In this document: one piece after another, positions 1-64,000 of the stretch | How the letters are laid out: every line of letters starts with the position of its first letter | Position numbering within the stretch: the first letter of the stretch is position 1 | Source: Erysipelotrichaceae bacterium | GTDB taxonomy: Bacteria; Bacillota_I; Bacilli_A; Erysipelotrichales; Erysipelotrichaceae | Direction: 5' to 3' | Assembly: GCA_017441765.1 (NCBI GenBank) | Contig: JAFRVK010000033.1 | Coordinates: 1-64,000, forward strand | Length of the DNA stretch: 64,000 nt | The notes under the pieces: generated by a model | What the model was told of the DNA's origin: nothing | What the model saw: the letters and a program-made list of their open reading frames with translations, nothing else | The model's database searches: none | Position numbers and translations under genes: made by a program

Positions 1-61
1 ACTTCATAAAGGAATACATACATTACTACAACTACGAAAGACCCATGTATAAGCTCAATTA

Positions 62-98
62 CAAAAGCCCTGCGGAGCATACGCTCTCACAGGGCTTC
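62..98 (-). terminator. Rho-independent terminator of the iorA operon
   Basis: Read on the minus strand, arms AAGCCCTG (97-90) and CAGGGCTT (72-65) enclose a smaller GAGCGTATGCTC hairpin and are followed by TTTTGT. It lies about 90 bases past the stop of the last operon gene, which fits the 3' end of the whole eight-gene transcript. Bases 99-184 show nothing else. Confidence 0.8.
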
Positions 99-184
99 AG
101 ACTGACTTTTTAGAACTGTCTACTTTCTGTTGACAAGTTCAGATCGGAAGCCTTTTGTTTTGTTATGGATGACAGGAACGGACC

Positions 185-1387
185 TTATTCCATCCCTTCA
201 CAGTTGATCATGATCTTGCAGTCGGAACAGGCGAAACTGCAGCACGGATGGATGTATCCAACGACCTTGTCGTACTGGCGTCTCCGTTCTGTAAGTTCCG
301 GTGTATAGACTTCTCCGGATACCAGTCTGGAACGGCACCATCCGCATTCACCGCTCCTGCATCTTGAAGGAGCCTTGATTCCTGCGCGTTCCAAGGCGAC
401 CAGGATCGGTTCATCGCAACGGACAGGAACCTTATGAGTGATCCCATCGTTGGTGATGACGGTCAGTTCATAGACCTTTGCCTGATGATCCTTCAGATAT
501 TCTGCATCGCGGTCGGTCAGTCTGTACTCCCCATATGCATCGAAACGGATCTGTTTTCTTGGCAAGCCCAGTTTCTCTGTTTCTTTTCGAATGTAGTCAT
601 ACATGCCCTGTGATCCGCACACGAAGACGGAATCGTTCCTATCAGATACTTCGCTGATCAGTTCTGCGCTGATGAAACCGTGACGATATCCTTCTTTTTC
701 TTCATCCGATAAGACATGGATCACGTTGATCCTGCCGCATCGGTTCTGCAGCTCCTCGAGTTCTTCCTTGAACAGGATCTCTTCTTCGGTCCTGCTTCCA
801 TAAAGAAGCGTCAGTTCGAAATCTTCCGTTCCCTCGGCGATGGCCTTCGCAAACGACAGGAACGGAGCGATACCGCTTCCTCCTGCGATTCCGATGACTT
901 TCTTTGTATCCCGTAGCGGTTCGTAGCAGAAGAACCCGGATGGGGCAGAGATATCGATCTTTGTTCCTATGTTGAAATGGGTGTTGATATACTCGGAAGC
1001 GAAACCGTTTTTCATCGTCTTGACGATGATCTGATACTCTCCCTTCAACGCCTGTAAAGGAGAGGAACACAGCGAGTAAGGTCTTGTCAGGAGGGAATCT
1101 CCGATCGCCAGTTCCAGACTGATGTACTGACCTGCCTGGAAATATGCCAGAGCATCCGTTCCTTTTTCAGGATCCGCACGGAGAGTGAACAGCTTTGCTC
1201 CGTTCAGTTTCTTCACATCGCTCACAACGACGTGCTGGACTTTCGGATGCAGCTTTTTTGCCAGGATATTGGCATTGTATTCGTATTTCGGAAATTCAGC
1301 TGATGCATTCTCGATGATCCTTCTTCGGCTGGGAATGATCTGTGCGAAACGTTCTACCGGAATGTTATTCAAATACTCTTTCTTCAT
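185..1387 (-). CDS. FAD/NAD(P)-binding oxidoreductase with C-terminal 2Fe-2S ferredoxin domain
   Basis: This 400-residue protein is a ferredoxin-NADP-reductase-type electron transfer enzyme. After a roughly 45-residue leader it has an FAD-binding barrel (RPYSLCSSP, 102-110), an NAD(P) domain (GIAGGSGIAPF, 166-176) and a plant-type 2Fe-2S domain with C343-x4-C348-x2-C351 and a last ligand near C382. Four further cysteines (383, 387, 390, 396) crowd the C-terminus. It is the last gene of the operon and overlaps the upstream flavoenzyme by 4 nt (ATGA), so the two products may work as a pair. By family it passes electrons between NAD(P)H and an acceptor through FAD and the iron-sulfur cluster. 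The partner (ferredoxin from IorAB, or the neighbouring flavoenzyme) is inferred. Confidence 0.85.
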   Translation of the reverse strand: MKKEYLNNIPVERFAQIIPSRRRIIENASAEFPKYEYNANILAKKLHPKVQHVVVSDVKKLNGAKLFTLRADPEKGTDALAYFQAGQYISLELAIGDSLLTRPYSLCSSPLQALKGEYQIIVKTMKNGFASEYINTHFNIGTKIDISAPSGFFCYEPLRDTKKVIGIAGGSGIAPFLSFAKAIAEGTEDFELTLLYGSRTEEEILFKEELEELQNRCGRINVIHVLSDEEKEGYRHGFISAELISEVSDRNDSVFVCGSQGMYDYIRKETEKLGLPRKQIRFDAYGEYRLTDRDAEYLKDHQAKVYELTVITNDGITHKVPVRCDEPILVALERAGIKAPSRCRSGECGWCRSRLVSGEVYTPELTERRRQYDKVVGYIHPCCSFACSDCKIMINCEGME

Positions 1388-2925
1388 CTTCTGCCTCCTC
1401 CCCGGACATAGCCCATGATCTGGAAAGCCGCTTTATTTCCGGATGTATAGGTTGGGAAATAGCCTGACAGGGAAGATCCGTGGCCTCCCACAAAGAACAG
1501 GCCCGGAATGGTATGCTCCATTCCGCTGGTAATAAGACGGGAAGACATGCCGTCCCACTTCAGAGAAGCATATCCGTAGATCGATCCCTGCGGCGAGCCC
1601 ATGTATCTGGCAAAAGTCACCGGGCTGGCGATCTCGATCTCTTCGATGTGCTCCCTGATTTTATAACCCATGACCGTTTCAAGGTTTGTGATCATTTCGT
1701 CTGCGATCTGCCGCTTGGTCTTAAGATAATCTTCTTCACTGACATCCGCCCATGCATCATCGGTATAGGAGATCGTCAGAATCATCTCTGTCGTTCCTTC
1801 CGGACTGCAGTCCGGTACGGCCATATTGAGGCAGCAGACGTCTAGTGCATATTCCTTTCCAAATCTTGTCTGTGATTCTTCACAGATGAGCCTTGAATCT
1901 TTTGAAGTGCTCAGGAACACGGTATAGTCTTCGATCCCGATTTCTTCCGGCGGAGCATCCAGTCCCAGATAGACGCTGAAGGCACGGAAGCCGTACTTCC
2001 GGGCGTTCGCTTTCTTCAGTTCAAACGGAGGAACCAAAGATTTATTGTCTAACAGTTTGGAGTACACGATTTCCGGATAGGCATTCGAAGCGATCGCAGA
2101 TGTTTCAACGATCTCTCCATCGTCCAGTTCTACGCCGCATACTTTTCCTTCTTTTGTCAGGACTTTTGTGACTTCTTTTTCAAACAGGAATTCACAGCCC
2201 AGTTCTACCGCCCGGTTCATGATCGCGACAGACAGCGAATGGGACCGCATCCTCGGGACATAGGCTCCGTTCACGAAATAGCCGTAAACCATCATGAGAT
2301 AACGGCTCGCATCCGCCGTATCGATATCTGTTCCCTGGTATGGCCAATAGGCAGACAGGATGTCCTGACATTTCTCGCTCATACCCAGGGTTCTGAACAG
2401 TTCTCCTGCAGACATCGACATGATTCTCATGAAGTTGGGGTGTTCGTTTCTTAAGACTTCCGGATCGATGTTGCCTCTGGTCGAACCGAAATATGCCAGG
2501 CCTTTGTTCATGTCTTCATAGGCATCGAAAAAGTTCTCCATCGCTTCCACATCTTCAGGACAGATTTCTGAGATCAGTTTCATGACCTTGTCTCTGCCAT
2601 GAGGAAAGGTCACATCAAGCGAACGGACGCCATCTTTTTCCACAACATAACGGAATGCGTCTTTGATCGGAAGCATCTCGACCTTGATTCCCAGTTCATC
2701 AAACAGCTTTCCCAGTTCTCCCCGACTTTCTCCTTCTCCGAAGTCAGGAATCTCATGAAGGGAAGCGTCAAACTCAAATCTCCCCCGGACAAAACTGGTC
2801 GCTGCGCCGCCCGGAAGATTGTGGCGTTCGACTACCAGGACCTTGAGTCCCAGTTGCGATGCCCGACAGGCGGTCATCAGTCCTCCGTTTCCGGCGCCGA
2901 TTACAATGAGATCGTATTTATTCAT
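1384..2925 (-). CDS. Phytoene desaturase/retinol saturase-like FAD-dependent oxidoreductase
   Basis: This 513-residue flavoenzyme starts with the dinucleotide-binding motif VIGAGNGGL at residues 9-17, followed by an acidic strand end (VVERHNLPGG) as in CrtI and retinol-saturase relatives. The C-terminal FAD motif is FVGGHGSSLSGYFPTYTSG near 475-493. No other carotenoid gene is in the window, so pigment synthesis is unlikely. In the operon it sits between the beta-lyase-like gene (27 nt upstream) and the ferredoxin-type reductase (4-nt overlap). A role oxidising or reducing an intermediate of amino-acid fermentation, with the reductase as electron partner, is inference; the substrate cannot be read from the sequence. 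Confidence 0.8.
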   Translation of the reverse strand: MNKYDLIVIGAGNGGLMTACRASQLGLKVLVVERHNLPGGAATSFVRGRFEFDASLHEIPDFGEGESRGELGKLFDELGIKVEMLPIKDAFRYVVEKDGVRSLDVTFPHGRDKVMKLISEICPEDVEAMENFFDAYEDMNKGLAYFGSTRGNIDPEVLRNEHPNFMRIMSMSAGELFRTLGMSEKCQDILSAYWPYQGTDIDTADASRYLMMVYGYFVNGAYVPRMRSHSLSVAIMNRAVELGCEFLFEKEVTKVLTKEGKVCGVELDDGEIVETSAIASNAYPEIVYSKLLDNKSLVPPFELKKANARKYGFRAFSVYLGLDAPPEEIGIEDYTVFLSTSKDSRLICEESQTRFGKEYALDVCCLNMAVPDCSPEGTTEMILTISYTDDAWADVSEEDYLKTKRQIADEMITNLETVMGYKIREHIEEIEIASPVTFARYMGSPQGSIYGYASLKWDGMSSRLITSGMEHTIPGLFFVGGHGSSLSGYFPTYTSGNKAAFQIMGYVRGGGRR

Positions 2926-2952
2926 AAGACAGTGCCTCTTGATTGTAAAGTA

Positions 2953-4593
2953 TCATTCATTTGGATATGGTTCAAGGAACGCGTGGAAATGACGCATCGG
3001 AAGCGTAGCGCCTTTGACGATTCGCACATTCGGAATCGATTCACGGTCTTCATACAACGCTTTGACCGCAGCGATCACATAGTCCATGTGTTCACGGTTG
3101 AACATGCTTCGGTTGATCGCAAAACGGACCACGTTGCACAGTTCTTCCTGCTGCTCCGGTGTCTTGAGATCATATTCCATGGAATAGTCACCCAGCTCTG
3201 CCGTACGGATGCCATAGCGGCGGATCAGTTCGATCGAGAATCCCTGTCCGGCAAATTTCTCATGGTCACGCTTGCCATCAAAGAACTGGGTCATATCGAT
3301 ATAGACACCGTGTCCTCCAGCCGGAAGGATGACGCCTTTGACCCCGGCATGGTACAGGCCCTGAGCCAGATACTCGCATTGACGCACACGCGCATCCTGA
3401 TAGGCAAAATTACACTCCTCATAAAGACCGGCAGCCAGCGCCATGATGTCACGTCCGGACATGCCTCCATAGGAATCGTTGCCATAGGAAGAGATCTGTT
3501 TCACTTTCAATAAGACGCCGATATCGGTTTTAACGGAACCATCCTCATTGAACTCGGAGAACTTCCGCCAGAAACGTCCTTTATCTCGGAATGCCAGCAT
3601 GCCTCCCATATTGGCGTGACCGTTCTTTTTTGCGGACATCGTAAATCCGTCGCAGTAAGAGAACATCTCGGTAGCGATCTCGGCGATCGATTTATCTTCA
3701 TATCCGTCTTCGTTCATCTTGATGAAGTAGGCGTTCTCTGCCCAGCGTGCTGCGTCAAAGAGGAACGGAATGTCATATTTCTCTGCAATCTTCGCTGTCT
3801 CACGGATCGAATGCATGGAGACAGGCTGACCGCACACGGTGTTGTTTGTGATGGTGGTATAGATCAGCGGGACATTTTCAGGACCGAGAGCTTCGATCAG
3901 CTGTTCCAGTTTTTTGACATCCATATCGCCTTTGAATGGATTCTTCTTGTAAGTTCCGCCCTCCGGAATGTCATAAAGCAGTTCCTTGTTGTAGAGATTG
4001 CGCGGGATGGAACCCATCTGCTTGATGTTGCCCTCGGTCGTATCGAAATGACCATTCGACGGAATCGTAAAGACCTTTCCCGGATAGCGTTCGGACATGA
4101 TCTTCTTGACCAGTTCAAACAGAACCGATTCTGCCGCCCGTCCCTGTTGAATCAGGAAGGTATTGGGACGTTCCAGCTGCGCCGCTCCTCCATTGAAAAA
4201 GCCGCCTTCATACTCGCAGAGATACAGCTCATTCATCATTTTCTCAATATCCCTGCAATCGGTCCGGATCAGATTGATGGATTTCTTCCAGTTCTTCTCG
4301 CCTCCCCGTTCGAAGATATCCCGGAATGCATCCAGGAGCACATAGTAGCCCTTGTTGCGTCCGTAGGATTCATCTCCCAGAAACATCGATGCCCATTGCA
4401 CATCGGTCATTGCGGTCGTTCCGGAGTCGGAAAGCATGTCGATCGTCAGAAGCCCTGCGGGGAATGCGAATTCATTGTAGTGTGTCGCTTTCAGTGCGCG
4501 TTCGCGCTGTTCGACCGTCACCTCAGGAATGTTTCGTGAAACATAGGTAAAGCTTTGCGGTGTTTTGACATCTAATGGATATTCTTTTTTCAT
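2953..4593 (-). CDS. Tyrosine phenol-lyase/tryptophanase-family PLP lyase, enlarged
   Basis: This is a 546-residue member of the beta-eliminating lyase family, about 80 residues longer than the usual 455-475. Family marks include QQGRAAE (149-155), FDAARWAENAYFIK (279-292; family FDA-x-R), the PLP lysine region MSAKKN (319-324), SYGGMSGRD and a C-terminal GIRTAELGD / R-x-AINR block. After the lysine pair the family usually has Asp (KKD); here it is Asn324. About 25 extra residues lie between the lysine region and SYGG, and the N-terminal segment is also longer. Family enzymes split Tyr or Trp into phenol or indole plus pyruvate and ammonia. The changes leave the substrate open; an aromatic amino acid is likely from context. 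Confidence 0.75.
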   Translation of the reverse strand: MKKEYPLDVKTPQSFTYVSRNIPEVTVEQRERALKATHYNEFAFPAGLLTIDMLSDSGTTAMTDVQWASMFLGDESYGRNKGYYVLLDAFRDIFERGGEKNWKKSINLIRTDCRDIEKMMNELYLCEYEGGFFNGGAAQLERPNTFLIQQGRAAESVLFELVKKIMSERYPGKVFTIPSNGHFDTTEGNIKQMGSIPRNLYNKELLYDIPEGGTYKKNPFKGDMDVKKLEQLIEALGPENVPLIYTTITNNTVCGQPVSMHSIRETAKIAEKYDIPFLFDAARWAENAYFIKMNEDGYEDKSIAEIATEMFSYCDGFTMSAKKNGHANMGGMLAFRDKGRFWRKFSEFNEDGSVKTDIGVLLKVKQISSYGNDSYGGMSGRDIMALAAGLYEECNFAYQDARVRQCEYLAQGLYHAGVKGVILPAGGHGVYIDMTQFFDGKRDHEKFAGQGFSIELIRRYGIRTAELGDYSMEYDLKTPEQQEELCNVVRFAINRSMFNREHMDYVIAAVKALYEDRESIPNVRIVKGATLPMRHFHAFLEPYPNE

Positions 4594-4602
4594 GATTACC
4601 TC

Positions 4603-5787
4603 TTACTGTTGATATTCTTCCCAGATCGTACGGAATAACGGAATGCTTCGAACCAGCATATCGTGACTGACGCAGGTGCTGATCCTGACAAAGCCAGGAC
4701 AGCCGAAATCATCGGTCGGTACGATCAGGACGTTATGGGCTTTGGCTCTTTCAGAAAACGCCAGCGAATTTCCATCCGGTGCTTCCACCAGCATATAGAA
4801 CGCTCCCTTCGGTTTGATGCAGTGATAGCCGATCGCTGTAAGTTCATTGTAGAGTGTGGTACGGTTGAGATCGTAAGCTGAAAGATCCGGCCTGAGATCC
4901 GTACAGCGGGCGATGACCTGCTGAAGAAGAGAAGGTGCACAGACATGACCGATTGCGCGGGCAGCACCGGCAATTGCCGCAAACAGGTCCTTGCTGTTCT
5001 CGCAGCAGTCAGGCACGCAGACGTAGCCGATCCGTTCGCCCGGCATCGACAGCGACTTGGAATAGGAGTAACAGATGACGGTATTGGGATAGATCGCCGG
5101 AAGATATGGGGTATCTTCTCCGTCATAGACGAGCTCGCGGTAAGGTTCGTCGGATATGATGTAGATCGGATGACCGTACTCCTGACTCTTCCTGATCATG
5201 ACTTCAGCCAGCGCAGTCAGTGTTTCCACGCTGTATATGACACCGGATGGATTGTTTGGAGAGTTGACGATGATGATCTGCGTATGTGGAGTGATGCGTT
5301 TTTCGACCTCATCGATCTTCAGTTGAAAGTGTTCCGTATCGGCAGGAACGATCACCAGTTTCGCTCCGGTCAGTGAAGCGTATGCCGGATATTCCGGAAA
5401 GTACGGTGCCAGCAGCATGATCTCATCACCTTCCTCAGCCAACGCATTCATGGTTGCGGTGATACCTGGAGCGGCTCCGCATGTCACAAAGATATTTTCA
5501 GGGCGGATATCATCACCGCTGCGCCGTGACAGATCACCGGCGATCGCCATACGCGTATTTGCTGCACCGGCAGCCGGCGTATAGCCATGCAGAGTAAGAG
5601 TGTCCATTTCCAGCAGATCACGGATGACGTTCGCGACACCTTCAGGGGTCGGAACGGAAGGGTTTCCTAATGAGAAATCAAAAACATTTTCCTTGCCGAC
5701 AATCGCGGCCTGTTTCAATCCGTATTCAAACAGTTCCCGGATACAGCTTCTTGTCGTACCGAAGCCTTTCATCTTTTCAACAATCAT
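4603..5787 (-). CDS. Class I/II PLP-dependent aminotransferase
   Basis: This 394-residue fold-type I aminotransferase carries the PLP lysine in SYSKSLSMPGERIGY near residue 230, NSPNNPSGV near 175 and a C-terminal arginine in PGFVRIS. It lies within the operon, overlapping butyrate kinase by 4 nt upstream and 9 nt from the lyase gene. Family members transfer an amino group from an amino acid to 2-oxoglutarate or pyruvate. The inferred job is to make the 2-oxo acid (aryl-pyruvate or branched-chain oxo acid) that IorAB decarboxylates. Substrate range cannot be told from the motifs. Confidence 0.88.
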   Translation of the reverse strand: MIVEKMKGFGTTRSCIRELFEYGLKQAAIVGKENVFDFSLGNPSVPTPEGVANVIRDLLEMDTLTLHGYTPAAGAANTRMAIAGDLSRRSGDDIRPENIFVTCGAAPGITATMNALAEEGDEIMLLAPYFPEYPAYASLTGAKLVIVPADTEHFQLKIDEVEKRITPHTQIIIVNSPNNPSGVIYSVETLTALAEVMIRKSQEYGHPIYIISDEPYRELVYDGEDTPYLPAIYPNTVICYSYSKSLSMPGERIGYVCVPDCCENSKDLFAAIAGAARAIGHVCAPSLLQQVIARCTDLRPDLSAYDLNRTTLYNELTAIGYHCIKPKGAFYMLVEAPDGNSLAFSERAKAHNVLIVPTDDFGCPGFVRISTCVSHDMLVRSIPLFRTIWEEYQQ

Positions 5788-6878
5788 CTAACTTCTTCCT
5801 CCTTTTTGGGAATGTGATATTCATGTATCGTTTCTTCTCCGTCCAAAAGACGCAGTCCGCCGTTTGCGAGTGCTTCCATTTCGTTTTCGCCAGGAAGCAC
5901 GATCACAGGCGCGATAAAGTGCACATAGCCGATGATGAGGTCGGTCAACCGTTTTGAGTAGGCCAGTCCGCCTGTCAGGATGATCGCGTCGCAGTTGCCT
6001 TTCAGTACGATCGACAACAGTCCGATCATTTTCGCAATCTGGTAGGCCTGAGCCTCAAATACCTTCTTCGCCACTTCATCCCCTGCATCGATCCGCTGTT
6101 CGATTTCCCGGCAGTCGCTGGTGCCCAGGTGCGCAAACATGCCACCGCGTCCGCGGATCTTTTTCTGCATTTCCGCTCTGGAATACTCCCCGGAGTAACA
6201 GAGACGTATCAGTTCCAGCTGAGGCACGGAACCGGAACGTTCCGGTGAAAACGGTCCGTCATCGTCGCCGACGGAATCTATGATACGGCCGTGTTCATGC
6301 ACGCTTGCGGAAATGCCGCCACCCAGATGTGCGATCACCAGGTTGAGATCTTCATAGCGTTTTCCCAGTTCATTCGCGTAGCGTATCGCCATGGCACGGC
6401 TGTTGAGAACGTGACAGAAACTGCGTCTACGTATTTCCGGTATTCCTGTGATCTGTGCATAGTCCGGCAGTTCACTCGATGTGACAGCATCGTAAATGAA
6501 AGCAGGAATCTCATATTGATCTGCGATCGCCTTGGCCAGAAGACCGCCGAGATTCGACGCATGAGGCTGGCTCAGCTCATCGCTGCATAAAGCGGTACAG
6601 AGATCCTCATTGACCAGATATCCCCCGGATTTCAGACCAAACACCAGTCCGCCTCTGCCAACGACCGCGTCCAGCGATTCTCCTTTGATATCGTTGCGTT
6701 CCATGAAATCACGGATCAGCTGCAGACGGTAAGGAACCTGATCGGCAATGCTTTCATATGCCTGCAGATCTTCCGGCTTATGACTTACGCTTTCCTGCAG
6801 CACGCGTTCCTGTTCACGGTATAACGCAATCTTTGTACTGGTGGAGCCGGGATTGATAATCAGTTGTAGTCGTTCCAT
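5784..6878 (-). CDS. buk: Butyrate kinase-type acyl kinase
   Basis: This 364-residue protein has the normal length for butyrate kinase and the ASKHA signatures LIINPGSTSTK (7-17) and IAHLGGGISASVH near 200. It makes ATP from an acyl phosphate and ADP. No butyryl-CoA synthesis genes are in the window. Its place 9 nt after phosphotransbutyrylase and downstream of iorAB suggests it acts on an acyl phosphate made from the IorAB acyl-CoA, such as arylacetyl or branched-chain acyl phosphate. The family identity is clear; the physiological substrate is inferred. Confidence 0.92.
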   Translation of the reverse strand: MERLQLIINPGSTSTKIALYREQERVLQESVSHKPEDLQAYESIADQVPYRLQLIRDFMERNDIKGESLDAVVGRGGLVFGLKSGGYLVNEDLCTALCSDELSQPHASNLGGLLAKAIADQYEIPAFIYDAVTSSELPDYAQITGIPEIRRRSFCHVLNSRAMAIRYANELGKRYEDLNLVIAHLGGGISASVHEHGRIIDSVGDDDGPFSPERSGSVPQLELIRLCYSGEYSRAEMQKKIRGRGGMFAHLGTSDCREIEQRIDAGDEVAKKVFEAQAYQIAKMIGLLSIVLKGNCDAIILTGGLAYSKRLTDLIIGYVHFIAPVIVLPGENEMEALANGGLRLLDGEETIHEYHIPKKEEEVR

Positions 6879-6887
6879 ATCATCTCC

Positions 6888-7793
6888 TTATCTGTCGGAA
6901 CTGATTGCTGCACAAAGCAGTAATGAATTGTATTTTTCTTCAAAGCTCGCGCTGCGGGAATTCAGTGCGATCGGACATTCCGCTCCTGTGACGACGCCTG
7001 TCATCTTTGCGCCGGCAAACAGGATCAGCGCTTTCACTGTCATGTTTCCGGCTGTCATATTGGGAACCAGCAGCAGATCGGTTTCGCCGCAGACCGGGCT
7101 TTCGTAACGTTTGATCTGAGCCGAATCGCGGTCCATGGCAAGGTCGAACGAAATCGGTCCCTCCAGGTAACAGTTTCCGAATTCCCCGGCTTGTGCCGCT
7201 TCTTTCAGTGCGGCAGCGTCTACCGTTTCCTGGATCTTCGGACTAACAGTTTCCGCTCCACAGATTGCCGAAATCAGCGGTTTTTCATATCCGAGATTAT
7301 GAAAAAGATCGACCGCATTCTGAATGATCGCCTTCTTGGCTTCCAGATCGGGATTGGGGATCATTCCCCCATCGGCAACACCTAAGAGTTTATGATAACC
7401 CGGGATTTCAAGTAACGCCGTATGTGACATCAGACGTCCTGTGCCGATCCCGTTTTCTTTATTTACGACAGCTTTCAGCAGTACCGAGGTCTGCATCAGT
7501 CCCTTCTGCAGAAAATCCGCTTTTCCTTCGCGGATCTGATCGATCGCGATCTGAGCGGCAATCTCATCGGTATCTGCATCAATGACAGATTCGATCGGAA
7601 CGGTATACCCGAACTCCTGTGCGATGCTCAGGATCTCCTCTTTGTGCCCGATCAGGATCGAACGAAGGATGCCTTCCGACTGGGCATGCAGAACCGCTTC
7701 CAGCGTATGGGCATCGTGCGCACACGCGACCGCTACGGTTTTTATGGAGCCGGCTGTTGCCGGTTTCTTTAAATCAGCAAAACTGCTTAACAT
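6888..7793 (-). CDS. ptb: Phosphate butyryltransferase
   Basis: This 301-residue protein has the size and sequence style of the phosphate acetyl/butyryltransferase family, with DFLQKGLMQTSVLLKAV near 95-111 and LEGPISFDLAMD near 200. It exchanges CoA for phosphate on an acyl-CoA, the step before butyrate kinase. It starts 12 nt after iorB and is followed 9 nt later by buk, so the thioester-to-ATP module is complete. A distantly related phosphate acyltransferase is the alternative, but the neighbouring kinase supports Ptb. Confidence 0.9.
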   Translation of the reverse strand: MLSSFADLKKPATAGSIKTVAVACAHDAHTLEAVLHAQSEGILRSILIGHKEEILSIAQEFGYTVPIESVIDADTDEIAAQIAIDQIREGKADFLQKGLMQTSVLLKAVVNKENGIGTGRLMSHTALLEIPGYHKLLGVADGGMIPNPDLEAKKAIIQNAVDLFHNLGYEKPLISAICGAETVSPKIQETVDAAALKEAAQAGEFGNCYLEGPISFDLAMDRDSAQIKRYESPVCGETDLLLVPNMTAGNMTVKALILFAGAKMTGVVTGAECPIALNSRSASFEEKYNSLLLCAAISSDR

Positions 7794-7805
7794 ATCTTTC
7801 TCCTG

Positions 7806-8390
7806 TCATGATGCGACAGCAGACAGTCCTGCACGGTACGCGTTGAGATTCAGTTCACGGAACTTTTCCGGAACCGTCCGGGAAATGACGTCTTCCCAGT
7901 CAACCATCGTATCCATGCCGAGTGCCTTCACCAGGCTGCCAAACAGCACAATATTCATGCACCTGGTATTGCCTAGCGACTCTGCGATCTCTGCCGCTTT
8001 CACGACATAACACTTATAGTTTTTCTGCATCGCTTCAAGACATCCTTCCGGATATTCACACAATCCTGCAGCGATACTGGAAGATGCGATCTCGTAGTCG
8101 TTGACCACGACGATTCCGTCCGGTTTCAGATAATCCGCATAACGGACGGCTTCCATTTTTTCAAAGGCTACGATCAGATCGGCTGCGCCTTTTCCGATGA
8201 CAGGAGAATTGACCTTCTCGCCCCAGTGGACCTGCGTAGATACGCTTCCGCCACGCTGGCTCATTCCATGAACCTCGGACATCTTGACATCATAACCGGC
8301 TTCCATCAGACCGGCAACCAACACTTTCGCCGTGAGGATGGCACCCTGGCCACCGACACCGACCAGAAGCATGCTTCTAACATTTGACAT
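7806..8390 (-). CDS. iorB: Indolepyruvate:ferredoxin oxidoreductase, beta subunit
   Basis: This 194-residue protein is the gamma-domain subunit of a 2-oxoacid:ferredoxin oxidoreductase, with GVGGQGAILTAKVL at residues 12-25 and the SEVHGMSQRGGSV motif near 39-51 that contacts CoA and TPP in the family. The length is normal for IorB. It starts 3 nt after iorA, consistent with translational coupling and a 1:1 complex. With IorA it converts aryl-pyruvates plus CoA to arylacetyl-CoA, CO2 and reduced ferredoxin. Confidence 0.92.
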   Translation of the reverse strand: MSNVRSMLLVGVGGQGAILTAKVLVAGLMEAGYDVKMSEVHGMSQRGGSVSTQVHWGEKVNSPVIGKGAADLIVAFEKMEAVRYADYLKPDGIVVVNDYEIASSSIAAGLCEYPEGCLEAMQKNYKCYVVKAAEIAESLGNTRCMNIVLFGSLVKALGMDTMVDWEDVISRTVPEKFRELNLNAYRAGLSAVAS

Positions 8391-8393
8391 GGC

Positions 8394-10145
8394 TTAATTC
8401 TCCTTTCTGCTGATCGCAGATTTCGGACAGACCTGAGCGCATACGGTACAGCCGACACACTGGTTCTGATCGATGTGGGCTTTCTTATCTTTTACCATGA
8501 TCGCCGGACATCCGACACCGATACACATCCTGCAGCCGATGCATTTGTCTTCATCAACGACACACTTGGAGATATCGTGCTTGATGCGTTTGATCAGCAG
8601 GCATGGTCTGCGTACGATGATGGCAGCAGGCACTTCACTGTTTAAGGCGTCCTGTACCGCCTGCTCCATCGCTTTGAGATCCTGCGGGTCGACAATGATC
8701 ACGTTCTTGAACCCATAGGAAGCAAGGATCTCTTCGATCTTCAAGGATTCTGCGATATCTCCCTGCAGGGTATAGCCGCTGCCCGGATTGTCCTGGTGGC
8801 CGGTCATGCCGGTAATGTGGTTATCCAGCACAACAGGGATCAGATTACCCTTGTTGTAGATGATCTCGGCAGCGCCGGTCATACCGCTGTGGAAGAAGGT
8901 GGAATCTCCCAAGACGCCAAACACCTTGCGCTTCTGGCCGGTCTGTTCAAATGCTTTCGACATCCCCATCGCAGCCGAGAAACCGGCACCCATACAGATG
9001 ACGCTGTCCAGCGCACTTAACGGAGCGGAGCCTCCCAGTGTATAACAGCCGATATCGCCTGCGACTACGAAGTCCTTGTGACGCGACATCGTATAGAAAA
9101 AACCTCTGTGCGGACAGCCTGGACAAAGTGCCGGAGGACGGGATACCGCCTTTACGCCGATATCGGTAACAGGAGCAGTTTCCTTGAAGACGCGCTCACG
9201 GATCAGCTGCGGATTCAGTTCATACATGTTCCCAATCAGCTCCTTGCCGATGCAAGGAATGCCTGCGGCACGGATCTGTTCCTCCATGAAGCCCTCCAGT
9301 TCTTCGATGACATAGAGCTGATCGACTTTTTCCGCAAACGATCGGATCAGATCCATAGGCAACGGATTCGTAAGTCCGAGCTTCAGGAAAGACGTATCTT
9401 CAGGAAAGGCGTCTTTCGCATAGTGGTAGGCGATCGATGCGCTGATGACACCGATCTTTGTGCCTTTGAGTTCCATTCTGTTTAGTGAAGACGTGTTTCC
9501 GAACGCCTCCAGTTCTTTCATGGATCTTTCCAGTTTCGGATGGTTCTGGTATGCGTTTGCCGGAGAGGCAATGTATTTGCGCGCATTGCGCTCGTATGGT
9601 TTCACTTCGTGTTCCTTGCGTTCTCCCAAAGTCACGATGCTTTTGGAATGCGCGACACGCGTGGTTGTGCGGAACAGGACAGGGACATCGAAGCGTTCAG
9701 AGATCTCATATGCCTCTTTCATAAAATCAAGACACTCCTGTGAATCAGAAGGCTCGATCATCGGAATCTTGGCTGCACGCGCATAATAGCGGTTGTCCTG
9801 TTCGTTCTGCGAGGAATGCATGCTTGGATCATCAGCAGATACGATCACAAAACCGCCGTTGACCCCGTTGTATGCCGCTGTAAAAACAGGATCCGCTGCC
9901 ACATTGAGACCGACATGTTTCATCGCACAAAGGCTTCTTACACCGGCAATGCTGGCGCCATAGGCGACTTCCGTCGCTACTTTCTCGTTCGGCGCCCACT
10001 CGCAGTACAAGACATCCTTGTAGCGGGGAAGCTCCTCGAAAATTTCCGTACTTGGCGTTCCGGGATAAGCCGAGCAAACCTGGACTCCGGCTTCATACGC
10101 GCCACGTGAAATGGCTTCGTTGCCAGAAAGCAAATATCGCTCCAT
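8394..10145 (-). CDS. iorA: Indolepyruvate:ferredoxin oxidoreductase, alpha subunit
   Basis: This 583-residue catalytic subunit is of normal IorA length. The N-terminal half is the pyrimidine domain (GNEAISRGAYEAGV; AYPGTPSTE). The middle binds thiamine diphosphate, with CPGCPHRG near 345 and GDIGCY...GAG and GDSTFFHSG stretches. The C-terminus carries two 4Fe-4S clusters: C535/C538/C541/C546 and C563/C566/C569/C573. It is the first gene of the eight-gene operon, with ribosome site GAAAGGTG 8 nt before ATG. The enzyme oxidatively decarboxylates indolepyruvate, phenylpyruvate and related oxo acids in the cytoplasm. Exact substrate preference is unknown here. Confidence 0.93.
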   Translation of the reverse strand: MERYLLSGNEAISRGAYEAGVQVCSAYPGTPSTEIFEELPRYKDVLYCEWAPNEKVATEVAYGASIAGVRSLCAMKHVGLNVAADPVFTAAYNGVNGGFVIVSADDPSMHSSQNEQDNRYYARAAKIPMIEPSDSQECLDFMKEAYEISERFDVPVLFRTTTRVAHSKSIVTLGERKEHEVKPYERNARKYIASPANAYQNHPKLERSMKELEAFGNTSSLNRMELKGTKIGVISASIAYHYAKDAFPEDTSFLKLGLTNPLPMDLIRSFAEKVDQLYVIEELEGFMEEQIRAAGIPCIGKELIGNMYELNPQLIRERVFKETAPVTDIGVKAVSRPPALCPGCPHRGFFYTMSRHKDFVVAGDIGCYTLGGSAPLSALDSVICMGAGFSAAMGMSKAFEQTGQKRKVFGVLGDSTFFHSGMTGAAEIIYNKGNLIPVVLDNHITGMTGHQDNPGSGYTLQGDIAESLKIEEILASYGFKNVIIVDPQDLKAMEQAVQDALNSEVPAAIIVRRPCLLIKRIKHDISKCVVDEDKCIGCRMCIGVGCPAIMVKDKKAHIDQNQCVGCTVCAQVCPKSAISRKEN

Positions 10146-10192
10146 GATTAATCACCTTTCTTATATTTATTCATTTGTGTTTGTCTATCTAA

Positions 10193-10201
10193 ATTATATC
10201 A
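10193..10201 (-). promoter_or_regulatory. Extended -10 promoter of the iorA operon
   Basis: On the minus strand TGATATAAT is a perfect extended -10 (TGn-TATAAT), 47 nt before the iorA start. No good -35 lies upstream, as is common for extended -10 promoters. No operator repeat, T-box or riboswitch fold is visible in the short leader. Confidence 0.65.
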
Positions 10202-10237
10202 CGCATATACCTGTCGGATTTTTGATGTTGGGTGCTA

Positions 10238-10266
10238 TTGTTTACGAATCTGGCAAACGATAAAAT
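10238..10266 (+). promoter_or_regulatory. Probable promoter of the 10292 hydrolase gene
   Basis: TTGTTT (10238-10243) and TAAAAT (10261-10266) are separated by 17 nt and precede the hydrolase start by 25 nt. It is divergent from the iorA promoter, about 40 bases away. The -35 matches the consensus at only three of six bases. Confidence 0.45.
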
Positions 10267-10291
10267 AACAGTAAGCGAAAGGATGGATATC

Positions 10292-11230
10292 ATGGAATTT
10301 GACGGTTTCGATATGAATGGATTCAACGTGTTTTCTGACGAGATAGAAGGAGCGGTAAAGCTTCCTACCACAGGACTGGAGCCTGGTGTAACTTACCGGC
10401 ATGATGTCGAGTATGCACAGATCGATGACACGAAGCTTCATCTTCAGATCCTCATTCCGACCAACAGGATCGAAATGGGGAAACAGATGATGGGAAGTCC
10501 TGATGCACAGAAATATCCCTGTGTCGTTTATACGCAGGGTTCTGCCTGGTTCAAACAGGATGTCTATGGCAACATTCCGAATATCTCAAAATTAGCGGCA
10601 AGAGGATATGTGGTGGCTGTTGTCGAATACAGGCATTCCGGAATCGCTTCTTTTCCTGCCCAGGCAAAAGACATGCGCAATGCGATCCGTTTCATGAAAG
10701 TTCATGCCGAGGAGTTCAATATCCTTCCTGACAGGATCATCGCTGCCGGCGATTCTTCCGGCGGACACACGGCTTTGTTTGCGGGGATCATAAAGGATGA
10801 CGATACAGATGACAATCTCTTCCCGGGAACCGATGCCGATGTAAAGGGAATCGTGAATTATTACGGTTCGACCACGTTCATGTTTCCTGATTCCAACCCG
10901 ATAACCATCAACCACTGTCTGCCTGACAGCCCGGAAGGACAGGTCATGGGTGGGAAAAATCTTCTGGAACAGCCCGAGCTTGCAAGAGCGCTTTCCGTCG
11001 AATGCAACATCGATGAAAACACGGATATCCCGCCTGTACTCAACATCCACGGTACGGCAGACATCATCGTCAATGCCAAATGCAGTGTGACCGTATACAA
11101 TCGTCTGAAAGAATGTGGCAAGGATACGGAACTGATCCTTCTGGATGGCGCAAGCCATGGTGGAAATGAATTCTGGACAGATGAACTCATCGACAAAGTG
11201 ACTGCGTTCATTGAAAGATGCATCGCATGA
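10292..11230 (+). CDS. Alpha/beta hydrolase (esterase/lipase, BD-FAE type)
   Basis: This 312-residue enzyme has the nucleophile elbow GDSSGG, a catalytic Asp in HGTADIIV and a His in GASHGG, the order of the hormone-sensitive-lipase/BD-FAE esterase group. No signal peptide is visible, so it is probably cytoplasmic. ATG 10292 (MEFDGF) is chosen because AAAGGA lies 8 nt upstream; upstream in-frame starts at 10232 and 10283 lack a usable site. It is a single gene against the main direction of the left arm, with its own promoter and terminator. The substrate is unknown; small esters or acylated sugars are typical. Confidence 0.85.
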   Translation: MEFDGFDMNGFNVFSDEIEGAVKLPTTGLEPGVTYRHDVEYAQIDDTKLHLQILIPTNRIEMGKQMMGSPDAQKYPCVVYTQGSAWFKQDVYGNIPNISKLAARGYVVAVVEYRHSGIASFPAQAKDMRNAIRFMKVHAEEFNILPDRIIAAGDSSGGHTALFAGIIKDDDTDDNLFPGTDADVKGIVNYYGSTTFMFPDSNPITINHCLPDSPEGQVMGGKNLLEQPELARALSVECNIDENTDIPPVLNIHGTADIIVNAKCSVTVYNRLKECGKDTELILLDGASHGGNEFWTDELIDKVTAFIERCIA

Positions 11231-11261
11231 TTTCAGATATATCAAGCATTTTGTAAATCCT

Positions 11262-11288
11262 GATCATCCAATAACGGATGATCTTTTT
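11262..11288 (+). terminator. Terminator after the 10292 hydrolase gene
   Basis: GATCATCC (11262-11269) and GGATGATC (11276-11283) form an 8-bp stem with loop AATAAC followed by TTTTT. It is placed correctly for the plus-strand gene ending at 11230. Confidence 0.85.
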
Positions 11289-11305
11289 GTTCAGGTGTGG
11301 GATGA

Positions 11306-11337
11306 TGAAAAACGCACGGCTTTGACACCGTGCGTTT
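11306..11337 (-). terminator. Terminator after the 11360 hydrolase gene
   Basis: AAACGCACGG (11310-11319) pairs with CCGTGCGTTT (11328-11337) around an 8-nt loop. On the minus strand it is followed by TTC, with the T-run formed by the arm end. It closes the convergent gene at 11360. Confidence 0.75.
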
Positions 11338-11359
11338 CCGTGCGCTGTTTTATGAATAT

Positions 11360-12169
11360 TCAGAAGCAGCTCAGTATAAACCTGGCTGTTCTGTCGACCA
11401 GCTGCTTCGACTGTTCCGGATGATCGTCCCAGAGACCGAACCCGTGATTCGCGTTTTCTATTATGACAAGTTCTTTCTTCTTGTCTGTTGTCAGCGTCTG
11501 ATAGGTCCGCTTCCCAACCGATACATCTACCGTGATATCTGCATCGCCGTGCACGACGATGACGTTCCCTTCATAATGTTTCACACAGTCCAGAGTGTCA
11601 TGTTTCATCATATCTTCAAAGAATTCTCTACTCAGCGGCAGGATCTTTCCGTCAAAGAAATTCAGAAAACCGGCAGTTCCCTTTTCTTTCGCTTCTTCAT
11701 AATAGGAGTGTCCATCCGGTGCACTCACAAAATTCGTCAGTTCCTCAAACGGCATGATGGCAGCAGCCCAGAGTCCCAGAACGGTAAAACGCGGATCCTT
11801 CTCGGTGACATACACCGAAGCGATCCTTCCTCCCATACTGTATCCCACCATAGCCATCTTCTCTGTATCGATATCATAACGGTCTGTCATATAGGAGATA
11901 CAGCTTTCGATATCATCCATGCTGTTACGCATGCAGTAGGATTCAAATCCTTCTGTGCTTTCTCCGCAGCCGGACTGATCCATCATGATGCTGCTGAATC
12001 CGTGCTTTGAGAGGATCTCTGCAACTTCTTCAAAACGTCCGCCCTCGGTGCGTTCGGCGCAGAATCCATGCACAAATACCGCCAGACCCGGATGTTCAGT
12101 ATCTGTTGTAAAAATCGTGCAGGGGATCTGAGTGTTTCTTACGGAAGGAATCGTTACTGTCTGTTTCAT
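11360..12169 (-). CDS. Alpha/beta hydrolase (serine aminopeptidase S33/lysophospholipase type)
   Basis: This 269-residue cytoplasmic hydrolase has the nucleophile motif GYSMGG near residues 108-113, an early oxyanion-region HGFCAERTEGG near 34-44, VHGDADITV carrying the probable Asp, and NANHGF with the C-terminal His. The pattern matches the Hydrolase_4 group, which includes acyl esterases such as feruloyl-esterase relatives. It is monocistronic, convergent with the hydrolase at 10292 and unrelated to it in detail. The substrate cannot be predicted. Confidence 0.85.
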   Translation of the reverse strand: MKQTVTIPSVRNTQIPCTIFTTDTEHPGLAVFVHGFCAERTEGGRFEEVAEILSKHGFSSIMMDQSGCGESTEGFESYCMRNSMDDIESCISYMTDRYDIDTEKMAMVGYSMGGRIASVYVTEKDPRFTVLGLWAAAIMPFEELTNFVSAPDGHSYYEEAKEKGTAGFLNFFDGKILPLSREFFEDMMKHDTLDCVKHYEGNVIVVHGDADITVDVSVGKRTYQTLTTDKKKELVIIENANHGFGLWDDHPEQSKQLVDRTARFILSCF

Positions 12170-12207
12170 GGCATCTTCTTTCTACGGCATAGCCGATCTT
12201 CGTTTTC

Positions 12208-12216
12208 ATCATAGCA
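12208..12216 (-). promoter_or_regulatory. Extended -10 promoter of the 11360 hydrolase gene
   Basis: On the minus strand TGCTATGAT fits TGn-TATGAT and lies 38 nt before the start codon. No convincing -35 is seen. Confidence 0.45.
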
Positions 12217-12237
12217 GTTTTTTATTTCATAAGATAG

Positions 12238-12260
12238 AAAAAGCAGCCTGAGCTGCTTTT
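12238..12260 (-). terminator. Terminator of the nucleoside uptake operon
   Basis: GCAGC (12243-12247) and GCTGC (12252-12256), extended by flanking A and T runs, form a compact hairpin. On the minus strand it ends in a T-run and lies just past the nucleoside hydrolase stop at 12269. Confidence 0.8.
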
Positions 12261-12268
12261 CAAAATGA

Positions 12269-13204
12269 TTACTGATATCTTCGATCCAGGATATCCAGGG
12301 AATCAAAGAGGACTTGAATGAATTCTTCTCTTTTCACATCCCACAATACCGTTACCGGGTGAAGGAGATTCTCTGTTTTCGCCAGATCCACAACTGTCAT
12401 GCCGCGGGTATACTCTCCATCCAGTTCGATATGGACTTCATATTCTCTTGTTTCAAACAGTTCCGGTTTCAACAGATAGATAAGTGGCGTCATATCGAAG
12501 ATCGCAGTGCGGTCCCAGCCTCTGTCTATCGCATATCTGTCATAGAACTGCATGAGATCATAGAACAGCTGCGAGGCTCTGCCTCTGCCGTTTGCCTGTT
12601 CCGCTTCAGACAGATGGATACTGCCCGCGTAACAGACTTCCAAGCCCGCCATGATGATTTTCACACCGGAAGCAAAGACGATCTTCGCTGCTTCCGGATC
12701 ATGATAGATGTTGAATTCCGATTTCAATCGGATATTGCCGCTGTTGACTGCTCCGCCCATGATAGCGATCGCTTCGATCTTTTCTTTCAGATACGGATAA
12801 GTCTTCAGAAACAGCGCCATATTGGTGAGAGGTCCGATACAGAGAAAGGTCACTTTCTCTGGAGATCTCTTCAGCGTTTCTCTCATGAACTCGATCGCAT
12901 GAAGACCTGTAACTTTACGTTCCGCTTTAGGAAGAGCAGGTCCATCCAGACCGCTTTCTCCATGCGCCAAAGGCTGTACCTCAAGCGCTTTGATGATCGG
13001 AACATCATAACCCATACTGACAGGATAATCCGTTTCCAGCAACGTCTGTACTTTAAGAAGATTGCTTGTGACTTTCTCCAGCGTCTGGTTTCCGGCGACC
13101 GTTGTGAATCCAAGAATATCAAACGTTTCCGGATGCGCCATGGCAACCATAGAAGCGATGATATCGTCGTGTCCCGGATCGCAGTCGATGATCAGATGAT
13201 ACAT
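12269..13204 (-). CDS. Nucleoside hydrolase (inosine-uridine preferring family)
   Basis: This 311-residue protein begins with the calcium-binding signature DCDPGHDD (residues 7-14) of the IunH/Rih family and keeps the later GGA and EFNIYHDPEAA motifs. It cleaves the N-glycosidic bond of ribonucleosides into base and ribose in the cytoplasm. It is the last gene of the operon, sharing one base with the permease stop, so imported nucleosides would be cut directly on entry. The Rih subtype (pyrimidine- or purine-preferring) cannot be set from motifs. Confidence 0.92.
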   Translation of the reverse strand: MYHLIIDCDPGHDDIIASMVAMAHPETFDILGFTTVAGNQTLEKVTSNLLKVQTLLETDYPVSMGYDVPIIKALEVQPLAHGESGLDGPALPKAERKVTGLHAIEFMRETLKRSPEKVTFLCIGPLTNMALFLKTYPYLKEKIEAIAIMGGAVNSGNIRLKSEFNIYHDPEAAKIVFASGVKIIMAGLEVCYAGSIHLSEAEQANGRGRASQLFYDLMQFYDRYAIDRGWDRTAIFDMTPLIYLLKPELFETREYEVHIELDGEYTRGMTVVDLAKTENLLHPVTVLWDVKREEFIQVLFDSLDILDRRYQ

Positions 13205-14142
13205 TACTGTTCCTCAACCTTGCCGTGCTTGATGCGGTAGTAATTGATGATGCTGGCAGCCGTAACGAAGACGAAGACAGCGAAATACGGAATTGTACCA
13301 ACCAGGTCGGTCGGGAAAATGGTAGAGGTATTGAAGACGATAGATACGGCACGGAACGCCGCAAAGATCAGCGAGCTGATCAGCAGTGCGCCATAGTTTC
13401 CATTTGCGATACCGTTCGCTGCGATACCCATCCAGCCCTGTCCTGCGACCATTCCTTTAGAGAAGATCTTCAGATAGTTCAAAGACAGATACATGCCTCC
13501 CAGCGAAGCAAAGAAACCCGACAGGATCAGAGACAGCACCTGCAGACGCTGTACGTTGATGCCGGCTGTTTTGGCTGCATCCGCATTCAGACCACACGCC
13601 CGCATACGCATGCCTAACGGTGTCTTGTATACAAGAATATATAGAACGATCAGAATGATCCAGCACAGATACGTAAGAAGATACTGGCCGCTGACGATCT
13701 GACCAAGGATCGGAATCGAAGAGATTCCCGGAATCTCGACTGCCGGAAGGACTGGCGTCATCAGTGAAGCGCTGGTTCCTTTTTCTCCCGCGATCTGATA
13801 CAGGAAGAAGATCGCCAGAGAGTCCGCAAATGTATTCAGCGCGATACCGACAAAGATCGCATCCGCGCCCATCTTCATCGAAAAGAACGCAATCAGCAAG
13901 GCCGTCAATATGCCCACCAGCATACCAATCAGACAGCCTAAGTAAGCATTCTGTGTGATATAGCTTCCCAAAATACCTGCCAGAGCACTGAACGTCATGA
14001 TCGACTCGATCGCGATATTGACGATGCCGGTCGAACTTGAAATGAAGGCAGCAATCGACGCCAGAAGAATCGGGGTCGAAAGACGCACGATCGACAGCAG
14101 GAACTTCATTGTGAACAATGATTCAAAAATGGTTTTAAGCAT
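13204..14142 (-). CDS. Nucleoside ABC transporter permease (NupQ-like)
   Basis: This 312-residue integral membrane protein, with about eight to ten hydrophobic helices, is of the branched-chain/sugar permease type (BPD_transp_2). The internal motif LGMRMRACGLNADAAKTAG is the coupling loop of this family. It overlaps the partner permease by 8 nt. Together with the ATPase and BMP lipoprotein it matches the B. subtilis nupNOPQ guanosine transporter layout. The substrate is inferred from the nucleoside hydrolase in the same operon. Confidence 0.9.
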   Translation of the reverse strand: MLKTIFESLFTMKFLLSIVRLSTPILLASIAAFISSSTGIVNIAIESIMTFSALAGILGSYITQNAYLGCLIGMLVGILTALLIAFFSMKMGADAIFVGIALNTFADSLAIFFLYQIAGEKGTSASLMTPVLPAVEIPGISSIPILGQIVSGQYLLTYLCWIILIVLYILVYKTPLGMRMRACGLNADAAKTAGINVQRLQVLSLILSGFFASLGGMYLSLNYLKIFSKGMVAGQGWMGIAANGIANGNYGALLISSLIFAAFRAVSIVFNTSTIFPTDLVGTIPYFAVFVFVTAASIINYYRIKHGKVEEQ

Positions 14143-15241
14143 CTTTCTTTAAGCCCTCCTGTAACAGTTTCTTTTCTCTGAATCCACGCAGGAAATACTG
14201 AGAGGAAATCAGCAGGATGACGATACCTTCGACGATCGCGACGATCTCTGATGGAACCGCTCTGTCTACGAAATAAAGGACCTGGGTCCCCTGTTCCAGA
14301 TACTTGATCAGGAACGCGGAAATGACGATACCGATCGGGTTGTTCCGTCCAAGCATGGACAGCAGCATTCCGGAGAAGCCGATGCCCGTCAGTGATTTAT
14401 CCGGTTGATAGAAGCTTGTCTGGGTCAGCAGCTGACATGCCGCTCCCATTCCCGCCAATACACCGGCGATCGCCGAGGTGATCAGCGCCAGCTTGAATGA
14501 GTTGATGCCGGAATACTCCGAGAACTTCGGATTGCTTCCGGCAAGACGGATCTGATAACCGAGTTTCGTTTTGTACATGATGATATACAGAACGACAGTA
14601 CAGACGATCAGCAGGATCAGACATGCGGAAATACGCAGAGGTTCATACAGATAACCGATCTTGGCGGTTTCCAGATAGTCTTTGGAACCGACGGTATTGG
14701 TCGTCGTTGTTAAGAGATAGTTACGGATGATGAACATCGAGATACCGGAGTAGATTGAGTTCAGCATCAGCGAGACGACCATTTCATTCGTACCGAATTT
14801 CGCCTTCAGGAAGGAAGGAATGATCATCAGGATGCCGCCTGTAAGAGCGCCTGCCAGAATGCACAACGCAGAATGCAGGAACGGATTGGTTGTGATCGGG
14901 TTGCACGCGACGGCCGCAACCGAGACACCGGAAATGATGAAGATGCCCTCCGCACCCAGGTTGAACGCGCCGGACTTGAACAGAATACCGGCAGCCAGAC
15001 CTGCGAAAGCATAGGCAATAAAACTTTCAATGATCGAACCGAGATAACGTGTCTTGCGGAACGGACCGGTCAGTATCGTAACCAACGCATTGACCGGATC
15101 CTCACTGATCAGGCACAGGATCACAAACGTGATAATGAAAGCAATACAGATGGAAATGAGAATCTTGATTGTATCGAATACCTTGGAGTTTGTAATCGAA
15201 AGCATGTTTCTCGCTTCACGTTCCTTTTTGGTATCAGGCAT
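14135..15241 (-). CDS. Nucleoside ABC transporter permease (NupP-like)
   Basis: This 368-residue permease subunit has an early transmembrane helix (about 27-46) and further helices. Its coupling-loop sequence LGYQIRLAGSNPKFSEYSG near 235 corresponds to the ACG/AGSN loop of the second NupP-type permease. ATG 15241 overlaps the upstream ATPase stop by 8 nt (a start at residue 13 is possible). It should form the membrane channel with the 13204 gene product. Confidence 0.9.
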   Translation of the reverse strand: MPDTKKEREARNMLSITNSKVFDTIKILISICIAFIITFVILCLISEDPVNALVTILTGPFRKTRYLGSIIESFIAYAFAGLAAGILFKSGAFNLGAEGIFIISGVSVAAVACNPITTNPFLHSALCILAGALTGGILMIIPSFLKAKFGTNEMVVSLMLNSIYSGISMFIIRNYLLTTTTNTVGSKDYLETAKIGYLYEPLRISACLILLIVCTVVLYIIMYKTKLGYQIRLAGSNPKFSEYSGINSFKLALITSAIAGVLAGMGAACQLLTQTSFYQPDKSLTGIGFSGMLLSMLGRNNPIGIVISAFLIKYLEQGTQVLYFVDRAVPSEIVAIVEGIVILLISSQYFLRGFREKKLLQEGLKKDA

Positions 15242-16796
15242 TCAAAGCACCTCCAATCTCTTCTTCGCTCTGATGTCTTGCACCGAGCATATACAGACCA
15301 AGCTCCTGATCATTCGTCTTGCTGGCATCAGGGAAGTATCCGGCGATCTGACCATTGAACATGACGATGATGCGGTCGGACAGATCCAGGACCTCATTCA
15401 GGTCTGCCGAAACAAGCAGGATGCCTGCGCCCTGGTTCCTGAGCTCCAGCAGCTTATGGTGAACCAGTTCTGCTGAACCGATATCAATGCCGTGCGTCGG
15501 CTGTTCCGCGATCATCAGATCCGGACGCGTATTGTATTCTCTGGCAACGACGACTTTCTGGACGTTTCCGCCCGAAAGACTGCCGACTGCCGTTTTGTTG
15601 TCCTGGGTCTTGATCGTAAACGTATCGATCAGTTCATCTGCGACCTTATTGATGGCTTTCTGGTTCATAAAAAACCTGCCGTTGATGTCTTCTCTGTCAT
15701 AGTAGGTAGAAATAATGTTGTCGGAAATCGGCAGAGATGCCGCGATACCGTCGCCCATTCTGTCTTCCGGAATATACGCCGTACCAAGCTCTCTTCTCTG
15801 TTTGACATTCATTTCCAGAGCGTCTTTGTCACAAATCGTGATCTTGCCTTCATATGCTGTCTTTTCCAGACCGGTCAGACACTTGACCAGTTCCTGCTGT
15901 CCGTTGCCTTCGACACCGGCAACTCCCAGGATCTCGCCCTTCTTGACCGCAAACGACATATGATTCAGAACCGGCTTTCCGTTGCGTTCCATGTACAGGT
16001 CTTCGACCTTCAGAACCTTTTCATCATGGAAATCCTCATGGGTCTTGAACTGATCGAAATCCTTTTCAAGGTCTCTGCCGATGATCAGGTTGGTCAGCTG
16101 TTCCATCGTCAGTTCCTCGTTCTTGTAGGTACCCTTGGATACGCCATTACGGATGACAGAGATCCGGTCGCTGATCTTCTTCACTTCTTCCAGTTTGTGA
16201 GAAATAAAGAGGATCGTATGTCCCTGATCCTTGAACTGACGCAGCTGTTCAAACAGCTTTTCCGTTTCCTGCGGTGTCAGCACGGAAGTCGGTTCATCCA
16301 GGATGATGAGCTCGGCATTCCGGTACAGAGTCTTCAGGATTTCGACCTTCTGCCTTTTCGCAACCGACAATGTCGATACCTTGGCAGTAACATCAAGTTC
16401 GAAATGATACTTATCCGAAAGCTCTTGCGTCCTTCGGACAGCTTCCTTACGGTCGATGAAAATACCGCTCTTCGGTTCGGAACCCAAGATGATATTATCA
16501 ACGACACTGAAAGACGGAATCAACATGAAGTGCTGATGCACCATTCCGATCCCGGCTTCAATCGCATCCATGGATCCATTGAAATGGACTTCTTCTCCCT
16601 TGTAGGTCACCGTTCCGCTGGATGGAGATTCGATCCCGAAAATGATCTTCATCAATGTTGACTTTCCGGCACCGTTTTCACCGACGATCGAATGAATTTC
16701 ACCTTTTTCGAACTCCATGTTAATGTCACGATTCGCCACGGTTCCATTCGGATAGACCTTGGTTACATTATCGAGTTTTAATATGGTTTCTCTCAT
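15234..16796 (-). CDS. Nucleoside ABC transporter ATPase, two ABC domains (NupO-like)
   Basis: This 520-residue fused double ATPase has a first Walker A GENGAGKST near 34 and LDEPTSVLTP as first Walker B region; the second half has GVEGNGQQEL in place of a classic Walker A and the signature SGGNVQKV. Such a degenerate second site is normal for sugar/nucleoside importers. ATG 16796 (MRETIL) is chosen because TAGGAG lies 5 nt upstream; the ATG at 16811 would put that site inside the gene. It is separated from the BMP gene by a strong hairpin (16818-16851), which may set lower expression than the lipoprotein. Confidence 0.9.
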   Translation of the reverse strand: MRETILKLDNVTKVYPNGTVANRDINMEFEKGEIHSIVGENGAGKSTLMKIIFGIESPSSGTVTYKGEEVHFNGSMDAIEAGIGMVHQHFMLIPSFSVVDNIILGSEPKSGIFIDRKEAVRRTQELSDKYHFELDVTAKVSTLSVAKRQKVEILKTLYRNAELIILDEPTSVLTPQETEKLFEQLRQFKDQGHTILFISHKLEEVKKISDRISVIRNGVSKGTYKNEELTMEQLTNLIIGRDLEKDFDQFKTHEDFHDEKVLKVEDLYMERNGKPVLNHMSFAVKKGEILGVAGVEGNGQQELVKCLTGLEKTAYEGKITICDKDALEMNVKQRRELGTAYIPEDRMGDGIAASLPISDNIISTYYDREDINGRFFMNQKAINKVADELIDTFTIKTQDNKTAVGSLSGGNVQKVVVAREYNTRPDLMIAEQPTHGIDIGSAELVHHKLLELRNQGAGILLVSADLNEVLDLSDRIIVMFNGQIAGYFPDASKTNDQELGLYMLGARHQSEEEIGGALNA

Positions 16797-16817
16797 ATCT
16801 GCTCCTATCATTGATAA

Positions 16818-16851
16818 AAGTTATGCTCTATACGGAGATAGAGCATAACTT
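16818..16851 (-). terminator. Intra-operon hairpin between BMP lipoprotein and ABC genes
   Basis: A perfect 14-bp inverted repeat (AAGTTATGCTCTAT / ATAGAGCATAACTT, loop of 6) lies between the BMP gene and the ATPase. On the minus strand it is followed by TTTATC, so it could end part of the transcripts or protect the 3' end of the BMP message. This is the usual way to make more binding protein than transporter. Confidence 0.7.
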
Positions 16852-16877
16852 AAAACTATTAGAGATTGATGATTGAA

Positions 16878-18008
16878 TTAGTCAATTCTGTTGCCGTCTC
16901 TTAATGCCGGCCAGTTGACTTCATACTCTTCAGCAGTCCAGTCGAGGCAGTCGATGACTTCGACTTCACCGGAAGCAACTTTCGCCAAAGTAGCAGCAAC
17001 TTCATTTCTGATTTCTTCCGGGCAGTTTGCCAGATAGAAATCGTTTTCAGCCAGACCGACACCGTTCAGAGCGATACCCCAAGCTTCAGCCTTGCCTAAT
17101 TTCTGGCTGTAAGTACCGTTCTTAACCATTTCACATACTTCCTTGAACGCAACATTCGTGTTCTTCAAAGCAGAAGTAAGGATCGTGTTTGCCCAAGCTT
17201 CGTTCGTGTCCTTGAACTGTAAGTACTGGTCCTGGTCAACACCGATGCACCAGACATCATCATGTTCTGAGCAGGCATCGATAACACCGTTACCTAAGCC
17301 ACCGGCAACCTGCCAGATGACATCGGCGCCCTTCTGGATCATGGCTTCTGTGGTTTCTTTACCTAAAGCGGTATCCGTGAAGGAGTTCGGATAAGAGATC
17401 GCGTACTTGACGCCTTTTTCAGTTAATACCTGGCAATAGCCGGAGATGAACTGGTTCATTGCAGCGAAATCCATACCGACAACGACACCGACGGTACCGG
17501 TCTTCGTCATAGCTGCAGATAATGCACCGACGACATAGCCTAAGTCATCCAATGCCCAGTTGACGCAGTAGCAGTTTGCCGGAACGCCTGTTTCAGGTGT
17601 AGCAGAATAGTCGAAATTGTAGAACAGCTGATCCGGATACTTTTCACAAGCTTTGTATAAGAAGCCTTCATACGTGTTGTTTCCGGAAACGACCAGGTCA
17701 TACTGACCGTCTTCACATACGTTGTCGAACCAACCCATCCAGTTAGATTCTTCAGCAGCGCCGCTTGGGTCACATTCGAAGATCTCGACAGAGATGCCGT
17801 TATCATCTGCATCTACTTCTCTGGCAGCCTGAGCCAGTGTATCGAAGTAAGACTGGTCGCCTGTGAATGGCAGCAGGACAGCGATTTTGATTCCTGCGTC
17901 TTCAGGAGCCGGTTCATTACCGCTGTTTCCCTGATCATCGTTCTTGGCACATGCAGCTAAGCCAACAACCAGCAGCAATGATAATAAGATGGTTAATAAT
18001 TTTTTCAT
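16878..18008 (-). CDS. BMP-family nucleoside-binding lipoprotein
   Basis: This 376-residue protein has a lipoprotein signal peptide (MKKLL, hydrophobic core, lipobox LAAC with Cys20) followed by an acidic linker. The mature part matches the BmpA/Med/NupN substrate-binding fold, including IAVLLPFTGDQSYFD at the domain start and VVVGMDFAAMNQFISGY. It would be anchored on the outer face of the membrane and deliver nucleosides to the ABC permeases encoded downstream. It starts 27 nt after the ADP-ribosylglycohydrolase-family gene. Confidence 0.92.
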   Translation of the reverse strand: MKKLLTILLSLLLVVGLAACAKNDDQGNSGNEPAPEDAGIKIAVLLPFTGDQSYFDTLAQAAREVDADDNGISVEIFECDPSGAAEESNWMGWFDNVCEDGQYDLVVSGNNTYEGFLYKACEKYPDQLFYNFDYSATPETGVPANCYCVNWALDDLGYVVGALSAAMTKTGTVGVVVGMDFAAMNQFISGYCQVLTEKGVKYAISYPNSFTDTALGKETTEAMIQKGADVIWQVAGGLGNGVIDACSEHDDVWCIGVDQDQYLQFKDTNEAWANTILTSALKNTNVAFKEVCEMVKNGTYSQKLGKAEAWGIALNGVGLAENDFYLANCPEEIRNEVAATLAKVASGEVEVIDCLDWTAEEYEVNWPALRDGNRID

Positions 18009-18035
18009 ATCTTCTCCTTTTCTAAAGAATATATT

Positions 18036-20036
18036 TTAAATTCCACCACAGAATTTAAAACCAAGGATCTCTGCGCTACCTGTACCGCTCAAAGCGATCC
18101 CGACAGCGCCTTTTACTGCCAGATCAAACGGAAGAATATAACTCTCTCCATTTAAATACACATGAATTATATCATTAGTAAATATTACTTTTATAGTAAA
18201 CTTCAACGGTATTTCTCTTTTTATCCTGCATTCGGATAAGACGATATCGTTCCGATTCTCTTTTTTTCTTAATATCAAATGACCGTTTTGTATGCCTAAA
18301 CTATAATAGTCCATGAATCCGTGAAATCCGAATACCAGTTCCGGACAGACGGAAGCGTTCTCCGCTTCGATTTCCATTTCCTTCACCAGGGTATCCAGAG
18401 AGCCGGTTGTGATCAGCGCGTGATCCGTCACTGTCACACACAAAGCGTCATGTTTCAGGGTCCAGTTTCCGCTGTGGGAACAGAATGCCCGGATATTGTA
18501 CAGGGTATCCCCTTCGTATCTCGGTCCGTAGCCGTCATAAGGATAATCACGGAAATCAACTGTCACATCTGGATGACTGATGATCCGATAATCCTTAAGG
18601 AATGCATCATGGTCGCATTCCAGAAACAATGTGTGGACAACACGGTTTTTCTCGGTTGGGATATCCAAAATAACTGTCTGTTCCCCGGAGATGTTGTGGC
18701 TTGTGAAATGGACGGTTCCATCCGTGAATTCCACACCTGTTTGGACTGCACAGCTTTCAGAAGAACCGATACGGAAAGAAAGTATATCTCCCGGATAGAC
18801 AATCGGCGAAAACGATGGATCGTATCTTGCGTCATAAAGGTCTTTCGGAAGATAGTAGACATAATGGTATACCTTTTCCTGTTTCGGAAGCCGCAGTCCG
18901 TTCTCATCGACAGTCAAAACACGATTCTGACAGCGGAATCCTTCCGTAGCATATGGAAGGACAAAACGAGAAACGTCCGGTACAGGATGTCCCTGCAGTT
19001 TCATGGCGTAGCGGGCAAACTTCTGCGCGCTCTCTGAAATACTCTGCATATTCAGACAGCCGATGCAGCTGGAGGAATTCACAATATCATTGATCGGGGT
19101 GATCCACTCGGGATCGATCCCTTCCAACCCAACTAAAGCGCCCATGATGCTTCCGACATTTCCGCAGGTGCAATCGGTATCCCATCCGCTCTGTGCCAAC
19201 ATGCATAGCGTTTTCGAAAAATCGTTTTCTCCATAGCACATCGCCATCACCATAAGTGCGCTGTTGGGAATGATGTGGCATGTGCCGGGATACCTGTCAT
19301 ATCCGTAATGGGCACGGATATAAGAAAGACATTCACGCCAGTCTTCCGGATGCGCTTCATGGTAATCCATGATGTCTTTCATGACGCGGTAGTATTCCGT
19401 TTCAGGATCCAGATAGTTCAATGTTTCCTGCAGGACTTCATAGACATCGTTCGACTGATAGGCCAGACAGATGGCAACAGCCACAAATGTCGCGCCTTCC
19501 AGTCCGTTTTTATCGTGTGTCACACTGGCCGCTTTCCGGGCAAGATCCTTCGCGATCTTTGGGTCATATCCGCTCACATAGCCCCAGCAGTCCGAGAAGA
19601 TCTGTCCCCCGATCTGTTCGGCGATCACGATTCCGTTTGTTTCTTTTGAACCGCTTTTTGGGACAGGGATCCCGTTTTTCAGATTTTCATACGCTGTGTG
19701 TTCGCTGGAGACGCCGACACCTCCCCACCAGAAAAAGCCTTTGTATTCCTGAATGACATTCAGAAACATGTTTCCCATGTCCTCTGCGCTTGGATCTATG
19801 TTGTGTTCCAAAACATCCGCAAAGAAAAGAGGTCCGTTGGAATCATCATCGGCAGCGAATATATCATAATCGGTAAGATATCCTTGGATTTCCGGATACT
19901 TTTCTTTTATCTGTTCATAGGTCCATCCTTCGATCGGAGCACCCAAACGGATCCCGATGTTTTTTCCCAGCCAGGATGCATATGTTTTTTTCAGATATTC
20001 CAGATAAGCTTCCGGAGTCAGTGTCTTTCGTTCCAT
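18036..20036 (-). CDS. ADP-ribosylglycohydrolase-family protein with C-terminal beta-rich extension
   Basis: This 666-residue protein has an N-terminal ADP-ribosylglycohydrolase fold: GIRLGAPIEG near 28-37, acidic DDDS at 63-66 and the metal motif SGWDTDCTC at 283-291 (family GxDTD). From about residue 370 it has an unassigned beta-rich region of nearly 300 residues, so it is about twice the usual ADP-ribosylglycohydrolase length. ATG 20036 follows GGAGGGG; the longer start at 20078 lies inside the lysS terminator and is rejected. Family enzymes cleave N- or O-glycosidic bonds to ribose. As first gene of a nucleoside-uptake operon, a ribosyl compound is the likely substrate; this is inference. 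No signal peptide is seen. Confidence 0.8.
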   Translation of the reverse strand: MERKTLTPEAYLEYLKKTYASWLGKNIGIRLGAPIEGWTYEQIKEKYPEIQGYLTDYDIFAADDDSNGPLFFADVLEHNIDPSAEDMGNMFLNVIQEYKGFFWWGGVGVSSEHTAYENLKNGIPVPKSGSKETNGIVIAEQIGGQIFSDCWGYVSGYDPKIAKDLARKAASVTHDKNGLEGATFVAVAICLAYQSNDVYEVLQETLNYLDPETEYYRVMKDIMDYHEAHPEDWRECLSYIRAHYGYDRYPGTCHIIPNSALMVMAMCYGENDFSKTLCMLAQSGWDTDCTCGNVGSIMGALVGLEGIDPEWITPINDIVNSSSCIGCLNMQSISESAQKFARYAMKLQGHPVPDVSRFVLPYATEGFRCQNRVLTVDENGLRLPKQEKVYHYVYYLPKDLYDARYDPSFSPIVYPGDILSFRIGSSESCAVQTGVEFTDGTVHFTSHNISGEQTVILDIPTEKNRVVHTLFLECDHDAFLKDYRIISHPDVTVDFRDYPYDGYGPRYEGDTLYNIRAFCSHSGNWTLKHDALCVTVTDHALITTGSLDTLVKEMEIEAENASVCPELVFGFHGFMDYYSLGIQNGHLILRKKENRNDIVLSECRIKREIPLKFTIKVIFTNDIIHVYLNGESYILPFDLAVKGAVGIALSGTGSAEILGFKFCGGI

Positions 20037-20055
20037 TTCCCCTCCTGTATTCAGT

Positions 20056-20092
20056 AAAAAGAACAGACGGCTATTCATAAGCTCGCCTGTTC
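20056..20092 (-). terminator. Terminator after lysS
   Basis: On the minus strand GAACAG (20092-20087) pairs with CTGTTC (20066-20061), with partial pairing further in, and is followed by TTTTT (20060-20056). It overlaps the long-start candidate of the next gene, which argues for ATG 20036. Confidence 0.65.
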
Positions 20093-20109
20093 CTTCATTT
20101 TTTGAATGT

Positions 20110-22035
20110 TTAATGCAGTTTTGCGCCTGCCGGGATATGCGGATCGACCATCAGAAGATGCAGCTTTTCCTGTCCTTCTTCCATGTGCTTCGCGCTGATC
20201 AGCATTCCTTCGGAATCGATACCCATCATGTTTCTCGGAGGCAGGTTGACGATCGCTACACAGGTCTTGCCGATCAGTTCTTCCGGCTGATAATACTCCT
20301 TGATTCCTGACAGAATGATCCTTTCCTTACCGGATCCGTCGTCCAGTCTGAACTTCAGCAGTTTCTTCGACTTCGGCACTTCTTCGCATGCCAGTACCTT
20401 TACGATACGGAAATCCGCTTTAGAGAAAGTTTCGAAGTCCACATATTCTTCAAACATCGGTTCGATCTCGACTTTGGAGAAATCGATGACTTCATCGCTC
20501 TTTTCCACCGTCTTGATGACAGATCTCTCGCCTTCTCTCGGTTTCATGGTCGGGAAGAGGATCACATCCCTGATCGAATCCGATTCCGTAAACAGCATCA
20601 CCATTCTGTCGATGCCGTAACCGATTCCTCCTGCCGGAGGCATTCCATATTCCAGAGCTTCGATGAAATCCATATCGATATCGTTCGCTTCATCATCACC
20701 AAGCTCTTTGGCTTTCAACTGATCCTCAAAACGTTTCAACTGATCGATCGGATCATTCAGTTCCGTATAGGCGTTGGCACATTCATGACCGGAGATGAAC
20801 AGTTCGAATCGTTCAACGAAGCGCGGATCCTCCTTGTTGGCTTGGGTCAGCGGTGAGATCTCGATCGGATGACCATAAAGGAAGGTCGGCTGGATCAGCG
20901 TCTCTTCGACGTATTTTTCAAAGAACGCGTTGATGATATGACCGACTGTGAAGTGTTTCTCGACTTCAATTCCGTGTTCCTTTGCCAGGGCTGTCGCTTC
21001 TTCAAGTGTATAATTGTTGGCTTTGAAATCAATGCCGGTCTTTTCCTTGATAGCATCCGTCATCGATACGCGCTTCCATTCTCCACCCAAATCGATGTCC
21101 TGACCGAGGTATCGGAATGTCGTGCGTCCGAAGACATTCTCAGCAATATATTTGTACATGCTTTCTGTCAGTTCCATCATGCCTGAAAGATCGGAATATG
21201 CTTCGTAGATTTCCATCATGGTAAATTCCGGATTGTGCTGCAGATCCATGCCTTCGTTACGGAAGGTGCGGCCGATTTCATAGACTTTCTCCATACCTCC
21301 TACCAGCAGCCGCTTCAGATTCAGTTCCAGAGCGATCCTGAGATACATGTCCAGATCTTGTGAATTGTGGTGCGTGATGAACGGTCTGGCAGACGCTCCC
21401 GTCAGCAGGGTCGTGAGTACCGGTGTCTCGACTTCGGTAAATTCGCGCTTGCTTAAGAATTCCCTGATCGTGCTGAGGATCCTCGGGCGCAGGAAAGCGA
21501 TCCTCTTGGATTCTTCATTCATGATCAGATCGACATATCTTCTTCTGTAACGTTCTTCCACATCGGTCAGTCCATGGAACTTTTCCGGTAACGGACGCAG
21601 CGCTTTTGACAGATGGGTATATTCCTTTACATAGACTGAAAGCTCACCCTGCGGATTGTTTTCAGAAGGATTGGTCCGGTAGACGGTTCCCTTGACGCCG
21701 ATAAAGTCTCCGATGTCTGAACTTTTCACCAATTCATAAGGTTCCTCTCCGACATCCGCTTTATTGATCACAAGTTGAATCTGTCCATCCTTATCCTGTA
21801 TATGCATGAAGCACATCTTACCCATTCTGCGCTTGGACATGATTCTGCCGGCAACCGATACATCGATATTCTTTGTTTCCAACTCTTCCTTGCTGAAAGA
21901 ACCGTATTCCTCTCTGATCGACTTCGAGTTTGCGTTTCTTTCATATGCCTGTCCAAACGGATCGATCCCCTTGGCCCGGAGCTCTTCCATCTTCTGTCTT
22001 CTGACTAGTTCCTGATCATTCAATTCTCTTGCCAT
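20110..22035 (-). CDS. lysS: Lysyl-tRNA synthetase (class II) with extra C-terminal tRNA-binding domain
   Basis: This 641-residue enzyme charges tRNA-Lys. The first ~500 residues are a normal class II LysRS: OB-fold anticodon domain ([13 protein letters not shown]), motif 2 with [18 protein letters not shown] and motif 3 [12 protein letters not shown]. Residues ~528-641 add a second OB fold of the EMAPII/Trbp111 type ([43 protein letters not shown]), which usually sits at the C-terminus of MetRS. ATG 22035 is chosen because GGAGG lies 5 nt upstream; an in-frame ATG 12 nt earlier overlaps that site. The gene follows a T-box leader. Confidence 0.95.
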
Positions 22036-22050
22036 AATTACCTCCATAAA

Positions 22051-22310
22051 AATAAAACGTCCCTATTTCTAAGGACGTTGAACAACGCGGTACCACCTTA
22101 GTTCCCGTACAAGTACGGACACCTTCATTACAGTCTTAACGCGACAAACGATCCGCTCCCGGTTTTTATTCAGATAAATGTGTCTGCTTCCTTCTCAGCA
22201 ACGGAAACTCTCTGTGAGATCTTAGATATCTTACTCGTCCATTCAACGCGACACTGATATTTTACCTTAATTGTCCGGAAAACGAAAGATGATTTCTGCT
22301 GCCGGTACTA
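22051..22310 (-). promoter_or_regulatory. T-box riboswitch leader of lysS
   Basis: The minus-strand leader has the T-box core GGTGGTACCGCG (complement of 22086-22097), stem I marks AGTA, AGAGAG and GTTGCTGAGAAGGAAG, and a terminator AACGTCC / GGACGTT (22073-22079, 22056-22062) followed by TTATTTTT. A candidate specifier loop reads GAATAAAAACC, which can present the Lys codon AAA. Uncharged tRNA-Lys would favour antitermination and lysS expression. Confidence 0.88.
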
Positions 22311-22314
22311 TAAT
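22307..22314. promoter_or_regulatory. Overlapping divergent -10 elements (lysS leader and 22338 gene)
   Basis: TATAAT at 22309-22314 on the plus strand and TATAGT (complement of 22307-22312) on the minus strand overlap. The minus-strand element has TTGACC 15 nt upstream (complement of 22328-22333). The two promoters would compete for RNA polymerase. -35 support on the plus strand is weak. Confidence 0.4.
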
Positions 22315-22337
22315 TTAGATATAGGTAGGTCAAGAAT

Positions 22338-24122
22338 ATGAAAGATAGCTTAAAAACCTGGAGATCCTGTATTGGTTCGTTTGGCGATATCGTCGCTTAT
22401 CAGCTGCTTTCAAAAACGGTGCTGTCGCTGCTGCTGATGCTGCTTCAGAAACTGGCGATGCTGGTGCTTGCTTCCACAGGCAGGGTCGCGGTCACGACCG
22501 GTGATTTTATGTTTCTCTTTACAACGTGGCAAGGCGTCTTGCTGCTGTTGTTTGGTTTCATCTCGCTGTATTTCTATGTCGTCATCGATATCAACACCAA
22601 GATCGTTTTTGCGGATAAGTTGTTGAAGAACGAGAAGTATACGTTGTTTTCTTTGTTTAAAGACAGCGTCTCGACGCTTCCGCGTTTTTTCACTCCGGGC
22701 GGTGCATTGGTTGTTTTGTTCATATCGCTGCTGGCTCCCTTGACCGGTGTCGGTATATATATCTCTTTAACCAAAAACCTGAAGATTCCAACTTTTATTT
22801 CTTCCGTGATTCAGGCGACACCGTTATATCGTGTCATCTATTCTTTCGCTATCGTGCTTCTAGTGGCGGTTGCGGTCTTACTTATCTTCAGCATCTTTGC
22901 GATCGTCATTGATAACTTGAAGGCGCAGGATGCGTTTTCTTTGTCGCGTCGTCTGATCCTCAAAAACTGGAAGACTTATCTGAAGCAGACGCTGAATTAT
23001 TGTCTTTCTGCCGCTGTCGGAGGGTTTGTGGCAATCGTTGTCGGTCTGGTCCTTTTGGTAATCGTTGCTTGTGTCGGTGCCGACCTGATCAAGGAACACG
23101 AACGAATGTGTGTTGTGTTTCTGGTTCTGCTGATCATCGCTGCGGTTGCGTTGTTCAACTTCATCGGTTCCTTCTGTTATATCGTACGGATGAGTCGGAT
23201 GTATTACACTTATCAGGATCGAGAAGACGAGATTCCGTTTAAGCAAAAGAAAGGTCGCTGGCTGGTGCTGCCGATCACTGGTTTTATTACTGTGGCGCTG
23301 CTGTTCTGCTCCGCGTTTGTTATCGATACCCGTTTCGATGCGATCTTCAGCAACGAGATTCCGGTTTTAATCATCGCTCACCGGGGCGGCGGAACGGAGG
23401 CTCCGGAGAACACAGTGGAAGGTATCAGGAAAGCGATCGATGCCGGTGCCTATGGCAGCGAGATCGATATACAACGTACGGCGGATGGTTATTATGTCGT
23501 CAACCACGACGGAACGTTCAGCAGGCTCTGCGGTGTCAACAAGAAACCGGAAGAAATGACGCTGACTGAAATCAAGAATCTAGTGATCAGCGATCCTCTG
23601 TTCCCTGACAAACCGGCACAGGTAGCCACGTTTGAAGAGATGGTGGAAGCAGCCAAAGGAAAAATCGTGCTGTTTGTGGAACTGAAAGGCAATACCGCGG
23701 ATCAGCAGATGGTGGATGATGCTGTGTCGATCATCAGAGAACACCGGATGCAGGAGGAATGCGTGCTGATTTCCTTGAAGTACGACATCATTGATTATGC
23801 GGAAACGACATATCCGGATATCCGTTACGCCTATCTGATGTTTGCGTCGTTCGGCGATGTGGCTTCACTGAATTGCGACTACCTTGGACTGGAAGAGGAA
23901 AGTGCGACGGTCGCGACGGTCGATGCGATTCATTCGCAAAACAAAAAGGTCCTGGTCTGGACCCCAAACACCGAGAGTTCACAGCGATATTTCCTGTTGA
24001 GTGAAGCGGATGCGATCATCACCGACAACATCTCTCTGGCAAACACGATCGTTCAGGAACTGAAAGAGAGAAGTGATATCATGATGTTCCTGGATTGGAT
24101 CGTTAAAAATTTTGTTAGTTAG
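22338..24122 (+). CDS. Membrane-anchored glycerophosphodiester phosphodiesterase
   Basis: This 594-residue protein has an N-terminal membrane domain of about 330 residues with six to eight hydrophobic segments, then a GDPD catalytic domain. The catalytic domain starts IIAHRGGGTEAPENT near 350 with E and D in GSEIDIQ and the general-base HDG in VNHDGTF. It hydrolyses glycerophosphodiesters to glycerol-3-phosphate and an alcohol. The two-part layout is that of GDPD proteins with a GPDPase membrane domain, which may act on lipoteichoic acid or phospholipid head groups. It points right, against its left-arm neighbours, and shares a promoter region with lysS. Confidence 0.9.
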   Translation: MKDSLKTWRSCIGSFGDIVAYQLLSKTVLSLLLMLLQKLAMLVLASTGRVAVTTGDFMFLFTTWQGVLLLLFGFISLYFYVVIDINTKIVFADKLLKNEKYTLFSLFKDSVSTLPRFFTPGGALVVLFISLLAPLTGVGIYISLTKNLKIPTFISSVIQATPLYRVIYSFAIVLLVAVAVLLIFSIFAIVIDNLKAQDAFSLSRRLILKNWKTYLKQTLNYCLSAAVGGFVAIVVGLVLLVIVACVGADLIKEHERMCVVFLVLLIIAAVALFNFIGSFCYIVRMSRMYYTYQDREDEIPFKQKKGRWLVLPITGFITVALLFCSAFVIDTRFDAIFSNEIPVLIIAHRGGGTEAPENTVEGIRKAIDAGAYGSEIDIQRTADGYYVVNHDGTFSRLCGVNKKPEEMTLTEIKNLVISDPLFPDKPAQVATFEEMVEAAKGKIVLFVELKGNTADQQMVDDAVSIIREHRMQEECVLISLKYDIIDYAETTYPDIRYAYLMFASFGDVASLNCDYLGLEEESATVATVDAIHSQNKKVLVWTPNTESSQRYFLLSEADAIITDNISLANTIVQELKERSDIMMFLDWIVKNFVS

Positions 24123-24149
24123 ATTTGAATTCTGTTGAAAGGCATCGCT

Positions 24150-25034
24150 TCATTTCCTGACTGCATTAATCAGGATCGTCGCGTTCTGCATGATATTTTC
24201 TTTATCGCTTGAAAAATCAAACGATTCTTCAAGATATTTTTTATATTCCTCGGCGCTTATCATGATGTTGGCTATTTCAAAACCGCAACTTTTCACAAGA
24301 TCGATCCATTCATCGATCATCAGAATTCCGAATACTTCATTTACTTCTCTTGAGTAGCTTTCTTCGCCCCAGGTGTAAGTGTACAAGAATTCTTTGAGGA
24401 AACGCTTGTTTGTTGTGATGTCGAAGCCGTTCACCGTCAGTGTCTGATTCTTATAGAACGGGTTGTCTGCCTGATATTTTCGGATCGCTTCGATTTGTTT
24501 ACCGGTTTTTGCGGTTATCGTGGCGTTGATTCTGTCGTCTTCTTTCACGCCATCACGAACGATAATGTTTCCATTTTCTTTCAGGATGTCATGTGCCTTG
24601 AACAGCGCTCTTCGCATCGGTTCTTCCGTGAATCGTTCTTTTTCTTTGGCATACGAACTGAATTCATGCAGAACCGAGGAAAACAGCACCGTGTCATAGG
24701 TATCATCCACATCATAAAAGCTTCTGCAATAAGCTTTTAAACCTTTCTCTTTACATTGTCTGATCATTGTATCGTTCAGATCGATTCCTTCTATTTCAAA
24801 AGAAGGAAACATCTTCTCAAGCGATTGTATCAGCACACCGGTGCCGCATCCTACATCAAGTATCTTCGGTCCTTTCACAAACATGGGTATGAACCCTTTG
24901 CTGGAGTGTCTGAAAGAATAATCCATTCTGGACATGTATGTCAGGAAATTGCTTCCACTTGTTTTTTCGGCTTCTTTGATTTCCTCTTTTTCCATTGCGG
25001 TCTCTTGTTTGTGTTTCGTCAGATAAAAAGTCAC
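24150..25034 (-). CDS. SAM-dependent methyltransferase
   Basis: This 294-residue class I methyltransferase has motif I ILDVGCGTGVL near residues 58-68 and the acidic post-I EGIDLND near 81-87. An EEYKKYLE segment lies near the C-terminus. The GTG start at 25034 overlaps the dehydrogenase stop by 4 nt (GTGA), as do other pairs in this operon; ATG 24995 (MEKEEI) is an alternative without a better ribosome site. It is the last gene of the run that begins near oriC. The methyl acceptor is unknown. Confidence 0.75.
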   Translation of the reverse strand: MTFYLTKHKQETAMEKEEIKEAEKTSGSNFLTYMSRMDYSFRHSSKGFIPMFVKGPKILDVGCGTGVLIQSLEKMFPSFEIEGIDLNDTMIRQCKEKGLKAYCRSFYDVDDTYDTVLFSSVLHEFSSYAKEKERFTEEPMRRALFKAHDILKENGNIIVRDGVKEDDRINATITAKTGKQIEAIRKYQADNPFYKNQTLTVNGFDITTNKRFLKEFLYTYTWGEESYSREVNEVFGILMIDEWIDLVKSCGFEIANIMISAEEYKKYLEESFDFSSDKENIMQNATILINAVRK

Positions 25035-25951
25035 TCTCTTTCGGTGACCAGATATTTTAATTCCTGATTGTTGATGTATCTTCTGAGATTTTCTTCAACC
25101 AGTTCGACAAACGTTTTGTGAGCGATGTTCAGATGAAAGTTGCCGGCGGCATGAGGTGTGATAAACAGGTTGGGATAATCCCACAGTCTGCTGTCTTGAG
25201 GCAGTGGTTCCTGAGCGAAGACGTCGGTCGAAACAGATTTTATAATCTTCTGATCCAGCACTTCAATCAGAGTCTCTTCTGTATAGAGATTGCCTCGTCC
25301 GGCGTTGATGAATATACAGTCTTCTTTCATTGCTCTGAAGGTATCTAAATTAAACAAGTGTTCGTTTTCTTTGTTTCCAGGCAGAACCGAGACGACCACG
25401 TCGGCGTTACCGACTGCTTTGTTTAATTCGTCGTTCAGATAGAGTTCGTCCAGGTAATCCGGTTTCTCAATCGCCTTGCGTTTGACACCGATTACATACA
25501 TATTTAAGGCTTTGCACATTTTCGCAAGACAGTTTCCGATGCTTCCAAAACCGATGATCGTTACTGTCAGATCGCCAAAGCTCTTGACCTTACCCTCGTC
25601 TCTCCATACATGTCCGTGCTGGTTATCGCGATACAACTGCTCGTTCTTGATCATCATCAGTATTACCGCAAAAACATGCTCAGCCACTTCCTGAGTATGA
25701 ACGCCAACGGCGTTTGTCAGCAGAACCTCATCATTCAGTATTCCCTTGGCAATATATTTATCATAACCGACCGCAGATAGCTGCATCCATTTTAGCGAGG
25801 TCAGTCCCTTCAGCTTCTCCGGACGGTAATTGCCGATAATGATTTCCGTTTCTTCATCCGGTCTATCTTGAAAAAACAACTCAGGCGACAGTGTCTGAAA
25901 TCGCGCGATTTCATCATCACTGAACGGGTAACGGAGAAAAGCCTTGATCAT
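25031..25951 (-). CDS. D-isomer-specific 2-hydroxyacid dehydrogenase family protein
   Basis: This 306-residue NAD-dependent dehydrogenase has the Rossmann motif IIGFGSIGNCLA near 138-149, the INAGRGNLY arginine motif near 220 and the C-terminal TPHAAG histidine. Length and order match D-lactate/glycerate/phosphoglycerate dehydrogenase relatives that lack the ACT domain. It overlaps the Zn-ribbon gene upstream and the methyltransferase downstream by 4 nt each. It would reduce a 2-oxo acid to a D-2-hydroxy acid or the reverse; substrate unknown. Confidence 0.88.
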   Translation of the reverse strand: MIKAFLRYPFSDDEIARFQTLSPELFFQDRPDEETEIIIGNYRPEKLKGLTSLKWMQLSAVGYDKYIAKGILNDEVLLTNAVGVHTQEVAEHVFAVILMMIKNEQLYRDNQHGHVWRDEGKVKSFGDLTVTIIGFGSIGNCLAKMCKALNMYVIGVKRKAIEKPDYLDELYLNDELNKAVGNADVVVSVLPGNKENEHLFNLDTFRAMKEDCIFINAGRGNLYTEETLIEVLDQKIIKSVSTDVFAQEPLPQDSRLWDYPNLFITPHAAGNFHLNIAHKTFVELVEENLRRYINNQELKYLVTERE

Positions 25952-26166
25952 CTTCTGCCCCTGCCTACATCAATAATAATTTTCTGACAGCCTTCACAAA
26001 GGTAGGATTTGATATAAGGAGCACGCAGGCTGACTCTGGTCAGGTTTCGGCTCCTGAGATCTCCTGCCGCAAAAAAGCGGGCCTTGCTTCCTTTGTTGAA
26101 ATAGATCTGGTTGGCGCTTTGGACGTAGCCTTCCACCATTTCTTCGCCACAGTATGGACATTTCAT
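25948..26166 (-). CDS. Small zinc-ribbon protein
   Basis: This 72-residue protein has CPYCGEE at the N-terminus (C3-x2-C6) and CEGCQK near residues 57-62, forming a four-cysteine zinc ribbon around a basic central part. It resembles the short DUF6487-type zinc ribbons found widely in Bacillota, function unknown. It overlaps the HAD gene by 4 nt and the dehydrogenase by 4 nt, so it is a real translated member of this operon. No membrane segment is present. Confidence 0.75.
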   Translation of the reverse strand: MKCPYCGEEMVEGYVQSANQIYFNKGSKARFFAAGDLRSRNLTRVSLRAPYIKSYLCEGCQKIIIDVGRGRR

Positions 26167-26819
26167 TTTTGTTCTCCCAGATACTCCAGTATCTCTGCAG
26201 GGTTACTGACAATATAATCAGCTCCTGTTTCTATCAATGTCTTGCGGTCTCTGAAACCCCAGAGACATCCGATCGATTTCAATCCTGTGTTTTTTGCTGT
26301 TTCAATATCGGTTTCACTGTCTCCGATATAGAGAACTTCCGCCTTCTGTAAACCCATCATCTCTACCAATTGGTTTGCGATCGTAGGGTTAGGTTTTTTT
26401 GGCCGTTCTTTCAAATCACCGAATACTCCTACAAAAATAATTCCCGGGAAACATTCCTCAATCAATGCTTTGGTCAGGTGATCAGGTTTGTTGGAATTGA
26501 TGCTCAACAGAACGCCTTCTTCTTGCAGTTTCCTTAACAAATCATAAACACCATCGTAAGCGTGGGTTTTGATATTGTAGTTGTTCGAGTAGATTTCAAC
26601 GTACCGTTTCAGCAGCTCCTGTATGCGTTCTTCACTTAATCCTGCAGGAACGGTTCTTTCAATCAGTTTCCGTGATCCGTTGCCGACCGCCATCCTGACT
26701 TCGTCGCGTTCCTTTTCCGGATATCCGTTTTCTCTTAAGGTCATATTGACCGCATCCTGAATATCCTCCAATGTTGAAATGGTTGTACCGTCCAGGTCAA
26801 AAATCATACCTTTAATCAT
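26163..26819 (-). CDS. HAD-superfamily hydrolase (phosphoglycolate phosphatase type)
   Basis: This 218-residue HAD subfamily IA enzyme has motif I FDLDGT (residues 7-12), motif II SINSNK near 102, a conserved lysine region and motif IV GDSETD near 165. The cap insert between motifs I and II is of normal size for Gph/PpaX. It dephosphorylates a small phosphate ester; the exact one is unknown. It is preceded by a 35-codon small ORF that overlaps its start and followed by the Zn-ribbon gene with a 4-nt overlap. Confidence 0.88.
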   Translation of the reverse strand: MIKGMIFDLDGTTISTLEDIQDAVNMTLRENGYPEKERDEVRMAVGNGSRKLIERTVPAGLSEERIQELLKRYVEIYSNNYNIKTHAYDGVYDLLRKLQEEGVLLSINSNKPDHLTKALIEECFPGIIFVGVFGDLKERPKKPNPTIANQLVEMMGLQKAEVLYIGDSETDIETAKNTGLKSIGCLWGFRDRKTLIETGADYIVSNPAEILEYLGEQK

Positions 26820-26919
26820 TCTGTTTCTCCGTGACGTTGCTTTGCATATGAAGTTTCCTGCGCAACAAACTCTTAACGATCGCGTGTTTCAAGTTGTTTG
26901 ATTTGGTTGTTTTATGCAT
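26812..26919 (-). CDS. Possible small basic protein or leader peptide (35 aa) upstream of the HAD gene
   Basis: An ATG at 26919 with AAGGA 8 nt upstream opens a 35-codon frame that stops inside the HAD gene (overlap 8 nt). The peptide begins MHKTTKSNN and is rich in Lys, Arg, His and Asn. Its ribosome site overlaps the Nudix stop codon, so Nudix, this frame and HAD could be translationally coupled. It fills the only sizeable gap in this run. No known family is recognised, and it could be a chance frame. Confidence 0.4.
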   Translation of the reverse strand: MHKTTKSNNLKHAIVKSLLRRKLHMQSNVTEKQND

Positions 26920-26930
26920 CAACTAATTCC

Positions 26931-27383
26931 TTATACGATTTTAGATAACCATTTATTATCCTTTTTATAATATATCAGTTCACTCAGATCATCGCTTTCC
27001 ATGATTTTTAAAATCCGTTCAAGATCCAAAGATAATTTGTGTTTTTTTAAATCTTCTCTTTCGATCCAGAACACTTTTCCTTCTTTTGAATCTTTTAATT
27101 TTCCTTTAAACCGGTCGGTTTTATAATACAGCATCAGATACCGGTCTTCATTCTTTGTTTTGAATTCTTCGATACCACATAAGATCGGTTTATAAATAGT
27201 CAGGCCCGTCTCTTCTTTTACTTCTCTTTTAACAGATGTATCAAAGTCTTCGTCTTTTTCAACGTGCCCGCCAGGAAAGGTCAGGCCCGGCCAGTCTTTT
27301 TTCTGACGATCGATTACTAATATTTTATTTCCCTGGTAAACCAGACAGATGTTGGTCAGGATGCATTTCTGAACTTTTTCCAC
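26931..27383 (-). CDS. Nudix hydrolase (8-oxo-dGTP diphosphatase type)
   Basis: This 150-residue protein carries a complete Nudix box, G-x5-E-x7-REVKEETGL, near residues 39-61 within a MutT-like fold. It hydrolyses a nucleoside diphosphate linked to another group; an oxidised dNTP is a common substrate but not proven here. The likely start is GTG 27383, which lies inside the leftmost DnaA box, so the promoter of this gene must overlap oriC. No clear ribosome site is seen. It reads away from the origin. Confidence 0.82.
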   Translation of the reverse strand: MEKVQKCILTNICLVYQGNKILVIDRQKKDWPGLTFPGGHVEKDEDFDTSVKREVKEETGLTIYKPILCGIEEFKTKNEDRYLMLYYKTDRFKGKLKDSKEGKVFWIEREDLKKHKLSLDLERILKIMESDDLSELIYYKKDNKWLSKIV

Positions 27384-27744
27384 ATTTTTATTATAAACTA
27401 TCTTGAATTATAAAACCGTCAAAAGAATATAAAACACTTTTTCCACATCCACATTTTGTGTTTTTCAACAAAGCGTGGAAAAGTTGAAAAGTGTCAATTA
27501 TCCCTTATTTATAAGGTTTTTTGATTGTGGAATTTCATCTTTCTTCTGTGGAAAATGATGCGTTATTCACTTTTTCCACAAGTTATAACTATTGTGGAAA
27601 GTTTTTCGACTTATTTTCCACAAAATACAAATTGTGGAAAAATGTGGAAAACTCTTTCTACTCCTTTAAAATCGCTGTTTTTTGCAATTCTGCTATTGTG
27701 GATTGTGGAAAACTTTTGAAAAATAAATAAAAAATTGTGGAAAA
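27376..27744. other. Chromosomal replication origin oriC, DnaA-box cluster upstream of dnaA
   Basis: Nine exact copies of TTTTCCACA lie here: plus-strand at 27376, 27439, 27572 and 27614; minus-strand (as TGTGGAAAA) at 27547, 27633, 27643, 27704 and 27736. Near matches include 27445 (ACATCCACA), 27462 (TTTTCAACA), 27474 (CGTGGAAAA), 27526 (TGTGGAATT), 27563 (TTATTCACT), 27593 (TGTGGAAAG) and 27697 (TGTGGATTG). The region is very AT-rich and lies at the point where gene direction switches. No copy of canonical TTATCCACA was seen. Boxes at 27633/27643 and 27697/27704 are closely paired. Confidence 0.93.
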
Positions 27745-27783
27745 ATGGTGTTATTATATGTTTACCTTCAAGGGTGTAGTAAC

Positions 27784-29136
27784 ATGACAACGATTGAGTT
27801 TTATTTAACCGATATATGGTCTCAAATAAGAAAAAACATCGCTAATTCCGGTCAGGTTCCGGAAGAAACTATGGTTTTTTATGAGTCAAAACTGGTGTCG
27901 CTGACAGATGTGGAAGCGGTAATTATCGCACCTAATTTTATCAATTACAGTATCATGTCACAACACATTGATCTGATTGAAGACTGTATTGAAGAAGTGC
28001 TTCATAAAAAGGTCAAAGCGAAAGTCATCTGGCAGGATGATGCATATCCCATTAATTATAAACCATCGATCGAACCGCCTGCCGATTTTTTCCCTATCAG
28101 TATCGATCCGAGACAGACTTTTACAAATTTTGTCGTAGGCCGTTCCAATGCCCAGGCACATCTTGCTTCTATGACATGCGCATCGAATCCGGGTATCGTT
28201 TATAATCCATTATTTATATATGGCAATTCCGGTTTAGGAAAAACCCATTTGTTGAATGCGATAGGCAATCAGTTTAAACAGCTGTATCCTGAAAAAACAA
28301 TAGGTTTTATCAGCGGACTTGATTTTGTGAACGGCGTTTATAAAGCAACTAAGGAAAACCGCTTTGATGAATTTAAGGAATCCTTCCGCAACCTGGATCT
28401 GTTACTGGTGGATGATGTCCAGTTCCTGGCGAAGAAACCGAAATCACATGAATTGTTCTTTACCGTTTTTAACGAACTGGTAAACAACCGAAAACAGATC
28501 TGTATCACTTCCGACCGTACTCCAAGCGATATTGAAGGATTGGAAGACAGAATCATTTCCCGTTTCAATCAAGGACTGACTGTGAACATCGAAGCTCCGG
28601 AATACGAAACCTCTATCAATATATTAAAGATGAAGATATCCAACAGTTCCGATCTTGATCAGTTATCTGTCGATGATGAAGTTTTAAGTTATCTGGCAAC
28701 CAACTTCTCGCAGGATGTAAGAATGTTGGAAGGTGCAGTCAATCGTTTGTTATTTTATTCCATTAACTATTCGACCAATAACAGCAGCCGTATTTCTTTA
28801 CAACTCGCGATCGAAGCTTTTAAAGATCAGATCAAGGACGGAACCAATGAATTAGCTATTTCGACGGTACGAAAGGCGGTATGTGACTACTACAACCTCA
28901 CTAAGCAGCAGATCACATCCGCCAACCGTACCCGTAATATCTCTCAGGCAAGGCAGATCGCGATGTATCTGTGCCGGAAGCTTCTGGATGCGACTTATGA
29001 TGACATCGGCAAGGAATTCGGAGGAAGAGATCATTCCACAGTAATGAGCTCTATCGATGCTGTCGATAAGAAAATCAAGACCGATCCATTGTATCTGAAA
29101 GCGATCAACGAGATCGAAAGCAGGATCAAGACATAA
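27784..29136 (+). CDS. dnaA: Chromosomal replication initiator DnaA
   Basis: This 450-residue protein has normal DnaA length and all four domains: N-terminal DnaB-interaction domain, linker, AAA+ domain with Walker A GNSGLGKTH and Walker B LLVDDVQF, and the C-terminal DNA-binding helix-turn-helix with the signature GGRDHSTVMSS. ATG 27784 (MTTIEF) is chosen because AAGGGTG lies upstream; an in-frame ATG at 27745 directly abuts a DnaA box and adds an atypical tail. It binds the boxes upstream, which probably also regulate its own transcription. Confidence 0.97.
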   Translation: MTTIEFYLTDIWSQIRKNIANSGQVPEETMVFYESKLVSLTDVEAVIIAPNFINYSIMSQHIDLIEDCIEEVLHKKVKAKVIWQDDAYPINYKPSIEPPADFFPISIDPRQTFTNFVVGRSNAQAHLASMTCASNPGIVYNPLFIYGNSGLGKTHLLNAIGNQFKQLYPEKTIGFISGLDFVNGVYKATKENRFDEFKESFRNLDLLLVDDVQFLAKKPKSHELFFTVFNELVNNRKQICITSDRTPSDIEGLEDRIISRFNQGLTVNIEAPEYETSINILKMKISNSSDLDQLSVDDEVLSYLATNFSQDVRMLEGAVNRLLFYSINYSTNNSSRISLQLAIEAFKDQIKDGTNELAISTVRKAVCDYYNLTKQQITSANRTRNISQARQIAMYLCRKLLDATYDDIGKEFGGRDHSTVMSSIDAVDKKIKTDPLYLKAINEIESRIKT

Positions 29137-29203
29137 GGTTTTACACTTTAATATCCATACTGAAAATGATAAAATTAAGCTATAAATAAAGGGTTTTTGA
29201 GAG

Positions 29204-29260
29204 TTTTCCACAATTTCCCCAAAGCTAATAATAATAACTTTCTATAATTATAAAAACAAA
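29204..29260 (+). other. Second oriC element between dnaA and dnaN: DnaA box plus AT-rich tract
   Basis: One exact TTTTCCACA (29204-29212) is followed by a short C cluster (TTTCCCC), GCTAATAATAATAAC (four TAA triplets) and a pure A/T stretch up to the dnaN ribosome site. A box, GC cluster and AT tract in the dnaA-dnaN gap resembles the unwinding element of bipartite Bacillus-type origins. The role is inferred. Confidence 0.5.
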
Positions 29261-29271
29261 GGAGCTCAACA

Positions 29272-30393
29272 ATGAATTTCAAAATAGCTAAAAAAGAATT
29301 TCTTGATGTATTGTCTCTCTGTTCCAGAGCGATTTCGACCACGACACCGTTACCTTCTCTTTTAGGTGTTAAGATTACAGCTACTCCGAATTCATTGACA
29401 CTGATTTCTTCCGATTCTAATATCTCTATCAAAACCAGTATCAACAACAATGATACAAGCACATTGATCATCAACGAACCGGGTGAGATCGTTCTTGATG
29501 CCAGATATCTTCTTGAAATGGTCAGAAAGATCGACAGCGAATTTATCAATGTCGAAATCATCGATGGAACATTTGTACGGATCTACAGTGGCAAGTCTGA
29601 ATACAAGATGAATGGTATGGAAGCAAGCGAATACCCGCAGATCAATTTCAATACAGATAACACAACTCCATTCAAACTGCAGACAACACTCTTTAACCAA
29701 ATCATTGATGAGACGGCATTCGCTTGTTCAGAAAAAGAAACCAGGCCTGTTTTGACCGGTGTCAATCTGAAAGCTCGTGACAACAAGATTTTTGCCAACG
29801 CGACAGATTCTTATCGTCTGGCTTCCAAGACGATCAACATCGATAAAGACTTGTCTTTTGATATCACGATCCCGAAAAAATATCTTACAGAAATCTATCA
29901 TGCGATCGCTGATAAAGAAGAAGTCACAATTGCAATCGACAACCAGAAGATCTCGTTCCTGTTTGATAACACCGTTATTGAAACCAGACTGCTGGATGAT
30001 GAGTTCCCTAATACCGATCGTCTGATTCCGACTTCCATCAGTCAGAAACTGGTTGTTTCTTCTAAAAAACTGATTGATGCGATCGAAAGTACTTTATTTA
30101 TCAAAGCCGATGGAAAAAATATCGTCAGACTGAATGTGAATGAAGAACGTGTCGAACTGACTTCGTCCAACCAGACGGGTATTTCCTATAACAACGAGAT
30201 TCCGGTGATTCGTTATGAAGGAGAACCTCTGGAAATCTCTTGTTCAGGCAAATATCTGCAAGATGCGATCAAAGCGATCGGCTCCGATGAGATCCTGATC
30301 GATTTCGCCAGAGATATGAAAACGATCGTCATCAAGAAAGAAGGAGATGACTCACTGATTCAGCTTGTTTCCCTAGTCAGAACCTATCGTTAA
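29272..30393 (+). CDS. dnaN: DNA polymerase III sliding clamp (beta subunit)
   Basis: This 373-residue protein matches the three-domain beta clamp in length and sequence, starting MNFKIAKKEF and ending LVSLVRTYR, close to the usual clamp C-terminus (PMR/xYR). It forms a dimeric ring that tethers DNA polymerase III. ATG 29272 follows AGGAG by 8 nt. It lies 135 nt after dnaA and is closed by a strong terminator, so it is probably transcribed with dnaA. Confidence 0.96.
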   Translation: MNFKIAKKEFLDVLSLCSRAISTTTPLPSLLGVKITATPNSLTLISSDSNISIKTSINNNDTSTLIINEPGEIVLDARYLLEMVRKIDSEFINVEIIDGTFVRIYSGKSEYKMNGMEASEYPQINFNTDNTTPFKLQTTLFNQIIDETAFACSEKETRPVLTGVNLKARDNKIFANATDSYRLASKTINIDKDLSFDITIPKKYLTEIYHAIADKEEVTIAIDNQKISFLFDNTVIETRLLDDEFPNTDRLIPTSISQKLVVSSKKLIDAIESTLFIKADGKNIVRLNVNEERVELTSSNQTGISYNNEIPVIRYEGEPLEISCSGKYLQDAIKAIGSDEILIDFARDMKTIVIKKEGDDSLIQLVSLVRTYR

Positions 30394-30421
30394 AAGCCTA
30401 ATTTCAAAAATAAAGCCATTT

Positions 30422-30450
30422 AAACTCGTTTTCGGACGAGTTTTATTTTT
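30422..30450 (+). terminator. Terminator after dnaN
   Basis: AAACTCGT (30422-30429) and ACGAGTTT (30436-30443) form an 8-bp stem around TTTCGG, followed by TATTTTT. It separates dnaAN from the yaaA-recF-gyrBA transcript. Confidence 0.85.
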
Positions 30451-30508
30451 TATTAGGTAATATACACATTTTCTGTAAAAGCGTAGAATGGAAAAAATAA
30501 ACGGAAAA

Positions 30509-30517
30509 TGTTATAAT
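30509..30517 (+). promoter_or_regulatory. Extended -10 promoter of yaaA-recF-gyrB-gyrA
   Basis: TGTTATAAT is a perfect extended -10 only 10 nt before the yaaA ATG (30528). A start of transcription about 7 nt downstream would leave a 5' leader of about 4 nt with no ribosome site. No good -35 is present. Confidence 0.6.
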
Positions 30518-30527
30518 TATTAAGAAT

Positions 30528-30743
30528 ATGGCGATAATAGAAGAAGTAAAAATCGATAGCGAATTTATCACTTTAGGTCAATTTCTAAAGTATGTTGATC
30601 TGGTCTCCAGTGGCGGCGAAGTACGTGAATTCTTGATTGAAAATAAAATCACTGTCAACAGCGAAGCAGAAAACAAAAGAGGCAAGAAACTGTACAGAAA
30701 CGACCTTGTCTGCATCAACGAGAAGCAGTACAAGATATGCTGA
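30528..30743 (+). CDS. yaaA: S4-domain RNA-binding protein YaaA (RlbA)
   Basis: This 71-residue protein is one S4 RNA-binding domain (FLKYVDLVSSGGEVREFLIENKI), typical of the small gene between dnaN and recF in Bacillota. It probably binds rRNA during ribosome assembly. It overlaps recF by 7 nt. The start codon lacks a Shine-Dalgarno sequence and is very near the promoter -10, so it may be read from a leaderless or near-leaderless message. Confidence 0.92.
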   Translation: MAIIEEVKIDSEFITLGQFLKYVDLVSSGGEVREFLIENKITVNSEAENKRGKKLYRNDLVCINEKQYKIC

Positions 30744-31786
30744 TCAAAGAACTGAAACTCTATAATTATCGCAATTATTCCCGCAAAAACATCACTTTCG
30801 ATCCCAAACTGAACATCATTATCGGACCGAACGGCATAGGTAAAACCAATATCCTGGAAAGCATCATCGTTGTTTCGAACACAAAATCTTTTCGTACGAA
30901 TAACGATCAGAATCTCATCAAGAAAGACAGTGAATTCTCCAAGATTGAACTGTCATCCGATACCGATCGATTTAAGGTCGTTCTTGGAAACAAAAACAGA
31001 TCTCTTTATATCAATGATGTTCTGATCAAGAAAAGCTCAGAATTCATTGGAAAGCTCAATGCGATCCTGTTTAAGCCGAATGATCTGGAACTCTTTGTTC
31101 AGGCACCGAACGAAAGAAGAAAAGTCCTGGACATCGAGATCAGTAAGGTCTCTCAGTCTTACATCCGTTCGTTGCTTCAGTACAATTATCTGCTGAAAGA
31201 AAAGAACAGGCTTCTGAAAGAACCGGAAGTGGATGAAATGCTGCTGGAAACCATCAATGAACAGATGATTCCATTGATCAAGACAATACTGGAGGAACGG
31301 GATTATTTCTTTGAAGTGATCAGCCGCCATCTCTCATCTCTCTACAACGAGATTTCCGCATCTGAAAGTGAGATACGCATCATCTATAAAAAATGCTGTG
31401 AAACCGCGGATATTGCAAACAAACTGCAGGAAGCGAAAGAGAAAGACTTCTATTATCACTACTCGACCTTCGGTCCCCATCATGATGACTATTATTTCCT
31501 GATGGATGGACGTGAACTGAATGCGATCGCATCGCAAGGTCAGAAACGGATGTCACTGATCGCCTTCAAATTCGCACTGATTAAATACATCAAAGATAAA
31601 ATCAACAAGATTCCGATCGTCCTGCTGGATGACATCCTGTCGGAACTGGACAGAGACAATCAGGAACGGCTGATCGGCATCATGTCTGAAGATGCTCAAG
31701 TCATCATCACCAACACTGATATCAAAGGCCTGAACATCAACAAACGATATAAACTGATCGATTTAAAGGAGGAAGCACATGTCTAA
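30737..31786 (+). CDS. recF: DNA replication/repair protein RecF
   Basis: This 349-residue SMC-like ATPase has Walker A IGPNGIGKTN near residues 28-37, signature SQGQKRMSLIAFK near 262-274 and Walker B VLLDDILSELD near 290-300. With RecO and RecR it loads RecA at gaps. Length is normal. It overlaps yaaA upstream and gyrB downstream (8 nt), so the three are co-translated. recR itself lies 21 kb to the right. Confidence 0.95.
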   Translation: MLIKELKLYNYRNYSRKNITFDPKLNIIIGPNGIGKTNILESIIVVSNTKSFRTNNDQNLIKKDSEFSKIELSSDTDRFKVVLGNKNRSLYINDVLIKKSSEFIGKLNAILFKPNDLELFVQAPNERRKVLDIEISKVSQSYIRSLLQYNYLLKEKNRLLKEPEVDEMLLETINEQMIPLIKTILEERDYFFEVISRHLSSLYNEISASESEIRIIYKKCCETADIANKLQEAKEKDFYYHYSTFGPHHDDYYFLMDGRELNAIASQGQKRMSLIAFKFALIKYIKDKINKIPIVLLDDILSELDRDNQERLIGIMSEDAQVIITNTDIKGLNINKRYKLIDLKEEAHV

Positions 31787-33722
31787 CACTTCAATCAAAC
31801 ATGACAATTATACTTCGGATGATATACAGGTCCTGGAAGGCCTGGAAGCTGTCAGAAGAAGACCCGGCATGTATATCGGTACGACATCATCGACCGGTCT
31901 GCATCATCTGGTTTGGGAAATCATCGACAACTCTGTGGATGAAGCTTTAGCCGGTTATGCCCATACGATCGAAATCAGTGTAGACAATGACGATGTGGTC
32001 ACGGTAAAAGATGACGGAAGAGGTATGCCGACCGAGATCCACCCGAAAACTGGTGTCTCGACCGTCGAGACCATTTTTACCGTGCTCCATGCAGGCGGCA
32101 AATTCGGCGGCGGTGCCTACAAGGTTTCCGGCGGTCTTCATGGTGTCGGTGCTTCTGTCGTCAACGCGTTATCAGAATGGCTGGAAGTCACGATTCATAA
32201 AGATGGCAAAGTCTACTTCATCCGTTTCAAGGATGGAGGACAAGTCGATCAGAAACTGATTGAAACCGGCGAGTGTGATCCTCACACGACAGGATCTACT
32301 GTACGGTTCAAAGCGGATCCTGAAATCTTTAAAGAAGGAACGATCTACGATTACAAGACACTCTACGATCGCATCCGTCAGATGGCTTTTCTGAATAAAG
32401 GGATCCACTTCATCTTTAATTGGGACAAAGACGATGAACACAAAGGATCTCACTCCTTTTGTTACGAGGGCGGAATCAAAGAATATGTCCAGTTCCTGAA
32501 TCAGAACGAGACCGTCCTGTTTGAGGATGTCTTATATTGCGACGGCTACGACAATAGCACTTCAATCGCTGTCGAGATCGCGTTGCAATACAATACTGAT
32601 TACAACGAAAAGACTTATTCTTTCTGCAACAATATCTTCACTCCGGACGGAGGCATGCATATCGACGGTTTCAGACAGACACTGTCACGCGTGATCAATG
32701 CCTATGCCAGGGAAAAGAATCTGATCAAGAAAGACGACGCGAATCTGACAAATGACGACTTAAGAGAAGGATTGACCGCAATCATTTCTGTAAAACACCC
32801 TGATCCTCAGTATGAAGGACAGACGAAAGGAAAACTGGGAAATGCCGAAGTCAGACCGGCAGTCAATAAGATTTTCGGAGATTTCCTGAAACGGTATCTG
32901 CTGGAGAATCCGGATGTCGCAAAGATCATTATTGAGAAAGCGAAATCCGCATCCGAAGCCAGACTGGCTGCCCAGAAAGCCCGTGAAAGCGTACGAAGGA
33001 AAGACGACTTCGGTTCAGGAAATCTTCCTACCAAACTGAAAGACTGTGCCTCACGCGACCCGTCAATCTGTGAGATCTATATCGTCGAGGGTAATTCTGC
33101 CGGCGGTTCTGCCCAGCAGGGAAGAGATTCCAACTTCCAGGCGGTGCTTCCGTTAAGAGGCAAGATCCTGAATGTTGAGAAAGCAAGAGAACATAAGATT
33201 TTCGACAATGCCGAGATTCGTATGATGATCCAGGCGTTCGGCTGCGGCTATAAAAACGACATCGATATCTCCAAACTCCGTTATCACAAGATTGTTATCG
33301 TGACCGATGCGGACGTCGATGGACAGCACATATCCACATTGATGTTGACGTTCCTGTACCGTTACTTCAAACCGTTGATCGAAGGAGGCTACGTCTATAT
33401 CGCAATGCCGCCTCTATACAAATTATTTAAAGGACAGAAGACATTGAGATACTGCTACACCGATGAAGAACTGGAACTCGCAAAACGAGACTTCGGTGAT
33501 GAGAAGTATGATATTCAGAGATACAAAGGATTAGGTGAAATGGATGCTAGTCAGCTCTGGGAAACCACACTCGATCCTGCACACCGCACATTGAAGCGTG
33601 TATCGATCGAAGACGCGATAGATGCCGATCAGGTCTTCTCGATGCTGATGGGTGATGAAGTCGAACCAAGAAAGAATTTCATTGTCGAAAACGCACACTT
33701 TGCCAAGAACCTGGATTTCTAG
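31779..33722 (+). CDS. gyrB: DNA gyrase subunit B
   Basis: This 647-residue protein has the GHKL ATPase domain (EIIDNSVDEAL; DDGRGMP; GGLHGVGASVVNALS) and the TOPRIM domain (EGNSAGGSAQQGRD, DADVDGQHI) with the C-terminal GyrB tail EPRKNFIVENA. ATP hydrolysis drives negative supercoiling with GyrA. It overlaps recF by 8 nt and is 9 nt before gyrA. Confidence 0.96.
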   Translation: MSNTSIKHDNYTSDDIQVLEGLEAVRRRPGMYIGTTSSTGLHHLVWEIIDNSVDEALAGYAHTIEISVDNDDVVTVKDDGRGMPTEIHPKTGVSTVETIFTVLHAGGKFGGGAYKVSGGLHGVGASVVNALSEWLEVTIHKDGKVYFIRFKDGGQVDQKLIETGECDPHTTGSTVRFKADPEIFKEGTIYDYKTLYDRIRQMAFLNKGIHFIFNWDKDDEHKGSHSFCYEGGIKEYVQFLNQNETVLFEDVLYCDGYDNSTSIAVEIALQYNTDYNEKTYSFCNNIFTPDGGMHIDGFRQTLSRVINAYAREKNLIKKDDANLTNDDLREGLTAIISVKHPDPQYEGQTKGKLGNAEVRPAVNKIFGDFLKRYLLENPDVAKIIIEKAKSASEARLAAQKARESVRRKDDFGSGNLPTKLKDCASRDPSICEIYIVEGNSAGGSAQQGRDSNFQAVLPLRGKILNVEKAREHKIFDNAEIRMMIQAFGCGYKNDIDISKLRYHKIVIVTDADVDGQHISTLMLTFLYRYFKPLIEGGYVYIAMPPLYKLFKGQKTLRYCYTDEELELAKRDFGDEKYDIQRYKGLGEMDASQLWETTLDPAHRTLKRVSIEDAIDADQVFSMLMGDEVEPRKNFIVENAHFAKNLDF

Positions 33723-33731
33723 GAGGAACTC

Positions 33732-36203
33732 ATGGAAGAATTAGATAACAGATTTTTCAATCACGGAAACATGAAAGAAGTCAATATCTCTTCAGAAATG
33801 AGAGACGACTTCCTAAGCTACTCGATGTCAGTCATCATCGACCGTGCTCTGCCTGATGTCAGAGACGGTATGAAACCGGTACATCGTCGTATTCTTTGGG
33901 CGATGTATGATGCCGGATTCCTGCCGGATAAACCGCACGTCAAATCAGCGAATATCGTCGGTGAAGTCATGGGTAAATATCACCCGCATGGCGATGCCGC
34001 AATCTATGATACGATGGTTCGAATGGCTCAGCCATTCTCTTACCGTTATACCCTGGTGGATGGTCACGGAAACTTCGGTTCTCTGGATGGCGACCCTGCA
34101 GCCGCGATGCGATATACAGAAGCACGTATGTCCAAGATTTCCTTGGAATTACTGCAGGACATCAAGAAAGAAACCGTCGACTGGCGCGACAACTACGACG
34201 CCAGACACAAGGAACCGGAAGCTCTGCCGAGCCGTTTCCCGAACCTGCTGGTCAACGGATCTATGGGTATCGCTGTCGGTATGGCCACCAATATTCCGAC
34301 GCACAACCTGGGGGAAACGATCGACGGCATCATCGCGGTGATCGACGATCCTGAAATATCGACAGTCGATCTGATGGAAAAGATCCCCGGGCCGGACTTC
34401 CCGACCGGAGGCTACATCGTCGGACGTTCCGGCATCCGTCAGGCCTATGAAACAGGCAAAGGTTCCATCATCATCCGTTCCAAGGTAGAAATCGAAGATC
34501 TCCCGCAAGGCAAACACAAAATAATTGTCCGGGAAATACCGTACATGGTAAACAAACTGGTGATGTATGAAAAAATACATCAGCTCGCGAAAGACAGGAT
34601 CGTTGAAGGCATCTCGGATATGAAAGATCTTTCCAACGACCGAAACGGCATTCGGATCGAAATCGAACTGAAGAAAGATGTACAGCCGGAAGTCGTACTG
34701 AATCAGCTGTACAAACTCACACCGTTACAATCCTCTTTCGGCATCAACAACAACGTCCTGGTGAATAATCGACCGATGTTGCTGTCACTGAAAGAAATCA
34801 TTAGATATTATATTGATCACCAGGTTTCCGTGATCCGCAGAAGGACACAGTACGACCTGAATGAAGATGAAAAACGGGCCCACATCCTGGAAGGATTGAA
34901 AATTGCTCTGGATAACATCGACCGCATCATTGAAATCATCAGGTCTTCCCGCGATGATGATGAAGCGCTTGCAAAGATGAACGCCGAATTCGGTCTAGAT
35001 GAGATCCAAGGCAAAGCCATCCTGGATATGCAGCTGAGAAGACTGACCGGACTCTCAAGAGAAAAGATCCTCAGCGAACTGGAAGAACTTTATATCGAGA
35101 TCGCTGACCTGAAAGACATCCTCGCGAACCACTCAAGAGTTATTCAAATTATTAAGGATGAACTAACCGTCATCAAAGACAGGTATGGAGACAAACGCCG
35201 TACCGAGATCATTGAAGGTGAGATCGATATGGAAGATGAAGACCTGATTCCGGTCGAAGACGTGATCATCTCCTTAAGCACCAACGGCTACATCAAGAGA
35301 CTGCCGGTAGATACGTACCGTCTGCAGAACAGAGGCGGACGCGGTGTCAAAGGCATGAGTCTGAATGAAGACGATGTCGTCGACCAGAGCATTACGATGT
35401 CGACACATGATTACCTGCTGATCTTCACCAATAAAGGTAAGGTCTACCGTGTCAGAGGTTTCCAGATTCCGGAAGCATCACGTAACGCGAAAGGCATCCC
35501 TGTCATCAATATCATCAACATCGACAAGGATGAAAAAGTACGTGCACTGGTACCGATCGATCGTGAATGGGAAATCAAAGGATACCTGTTCTTTGTGACA
35601 AAGAACGGTCTGTGCAAGCGTGTACCTGCCGTCGAATTTGAGTCGATCCGTCAGAACGGCAAGATCGCGATCTCTCTGAAAGAAGATGATGAGTTGGTTG
35701 CGGTCAAACCGACCCAGGGAGATAGTCAGATCATCATCGGTGCTGCCAACGGAAAAGCCGTACGCTTTGATGAAAGAGGTGTCAGAGCAATGGGCAGAAC
35801 CGCAAGTGGCGTCAAAGGCATGAATGTGGATGGATCTGAAGTCATCGGCATGTGTACCGATGCGGAAGGTTCCAAGATCCTGGTCGTATCCAAGAACGGC
35901 TATGGCAAGCAGACACCGGTCGAAGATTACCGTCTGACTTCCAGAGGAGCCAAAGGCGTCAAGACCATCAACATCAATGAAAAGAACGGCGAACTGGTTT
36001 CGTTGAAATCGGTCAAGGGTGACGAGGACTGTCTGATCATGACTAACGACGGTATCATCATCCGTATCCATCTTGCCAAGGTATCGACCATGGGCAGAGC
36101 GACGCAGGGTGTCCGTCTGATCAAACCTCAGGAAGGAACCTTCGTCTCGGCAGTCAGCCTGATGAGTCATAGCGAAGAAGAAACAGAAGAAAGCGCTGAA
36201 TAA
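33732..36203 (+). CDS. gyrA: DNA gyrase subunit A
   Basis: This 823-residue protein has the winged-helix/tower domain with catalytic Tyr128 (RYTEAR) and a C-terminal six-blade beta-pinwheel carrying the GyrA box [10 protein letters not shown] near 535. In the quinolone region the position equal to E. coli Ser83 is Ala89 (HGDAAIYDT), while Asp93 matches E. coli Asp87. Ribosome site AGGAGG precedes ATG 33732. A hairpin terminator overlaps its stop codon. Confidence 0.96.
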
Positions 36204-36212
36204 GTGCTTTTT
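36190..36212 (+). terminator. Terminator overlapping the gyrA stop codon
   Basis: AAAGCGCT (36190-36197) and AGTGCTTT (36203-36210) pair with one G-U and are followed by TT C. The stop TAA (36201-36203) sits in the loop and arm edge. The short T-run makes it only moderately strong. Confidence 0.5.
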
Positions 36213-36253
36213 CTTACGAGATGACTACACCTATATTTAAGTGTCGCGAGACA

Positions 36254-36282
36254 TAGAAACCCCGTTATAAACAATGTATAAT
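36254..36282 (+). promoter_or_regulatory. Probable promoter of the 36366 gene
   Basis: TATAAT at 36277-36282 has TAGAAA (36254-36259) 17 nt upstream, four of six matches to the -35 consensus. The leader of about 77 nt holds no obvious structure. Confidence 0.5.
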
Positions 36283-36365
36283 TCTATTAAAGAAGATTTG
36301 AATCACACAAAAAAAGAATATCGTGTTTTGTTTAATGGTTTTGTCGAAGCAAAGGGGAGAATCAT

Positions 36366-38006
36366 ATGGAACGAGAAGAAGAGATCTTGAATGAAGACGA
36401 ACTGAAAGAAGAAACGGTTCCGGAAGAAAAAACGGAAGAACCAAAGAAGAAAAAGAAAAAGAGCACAACTAAAAAACCAACCAAAAAGAAAACGGAAGAA
36501 GCAGAAGCAACCGATACAAAATCCGTTGAAGAAGTGACAGAAGAAACGCCGGAAGCAACAGCCGAGGAGAAGATTGAGGAGGTTGCTGAAGAGACTGTAA
36601 AAGAAGCTGTTAAAGAGATTCCGGAAGAAATCGTTGAAGACAATGTTGTTGATGCTGTTGAAGAAACCGTGGAAGAGGTAAAAGAAAACTCGACAGAAGA
36701 ATCAACAAAGGAACCGGAAAAAGAAACAATCGAAGCAACCATCGAAGAAACAATCCGCTGTCCGCACTGCGGAAAAGCGATACCGGTTGAAGCCAAACAC
36801 TGTCCGTATTGCGGCAAAGCGTTTGGTGAAACAGCTGTTTCTTCCGACAAGAAAAAGAAAACCCTTATCGCTCTAGCTACAGCAGCAGTCGTTATTCTGG
36901 CGGTCCTGCTGTTTGCGGTACCGGCGATCCAAAAAAGCAACAAATATAAGAACTCTTTGCAGCTCTTGAGTGAGGGAAACTACCTGGAAGCAGCTGACGG
37001 TTTCAGAGAACTGGAAGGATACAAAGACAGCGATAGCTACGTCATATACTGCAGCGCTCTGGATTCTTTAAGCAAAGGCGATTTAGAAAAAGCGATCAGC
37101 CGTTTTGAAAGCGTCAGTGAACTGGCGGATGCAGAAAGATATGTCAACTATATCTCTGCGGTACAGAAGATCACAGAAGACAATTCTCAAAGCAGCTACA
37201 GCGAAGCAAAACAGCTGTTCACAGAAGCGGACGGCTTGCTGGACAGCGAGGGAATGGTCAGATACTGCGAAGGCATCCTTTCTTATCTTGGTGAAAAAGA
37301 CAACGATGCATTAAGCATACTGAATGAAGTTCTGGATCTTCAGACGATTAACGGCAGTTATCTGGAAACCGCATATGATATCGTACGATTTCTGAATGCA
37401 AAAGGCCTCTTTGACAAAGACGACTATTCCGGTCTGGAAGAATTCAAAACGATTGCTTCTGACGGAGACGCTCTGGTGTCTTACAATGCATCCAACTATG
37501 CCAACTACATTGAAGGTAAACAATACTACGAACAGGAACTGTATTACAGCGCATCGAACTGTTTCAGCAAGTGCAGCGACTTTAAAGACGCTGCCGACCT
37601 CCTGGCTTCCTGCTACCAGGACAGACCTTCTTCAGGCATCGTCTATCGCAACATCTCTTCAAGTTCCGTCAGTGTGACAATCTATGATACCGCAGACGAA
37701 GAAGATATGTTTGTGAAGATCTACGACAGCAGCGACAATCTGGTGGAGTCCCTGTACATCAGAGACGGATCATCGGCGACCGCGTATTTCCCTGGCGGCA
37801 AATTCCGTATGGCGATCGCTACCGGTGAAAGCTACTTCTGGTTCGGACCGAAGGAAGCGTTTGGCAGCATGGGCACCTATCAGCGTCTGCTGCTGAACGG
37901 AAGCAACGAGTATTATGACTTCCCGGGCGGCAATTCCTTTACATTGAAATTCAATGTCAGCAACGGCAACGTCGACCATAAAGCAAGCAACTACGGAGAT
38001 TTCTGA
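36366..38006 (+). CDS. Membrane protein: acidic N-terminus, zinc ribbon, one TM, repeat region and C-terminal beta module (paralogue A)
   Basis: This 546-residue protein has an unknown role. Residues 1-130 are low-complexity Glu/Lys-rich with a basic patch at 27-43. A zinc ribbon follows (C132, C135, C146, C149), then a KKKK stop and one membrane helix (about 167-187). Residues ~190-410 are helical TPR-like repeats (GNYLEAADGFRELEGYKDS). Residues 420-546 form a conserved module ending NYGDF. Positive residues before the helix put the N-terminus inside and the rest outside. The repeat region and C-terminal module are clearly paralogous to the 39765 gene. It overlaps the 38006 gene by one base and has its own promoter after gyrA. 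Confidence 0.85.
   Translation: MEREEEILNEDELKEETVPEEKTEEPKKKKKKSTTKKPTKKKTEEAEATDTKSVEEVTEETPEATAEEKIEEVAEETVKEAVKEIPEEIVEDNVVDAVEETVEEVKENSTEESTKEPEKETIEATIEETIRCPHCGKAIPVEAKHCPYCGKAFGETAVSSDKKKKTLIALATAAVVILAVLLFAVPAIQKSNKYKNSLQLLSEGNYLEAADGFRELEGYKDSDSYVIYCSALDSLSKGDLEKAISRFESVSELADAERYVNYISAVQKITEDNSQSSYSEAKQLFTEADGLLDSEGMVRYCEGILSYLGEKDNDALSILNEVLDLQTINGSYLETAYDIVRFLNAKGLFDKDDYSGLEEFKTIASDGDALVSYNASNYANYIEGKQYYEQELYYSASNCFSKCSDFKDAADLLASCYQDRPSSGIVYRNISSSSVSVTIYDTADEEDMFVKIYDSSDNLVESLYIRDGSSATAYFPGGKFRMAIATGESYFWFGPKEAFGSMGTYQRLLLNGSNEYYDFPGGNSFTLKFNVSNGNVDHKASNYGDF
36378..36760 (+). repeat. GAA-rich low-complexity coding tract in paralogue A
   Basis: This purine-rich run of GAA, GAG, AAA and AAG codons encodes the acidic and basic N-terminal tail. 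It is a composition bias, not an ordered tandem repeat. Confidence 0.6.
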
Positions 38007-39580
38007 TGAAAGAGTGTAAATATTGTAAAACCCTGAACAAGGATGATTATATCTATTGTATGAACTGCGGCAGGAAACTGCCAAAGACCGACACAGCCGA
38101 CAGAGGCGGCAACCTGATTGATCTGAAATCGAATAAGAAACTGATTCCGATCATCGCAGTAATACTGCTTCTGCTGGCAGGAGGAATCTATCTGCTGACC
38201 CGTTCCAAAGGAAAGAGCGATTATTATCTTCTGCACAGTCAGGTCCAGTATGTCGATGGAGAGAACGGTGTCTATATCTTTGAAGGAAGCACTAAGAAAG
38301 CCGATCTGCCGGAAGTGACAGCCGATGATACAGACTACAGTTTTGATAAGCAGGTCCTGGCAATCAAAGACTATACCGGTGACACCGATGATCTTTATGT
38401 CTATCGTGGTGGCAAGGTCGATCTGGTAACGGAAGATGTCGATCGTTTTGAGGTGTCGGACAGCGGAGAAACGCTCTACTATACCGCGAAAAGCGACGGC
38501 TCCGTTCATCTGTATCAGATTAAAAACAAGAAGGACAGCATCGTTTTTGATGCGGAAAGCGAAGAATCATACAAGCAGCATGTCTTGTCTTATTCCGGAA
38601 AAGCACTGGCATACACCGTGGTTATTGATGGCGAAACAAAACTGTATCTTTACAACGGTTCCGGCAGCAAGTTCCTTCCGGCAGAAGATGTCAGCGAACT
38701 GCTGGCGGTCTCGGAGAAAGGTGAAGTCTACTACTACAACAGCGACGGCTGTGTGATGGTGCATGACGGCAAATCTGTTTCGTTGATCAGTGAAGCGAAT
38801 CGCCTCGTGTGCGCCAACATCGACTGTTCCCAGCTTATGACCTGGGGAGAAGTAGATTTTGTTTTGTATGAAAACGGCCGTGTCCGTCACGGATCATATG
38901 GCGATTCCGGTGCGTTCAGCAATGTTGTCCTGCCGGAGAAAACCTTGACCGCCGGCTATATGAATTTCTCAAGAAGTAATGTCTATAATGTGTTCTATCG
39001 TCTCGGCGTCTCTGATCTGAAACAGCTGTATTATGTATCAGATGATACCGGGATCACCCGTCTGAACAGCAGCCTTAAGGCAGAAACTGTTTGTGAGAAT
39101 GTCTCCTCTTATCTTTTGAGTGCCGATGGAAAGACACTGATCTGGCTGGATTTCGACAACACCGTACATCGTTTTAATGGAAGCAGCAGCGACTTTGATT
39201 GCGGAGAAAGAGGAGTCGAGAAGCTCTGTTCCTGGGACGACAAAAACAAGGTCCTGTACTATATCAATAAGGATTATGAATTATGCTACAGCAATGGCAA
39301 AAACATCACAGTTGCAGAAGGTGTTTATGATCCGGATATCTACATGTATGGTAATGACGGATACTTCTACTTCAAAGACGGAAAGACATTAAACGCGATC
39401 AAGAAAGGCGGCGAAATCATCGAGGTAGGAGAAACAAACAGCTCCGGCAGTTCATACGGCAAACAGGATTTCTTCGCCAAAGACGGTATCGGATATGAAG
39501 GATCAGACAAGGAATTCTATTTCGTGAAAAACGCCCAAGCTGTCAAACTGGAAACCGGCGAGGATATCAAAGAATCCTGA
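38006..39580 (+). CDS. Membrane protein: zinc ribbon, one TM and large extracytoplasmic beta-rich domain
   Basis: This 524-residue protein starts with a zinc ribbon (C4, C7, C18, C21; CKYCKTL...CMNCGRK), followed by a linker and one membrane helix (about 46-65). The rest, about 450 residues, is beta-rich with repeated short units of the kind YDNxD/WLDFDNTVHRF, suggestive of a beta-propeller such as DUF5050-like proteins. Ribbon inside and propeller outside is expected from the flanking charges. It begins with TGATG overlap to the previous gene, so both are co-translated. No enzyme motif is seen; a sensor or envelope scaffold is possible. Confidence 0.8.
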   Translation: MKECKYCKTLNKDDYIYCMNCGRKLPKTDTADRGGNLIDLKSNKKLIPIIAVILLLLAGGIYLLTRSKGKSDYYLLHSQVQYVDGENGVYIFEGSTKKADLPEVTADDTDYSFDKQVLAIKDYTGDTDDLYVYRGGKVDLVTEDVDRFEVSDSGETLYYTAKSDGSVHLYQIKNKKDSIVFDAESEESYKQHVLSYSGKALAYTVVIDGETKLYLYNGSGSKFLPAEDVSELLAVSEKGEVYYYNSDGCVMVHDGKSVSLISEANRLVCANIDCSQLMTWGEVDFVLYENGRVRHGSYGDSGAFSNVVLPEKTLTAGYMNFSRSNVYNVFYRLGVSDLKQLYYVSDDTGITRLNSSLKAETVCENVSSYLLSADGKTLIWLDFDNTVHRFNGSSSDFDCGERGVEKLCSWDDKNKVLYYINKDYELCYSNGKNITVAEGVYDPDIYMYGNDGYFYFKDGKTLNAIKKGGEIIEVGETNSSGSSYGKQDFFAKDGIGYEGSDKEFYFVKNAQAVKLETGEDIKES

Positions 39581-39603
39581 TCTGACAAATAAGTCGTATT
39601 TTA

Positions 39604-39648
39604 AAAACCCAAAGAACCGCACCCATCTGCAGTCTTTGGGTTTTATTA
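39604..39648 (+). terminator. Terminator after the 38006 gene
   Basis: AAAACCCAAAGA (39604-39615) and TCTTTGGGTTTT (39633-39644) form a 12-bp stem with a 17-nt loop and a T-rich tail. Confidence 0.8.
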
Positions 39649-39688
39649 TGCTTTGCCACAAATACTATCAAATAAAAAAGCGATACGT

Positions 39689-39694
39689 TATAAT
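39689..39694 (+). promoter_or_regulatory. -10 element of the 39765 gene promoter
   Basis: TATAAT lies 70 nt before the start codon in an AT-rich gap after the terminator. No strong -35 is present (TATCAA at 17-nt spacing). Confidence 0.4.
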
Positions 39695-39764
39695 TTTATT
39701 AAATGAATCGCATTGCTTGTTTTAGTTGTGGGACGATTCGGTTTGCGGTAAAGGGAGCATCAGG

Positions 39765-42359
39765 ATGGAAGATAAAGAATTAAGTAAGAAAGAAAAAATC
39801 AACAAAGACACTCTTCAGGAAGAAGATATTCTGGATATTGAAAAACGGATCCAGGCTTTGGAAGAGAGGATCGAAAGTATGAAGAAAGAAGAAACTCCTG
39901 TCGAAGAAAGCAAACCAGAAAGTGAAAAGAAAGAGCAGGAAGACGCCGATCTTTTAGAAATCGAAGAAACACCTAAAGCAAACAAAGCGGAAGATAACAA
40001 CACAACAGAAACAAACGAACCCGAACAGGATCTCCTGTCGCCGGAAGAAGCATCACTGATAATTACCAAGGAAATGATGAACGCTCTCAATGATGTGCCT
40101 GAAAGCGAAGGAGAGCAGGAAAAAGAAGCAGCCGAAGAAAGCGATGTCGCTGAGGAAGTTGTTGAAACGGTTGAAGAAGAAAGTGAAACCAGTGAAGAAG
40201 CAGAAGCGACAGAAGAAAACAACGAGGAAGAGGTTGAAGAAACCGCGGAAGAAACCACCGATAACACCGCTGAAGAAACTTCTATTGAAGATACGATCGA
40301 AAAAAGCATTGAGGAAGAGCAGATAGAAGTAAACACCGAAGACAACACTAATGATATTACCGAGGAAATAGCGGAAGAAGAATTTTCGGAAGAAGCATAC
40401 GAAGAAACAGAAGAAAATATCGAGATCGAAAGATCTTTTGAAGAAGACACAACAGAGCCTGAAGATCTGAACGATCTTAAAACTCAGATCGAAGAAAAAC
40501 TTCGTGATGTCGAGAAACAGAGCGATCTTCTTTTGGAATACCTTGCGGCGAAAATGGCGGACACCCGCGATAACGCGGCTATGGTATATGATAACGTCAA
40601 GCACGACATGAAGAACGATGTTGATGACATGCGTATCCGAAACGGACTGTCAATCGATGAATCGAAACAAGAAGACAACGAAGCAGCAGAAGATGAAACC
40701 GTCGTCTCAACAGAAGATACCGTTGAAAACACAACACCGGATGTCGATGATCAGAACCAGGATCAGTCTGTATCAGAAGAGACAGCAGAAGACGAAACGG
40801 TTGCTGAAACAGCTCCGGAAGAAACCACAGAATCTGAAATCACCACGGACGTCGCAGAAGAAGCCGAAACAGAAATAACCGAAAGCGAAAACACCGACGA
40901 AACAGCCGGCGAAGAAACAGTAACTGAAGAGAAACCGGCAGAAGAAAAAAACGTTCCTACAGAAACAGAGACCGAAACAGCACCGGAAGATCAGGGACAG
41001 GAAGAAGTCGTCACGGAAGAAAAATCTGCCGAACCTGAAACGAAACAGGAAGGAATTGAAGAAACGGTACCGGAAACACCTGAAGAGAAAAACGAAGCAG
41101 CGCCGGAAAAAGAAACGGAACAACCGGAAGAGAAACAACCTGAAGAAAAGAAACAAGACGAGGAAGAAACGATAAAAGAACCGGAAAAGACCGGATTCCT
41201 TTCCAACAGACAGTATATGTGGATCGCTCTGCTTGCGGTTCTGGTGGCGCTTGGCGTATGTGTTCATTCCATGTATCCTGCCATGCAGAAAAACAGAAGG
41301 TATCAGGATGCGCTCAAGCAGATGGAAAGAGGGGAATATGCGGAAGCCTATGAATCGCTGGATGGCCTCTCAGGATACAAAGATGCCGACAGATATATCA
41401 CATATTGCAACGCTTTGGAATACTACAACAGCGGCGAACTTGATCAAGCGATCGATGCCTTCACGCGCGTAAGCGATCTGGGAGAAGCCCAGCAATACAT
41501 CGATTACATCACCGCTGAAAAAACCATCAGCGACAGTACCGCTTCCAAAGATTTTGTCAAAGCAGCTGAATTATTCAATCAGGCAGGCGGCCTGTTGGAC
41601 AGCAAAGCCATGGCTGAATATTGCCAGGGAATTACAGCGTTCCTGAATAACGAAAGCAACGCAAAGGATCTCTTGAAAAAGATTGCTGATAAAAAAGAAG
41701 TCAAAGAAACCTATTACAATAACGCGGCCGATCTGGTACGCTATATCGACGCCGGTACCGCTTTCGATAATGACGACTTAAGCAGTTATGACACATTAAG
41801 AGAACTCGCTTCCAAGGAAGAAGCCTTTGTATCACGCATGGCGGGACGCTATACCGAATATGTCAAAGGTCTGGATTATCTGGAGAAAGAAAAATACTTC
41901 AGCGCCTATTCCTGTTTCAGCAACTGTCAGGGACTCAAAGACGCGGATGAACTGGCACAGAGCTGTTTCCAGACAAGGCCGGTATCCGGCATCCTTTACC
42001 GCAATGTCAGCTCCGGTTCCGTTGAGATCACAGTCTATGACACCAGCGACAGCAAGGATATGTATCTCAAGATCTATGATGAAAAGAACGAATTGATCGA
42101 AACACTTTATGTCCGTGACGGAGAATCAGCAACCGCTTATTTCCAAGGCGGTACGTTCCGTATGGCGGTCGCTTATGGCGAGAACGGATGGTGGTTCGGT
42201 CCGGAGGAATCTTTTGGCAGCACCGGCATCTACCAGAGACTGATTCTGAGCGGAAGCGATGAATACTACAACTTCCCAAGCGGAGCATCCTACTCGCTGC
42301 GGTTCGATGTCGATGACGGTAACGTCAATCGCCGAAGCAGCGACTATGGTGATTTCTAA
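39765..42359 (+). CDS. Membrane protein: very long acidic N-terminus, one TM, repeat region and C-terminal beta module (paralogue B)
   Basis: This 864-residue protein has an unknown role. About the first 480 residues are highly acidic and low-complexity with a short coiled-coil-like part (LEERIESMKKEE) and a segment near 230-290 of more normal composition (DVEKQSDLLLEYLAAKMADTRD). One membrane helix follows (about 484-502), then TPR-like repeats and the same C-terminal module as paralogue A, ending DYGDF. The zinc ribbon of A is missing. ATG 39765 follows GGGAG by 7 nt; an earlier in-frame ATG (39726) lacks a ribosome site. The topology suggests a long intracellular acidic tail and an external module. 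Confidence 0.85.
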   Translation: MEDKELSKKEKINKDTLQEEDILDIEKRIQALEERIESMKKEETPVEESKPESEKKEQEDADLLEIEETPKANKAEDNNTTETNEPEQDLLSPEEASLIITKEMMNALNDVPESEGEQEKEAAEESDVAEEVVETVEEESETSEEAEATEENNEEEVEETAEETTDNTAEETSIEDTIEKSIEEEQIEVNTEDNTNDITEEIAEEEFSEEAYEETEENIEIERSFEEDTTEPEDLNDLKTQIEEKLRDVEKQSDLLLEYLAAKMADTRDNAAMVYDNVKHDMKNDVDDMRIRNGLSIDESKQEDNEAAEDETVVSTEDTVENTTPDVDDQNQDQSVSEETAEDETVAETAPEETTESEITTDVAEEAETEITESENTDETAGEETVTEEKPAEEKNVPTETETETAPEDQGQEEVVTEEKSAEPETKQEGIEETVPETPEEKNEAAPEKETEQPEEKQPEEKKQDEEETIKEPEKTGFLSNRQYMWIALLAVLVALGVCVHSMYPAMQKNRRYQDALKQMERGEYAEAYESLDGLSGYKDADRYITYCNALEYYNSGELDQAIDAFTRVSDLGEAQQYIDYITAEKTISDSTASKDFVKAAELFNQAGGLLDSKAMAEYCQGITAFLNNESNAKDLLKKIADKKEVKETYYNNAADLVRYIDAGTAFDNDDLSSYDTLRELASKEEAFVSRMAGRYTEYVKGLDYLEKEKYFSAYSCFSNCQGLKDADELAQSCFQTRPVSGILYRNVSSGSVEITVYDTSDSKDMYLKIYDEKNELIETLYVRDGESATAYFQGGTFRMAVAYGENGWWFGPEESFGSTGIYQRLILSGSDEYYNFPSGASYSLRFDVDDGNVNRRSSDYGDF
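39880..41190 (+). repeat. GAA-rich low-complexity coding tract in paralogue B
   Basis: This is a 1.3-kb tract dominated by GAA, ACA and GAG codons, giving Glu/Thr/Ala-rich protein sequence. Short imperfect units such as EETAEE and TETE recur without fixed period. It interferes with ORF calling on the other strand (Ser/Phe-rich shadows). Confidence 0.65.
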
Positions 42360-42399
42360 ATGACAGCAGTATTTTATCCTGTGCTATTGTGATGATTTG

Positions 42400-42408
42400 T
42401 GATATGAT
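42400..42408 (+). promoter_or_regulatory. Extended -10 promoter of the serS leader
   Basis: TGATATGAT fits TGn-TATGAT and lies directly upstream of the T-box leader. No good -35 is seen. Confidence 0.5.
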
Positions 42409-42414
42409 TTCTAT

Positions 42415-42604
42415 AGAAGCTTAAGGAGCAGTAACTGTCGGGACGTTTCAAGAGAGATAAGGGCAGGTGAGACTTATCAGCGAAGCGGCAGCGAATCCGC
42501 CTTAATGGGTGTCCCAATCAGACACGTGATCCTGCGTTAAAGGAGAGAGTTAGAAACAAAGGTGGTACCGCGCCACAAGCGCCCTTGTATCACCTTTTTA
42601 TTTT
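42415..42604 (+). promoter_or_regulatory. T-box riboswitch leader of serS
   Basis: The core T-box sequence AAAGGTGGTACCGCG is at 42558-42572, followed by a terminator formed by GGTG...ACAAG and CTTGT..CACC with a TTTTT run (42561-42604). Upstream GC-rich stems include GCGGCAGCGAATCCGC. The Ser specifier codon could not be placed with confidence. Uncharged tRNA-Ser should raise serS expression. Confidence 0.85.
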
Positions 42605-42618
42605 CAAAGGAGGCAAAT

Positions 42619-43902
42619 ATGATCGACATCAGATTAATCAGAGAAAACCCGGACAAAGTCAAGGAAAACATCAAAAAGAAATTTCAGGATGAAAAATTTG
42701 TCCTAGTAGATGAAGTAAAGAAACTGGATGAAGAATACCGCGGACTGAGAACGAAAGCGGATGAACTGCGGGCACAGCGTAATACCATTTCCAAGGAAAT
42801 TGGAGCACTGATGTCTCAGGGTAAGAAAGACGAAGCAGAGAAGATTAAGGAAGAAGTCAAGAAGATCGGCGAAGAGATCGAAAAGATGGAACAGGAAGAA
42901 CCGCGTTATGAGGAAGAGATCCGCAAACGCATGCTGGTGATTCCGAACATCATTGATGATTCCGTACCGATCGGCAAGGATGATTCCGAGAACGTCGAGA
43001 TCGAACAGTTCGGTCAGAAGCGTACATTTGATTTCGAGATCCCGTATCATGTCGACATCATGGAGAGTTTTGATGGTATTGACCTGGATTCTGCCCGTAA
43101 GACTTCCGGCAACGGTTTCTATTATCTGACCGGAGACATTGCCCGTCTGCATTCCGCGATCCTGGCATATGCCCGTGACTTCATGGTCAACAAAGGTTTC
43201 ACTTACTGCGTACCGCCGTTTATGATCCGTTCGGAAGTCGTCACCGGGGTCATGTCGTTCAAAGAGATGGAAAACATGATGTATAAGATCGAAGGGGAAG
43301 ATCTCTATCTGATTGGTACCTCCGAACACTCGATGATCGGGCGTTTCATCGATACGATCAACGAAGAAAGCAAGCTGCCGATGACGCTGACCTCCTATTC
43401 TCCTTGTTTCCGCAAGGAAGTCGGTGCGCACGGTATCGAAGAAAGAGGCGTCTACCGTATCCATCAGTTTGAGAAACAGGAGATGATCGTCATCTGCAAA
43501 CCGGAAGAGTCCATGGATTGGTACAACAAGATGTGGAGTTATTCCGTCGAGCTGTTCCTGTCGCTGAACATTCCGGTAAGAACGTTGGAGTGCTGCTCAG
43601 GAGACCTGGCCGATCTGAAGGTCAAGTCCTGCGATGTCGAAGCGTGGTCGCCGAGACAGGAGAAATACTTCGAAGTCTGTTCATGCTCGAACCTGGGCGA
43701 CGCGCAAGCGAGAAGACTGAAGATCCGTGTGAAAGGAGAGAATGGCAACTATCTGCCACATACTCTCAATAATACCGTGGTAGCTCCGCCAAGGATGCTG
43801 ATCGCGTTCCTGGAAAACAACTACAACGCCGACGGATCCGTCGATATTCCGGAAGTCCTGCAGCCTTACCTGGGCGGTCAGAAGAAAATCGTCAGAAAGT
43901 AA
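42619..43902 (+). CDS. serS: Seryl-tRNA synthetase
   Basis: This 427-residue class II synthetase has the N-terminal long coiled-coil arm (about 30-100) that binds the tRNA-Ser variable arm, then the catalytic core with TSEHSMIG, motif 2 FRKEVGAHGIEERGVYRIHQF and motif 3 near the C-terminus (NNTVVAPPRMLIAFLENN). ATG 42619 (MIDIRL) follows AAAGGAGG by 6 nt. A T-box leader precedes it and a parS-containing palindrome follows its stop. Confidence 0.96.
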   Translation: MIDIRLIRENPDKVKENIKKKFQDEKFVLVDEVKKLDEEYRGLRTKADELRAQRNTISKEIGALMSQGKKDEAEKIKEEVKKIGEEIEKMEQEEPRYEEEIRKRMLVIPNIIDDSVPIGKDDSENVEIEQFGQKRTFDFEIPYHVDIMESFDGIDLDSARKTSGNGFYYLTGDIARLHSAILAYARDFMVNKGFTYCVPPFMIRSEVVTGVMSFKEMENMMYKIEGEDLYLIGTSEHSMIGRFIDTINEESKLPMTLTSYSPCFRKEVGAHGIEERGVYRIHQFEKQEMIVICKPEESMDWYNKMWSYSVELFLSLNIPVRTLECCSGDLADLKVKSCDVEAWSPRQEKYFEVCSCSNLGDAQARRLKIRVKGENGNYLPHTLNNTVVAPPRMLIAFLENNYNADGSVDIPEVLQPYLGGQKKIVRK

Positions 43903-43910
43903 CAAAACAA

Positions 43911-43940
43911 AAATAATGTTCCACGTGGAACATTATTTTT
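43911..43940 (+). terminator. Palindrome after serS acting as terminator and containing a parS-like site
   Basis: AAAATAATG and CATTATTTT arms flank TTCCACGTGGAA, giving an almost perfect 30-bp palindrome with a T-run. The centre TGTTCCACGTGGAACA (43917-43932) is a parS variant, so one element may end transcription and bind ParB. Confidence 0.65.
43917..43932. other. parS-like centromere site 1
   Basis: TGTTCCACGTGGAACA matches the parS consensus TGTTnCACGTGAAACA with one change (G for A), which makes it a perfect palindrome. It is about 16 kb from oriC. Confidence 0.65.
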
Positions 43941-43944
43941 GTAA

Positions 43945-43950
43945 TAGAAT
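43945..43950 (+). promoter_or_regulatory. -10 element 6 nt upstream of the 43957 start codon
   Basis: TAGAAT is preceded by TGTAA and followed by only 6 nt before ATG. If used, transcription would begin at or next to the start codon, giving a leaderless message. Confidence 0.35.
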
Positions 43951-43956
43951 GGAAAC

Positions 43957-44331
43957 ATGGATGAAAAACTGATTCAAAAAGCTGGAATAAGATTGCTTGT
44001 GTTAGGTGCGGGATTCCTTGTCACAAGGTTTCCTTTGTTTTCCTGGATCGGTTCCTATGACATGCATAGAATCATGATACTGTTAAGTGGCGCGATGGTC
44101 TGTCTGTTTTCGGTCAATGGATGTGAGCTGACGGCGAACTGTCTACCGTTTCTGTATATTACAAGTTACATTGCCGCTTATTATTTCAGGACTGACGGAT
44201 TCGATCCCGGAGGAGGCGCCATCAGCAACGCCTGGTATCTGTGGATCGTGATGTTTGTTTTGTCTGTGGCGCTGGTATATCTGATCGATCGCGTGTTTCA
44301 CGTGAAACATAAAGGAATAAAACATGACTGA
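43957..44331 (+). CDS. Small integral membrane protein of unknown function
   Basis: This 124-residue protein has four hydrophobic segments (about 12-30, 38-54, 60-77, 92-112) and a short basic tail ending KHKGIKHD. No family is recognised. The tail residues VFHVKH are encoded by a perfect parS site (44294-44309), so part of its sequence is set by ParB binding. It overlaps the GNAT-HAD gene by 8 nt. No ribosome site is visible before ATG 43957. Confidence 0.65.
   Translation: MDEKLIQKAGIRLLVLGAGFLVTRFPLFSWIGSYDMHRIMILLSGAMVCLFSVNGCELTANCLPFLYITSYIAAYYFRTDGFDPGGGAISNAWYLWIVMFVLSVALVYLIDRVFHVKHKGIKHD
44294..44309. other. parS centromere site 2 (perfect)
   Basis: TGTTTCACGTGAAACA is the canonical 16-bp parS palindrome bound by ParB/Spo0J. 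It lies inside the 3' end of the small membrane protein gene. Confidence 0.9.
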
Positions 44332-45544
44332 TTATTATGATGGGGAAGCGGTTTTAACAACAGACCGCCTTATACTACGTCCGCTCAAGGCAGAAGACGC
44401 CTCGGCTATTTTCAAAAATATCTATCATGATAAAGAGGCGCAGCGTTATTATCTGGCTCCATATCTGGAAAAAGAAGAGGATCTCGATCTTAACAGTCTG
44501 ATCAGAAGATGCGAGGAAACGGAGAAATACGCGTTTGCGATCGTTGTTAAAGGCGCAAACGAAGTCATCGGCATGATCAATCAATTCGGTGATATCAGTA
44601 AAGACGATCAAAGCATAGAGCTTGGCTACGCCATCGGAAGCCGATACTGGAACCAGGGATATGCAACCGAAGCCTTAAGAGAGATGATTCGCTTTCTTTT
44701 TAGTAAAGGGATCCGTAAGGTCTGTTGCAGAGCGATAACCAAGAATGTCCCAAGCATTAAAGTAATGCAAAAAAGCGGGATGAAATATGAAGGCCGTGTC
44801 TGCAGCGAGTTGTTCTATCATGGCCGATACTGGGACGTCGATCATTTCTATATCACGGAAGAAATGTTTCACGTGAAACAAAAAATCGAGGCAGTGCTGT
44901 TCGATTTCAACGGTACGCTGTTCTTTGATTCCGATATCAACAGGATCGCGTGGAAGGATACACTTGAAGAATTGTCCGGCGGAAAACTTGATTTTGCAAC
45001 GTTTTATATGCAGTGTGTCGGCACACGAAACCAGCCTTTGGTTGAAAAAGCGTTCGAAGAACTGGGCATACCCGTAGATGAAGAACAGGTGATGTATTGG
45101 GCAAAAAGAAAAGAAACCAGGTATTATCAGGAATACTGCCGCAAGTATGAACGGAACCAGCTTGCTCCAGGCGCGATCGATTTCATAAGCTATCTGAAAG
45201 AAAAAGGGATACCTTACACCATGTGTACCGCTTCATTAATAGAAAACGTCGAATTCTATTTCAGTCATCTTGGCCTGGATAAGTGGTTTGACATCAATAA
45301 AGTCATTTATGATGATGGAATACACATAAACAAGAAAGAAATGTATCTGGATGGAGCCGCCATTCTTGAAAAACCGATCCGTTCCTGTCTGGTAATCGAT
45401 GATTCATTGCAGTCGATCCAGGGAGCCATCGATGCCGGTTGCAGACAGATCATCGCTATCCGAAACGAATCCACTCCGGATCTGCCGGAAATCATTCAGA
45501 CAGTCGACGATTTCAGTGAAATCGATCTGTCAGTATTTGACTGA
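44324..45544 (+). CDS. GNAT acetyltransferase-HAD phosphatase fusion protein
   Basis: This 406-residue protein joins two enzymes. Residues ~1-180 are a RimJ/RimL-type N-acetyltransferase (TDRLILRPLKAEDA; GYAIGSRYWNQGYATEAL as acetyl-CoA loop; NVPSIKVMQKSGM). Residues ~187-406 are a HAD-IA domain with motif I FDFNGT, where the second Asp is Asn, and a late VIDDSLQSIQGA motif IV. The joint, residues 181-186 (MFHVKQ), is encoded by a perfect parS site (44865-44880). There is no stop between the halves. The activity of either half is unproven; the Asn in motif I may weaken phosphatase action. Confidence 0.82.
   Translation: MTDYYDGEAVLTTDRLILRPLKAEDASAIFKNIYHDKEAQRYYLAPYLEKEEDLDLNSLIRRCEETEKYAFAIVVKGANEVIGMINQFGDISKDDQSIELGYAIGSRYWNQGYATEALREMIRFLFSKGIRKVCCRAITKNVPSIKVMQKSGMKYEGRVCSELFYHGRYWDVDHFYITEEMFHVKQKIEAVLFDFNGTLFFDSDINRIAWKDTLEELSGGKLDFATFYMQCVGTRNQPLVEKAFEELGIPVDEEQVMYWAKRKETRYYQEYCRKYERNQLAPGAIDFISYLKEKGIPYTMCTASLIENVEFYFSHLGLDKWFDINKVIYDDGIHINKKEMYLDGAAILEKPIRSCLVIDDSLQSIQGAIDAGCRQIIAIRNESTPDLPEIIQTVDDFSEIDLSVFD
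44865..44880. other. parS centromere site 3 (perfect)
   Basis: A second exact TGTTTCACGTGAAACA lies 555 bp from site 2 (start 44865), inside the reading frame of the GNAT-HAD protein where it encodes the linker between domains. Confidence 0.9.
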
Positions 45545-45571
45545 TGCCTGTCAGAATAAACACCCAACAAT

Positions 45572-45603
45572 AAAACAAGCATCTTCATCAGATGCTTGTT
45601 TAT
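45572..45603. terminator. Bidirectional terminator between convergent genes
   Basis: AAACAAGCATC (45573-45583) and GATGCTTGTTT (45591-45601) form an 11-bp stem with a 7-nt loop and A/T runs on both sides, serving the plus-strand GNAT-HAD gene and the minus-strand FucI-like gene. Confidence 0.85.
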
Positions 45604-45624
45604 GTTTAGATGTCTCCCTGTAGT

Positions 45625-46818
45625 TTATAACCACTTGAAGAACTCGTGAACGATTTCGCTGTGATCGCCCTTGATGATCAGGTGGTGGTTACCGATCGAT
45701 TCCGTCAGGAAATAAGAAACCGGTTCATCCAGTTTCAGCAGGATCTGCGTACGACAGAGATTGAATTCTGTCAGGTTCTTCAACAGATCTCCACGCGAAA
45801 CGAAGTATTCATTCATCAAACCATCGCATTTGAATATCGTAACCGGACCTTCAGGGAGTCTGCCGCGGAACGCCACGCCGATCTGTGATTCAAAATGTGT
45901 CATGATCGAAAAGTCTTCCGGCATATTGATAGGAAGGGTACAATGCGCAAAAACGATCTCGTTGCTGTCGGTATCGATACGGCTTGGATTTGCCATAAAG
46001 ACCGGTTCGCCTGTCAGGTTACCCAGTACCATCATTGATATCAGCGCAGGGACATCACCTTCGCACGAAGCATAGATGCCCTCCGCATTCAGAATCGCCA
46101 AAGCGGCACAACCTGTCGAATGAACCGTGTCCAGCAGATCAAAACACCTGACCGTCACCCCATCCAGCTCATATTTATCAACGATCCTGTGTAAAGCGCC
46201 ATAGATATATAGAGCTTCTTCGACTTCCTTCTCATCAAAAGGTCTTGCCTTGATCATGTCGGTAAACTGATTCGGCACATATGTCTTCCTGGCGATCTCT
46301 TCCATGAATTCTTCCATCGAAACATCCAGAATCTTGATGTTGTTGAGTTCCTCGGATTCTTCCGCATCCACATCAGAAGAAATCAGCCAGTCGGAAGGCT
46401 TGCCTACGCGGGCGATACGTGAACCATCCAGTTTCTTTTTTGCGGCAAAAACAGCAGCAAGCTCTTTGATCCTCTTAGCCACGAAATCATCCGTTCCATG
46501 AATGATCTCGCCCGGGATATCATGCTGACGCAGATAAGAAAGGATCTCCATCGAAGCAGCCAAAGAGTTGTTTGCGCCGGTCGTCAGCAGAAAACAAGGT
46601 TTCGGCAAACGGTCCAGATACTGAAGGATGATGCCCTCGGTTCCGCCTCCGCCGATAAAATCAAATGCCAGATCATAATCATTGATATGATCGATGTCTG
46701 TCACTTCGAATTCATAACCTGTCAGCTCGCTCAGCTTATCCAGCCAGGGGAAATTACCCTGATTGGCGATCTCGGCAGCCGCAGTCTGCGATACAACATA
46801 AAACACACCTATTTTCAT
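45625..46818 (-). CDS. L-fucose isomerase-like protein (COG2407 type)
   Basis: This 397-residue protein resembles the FucI/AraA-like isomerase fold without a full FucI match: a Rossmann-like N-terminal half (FDFIGGGGTEG; LLTTGANNSLAAS), a central DVSMEEF segment and a C-terminal GDHSEIVHEFFKWL block. Such proteins catalyse aldose-ketose isomerisation or related sugar steps. It is the only minus-strand gene on the right arm and has no sugar genes nearby, so the substrate cannot be inferred. No signal peptide is seen. Confidence 0.65.
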   Translation of the reverse strand: MKIGVFYVVSQTAAAEIANQGNFPWLDKLSELTGYEFEVTDIDHINDYDLAFDFIGGGGTEGIILQYLDRLPKPCFLLTTGANNSLAASMEILSYLRQHDIPGEIIHGTDDFVAKRIKELAAVFAAKKKLDGSRIARVGKPSDWLISSDVDAEESEELNNIKILDVSMEEFMEEIARKTYVPNQFTDMIKARPFDEKEVEEALYIYGALHRIVDKYELDGVTVRCFDLLDTVHSTGCAALAILNAEGIYASCEGDVPALISMMVLGNLTGEPVFMANPSRIDTDSNEIVFAHCTLPINMPEDFSIMTHFESQIGVAFRGRLPEGPVTIFKCDGLMNEYFVSRGDLLKNLTEFNLCRTQILLKLDEPVSYFLTESIGNHHLIIKGDHSEIVHEFFKWL

Positions 46819-46921
46819 ATTATTGAACTCTCCTATATACCATCATTTTATCATTTATAGAATCGATGAAGAAACAAAACCGCAGCAATCGGACAATCAG
46901 ACAGGAAACAATAAAATCAAT

Positions 46922-46950
46922 TTGAAAGAAAGACCGTAATAAGCTAAAAT
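46922..46950 (+). promoter_or_regulatory. Promoter of ffs (SRP RNA)
   Basis: TTGAAA (46922-46927) and TAAAAT (46945-46950) are spaced by exactly 17 nt. Transcription would begin at about 46957, the first base of the RNA's closing helix. Confidence 0.75.
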
Positions 46951-46954
46951 AATA

Positions 46955-47033
46955 GTGGTACAACAAACATGTTTCTAACTTGGTCAGGTGCGGAAGCAAG
47001 CAGCCATACGAGCCTCTGTCTGTGTGTACCATT
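46955..47033 (+). ncRNA. ffs: Signal recognition particle RNA, small 4.5S type
   Basis: The conserved SRP helix 8 sequence GGTCAGGTGCGGAAGCAAGC is at 46982-47001, followed by AGCC, and the ends pair as GGTACA (46957-46962) with TGTACC (47025-47030). The RNA is about 75-80 nt, so it lacks the Alu domain of the larger Bacillus RNA. It binds Ffh for membrane protein targeting. It lies directly upstream of tadA. Confidence 0.88.
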
Positions 47034-47039
47034 TTAATT

Positions 47040-47495
47040 ATGATGGACGAAAAATATATGCGCATCGCCTACAAAGAAGCGCTCAAAGCATTTGAAGAAG
47101 ATGAAGTACCGGTAGGCTGCGTGATCGTAAAAGATAATAAAGTCATTGCCAAAGCGCACAATCAGAAAGAAAAAAAGAATTGTGCCGTTTCCCACGCGGA
47201 AATCGAGTGCATCAAGAAAGCAGCTAGAAAGCTGGACAACTGGAATCTGAAAGGCTGTACGATATATGTGACACTGGAACCGTGCATGATGTGTACCGGA
47301 GCACTGATCAATTCACGGATCGACAGGATCGTCTATGCGTGCCGCGACCCCAAGGGCGGAGCACTGGTATCGAATGTGAGAATCAAGGAAATCAGCGGAC
47401 TGAACCACTATCCGCTGTATGAAGAAGGACCTGTGGAAAAAGAATGTTCCGAACTGTTGAAAAGCTTCTTCAGAAACAAACGCCAGAAAGCATAA
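47040..47495 (+). CDS. tadA: tRNA-specific adenosine deaminase
   Basis: This 151-residue deaminase makes inosine at position 34 of tRNA-Arg. It has the zinc site HAE (in SHAEIECIKK) and PCMMC (LEPCMMCTGAL) and the usual length. A longer frame begins inside ffs and is rejected; ATG 47040 or 47043 fits the family N-terminus. No ribosome site is visible between the ffs end and the ATG, and the message probably starts at the ffs promoter. Linkage of tadA, SRP RNA, dnaX and recR is also seen in Bacillus. Confidence 0.93.
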   Translation: MMDEKYMRIAYKEALKAFEEDEVPVGCVIVKDNKVIAKAHNQKEKKNCAVSHAEIECIKKAARKLDNWNLKGCTIYVTLEPCMMCTGALINSRIDRIVYACRDPKGGALVSNVRIKEISGLNHYPLYEEGPVEKECSELLKSFFRNKRQKA

Positions 47496-47582
47496 ATAAT
47501 TACCCTGGAAATACATAAATATTCAAAATATGCCTGAAATAAAGCGTTATTACATATTCATACTGATAAACGAGGTGATGGA

Positions 47583-49028
47583 ATGAAAAACCCAAGAAAC
47601 TACACAATGCTGGCAGATGCCTATGAATTCATGATGGCAGACGCTTATCTGAAGAACGATCTGGTGGATCAGGAAGCGGTCTTCGATGTCTTTTTCAGAA
47701 AGGTACCGAATGATGGCGGCTATGCAGTCATGGCGGGCCTGGGGAAGGTCATCGACTATATCCAGAACCTTTCCTTTACAGAAGAGGATCTGGAATACCT
47801 GCGCAGCATCGGAAACAGCGAAGAGTATCTGGAATACCTGCGCAATTTCAAATTCAGCGGAGATATCTATGCGATCCCGGACGGCACCCCGGTCTTTCCG
47901 AACGAACCGTTACTGACGGTCAAAGCGCCATTACCGGAAGCACAGGTAGTTGAGACTGCGATCCTGTCGATCATCAACGGATCGATGGAACACGCGACCG
48001 GTGCACGTCGTATCATTGAAGCGACACCGGCGAATGTCAAAGTCATGGAGTTCGGTGCCAGAAGAGCGGATGGCCTGGAAGCGGCACTCATTGCCTCGAC
48101 GGAAGCGATCATGGCAGGATGCAGCGGAACTTCCAATGTCATGGCAGCCAAGATGATCGGACAGAAAGCTTTAGGTACCATGGCCCACTCTTTTGTGGAA
48201 ACCTTCCAAGACGAGTATGCGGCTTTCGTGGCTTTTGCGAAACGTTACCCTGAAAACTGTCTGCTTCTGGTGGATACCTACGACACTCTGCGCTCCGGCG
48301 TACCGAATGCCATCAAGACCTTCCGTTATATGCAGGAAAACGGCATCCCGACCGATCACATCGGTATCCGTATCGATTCCGGCGACTTGGCTTATCTATC
48401 TAAAGAAGCAAGGAAGCTTCTGGATGAAGCGGGATTCCCGAACGCGACGATCTGTTTAAGCAACTCGCTTTCCGCGGATGTCATCATCTCGTTAAGGATA
48501 CAGGATGCGAAATTCGATTCCCTGGGTGTCGGTGACAACATCTCCAAACCGGAAGGACGGATGGGTTGCGTCTACAAGGAAGTCGCTTTGATTAATAAAG
48601 GCACCGTCATTCCGAAGATCAAATTATCCAACGATATCGTCAAGATCGTCAACCCGTCGTTCAAAAAGATCTACCGCGCCTACGACAAAACCAGCGGTTA
48701 TGCCTTGGCGGATGTCCTTTGTGAGAAGGATGAAGTCTTGAACGAAGACATTATGACGATCACCTCTCTTGTTGATTTCAGCAAGTACACAACGATCGAC
48801 AACTATACCCTCGTACCTTTGCAGCAGCAGATCTTTGAGAAAGGCAAGCTCGTCTACAAAGATCCGCCACTGATGGAGAAACGCGCCTATTGTCAGGAGC
48901 AGATGAACAAACTCTATCCGGAAATCCGTCGTATTACCAATCCGCACGTCTACTATGTGGATGGCAGTGAACGCTATATCGCTTTGAAGAAAAGCATGAT
49001 CGAGAAAGCAGGAAAAGAAAATGTTTGA
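47583..49028 (+). CDS. pncB: Nicotinate phosphoribosyltransferase
   Basis: This 481-residue enzyme makes nicotinate mononucleotide from nicotinate and PRPP. It matches the NAPRT family in length and in ADAYEFMMADAY at the N-terminus, MEFGARRADG near 157 and GIRIDSGDLAYLS near 255 (phosphoribosyl site). It starts after GAGGTGATGGA and overlaps nadE by 8 nt. It is the first step of the Preiss-Handler pathway encoded by this three-gene operon. Confidence 0.94.
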   Translation: MKNPRNYTMLADAYEFMMADAYLKNDLVDQEAVFDVFFRKVPNDGGYAVMAGLGKVIDYIQNLSFTEEDLEYLRSIGNSEEYLEYLRNFKFSGDIYAIPDGTPVFPNEPLLTVKAPLPEAQVVETAILSIINGSMEHATGARRIIEATPANVKVMEFGARRADGLEAALIASTEAIMAGCSGTSNVMAAKMIGQKALGTMAHSFVETFQDEYAAFVAFAKRYPENCLLLVDTYDTLRSGVPNAIKTFRYMQENGIPTDHIGIRIDSGDLAYLSKEARKLLDEAGFPNATICLSNSLSADVIISLRIQDAKFDSLGVGDNISKPEGRMGCVYKEVALINKGTVIPKIKLSNDIVKIVNPSFKKIYRAYDKTSGYALADVLCEKDEVLNEDIMTITSLVDFSKYTTIDNYTLVPLQQQIFEKGKLVYKDPPLMEKRAYCQEQMNKLYPEIRRITNPHVYYVDGSERYIALKKSMIEKAGKENV

Positions 49029-49770
49029 TGTGAAGAAAGAGACCGAAGGGATCATCCGTTTTATCCGTGAGTATTTTGAGAAGTCGCATCTGAAGGGTGT
49101 AGTGCTGGGAATCAGCGGAGGCAAGGACTCCGGAGTCGTAGCGGGACTGTTTTCGCTGGCGCTGGGACCGGAGAATGTTGTAGGCATCACGATGCCGTGC
49201 CACACAAAAGACGAATGTGCAGACGATGCGAAGTTGGTTGCGGAGAAGTTTGGTTTTGAACTGATCAATGTCGACCTGTCTACGACCTTTGATGCCTACA
49301 AAGATGAGATCGCCAAACTGAACATTCCTGAAGAAGAAATGTTAAAAAACAGCGACATCAATCTGAAACCGCGTCTTCGGATGGCAACCAATTATTATAT
49401 TGCGGCCTACTATTCCGCGTTGAAAGGCGGAACCTATATCGTGGGTGGTACCAGCAATCTCTGTGAACTCTTTGTGGGTTATTTTACCAAAGGCGGAGAT
49501 TCCACTTATGACATCGGTGTCCTGAACAACTTTACGGTCGATGAAGTCATTGCGATCGGCGAGTATATCGGTGTACCGGACAAGGTCATCCACAAGGTAC
49601 CGAACGACGATCTGAGCGATCTGACAGACGAAGACAAACTTGGTGTGAAATACTCTGAGATCGCCGCCTACATGAAGGGTGAACCATTACTGGAAGAGAC
49701 GGCACAGAAGATTGAAAAGCTGCACAAAAACGCGGCACACAAATTCCACATCCCTGTTTACGAACGATGA
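49021..49770 (+). CDS. nadE: NAD synthetase, ammonia-dependent
   Basis: This 249-residue protein is the short NadE form with the PP-loop SGGKDSG near residues 33-39 and no N-terminal glutaminase domain, so it uses free ammonia to amidate deamido-NAD. It overlaps pncB by 8 nt and nadD by 4 nt. Together the three genes make NAD from nicotinate. Confidence 0.93.
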   Translation: MFDVKKETEGIIRFIREYFEKSHLKGVVLGISGGKDSGVVAGLFSLALGPENVVGITMPCHTKDECADDAKLVAEKFGFELINVDLSTTFDAYKDEIAKLNIPEEEMLKNSDINLKPRLRMATNYYIAAYYSALKGGTYIVGGTSNLCELFVGYFTKGGDSTYDIGVLNNFTVDEVIAIGEYIGVPDKVIHKVPNDDLSDLTDEDKLGVKYSEIAAYMKGEPLLEETAQKIEKLHKNAAHKFHIPVYER

Positions 49771-50330
49771 AGATTGGCATCTATATCGGAAGTTTCGACC
49801 CGGTACATAAGGGGCATATCCGGCTGGCAAGACATCTGCTGAAGAAACATTATGTTGATCACCTGCTGATCGTCCCGACCGGGAACTACTGGAACAAGCA
49901 GGATCTGACACCGATTGAAGAACGTGTAGGATTGCTGAAACTGTTTGAAAATGAAGATCTGGAAATCGAAACAGAATACAACAGCCTTCCTTATACATAT
50001 CAGCTGCTTAGGAAACTGAAGGAACGCTACCCTGACGACGAACTGGATCTGATTCTGGGGGCGGACAACCTCCTGCACTTCGAAGACTGGAAAAATGCCT
50101 GGGAAATAATGAAATACCCCTGGATCATCCTGAAACGGGACGGGATCGATATCCGGCAGAATATGGAACGTCTGAAAAAGAAAGACTACGTCGTAGTCAA
50201 TGATATCAGGGAATATGATATCTCCAGTTCATACATCCGGGAGAACATCGGTGACTACGAAAAAGTAAAAGATTTCATTCATAAAAAAGTCTATCTCCGT
50301 TACAGAAAGATCTTAGACAACAAGTCATAA
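49767..50330 (+). CDS. nadD: Nicotinate-nucleotide adenylyltransferase
   Basis: This 187-residue nucleotidyltransferase has the GSFDPVHKGH motif at residues 8-17 and the ISSSYIRE motif near 151, both needed for ATP binding. It adenylates nicotinate mononucleotide, the middle step between PncB and NadE. The ATGA overlap with nadE supports ATG 49767. No HD-domain YqeK partner follows. Confidence 0.93.
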   Translation: MKIGIYIGSFDPVHKGHIRLARHLLKKHYVDHLLIVPTGNYWNKQDLTPIEERVGLLKLFENEDLEIETEYNSLPYTYQLLRKLKERYPDDELDLILGADNLLHFEDWKNAWEIMKYPWIILKRDGIDIRQNMERLKKKDYVVVNDIREYDISSSYIRENIGDYEKVKDFIHKKVYLRYRKILDNKS

Positions 50331-50338
50331 ACAGAAAG

Positions 50339-50388
50339 AAATGTGTCTGATTACAACGAAGCAAAATCGTATCAGACACATTTTTAAT
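50339..50388 (+). terminator. Terminator of the pncB-nadE-nadD operon
   Basis: AAATGTGTCTGAT (50339-50351) and ATCAGACACATTT (50371-50383) form a 13-bp stem followed by TT AATTAA. Confidence 0.85.
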
Positions 50389-50412
50389 TAAGCGAAGGAG
50401 CGAGTTATTCAG

Positions 50413-50418
50413 TATAAT
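50413..50418 (+). promoter_or_regulatory. -10 element 6 nt upstream of dnaX ATG
   Basis: TATAAT is followed by AAAGGT and then ATG. The predicted transcription start falls on or next to the start codon, suggesting a leaderless dnaX message; AAAGG is too close to act as a ribosome site. The -35 is unclear. Confidence 0.55.
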
Positions 50419-50424
50419 AAAGGT

Positions 50425-52092
50425 ATGGCTTACCAGGTATTATATCGTACATATCGTCCGGCCCGTTTCAGCGAAGTCGTCGGACAGGATTACATCATCA
50501 AGACTCTTTTGAATGCGATCAAGACAAACAGGATCGCCCATGCGTATGTCTTTGCCGGACCGAGGGGCACAGGCAAAACCAGCGTGGCAAAACTCTTTGC
50601 GAAAGCGATCAACTGTCAGAATTTCAAAGACGAGGCCTGTGACGAATGCAATGACTGCCTGGCCTATCTGGAAGGCAATCACCCGGACATCATCGAGCTT
50701 GATGCTGCCAGCAATAACGGTGTGGATGATATGCGTGAGATCATCGAACAGGTCGCATACGCGCCATTGCTCGGGAAATATAAAGTATACATCATCGATG
50801 AAGCACATATGCTTTCGACAGCGGCATTCAACTCATTGCTGAAGACGCTGGAAGAACCGCCTGCACATGTGATTTTCATCCTGGCGACTACCGATCCTCA
50901 AAAGATCCTGCCGACCGTCATGTCGCGCTGCCAGCGCTTCAATTTCGGTAAGATCAGCACCTATGAGATCAAAAAGAAAACAAGCGAGATCCTCAAGAAA
51001 GAAGGGATTTCATTTGAAGAAAAAGCCGTGATCGAAATCGCAAGGATGGCGGAAGGCGGCATGAGAGACGCACTGTCTCTGCTGGAACAGTGTCTGGCTT
51101 ATGATCCGGATCAGCTGACTCTGGAAGAAGTTGAAAACATCTTTGGTCTGACTTCTGTGAAGCAGGAGACCGAGCTATATCTCAATCTTCATCAGGGAAA
51201 GATTTCGGAAGCGATCAGTGCATTACGAAACTTGTATGTGAAAGGCGCCGATTGCAAGCGTCTGGCTGCGGACCTTCTGGAAATCATCAAGGATGTCCTG
51301 ATCTATGCGGATTCTGGAAAGACGGAACTGCTGACCAGGCTGGATGGCTTCGAAGCACAGGATATCATCAAGAACATTCCTTTAAATGTCTTATACAAAG
51401 ATATTCGTGAATTGGAAGAAGTCCTGTCAAAAGACAAACAGAACCAGAACTTCCTGGTCTATCTGGAACTGTGCTTCGCGAAGATGGCCGGAAACAGCGA
51501 AAGCCATACCGAAACAAGAGAAGACAAGATGGAACCTGCAGCAGAAAAAACCACTGAAACGGAACCGGTGGAAACAAAAGAAAAAGAAGCGGAACTTGAA
51601 CCGGAGCCTGTTGCGGAACAGCTTCCTGAAGACTATCTCATCGAATCGGGAACCGACTTCCTGCTGGCGCTGCTGCTGGATGCGAATCGCGACCTGAAGA
51701 TCAGCGACCAGATCATCTACAACAAACTTGATCTATACATGTATGAACCTGAAAAGAGAAAGTTCTACCAGCTGCTGATTGGAACAGAGCTCTTTGCCTC
51801 CAACAAAGATGCGATCATCATCTGCGGCAACAGGAACCAAGCCGACAACATCAATACCCGCACCAACAACGAGGCTCTTTATGATTTCCTGAACAGCGAA
51901 TTCGGCATCGACAAGATGGTCTATGCGATCGACAACCAGCAGCGTCAGGAACTGATCGAGCTCTACAAAAAAACACCAAAAGAGGAACGGAACAAACCCG
52001 TCTATGTCGAGAAATACAAGACCAAAGCAAAGCTGACAGTAGAAGATAAGCTGCGCAGCCTGTTTGGCGATGACATGAAAGTGGAGGAATAA
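50425..52092 (+). CDS. dnaX: DNA polymerase III gamma/tau subunit
   Basis: This 555-residue clamp-loader subunit has Walker A GPRGTGKTS near 45-53, a four-Cys zinc module (CQNFKDEACDECNDC) and IIDEAHML as Walker B. A Glu/Lys/Pro-rich linker near 365-400 joins the C-terminal tau part. It loads the DnaN clamp and couples the replisome. It leads the operon dnaX-ebfC-recR-CARF-EVE with 2-nt gaps for the first three genes. No programmed frameshift motif was confirmed. Confidence 0.95.
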   Translation: MAYQVLYRTYRPARFSEVVGQDYIIKTLLNAIKTNRIAHAYVFAGPRGTGKTSVAKLFAKAINCQNFKDEACDECNDCLAYLEGNHPDIIELDAASNNGVDDMREIIEQVAYAPLLGKYKVYIIDEAHMLSTAAFNSLLKTLEEPPAHVIFILATTDPQKILPTVMSRCQRFNFGKISTYEIKKKTSEILKKEGISFEEKAVIEIARMAEGGMRDALSLLEQCLAYDPDQLTLEEVENIFGLTSVKQETELYLNLHQGKISEAISALRNLYVKGADCKRLAADLLEIIKDVLIYADSGKTELLTRLDGFEAQDIIKNIPLNVLYKDIRELEEVLSKDKQNQNFLVYLELCFAKMAGNSESHTETREDKMEPAAEKTTETEPVETKEKEAELEPEPVAEQLPEDYLIESGTDFLLALLLDANRDLKISDQIIYNKLDLYMYEPEKRKFYQLLIGTELFASNKDAIIICGNRNQADNINTRTNNEALYDFLNSEFGIDKMVYAIDNQQRQELIELYKKTPKEERNKPVYVEKYKTKAKLTVEDKLRSLFGDDMKVEE

Positions 52093-52094
52093 GT

Positions 52095-52397
52095 ATGGAT
52101 CTGAATAAACTGATGCAGCAAGCCAGCGCTTTACAGAAACAGCTGGAGGATACTGGAAAGCAGATCGGCGAGATGGAATTCGAAGCGGAAGCATCGAATG
52201 GCCTGGTGAAGGTGACCATGAACGGCGACAACAGGATCCTTAATATCGCGATCGATGAATCCATCCTGAACAAAGAGGATAAAGAAATGATCGAAGACTT
52301 ACTGATGATCGCGGTAAATAACGCGATCGAAAAAGTCGAAGAATACAAGAAAGAAAAGTATGGAGCGATGAGCTCTTCTCTGGGTCTGCCGTTTTAA
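52095..52397 (+). CDS. ebfC: Nucleoid-associated protein YbaB/EbfC
   Basis: This 100-residue protein matches the YbaB/EbfC family: N-terminal helix MDLNKLMQQASALQKQLE, the signature SNGLVKVTMNGD and a C-terminal helix with KVEEYKKEKYG. It forms a DNA-binding dimer. Its place between dnaX and recR is strongly conserved in bacteria, with 2-nt spacing on both sides here. Confidence 0.95.
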   Translation: MDLNKLMQQASALQKQLEDTGKQIGEMEFEAEASNGLVKVTMNGDNRILNIAIDESILNKEDKEMIEDLLMIAVNNAIEKVEEYKKEKYGAMSSSLGLPF

Positions 52398-52399
52398 TC

Positions 52400-52996
52400 A
52401 TGTATCCGAAACAATTCAATAAACTGATCAGCACTCTTGAAAAGCTGCCTGGCGTCGGTGAAAAGACCGCACAGCGCTATGCGTTTTCTCTGCTGGAAAA
52501 AGAACCGGAAGATATCGCTGATTTCATCCTTTCTTTGCAGGAACTGAAACAGATCCGAAGATGCAGGACTTGCGGTTTTTTAAGCGAGGAAGATGAGTGC
52601 CGGTTCTGTGTGGATCCCAGCCGCGATCGGCACAAGATCATGGTGCTGGCGTATCCGCAGGATGTCGTAGCGATGGAGAAGACCGGTTCTTACAACGGGC
52701 TGTACCATGTACTGAACGGACTGATCTCTTCCACCAAGGGGATCTTCCCGGAAGATATCAACATCGAAGAATTGCTGAAACGGATCACTCCGGAAACGGA
52801 TGAGATCATCATCGCTGTTTCCCCGACCATGGACGGAGAGATGACATCGCTGTATCTGAATAAGATACTCAGCGATAAAGGCGTCCTGATCACCCGGCTG
52901 GCGCATGGACTTCCGATGGGCTCTTCCTTGGACTATGCGGATGAACTGACGCTGATCAAAGCTCTGAACAATCGCAGAAAGATTGAAAATGAATAA
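52400..52996 (+). CDS. recR: Recombination protein RecR
   Basis: This 198-residue protein has the helix-hairpin-helix LPGVGEKTAQRYAF near 16-29, a four-Cys zinc finger (C54, C57, C66, C69 region; CRTCGF..CRFC) and a TOPRIM domain with AVSPTMDGE. With RecF and RecO it helps load RecA. It overlaps the CARF gene by 8 nt. Confidence 0.95.
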   Translation: MYPKQFNKLISTLEKLPGVGEKTAQRYAFSLLEKEPEDIADFILSLQELKQIRRCRTCGFLSEEDECRFCVDPSRDRHKIMVLAYPQDVVAMEKTGSYNGLYHVLNGLISSTKGIFPEDINIEELLKRITPETDEIIIAVSPTMDGEMTSLYLNKILSDKGVLITRLAHGLPMGSSLDYADELTLIKALNNRRKIENE

Positions 52997-54122
52997 ACTC
53001 CTAACCGTTTACGATGATTCCGAACCGTTAAACAACGTCGTCAACACCCTGACCCTGGATGTGGACGAAGTCTTTTATTTTTATCATCATGAGGAACATC
53101 GTACCGCGTTTACGAATATCCGCAAAGTCATCCGCAACTACAAAAATGTCGCGCTTCATTTTATCCGTCCGGTCGATGACGTGGCAGAAATCAACAAGAT
53201 CCTTCAGGACAATCAGGAAATCATTGTAGATGTCGGCGGTTCAAAATATCTGTCGCTGCTGCTGTTTGAATCCGCAAGCAGAAACGGAAACCAGATCGTT
53301 TATTTTGACCACGAAGAGAACGTCATCAAAGACTACCGTTCACACACGGTTGTTAAGGGAGAAGTCTTCAAACTGACGATCAAAGACGTCCTGACGCTGC
53401 GCGGAGGCGATATCGCAGAATATTTGCATAAAGGAGCCGCTGATGAACGGACCAAAGAAACGATCTATCAGCTTTTTGAAGATAATCTGGATGACTATTC
53501 GGCGTTAATGAATTATATGTCTTACTTAAATAAAGTGCTTTGTAATGCAAAGAAGATCGGTAACAGATCGTTCCGTATCACCAAGGAACAGATCAGTGAC
53601 ATTAAAAAAGACAGATGTTATGCAAAAATCGGAGACCTGTTTACGATTGAAAATGACAGGATCGTTTTCAAGACGGCAAGACTTGTGGATGTGGTTACCG
53701 TATCAGGAACGCTGCTGGAGAATTATCTTTATCTGAAACTGCTGGATGCCGGACAGTTTGATGATGTGAGAATGAGTGTCGTCGTAGACTTCTCTGATGA
53801 CCGCTACCGTCATCCGGTGAAATGTGAGATCGACCTGCTGGCGCTCCAAAACAACCGGCTGATGTTTGTGAGTTGCAAATCTAACAAGGTCGAAACCCCG
53901 GCACTGAACGAGATCTATGTCCATAATTCCATGTTCGGAAATTCGCTTTCCGTACCGGTCATCTGTGTCTGTGAAAACATCGACCAGTATTCTCCAAGCA
54001 TGTATGCGAAAGCGGAGGAACTGGGGATCTATGTAGTCGATATATCAAACATGAAGGAAGAAGATTTCCCGGAGATCTTCCATAGGATCATCATTGGCGA
54101 TTATAAATACGACTTGTTATAA
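52989..54122 (+). CDS. Card1/Can2-like protein: CARF-type sensor domain and PD-(D/E)XK nuclease domain (DUF1887 type)
   Basis: This 377-residue protein has a Rossmann-like N-terminal half with IIVDVGGSKYLSLLLFE (78-94), comparable to the TGGTK-type ligand loop of Card1/Can2, and a C-terminal restriction-nuclease-like half. Active-site candidates are E244 (SGTLLENYLY), E280-I-D282 and S295-C-K297; the usual ECK is SCK here. Relatives are CRISPR ancillary nucleases switched on by cyclic oligoadenylate, but no cas gene or CRISPR array is in the window. ATG 52989 overlaps recR by 8 nt. The family call is by motif memory; the ligand is unknown. Confidence 0.6.
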   Translation: MNKLLTVYDDSEPLNNVVNTLTLDVDEVFYFYHHEEHRTAFTNIRKVIRNYKNVALHFIRPVDDVAEINKILQDNQEIIVDVGGSKYLSLLLFESASRNGNQIVYFDHEENVIKDYRSHTVVKGEVFKLTIKDVLTLRGGDIAEYLHKGAADERTKETIYQLFEDNLDDYSALMNYMSYLNKVLCNAKKIGNRSFRITKEQISDIKKDRCYAKIGDLFTIENDRIVFKTARLVDVVTVSGTLLENYLYLKLLDAGQFDDVRMSVVVDFSDDRYRHPVKCEIDLLALQNNRLMFVSCKSNKVETPALNEIYVHNSMFGNSLSVPVICVCENIDQYSPSMYAKAEELGIYVVDISNMKEEDFPEIFHRIIIGDYKYDLL

Positions 54123-54123
54123 T
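54115..54123 (+). promoter_or_regulatory. Extended -10 element at the end of the CARF gene
   Basis: TGTTATAAT overlaps the CARF stop codon and lies 9 nt before ATG 54133. It is the same nonamer as before yaaA. It could give the EVE-like gene a second, near-leaderless start, in addition to read-through with ribosome site GGAG. Confidence 0.4.
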
Positions 54124-54132
54124 GGAGACAGG

Positions 54133-54996
54133 ATGTCAGCTATCGCTTACGTGACAGATTCTAAAATGCTGGAACTGCATCGTCTGAACAGACATAAGAC
54201 GATGAATTTCTGGCGGCTGTCCACCAATATCGGTTTCTCAGCGTTCCATGAAGATGATCTGGTTTTCTTTCTGTCAAAAGACAAGGAACATCGCAACAAG
54301 GATGAAAAAGGGATCGTCGGATTCGGACGGCTGAAGAAGATGTCGGTCGCTTCGATCAAGACGATGTGGGAGCGTTATGGGATCTATAACGGCTATCAGA
54401 CGCTGGATGATTTCAAACAGGCAATCCTGAAAGTAGCGAAAGACAAGAAACTGCCGAAGAAGATTTCGGGTTTCTATCTGGAGAACGTGACCTTCTTCCA
54501 GCCGGTGTACCTGAGTGAATGCGGCATCGATCTTTCGAATAAAGTAGAGTCCTATATCTATCTGAAAGATCCGGAAGTCGTACTGAAACTGCTGACACTG
54601 GCGAAACATTCCGGAGACCTGTGGACTGGGACATCGGAGGATCAGGAAGCAATCACTGAAGAAGAAAAACGCTTTGTACTGTTCCAGATCCATGACGAGA
54701 TCAAAGATATCGATCAGGACGAAAAAACGCGCAAGAGAGCTGCCAAAGCATTAAAGAAATACACGGAGGAACACCCTGAATACCGGCCGCTTTATGATTC
54801 CGCAAACGAACTGTACCGGATCAATAAAGACCTCATCGAGGTCGTCTTCTACCACGACCGCTACAGCAACACAAAGACACTGGCTGGACAGACGTTCCTC
54901 TATCGCAAGCAGTTCCGTGACCGTTTCCCGGACCGTTACGCCTTCCTCTTCCGCTGCAGCGACGGAGATGCTGTCGTTGAAGAATATCTGAATTGA
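54133..54996 (+). CDS. EVE/PUA-like domain protein of unknown function
   Basis: This 287-residue protein begins with a region resembling the EVE/PUA-like fold: NFWRLS (25-30), HEDDLVFFLS (39-48) and KGIVGFGRL (59-67), the spacing in which such domains recognise modified bases. The rest is helical and charged with KKYTEEHPEYRPLYD near 220; no enzyme motif is seen. ATG 54133 (MSAIAY) follows GGAGACAGG. It is 10 nt after the CARF gene, so the two are likely to work together. The fold call is tentative. Confidence 0.5.
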   Translation: MSAIAYVTDSKMLELHRLNRHKTMNFWRLSTNIGFSAFHEDDLVFFLSKDKEHRNKDEKGIVGFGRLKKMSVASIKTMWERYGIYNGYQTLDDFKQAILKVAKDKKLPKKISGFYLENVTFFQPVYLSECGIDLSNKVESYIYLKDPEVVLKLLTLAKHSGDLWTGTSEDQEAITEEEKRFVLFQIHDEIKDIDQDEKTRKRAAKALKKYTEEHPEYRPLYDSANELYRINKDLIEVVFYHDRYSNTKTLAGQTFLYRKQFRDRFPDRYAFLFRCSDGDAVVEEYLN

Positions 54997-55001
54997 TTTT
55001 G

Positions 55002-55010
55002 TGATAGAAT
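55002..55010 (+). promoter_or_regulatory. Extended -10 promoter of the MATE gene
   Basis: TGATAGAAT fits TGn-TAGAAT and lies just past the stop of the EVE-like gene. The leader would be about 60 nt. Confidence 0.45.
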
Positions 55011-55043
55011 AGACATGTGCCCAGGCACAACAGACAAACGATC

Positions 55044-55066
55044 ATGACCCTTCCAAAAAGGGTCAT
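55044..55066 (+). promoter_or_regulatory. Leader hairpin before the MATE gene
   Basis: ATGACCCTT (55044-55052) and AAGGGTCAT (55058-55066) form a 9-bp stem with loop CCAAA 9 nt before ATG. No T-run follows. The only purine-rich ribosome-site candidate, AAGGG, is inside the right arm, so the hairpin could limit translation. Confidence 0.5.
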
Positions 55067-55075
55067 ATTAATACT

Positions 55076-56449
55076 ATGCTGAAAAAACTGAACCGCTATC
55101 TACAGAAACATCGCATCCCGAAGGATGTATTGAGTGGAAACATCTATCAGCAGATGCTGCTGTTTTTCTTTCCGGTTTTCATGTCTTATCTGTTGCAGCA
55201 GATCTATGGATTTGCGGATTCGATGATCCTTGGCCGCTTCGTCGGAAAACAGGGACTGGCAAGTGTCGGCGGTTCAGCGACCGCGATCATCAATGTGATC
55301 CTGAACTTTATCGCAGGAATGAACTCGGCGGTCACGGTGCTGGTAGCACAGAATGTCGGAAGACGCAATGATGAAAAGGTCAACAGCGTCATTAAGACAG
55401 GCTTCTATATCGCGGTTCTGCTAGGAGGGCTGATCGGAATCGTGATGCTGGTATCATCGCCGCTTTTGTTGGATCTGATGAAGCAGCCGGCAGAAAGCCG
55501 TGGGAATTCTCTGATCTACCTGCGTTTCTATTCCGTCGCTCTGATTCCTTATTTCATCTATCAGACCGGTCTGTCCGTCATGAGAGCGCTAGGTGACAGC
55601 AAGCGTCCGGTATATTTTATTCTGATCATCGCAATCACCAAGATCCTGTTCGACCTGTTGTTTGCGGGGATCTTCAAGCTTGGTGTCTTCGGTACCTCTC
55701 TGGCAACTTTCCTGTCTTATCTGATCTGTGCGATCGCCATCCTGTTTGTCTTCAGGCATACGCCGGATATTTATGGTTATGATTACAAAAAAGATTTCGG
55801 TTATGACAAAGACGAACTGAACAACATCCTGAATATCGGTGTTCCTTTCGCTTTGCAGAGCGTGACATTTGCCTTGCCTGGTACGATTATGCAGTCGAAG
55901 ATCAACGAGTTCGGTACCGATACGATCGCTGCGTATTCCGCCTATAACAATGTCGATAATCTCTTCTGGTGCTATGCCAACACTATCAGTACTAGCACGA
56001 TCACAATGACAGGACAGAACTATGGGGCAGGAAAGTATCGCAGAGTACGTAGGATCGCGTTATGCGCGGCACTGATCGAAGGATGCGGAGCGTTGTTCTT
56101 TGGAATCATGTTCCGTCTGTTTGGTTATGGATTGCTGAAACTGTTCTCGACAGATCCTTCTGTATTGGAGATCGGTTTTGCGTTGCTGAAGAGGACGTCT
56201 TCTTTGTATGTCCTGTATCTTTTTGTGGGTACGATTTCTTCCGCATGTAAGGGGTGCGGCATGGCTAAGGCACCGATGGTGATCGCGTTGTTTTCGATCC
56301 TGCTGTTCCGTGTTGCCTATCTGTTTACAGTCACCTTCCACAGTCCGACGGATGTCGTGTTCTGTCTGCCTCTGAGCTGGGCTTTGACCAGCGTGCTGTC
56401 TGCCTTGTATTTCTTCACGAATCCGAAGTTAAAAAAAGATCCTCTATAG
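55076..56449 (+). CDS. MATE-family multidrug efflux transporter
   Basis: This 457-residue protein has twelve hydrophobic helices in two repeated halves, with family motifs MLLFFFPVFMSYLLQQIYG and GFADSMILGRFVG near the start and DNLFWCYANTISTSTITM in the second half. It exports cationic compounds using a Na+ or H+ gradient. It is single, followed by a strong terminator. Substrate unknown. Confidence 0.9.
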   Translation: MLKKLNRYLQKHRIPKDVLSGNIYQQMLLFFFPVFMSYLLQQIYGFADSMILGRFVGKQGLASVGGSATAIINVILNFIAGMNSAVTVLVAQNVGRRNDEKVNSVIKTGFYIAVLLGGLIGIVMLVSSPLLLDLMKQPAESRGNSLIYLRFYSVALIPYFIYQTGLSVMRALGDSKRPVYFILIIAITKILFDLLFAGIFKLGVFGTSLATFLSYLICAIAILFVFRHTPDIYGYDYKKDFGYDKDELNNILNIGVPFALQSVTFALPGTIMQSKINEFGTDTIAAYSAYNNVDNLFWCYANTISTSTITMTGQNYGAGKYRRVRRIALCAALIEGCGALFFGIMFRLFGYGLLKLFSTDPSVLEIGFALLKRTSSLYVLYLFVGTISSACKGCGMAKAPMVIALFSILLFRVAYLFTVTFHSPTDVVFCLPLSWALTSVLSALYFFTNPKLKKDPL

Positions 56450-56522
56450 AAGATCGTGAAACCCTTTATAAGAGGATAAATTCCTAGCTTATACTATACT
56501 ATAAAACTGAAATAAATGTTCA

Positions 56523-56552
56523 AAAAAGTCTTGTCTTGATACAAGACTTTTT
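56523..56552 (+). terminator. Terminator after the MATE gene
   Basis: AAAAAGTCTTGT (56523-56534) pairs with ACAAGACTTTTT (56541-56552) around CTTGAT. The remaining bases 56450-56592 are AT-rich; possible weak -10 sequences (TATACT, TATAAA near 56490-56512) and no purine riboswitch core are seen. Confidence 0.85.
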
Positions 56553-56592
56553 GATATGCTTGTAAAAATGAATTCAAAAAGGAGGGGGTATC

Positions 56593-58020
56593 ATGTCTTT
56601 GAAGGATCAGGGGAAAATCGGCTATCTGCCGGATGAAACACCAAGTTTAGGGAAACTGCTGCTTTATGCGCTCCAGCAAGTCATCGTTATGTTTCCTGCC
56701 ACTATCACTGTCGCTCTGATCACAGGGTTTCAAGTCTCCACTACGATTTTCGCTTCCGGACTTGCGACTCTGTGTTTTATTTTGATCACCAAGAAAAAGA
56801 TCCCGTTGTATTACGGATCATCGTTTGCTTATCTGTCGGCTGTCAGCGCGATGGCGGTGGCAGAGGGCAGCGCGGAACAGCTGGCTGCCTGGGAAGCAAC
56901 AGGAGTACTTCCTGCAGAACTGATTTCGAAGGCACAGTTCGGTATTATCATGTCCGGTTTCGTGTCGATCGCGGCCGGTCTGGTCGTAAACCGTTTCGGT
57001 GCGGAGAAGGTCGAGAAATTCCTGCCTGCTTCCATTACCGGTTCGGTATCGATGGTCATCGGTCTGACTTTGGCTGGAAGCGCGATGGGAGACCTGATGG
57101 GGATAGGCAAGGTTGTGAATGGAGCAGAAGTTTCTGCGGGCAGCACGGTCGCGGCTTTATGGCTGATCGTCGGTCTGATCACGTTCCTGTCGACCTGCAT
57201 CTATGCGCGTTACCTAAAGGGGTTGTTAAGCCAGCTGCCATTACTGCTGGGCGTACTGACCGGATGTGTGACTGCGGCGTTAGTCTATTTCGTTGGCGGG
57301 ATCAACCTGTTCCGAACCGTACCGGCGGAAGCGCTGGCTGCATCTACTTTTAAATTGGGCGACGGTTCTTTCTTTGCTTTGCCGGCATTTACACTACCGA
57401 AGTTATCGCTGAACGCATTGGCAGGCATCATGCCGATCGCAATCGCAACGATCCCGGAATCCACCGCACACATGTATCAGCTGGATATCTATGTAAATGA
57501 CATCGCGAGAGAAAAAGGTGCAAAGAAATACGATCTGGTTTCTCTGTTAGGAAACAACCTGATCGGTGACGGACTGTGTGACATGATCTCCGGTGTCGTC
57601 GGCGGTCCTGCGGGAACCAACTATGGCGAAAACATCTCCACGATGGCGATCACCCGTGTCTTCTCGGTACCGGTGCTGATCGCTGCTTCCATCATTGCGA
57701 TGGTCGTGTCCTGTTTTACACCTTTAATTAAAATCATCTACGGTATTCCGTTGCCTGTCATCGGCGGCATCGAGGTCTACTGTTTCGGTGCGATCGCCGC
57801 ACAGGGCATCGCGATCCTGATCGATAAGGGTGTCTCGATGTTTGATTCCAAGAATATTGCTGTCATCGCACTGGTCTGTATCGTAGGTCTGGGCGGTCAG
57901 TATGCGTTTGGCGGAAACATCCCGTTCCTCGGTATCACGGTTCCGTGTGTCGCCGGTGCAGCGATGGCAGGAATCATTCTGAATCTGATTCTTACATTCG
58001 GTGATAAAACCCAAAAATAA
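56593..58020 (+). CDS. NCS2-family nucleobase permease (UraA-like)
   Basis: This 475-residue protein has 12-14 hydrophobic segments and NCS2 marks: QQVIVMFPATITVALITGF near the start, PESTAHMYQLD and TNYGENISTMAITRVFS, which is the uracil-permease form of the TM10 loop (GENI). It imports a nucleobase with protons. AGGAGGGGG precedes ATG 56593 with spacing 5. It is just before guaB, so xanthine or guanine is an alternative cargo to uracil. Confidence 0.88.
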   Translation: MSLKDQGKIGYLPDETPSLGKLLLYALQQVIVMFPATITVALITGFQVSTTIFASGLATLCFILITKKKIPLYYGSSFAYLSAVSAMAVAEGSAEQLAAWEATGVLPAELISKAQFGIIMSGFVSIAAGLVVNRFGAEKVEKFLPASITGSVSMVIGLTLAGSAMGDLMGIGKVVNGAEVSAGSTVAALWLIVGLITFLSTCIYARYLKGLLSQLPLLLGVLTGCVTAALVYFVGGINLFRTVPAEALAASTFKLGDGSFFALPAFTLPKLSLNALAGIMPIAIATIPESTAHMYQLDIYVNDIAREKGAKKYDLVSLLGNNLIGDGLCDMISGVVGGPAGTNYGENISTMAITRVFSVPVLIAASIIAMVVSCFTPLIKIIYGIPLPVIGGIEVYCFGAIAAQGIAILIDKGVSMFDSKNIAVIALVCIVGLGGQYAFGGNIPFLGITVPCVAGAAMAGIILNLILTFGDKTQK

Positions 58021-58075
58021 TTTTATATAATAAGTAAAAAGATATCTGATGGTTGCCATCAGAAAAGGAGATCCA

Positions 58076-59587
58076 ATGGCTAAAATCACAAACGAAGTAT
58101 CTCGCACTTTTAATGAATATCTGCTGATTCCGGGTCGTACGACAGCCAAGTGTACACCGGCAAACGTGAATCTGCAGACACCTCTGGTCAAGTATGCCAA
58201 AGGCGAAAAACCAAACCTCACAATGAATATTCCGATGACCAGCGCAATCATGCAGTCGGTATCGGGAGACAGGCTGGCGGTCGCTTTGGCAGCAGAGGGC
58301 GGCGTGGCTTTCATCTATGGCGCACAGCCGATCGAATCGGAAGCGCAGATGGTAAGAAGAGCCAAAGCCTACAAAGCCGGTTTCGTTCCAAGCGATTCCA
58401 ATATCAAGCCGGACGCGACATTGAAGGATGTACTAGAACTGAAAGAACGAACCAGTCACTCGACGATCGCTGTTACAGAAGATGGAACGGGAACAGGAAA
58501 ACTGCTGGGTATCGTGACTTCCAGAGACTACAGGATTTCAAGAACGCCGATGGATGCCAAGGTATCTACATTCATGACGCCATTGGACAAACTGATCACA
58601 GCCAAAGACAACATTACACTTTCCGAAGCGAACGATGTTATCTGGGATCACAAACTGAATACACTGCCTATCGTGGATAAGAAAGGCAATCTGAAGGCTC
58701 TGGTATTCCGGAAAGACTATGAGAACCACAAGGATCATCCGGATGAACTCCTGGATGATGATAAGCGCTATATCGTCGGTGCAGGCATCAATTCAAGGGA
58801 TTATGAAGAACGCGTTCCTGCGTTGGTGGAAGCAGGCGCAGACATTCTGTGTATCGATTCCTCGGATGGTTATTCTGATTATCAGATGGAAACACTGAAG
58901 TGGATCCATAAGAAATATAAAGGTAAAGTCAAATGCGGCGCGGGCAACGTCGTTGATGCGGAAGGTTTCAACTTCCTGGTCGATGCGGGAGCCGACTTCG
59001 TGAAAGTCGGGATCGGCGGAGGATCGATCTGTATCACTCGTGAGACCAAGGGGATCGGCAGAGGCCAGGCATCCGCGCTGATGGATGTCTGCAAAGCCAG
59101 AGATGCCTACTTCAAAAAAACAGGTATCTATATTCCAGTCTGTTCCGATGGCGGCATCGTCTATGACCATCACATCACCTTGGCTCTAGCCATGGGCGCT
59201 GACTTCGTAATGCTGGGAAGATATTTTGCCAGATTCGATGAATCACCGACGGAGAAGGTGATGATCAACGGAACCTACTACAAAGAATACTGGGGCGAGG
59301 GTTCTTCCAGAGCCCGCAACTGGCAGAGATATGATATGGGCGGGGAAAAGAAGTTGTCCTTCGAAGAAGGTGTCGACTCCTATGTCCCATATGCAGGAAG
59401 TCTGAAAGAGAATGTCAGATTGACGATTCATAAAATCAAGTCCACCATGTGCAACTGCGGAGCGATCACAATCCCGGAATTCCAGAAGAAAGCGAAGCTG
59501 ACGTTGGTATCAGCAACATCGATCACCGAAGGCGGAGCACATGATGTCTTATTAAAGAATAATAACGGAGGCAGAACCAATGGATAA
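58076..59587 (+). CDS. guaB: IMP dehydrogenase
   Basis: This 503-residue enzyme oxidises IMP to XMP with NAD. It has two CBS repeats (about 110-225), the catalytic loop [10 protein letters not shown] with Cys319 and Thr321, and flap/arginine region near [15 protein letters not shown] 58076 (MAKITN) follows AAAAGGAG; the 27-nt longer frame lacks a site. It overlaps guaA by 8 nt. The Cys-Ile-Thr context and length are typical. Confidence 0.95.
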
Positions 59588-60548
59588 ACGTCCAACAAGT
59601 CTGAAAAGAATCACCACAAAGAAAGCAGCTGAGAAATTCATCAATGATCAGGTCAAAGCCATACAGGAACAGGTAGGTGATAAGAAAGTCCTGTTGGCGC
59701 TGTCAGGAGGCGTGGACTCTTCTGTCGTCGCAGCATTGCTGATAAAAGCGATCGGCAACAATCTGGTTTGTGTCCATGTGAATCACGGATTGTTGCGTAA
59801 AGGAGAATCGGAACAGGTGATCGAGATCTTCAAGAAAAACATGGGTGCGAATCTGATTTATGTGGATGCATCCAAGACCTTCTTAAAAGAATTGAAAGGC
59901 GTTGCGGATCCTGAAACAAAACGTAAGATCATCGGTAAAGTATTTATCGATGTCTTTGCGAAGGAAGCGAAGAAACTGAAGGGGATCGAATTCCTGGCAC
60001 AAGGAACCATCTATCCGGATATCCTGGAATCCAAAGGTGTGAAAGCACATCATAATGTCGGAGGAATGCCGAAAGAATTTGATTTCGAACTGGTAGAACC
60101 GGTCAAATATTTATACAAAGACGAGGTCAGAGTCGTAGGTGATGCTTTAGGTCTGCCTAAAAATATGGTCTACCGCCAGCCGTTCCCGGGACCGGGTTTA
60201 GGTGTGCGCTGTGTCGGTGCGATCACCAAAGACAGACTGGAAGCTCTTAGAGAAGCGGATGCGATTGTCAGGGAAGAGATCGATAAACTCAAAGACAAAC
60301 CTTGGCAGTACTTCTGTGTCATTCCGGATCTGAAGTCGACAGGCATCAAGGATGGAAAGAGATACATGGGATGGGCAGCGATCATCCGTGCGATCAACAC
60401 CAGGGATGCGGTTACCGCAAAATCCTACGAGATTCCATATAAGACCTTATACAAGATCAGAGACCGTATCGTTAAAGAAGTGCCAGGCATCAACCGGGTG
60501 CTGTGGGATTTCAGTGATAAGCCTGTAAGTACAATCGAGTGGGAATAG
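59580..60548 (+). CDS. guaA: GMP synthase, ATP-pyrophosphatase/dimerisation part only
   Basis: This 322-residue protein is the synthetase half of GMP synthase: PP-loop [10 protein letters not shown] near 40-49, [16 protein letters not shown] and the C-terminal IEWE that completes the active site. The usual N-terminal glutamine amidotransferase domain (about 190 residues) is absent, and no separate copy is nearby. This is the split form common in archaea. It overlaps guaB by 8 nt. It makes GMP from XMP using free ammonia or a partner subunit encoded elsewhere. Confidence 0.93.
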
Positions 60549-60560
60549 ACGCAAGTATTC

Positions 60561-60587
60561 AAAAAGCCTTTATTTAAAGGCTTTTTT
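60561..60587 (+). terminator. Terminator of the permease-guaB-guaA group
   Basis: AAAAAGCCTTT (60561-60571) and AAAGGCTTTTT (60576-60586) form an 11-bp stem with a 4-nt loop. Confidence 0.88.
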
Positions 60588-60615
60588 GATGGTTTTAGAT
60601 TTTCTTGAGTAAAAT

Positions 60616-61524
60616 TTGAGTACCCTGATTACAGACCCAGAGAACATCGAAGATAATTTTCGAGACTATCTAAATGGTTTTTCTGATAACGTGCAGAAAA
60701 TCCTTGCTCGTATGAACTTTCAAGCCCAGGTAGATCGTATGGTTGAAGCCGGTGTTCTTTACCAGGTGATTGTTGATTTCTCTGCTAAAGACCTGGACAT
60801 GAGTCCAAACCGGATTTCCACAGTAGATATGGGATATATATTCGAGAATTTGGTGCAACGTTTTTCAGAATCTTATAACGAAGAAGCCGGAGCACATTTT
60901 ACCTCTCGAGATATTATCTATCTGATGTGTGATCTTCTTCTTACAGACAACGATATTGCTCAGGACGAAGATGGTCTTCATTGTACCGTTTATGATATGA
61001 CTATGGGTACAAGCCAAATGCTGACATGCATGGAAGAGCGTCTGAAGCAACTGGACAGCAATGCTTCCATTCAGACATTCGGCCAGGAGATCAATCCGTT
61101 TACAATGGGAATTGCGGTTGCAGATACAATGATTCACGGAGGCGATCCTGATAACATGAGATTTGGGGATACCCTTTCCGATGATAAATTTCCTGGATAT
61201 CAATTTGATTTTGTTATTTCTAATCCACCATTTGGAATTGACTGGAAACGCGAAGCACAAGCGGTAGAAGCAGAGTATAAAAAAGGAGAAGCAGGGCGAT
61301 TTGCACCCGGACTTCCAAGCAAGAGCGATGGCCAAATGCTGTTCTTATTAAATGGGGTTAAAAAACTGAAAGATACCGGTAGAATGGCAATAATTCAGAA
61401 CGGCTCATCTCTTTTCACGGGTGATGCTGGAAGCGGACAAAGCGAGATTCGTCGTTATCTCATTGAGAATGACTGGCTTGACGCAATAGTGCAATTACCA
61501 AGCGATGCCAGAATATTGTGGTAA
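60616..61524 (+). pseudogene. hsdM: Remnant of a type I restriction-modification methyltransferase subunit
   Basis: About 302 codons match the middle of HsdM: HFTSRDIIYLMCDLL, NPPFGIDWK (catalytic NPPF) and QMLFLLNGVKKL. The N-terminal domain is missing, with an in-frame stop (60610-60612) just before homology, and the C-terminal part ends abruptly after IVQLPSD. Motif I reads DMTMGTSQML where DPTxGTGGML is usual, so SAM binding is doubtful. Only a TTG start is available. No hsdS or hsdR is present. The base use is AT-richer than neighbours. It marks the border of an accessory segment. Confidence 0.85.
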
Positions 61525-61543
61525 AAGAATCGGGTTATATAAT
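61516..61543 (+). promoter_or_regulatory. Promoter of the PRD regulator gene
   Basis: TTGTGG (61516-61521, at the end of the hsdM remnant) and TATAAT (61538-61543) are spaced 16 nt, followed by a 41-nt leader. Confidence 0.55.
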
Positions 61544-61584
61544 ACGTAGGTATCCGCTAAAATGTTAAACAACAGGAAGGGCGT

Positions 61585-63510
61585 ATGGAAGAGAGCAGAT
61601 ACAAAAAGATATTTGACATTCTTGTGGAAACGGAAGGCTATTGCTCTGCCGGAACTATCGGTGAGCAGTTGGGAGTCAGCGTCAAGACCGTGCGTAATGC
61701 GCTCCGGGAAATGAACGGGCTGTTTGAGCGTCACGGCGCGAGAATTGCTTCCAAATCCAACGCAGGCTGCAGATTAATAATTTCTGACAAGAGCGCTTTC
61801 GAACAGTTCCTTGCCTCTGACTGGTCGCGATATGCCTTTGTCCGGGATGACTACAATAACCCTGCCTACCGTCAGAGGAGTATTCTGAAAAAGCTGCTGT
61901 TCAGCGAAAACGGATTTTCTATGGATCAGCTCTCCTATGATTTCAACATCAGCGAATACACACTCCTTTCTGACCTGAAGGCTCTGCGGGAGCCACTATC
62001 TGGCTATCACCTGATACTGCATATCACAGACGGCCGGGGCGTTTACATTAGCGGCACAGAAGGGAATCTGCGGACCTGCATTTCCGGACTTCTCCAGGGA
62101 GTACCCCGGGATGAGCTGCTGCGGGCACTTCCGGGAGAAGGCAATCTGCCCAGCTGCTATTCTCTCATTGAAGAAACAGCTCTTTCCGTTCTGAAAGCCT
62201 TTAGGTACGATCTCAATCATGCGGCCATGGATTCTTTGATGCTGCATCTTTGTATTATGGTCGGTCGCGCCACAATCCAGGTGCCAATTCCTGCGGACGC
62301 TTCGTTGACCGGGCGCTATGCGGGGAAAGAAGAGTTAACCATCGCCCGACAACTTCTGAAACAGCTGTCGGACAGGTTGGAGCTGACTTTTGCTAACACA
62401 GAAGCAGAGTATCTCACCGGCAAGCTCATTACTCTGCGTCGGGACCTTTGCCGTCCCAACCCGGTGATTTCCATGCAGACCGACGAGCTGATCCACGAAA
62501 TGCTTCTTACGGTTTATCAAGATACCGGCATCGACTTCCGGACGGACTTTGATCTCCGGATTCCTCTGAGTATACATGTAGAGCAGCTGCTGGAGCGGCT
62601 GCACTACGGACTTTCCGTAAAAAATCCATTTCTGGGGGAATTGCGAAGCGACATTCTCGCCTATGAAATGGCGGTTTCCGCATCAAAGCCCATCCGCCGC
62701 CGGTATGGAATCGTCAGTGAGGACGAGATCGGTTATATTGCTCTGTACTTTGCATCCGCACTGGAGCAGAAAAACCGCAGGGTCAGCAAGAAGAGCATTG
62801 CCATTGTCTGTGGTTCCGGTAGAGCCACAGCGCATCTGATGAAGGAACGGTTCCTTCGAGAATTTGAGCAATGCTGTGGAAAGCTGGACATCTTTGATCT
62901 TGCGACCGCCGGGAAGACGGATTTTGATAGCTATGATCTGATTGTAAGCTCTGTCCCACTGGAAACCGGCGGAGCGACCCCCATCATTCAGGTAAGCCCA
63001 CTGCTGAACAAAGCGGATGTACGGCACCTTGCCGCAGCTGTCCGGAAAGACAGTGCCCGGAAGTGGACAGGGATTTTTGATCCGCAACTATTTTTTACCG
63101 ATTTTTCCTGCCGAGGACGGGAGGATTTTCTGGAAAAGATCGCAAAGGAGATCTGCCATGTGCGGAAGCTTGATGGAGATCTTTTGGAGGAAATGAAGGC
63201 GCGGGAGAACATTGTGCCAACGGAATACGACAATCTGGTGGCGTTGCCCCATCCTCTGCACCCGCTTTCCGACGAAACATTTGTTACGGTTGCAATCCTG
63301 GCACATCCGATGCGCTGGAAGACCCGGGATGTACAGCTGATTTTGGTCATGAATATCGGGCGCAAGCCGCCAGAGGGAATTGAGGATTTTTACGCTGTAA
63401 TCTCTCGGGCGCTGAGCGGCAGGCGAAGTGTCCGGGAACTGATGGAGACAAAGAACTTGAACGCGTTTCTGGAAACGCTAATTCGGGAGGGAAATGATAA
63501 TGGACAATAA
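61585..63510 (+). CDS. PRD-domain PTS transcriptional regulator (MtlR/LicR type) with EIIB- and EIIA-like domains
   Basis: This 641-residue regulator has two N-terminal winged-helix domains (GTIGEQLGVSVKTVRNAL; FNISEYTLLSDLKAL), two PRD domains about 180-400, an EIIB-like domain with CGSGRATA (near 408) and a C-terminal EIIA domain with the phosphorylation-type histidine in ALPHPLHP. Phosphorylation by the PTS controls such activators. It likely controls the PTS genes that follow. Arg codons CGG/CGC and higher GC differ from the core genes upstream, hinting at separate origin. Confidence 0.88.
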   Translation: MEESRYKKIFDILVETEGYCSAGTIGEQLGVSVKTVRNALREMNGLFERHGARIASKSNAGCRLIISDKSAFEQFLASDWSRYAFVRDDYNNPAYRQRSILKKLLFSENGFSMDQLSYDFNISEYTLLSDLKALREPLSGYHLILHITDGRGVYISGTEGNLRTCISGLLQGVPRDELLRALPGEGNLPSCYSLIEETALSVLKAFRYDLNHAAMDSLMLHLCIMVGRATIQVPIPADASLTGRYAGKEELTIARQLLKQLSDRLELTFANTEAEYLTGKLITLRRDLCRPNPVISMQTDELIHEMLLTVYQDTGIDFRTDFDLRIPLSIHVEQLLERLHYGLSVKNPFLGELRSDILAYEMAVSASKPIRRRYGIVSEDEIGYIALYFASALEQKNRRVSKKSIAIVCGSGRATAHLMKERFLREFEQCCGKLDIFDLATAGKTDFDSYDLIVSSVPLETGGATPIIQVSPLLNKADVRHLAAAVRKDSARKWTGIFDPQLFFTDFSCRGREDFLEKIAKEICHVRKLDGDLLEEMKARENIVPTEYDNLVALPHPLHPLSDETFVTVAILAHPMRWKTRDVQLILVMNIGRKPPEGIEDFYAVISRALSGRRSVRELMETKNLNAFLETLIREGNDNGQ

Positions 63511-63856
63511 TTCTGCGCGGGAGGAAGACTATCTGACCGCCTTTCAACTGATTGCTGTTGCAGGGGATGCCCGCAGTCTCGCCATAAAAGCCGGGCAACT
63601 GGCAGCTGAAGGACGCTTTTCGGAGGCAGAGTCCCACCTTGAGCAGGCACGACAGGCGCTTGCAAGCTCTCACGAGACGCAGACGGATCTGCTGGTGGAA
63701 GAGGCACGGGGAAATCCCCAGCCAGTGAATATCTTTATGGTTCACGCAATGGATCACCTTTCGATAGCCATTCAGGCAATAGACCACGGAGAGGATCTTT
63801 TGAAGGTTTACAGGCAGTTGTGTGAACTTCGGCTGCGTGTTGACGAAAGAAAATAA
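63500..63856 (+). CDS. PTS lactose/cellobiose-family EIIA component
   Basis: This ~118-residue helical protein matches the lactose/cellobiose IIA family, with VAGDARSLAIKAGQLAAEG near the N-terminus and the phosphorylated histidine in FMVHAMDHLSIA. ATG 63500 or 63494 are both possible (GGAGGG upstream). It overlaps the regulator gene by 11 nt or more. It passes phosphate from HPr to the EIIB encoded next. Confidence 0.88.
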   Translation: MDNNSAREEDYLTAFQLIAVAGDARSLAIKAGQLAAEGRFSEAESHLEQARQALASSHETQTDLLVEEARGNPQPVNIFMVHAMDHLSIAIQAIDHGEDLLKVYRQLCELRLRVDERK

Positions 63857-63884
63857 AGGCACAAAAGAGAAAGGAGAATCGAAT

Positions 63885-64000
63885 ATGATGAAAATCAGGC
63901 TTTTCTGCGCTGCTGGCATGTCCACCAGCATGCTGATGGAGGTCATACAGCGGGAAAGCACAGCACAGAAGCTAGAAGTAGAGGTCAGCGCCTTCCCTAT
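63885..64000 (+). CDS. PTS lactose/cellobiose-family EIIB component, cut by the window end
   Basis: The first 38 residues show the EIIB phosphocysteine loop FCAAGMSTSMLM. AGGAGA lies 7 nt before ATG 63885. The rest, and the EIIC that should follow, are outside the window. Confidence 0.88.
   Translation, partial: MMKIRLFCAAGMSTSMLMEVIQRESTAQKLEVEVSAFP

What the first reader, a model, noticed from the sequence alone, without database searches (positions are those of the whole stretch)
52989..54122. Card1/Can2-like CARF nuclease housed in the dnaX-ebfC-recR operon without CRISPR
A protein with a ligand-sensing CARF-like half and a PD-(D/E)XK half overlaps recR by 8 nt. CARF nucleases are known as CRISPR type III effectors; here no array, cas10 or other cas gene is in 64 kb, and the partners are replication-repair genes. 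The active site reads E244, D282, S295-C-K297, with Ser for the usual Glu. This may be a nucleotide-signal-controlled nuclease, or an inactive sensor, serving housekeeping DNA repair or phage defence.
Basis: partly seen in the sequence, partly recalled or inferred. Interest (0 to 1): 0.78.

Follow-up and report, generated by a model that had tools for sequence, protein, structure and literature searches.

The report
CRISPR-free CARF nuclease in recR operon
A gut bacterium and its relatives carry, inside a basic DNA replication and repair operon, a switchable nuclease of the kind used by CRISPR immunity, but without CRISPR and next to a conserved nucleic-acid-reading protein; it has been inherited there for a long time and its function is untested.

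Summary
Window 52989-54122 encodes a 377-aa CARF plus PD-(D/E)XK protein overlapping recR by 8 nt. Its model matches VC1899 (Z 30.6), Can2 (28.3), Cdn1 (27.7) and Card1 (25.2) over the full length. No relative carrying the operon-type gene has a Cas10 match over cut-off, and 21 of 26 lack Cas1, so it is not a type III CRISPR effector.

First, the active site is E244, E280, D282, S295, K297; all five are invariant in 29 homologues, so Ser295 is a mark of the branch and not decay of this copy. Second, the closest partner is not recR but the next gene (54133-54996), an unannotated protein with an ASCH/EVE/YTH-fold N-terminal domain. This gene belongs to the dnaX-recR operon across much of the family. 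The CARF gene sits directly upstream of it in 44 of 45 evaluable genomes and was lost from that spot at least twice. CARF evolves congruently with the operon under purifying selection (dN/dS 0.09).

Most likely it is a CRISPR-independent, ligand-gated nuclease working with a nucleic-acid reader in replication-coupled quality control or defence. Ligand, substrate and activity are untested. CRISPR-unlinked members of this family were already known; this fixed housekeeping-operon setting appears new.

The parts
52989..54122 (+). CARF4 plus PD-(D/E)XK protein, 377 aa (DUF1887/VC1899-like)
52989..53363 (+). CARF domain, about residues 1-125; positions aligned to Can2 cA4 contacts S19/T42/K99/Y118 are D10/H33/K86/Y105
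   Evidence: CARF-only structures align to residues 1-118/128; residue mapping from HMM alignment, Can2 contacts from PMC7969007, column counts
53406..54119 (+). linker plus PD-(D/E)XK nuclease domain, about residues 140-377
   Evidence: PF09002 match 239-305; full-length match to VC1899
53718..53879 (+). active-site codons E244 (53718-53720), E280 (53826-53828), D282 (53832-53834), S295-C-K297 (53871-53879)
   Evidence: invariant in 29 homologues; match Cdn1 E274/E308/D310/E323/K325 (PMC12825302) except S295
54133..54996 (+). partner gene, 287 aa: N-terminal ASCH/EVE/YTH (PUA-superfamily) domain (residues 1-165) and an unassigned C-terminal domain
   Evidence: CARF gene directly upstream in 44 of 45 evaluable genomes
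54124..54127 (+). GGAG, likely ribosome-binding site of the partner gene, just after the CARF stop codon
   Evidence: sequence; inference
52400..52996 (+). recR, overlapping the CARF gene by 8 nt
   Evidence: identified by sequence and context, not by a family scan
52095..52397 (+). ebfC/ybaB
   Evidence: context
50425..52092 (+). dnaX
   Evidence: context
55043..55067 (.). hairpin between the partner gene and the MATE-family gene; possible end of the operon (the scan scored it on the - strand)
   Evidence: consensus match only

Best explanation
Shown: the gene encodes a CARF4/DUF1887 protein with the fold of VC1899, Can2 and Card1. It entered the conserved dnaX-(ebfC)-recR operon upstream of an ASCH/EVE-like gene at least once, by the common ancestor of genera g1, g8, g11 and g37, and has since been inherited vertically under purifying selection with occasional loss. 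No CRISPR type III system accompanies it. Inferred: it acts as a homodimer whose CARF pair binds a small nucleotide-type or phosphate-bearing ligand, probably not plain cA4, since two of the four cA4 contacts shared by Can1 and Can2 are replaced. Binding then opens a Mg2+-dependent nuclease using E244, E280, D282 and K297, with invariant Ser295 in place of the third acid. The co-translated ASCH/EVE-like protein, a standing member of this operon with or without the CARF gene, probably reads a modified or unusual nucleic acid at forks or repair sites and directs, restrains or triggers the nuclease. The pair would then be a quality-control or last-resort defence module tied to replication and repair.
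For: Fold: VIA-align Z 30.6 to VC1899 over 350 residues, 28.3 Can2, 27.7 Cdn1, 25.2 Card1. Five active-site positions all among 10 invariant columns of 377 (chance 4e-9), including distant homologues outside the operon. K/R at the Can2 Lys99 position in 23 of 25 and Tyr at Tyr118 in 23 of 25 operon-type proteins. CARF-to-partner gap -8 to +27 nt in 23 of 24 measured, 77 nt in one; adjacency in 44 of 45 evaluable genomes. Same order kept when formate-THF ligase intervenes or recR is remote. Distance correlation CARF-partner 0.91, CARF-RecR 0.85, no permutation of 2000 as high; with DnaX and RecR held, CARF-partner partial r 0.60 by p-distance, 0.51 by tree distance. dN/dS 0.091 vs 0.082 DnaX, 0.061 RecR, 0.055 partner. 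No Cas10 match over cut-off in 37 carriers; Cas1 in 5 of 26. No phage or plasmid homologue found. Partner N-domain Z 14.1 to ZmASCH, about 9 to EVE proteins.
Against: No activity, ligand, dimer or interaction was tested. All structural relatives shown have Glu where this branch has Ser295; loss of catalysis with conservation for another reason is not excluded. VC1899, the closest fold, has only weak residual RNase activity not regulated by cA4 (PMC7969007). The CARF gene was lost at least twice while the partner stayed, so the partner does not need it. Adjacency could reflect operon inheritance without functional contact. In G158 the two genes lie on different contigs. The partial correlation is not clearly above the DnaX-RecR one (0.42 to 0.65). 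The g4 copies lack the K/R and Tyr of the presumed ligand site. CD-NTases occur in only 2 of 26 carriers, so no signal synthase has been identified.
Confidence: 0.45

Rival explanations
1. It is an orphan CARF effector that works purely in anti-phage defence (abortive infection), responding to a signal made by phage or by another defence system; its place in the recR operon is only a convenient expression site.
For: All characterised relatives (Can2, Card1, Cdn1) are antiviral effectors (PMC7969007, PMC12825302). Can1/Can2-like CARF nucleases occur in CRISPR-free CoCoNuT defence operons (PMC11090510). The gene is dispensable. More distant homologues in g7, g28 and g2 sit in varied contexts.
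Against: Present in 47 of 53 genomes of five genera and congruent with RecR, unlike the patchy, mobile pattern usual for defence genes; no copy in the phage, plasmid or viral collections searched; no constant signal synthase found.
Confidence: 0.3
2. A ligand sensor with an inactive or residual nuclease: Ser295 abolishes cleavage and the protein now regulates or scaffolds, for example controlling the partner protein or recombination factors.
For: Ser replaces the catalytic Glu in every member, as opposed to Glu in Can2, VC1899, 8bao and Cdn1 (PMC12825302). The orphan VC1899 is nearly inactive in vitro although its acids are intact (PMC7969007).
Against: E244, E280, D282 and K297 stay invariant at 44% mean column identity, which a dead site would not need; three acids and the lysine remain to hold metal.
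Confidence: 0.2
3. A passenger: an acquired nuclease kept in a well-expressed operon without any functional link to the partner or RecR.
For: Secondary losses; insertion between recR and partner genes that otherwise overlap by 4 nt in G574 and G591.
Against: dN/dS 0.09, invariant catalytic and conserved pocket residues, near-constant direct adjacency to the partner.
Confidence: 0.05

Closest known systems
VC1899 (PDB 1XMX), orphan DUF1887 protein of Vibrio cholerae
   Same: Whole-length fold (Z 30.6, 350 residues); not linked to CRISPR; Can2 Ser19 position is acidic in both.
   Different: VC1899 keeps Glu in the ExK motif, has Asp at the Thr42 position and Val at Tyr118; here His/Arg and Tyr. 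No ASCH/EVE partner or recR operon is described for VC1899.
Can2 / Card1 / Cdn1, cOA-activated type III CRISPR effectors
   Same: CARF plus PD-(D/E)XK fold (Z 25-28); E-x-D motif and catalytic Lys; basic residue and Tyr at two cA4-contact positions.
   Different: No Cas10; Ser for Glu; two of four cA4 contacts replaced; vertically inherited in a housekeeping operon.
[quoted passage not shown]
   Same: CARF nuclease outside CRISPR, in the company of nucleic-acid-recognising proteins.
   Different: Those have two CARF domains and sit in large defence super-operons with McrBC homologues; here one CARF domain and a small replication-repair operon.
ZmASCH (5GUQ) and EVE proteins (2EVE) for the partner
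   Same: N-terminal domain fold: Z 14.1 over 138 residues to ZmASCH, 9.0 to 2EVE.
   Different: Below any Pfam threshold (best EVE E 0.017 in 4 of 24 members); Phe46 appears to replace the Tyr47 needed by ZmASCH for RNA cleavage (by-eye alignment); extra C-terminal domain.

Membership tests
DUF1887 / VC1899-like (CARF4--PD-(D/E)XK) protein family | Match to Pfam PF09002 over its curated cut-off | tested here: met
   28.9 bits vs cut-off 26.4; PADLOC CARF4--CARF_PDDEXK E 3e-26
DUF1887 / VC1899-like (CARF4--PD-(D/E)XK) protein family | N-terminal CARF domain followed by a restriction-endonuclease-fold domain, colinear with VC1899 | tested here: met
   Z 30.6, 350 aligned residues, model 1..370 to chain 1..379; the CARF_Card1 Pfam model alone scores below its cut-off (13.8 vs 24.6 bits)
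Catalytically canonical Can2/Card1/Cdn1 nuclease | E-x-D plus (D/E)-x-K with acidic third residue | tested here: not met
   E280, D282 and K297 present, but Ser295 instead of Glu in all 29
Type III CRISPR ancillary effector | Encoded with or in the same genome as Cas10 | tested here: not met
   No Csm1 or Cas10 palm match over cut-off in 37 carriers; one Cas10 fragment only in G174, which has a distant non-operon CARF
Type III CRISPR ancillary effector | cA4 contact residues (Can2 S19, T42, K99, Y118) | tested here: inconclusive
   K86 and Y105 kept (23 of 25 each, K or R at 86), S19 replaced by D/E/N/T and T42 by H/R in most
Type III CRISPR ancillary effector | Activation by cyclic oligoadenylate | not testable with these tools
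   needs biochemistry
EVE domain (Pfam PF01878), for the partner | Match over the Pfam cut-off | tested here: not met
   No match for the window copy; 4 of 24 members weakly, best E 0.017
PUA/ASCH/EVE/YTH fold superfamily, for the partner N-domain | Beta-barrel fold shared with ASCH, EVE and YTH | tested here: met
   ZmASCH Z 14.1 (138 residues, rmsd 2.7), AF2351 10.1, 2EVE 9.0, YTH about 8.6; Foldseek E 5e-7
CBASS effector | CD-NTase in the same genome | tested here: inconclusive
   SMODS family over cut-off in only 2 of 26 carrier genomes and not in the own genome; other CD-NTase families not searched

The most novel reading that the evidence does not exclude
A CRISPR-independent signalling or checkpoint module built into the replication-repair operon of one bacterial family: an ASCH/EVE-fold nucleic-acid reader paired with a CARF-gated nuclease, responding to an unknown nucleotide signal produced during replication stress or phage attack.
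Probability: 0.35. Interest if true: 0.78.

Novelty: new variant of a known kind. Interest (0 to 1): 0.58.

Why it matters
CARF nucleases are nearly always read as CRISPR accessories, and the ligands of CRISPR-unlinked members are unknown. This one is vertically inherited with dnaX and recR and paired with one specific partner, so it offers a tractable case: what signal does a CARF domain sense when no Cas10 makes cyclic oligoadenylate? The partner gene, a fixed but unannotated member of the dnaX-recR operon in this family, is itself worth study.

Tried and rejected
Type III CRISPR elsewhere in the genome as explanation: rejected for carriers in general. The weak Csm1 hits at model positions 7-134 lie mostly in ORFs of about 515-540 aa and look like HD-domain proteins such as RNase Y; that identity is inferred from position and length, not scanned. 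Mobile origin: no homologue in phages, plasmids or viral contigs; the alignment scan of viral contigs could not run for CARF and found no relative of the partner. Partner outside the family: none among 392 genomes of the phylum beyond the own family. Partner versus solved structures by sequence: nothing. Partner versus viral structures: only generic ASCH-fold hits. The C-terminal domain of the partner was not separately modelled (no prediction jobs left); a degenerate PD-(D/E)XK reading was considered and dropped because no catalytic set is conserved (only G252, with Q253 near-invariant). Literature: no paper found in the library pairing CARF with ASCH/EVE or with recR; the 2020 CARF classification paper is not held.

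Full report
Observation. The ORF at 52989-54122 is as described: ATG start inside the end of recR (8-nt overlap), 377 aa, residues E244, D282 and S295-C-K297 at the stated positions. Pfam PF09002 (Card1-like endonuclease) scores above its curated cut-off; the CARF_Card1 model is suggestive but below cut-off. PADLOC models of CARF4 with PD-(D/E)XK cover the whole protein (E 3e-26). A single-sequence search of the PDB found nothing convincing, but a profile of 29 homologues finds Can2, VC1899 and a third DUF1887 protein. An AlphaFold2 model (pLDDT 90.7) matches VC1899 with Z 30.6, Can2 28.3, Cdn1 27.7 and Card1 25.2 over nearly the full length.

Active site. In Cdn1 the Mg2+ site is E274, E308, D310, E323, K325 (PMC12825302); in Can2 the E276/D278 pair was mutated to inactivate the nuclease (PMC7969007). 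By spacing and by the profile alignment these are E244, E280, D282, S295, K297 here. All five are invariant across the 29 aligned homologues, which include four from other genera or another family of the order outside the operon; only 10 of 377 window positions are invariant, so this is not chance (4e-9). Ser295 is therefore a fixed trait of the branch. Three acids and the lysine remain; I read the site as probably active, but this is inference.

Ligand pocket. Four cA4 contacts are shared by Can1 and Can2: S19, T42, K99, Y118 (PMC7969007). Through the HMM alignment (the S19 equivalence is a two-residue ungapped extrapolation) they fall on D10, H33, K86 and Y105. K/R at 86 and Tyr at 105 are kept in 23 of 25 operon-type proteins; S19 is mostly D/E/N/T and T42 is mostly H/R. 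A basic residue in the pocket was argued early on to mean a nucleotide-type ligand (PMC4012209). The replaced contacts suggest a ligand other than cA4. The two g4 proteins lack both kept residues.

The partner gene. Directly downstream (54133-54996, 10 nt gap, GGAG before the ATG) is a 287-aa gene without a convincing database match. Its model (pLDDT 88.4) has an N-terminal domain of the ASCH/EVE/YTH superfamily: ZmASCH Z 14.1, AF2351 10.1, EVE protein 2EVE 9.0, YTH domains about 8.6. Four of 24 relatives show sub-threshold EVE matches. ZmASCH binds nucleic acid and cleaves ssRNA using Tyr47, Lys53 and Ser128 (PMC5615036); by eye Tyr47 aligns with invariant Phe46 here, which argues for a reader and not an RNase. 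The C-terminal 120 residues are unassigned.

Operon history. The partner occurs once per genome in 118 of 196 genomes of the order, all in the own family, and nowhere else in a sample of 392 genomes of the phylum. In 17 of 20 sampled genomes without the operon-type CARF it sits with recR on the fetched stretch, often with formate-THF ligase between and mnmG after it; in two of the other three recR lies 5-8 kb away on the same contig, and in the third on another contig. So it is a standing member of the dnaX-(ebfC)-recR operon. The CARF gene is an addition between recR and this partner in genera g1, g8, g11 and g37, and next to the partner but away from recR in g4. Family-wide it is present in 47 of 53 genomes of these five genera (30/36, 9/9, 2/2, 4/4, 2/2), directly upstream of the partner in 44 of 45 evaluable cases. 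The exception is G158, where the two lie on different contigs. Three g1 genomes have the partner but not CARF, with recR and partner overlapping by 4 nt or 46 nt apart; in the partner tree they nest inside the CARF-bearing clade at two places, so CARF was lost at least twice. The tree leaves open whether g4 shares the same acquisition.

Constraint and co-inheritance. Between the window and its closest relative (Erysipelotrichaceae MAG, 85% identity), dN/dS is 0.091 for CARF, 0.082 DnaX, 0.061 RecR, 0.055 partner. Protein distances of CARF correlate with those of the partner (0.91) and RecR (0.85), never reached in 2000 permutations. With DnaX and RecR held constant, CARF and partner keep a partial correlation of 0.60 by p-distance or 0.51 by tree distance; DnaX-RecR reach 0.42-0.65, so this is suggestive only.

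CRISPR. No carrier has a Cas10 match over cut-off by Csm1 or palm-domain models; one distant carrier (G174) has a Cas10 fragment. Cas1 occurs in 5 of 26 close carriers and not in the own genome. The own genome is 77.5% complete, but several carriers are 95-100% complete. CD-NTases of the SMODS family occur in 2 of 26. No phage, plasmid or viral-contig homologue was found.

What is known. CRISPR-unlinked members of the VC1899 family were noted in 2014 (PMC4012209). VC1899 is an orphan with weak RNase activity not controlled by cA4 (PMC7969007). Can1/2-like CARF nucleases occur in CRISPR-free CoCoNuT operons (PMC11090510). New here, as far as the searched library goes, are the fixed position in a replication-repair operon, the branch-wide Ser295, and the pairing with an ASCH/EVE-fold protein.

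Verdict. The protein belongs to the DUF1887/CARF4-nuclease family; it is not a type III CRISPR effector. It likely works like a ligand-gated nuclease together with the partner. Ligand, substrate, activity and the partner interaction are all inferred. Genus and family labels (g1, f1 and so on) are the tool's anonymous groups; the family name Erysipelotrichaceae comes from the title of the closest record. recR, dnaX and ebfC were named from sequence and context, not by a family scan.

Noticed in passing
54133-54996: Unannotated ASCH/EVE-fold gene, single copy and tied to the dnaX-recR operon across much of the family, with or without the CARF gene; its C-terminal domain is unassigned.
   Followed up: partly
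L064 3456-5105 and L046 3861-5522: Formate-tetrahydrofolate ligase sits between recR and the CARF or partner gene in some relatives, with mnmG after it: a folate gene inside a replication operon.
   Followed up: partly
L134, L135, L136: Genomes G574, G591 and G592 of the same genus lost the CARF gene; in the first two recR and the partner overlap by 4 nt. Useful natural deletions.
   Followed up: yes
L073-L083: More distant CARF4 nucleases stand in unrelated contexts in other genera (for example next to a B12-binding radical-SAM gene in L074); the four aligned ones share the SCK motif.
   Followed up: partly
G188:C15, G551:C18, G536:C36: Proteins of about 1400-1500 aa match only the nuclease part of the CARF profile (positions 229-377): other architectures using this nuclease domain.
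   Followed up: no
40124-40430: Imperfect 31-nt direct repeats rich in GAA/GAG, probably coding an acidic, Glu-rich stretch.
   Followed up: no
L138 3-4016: In G158 the CARF gene is followed by a very long ORF (over 1338 aa; its start in L002 reads like a secreted repeat protein) instead of the partner gene, which begins another contig: an insertion or assembly break.
   Followed up: partly
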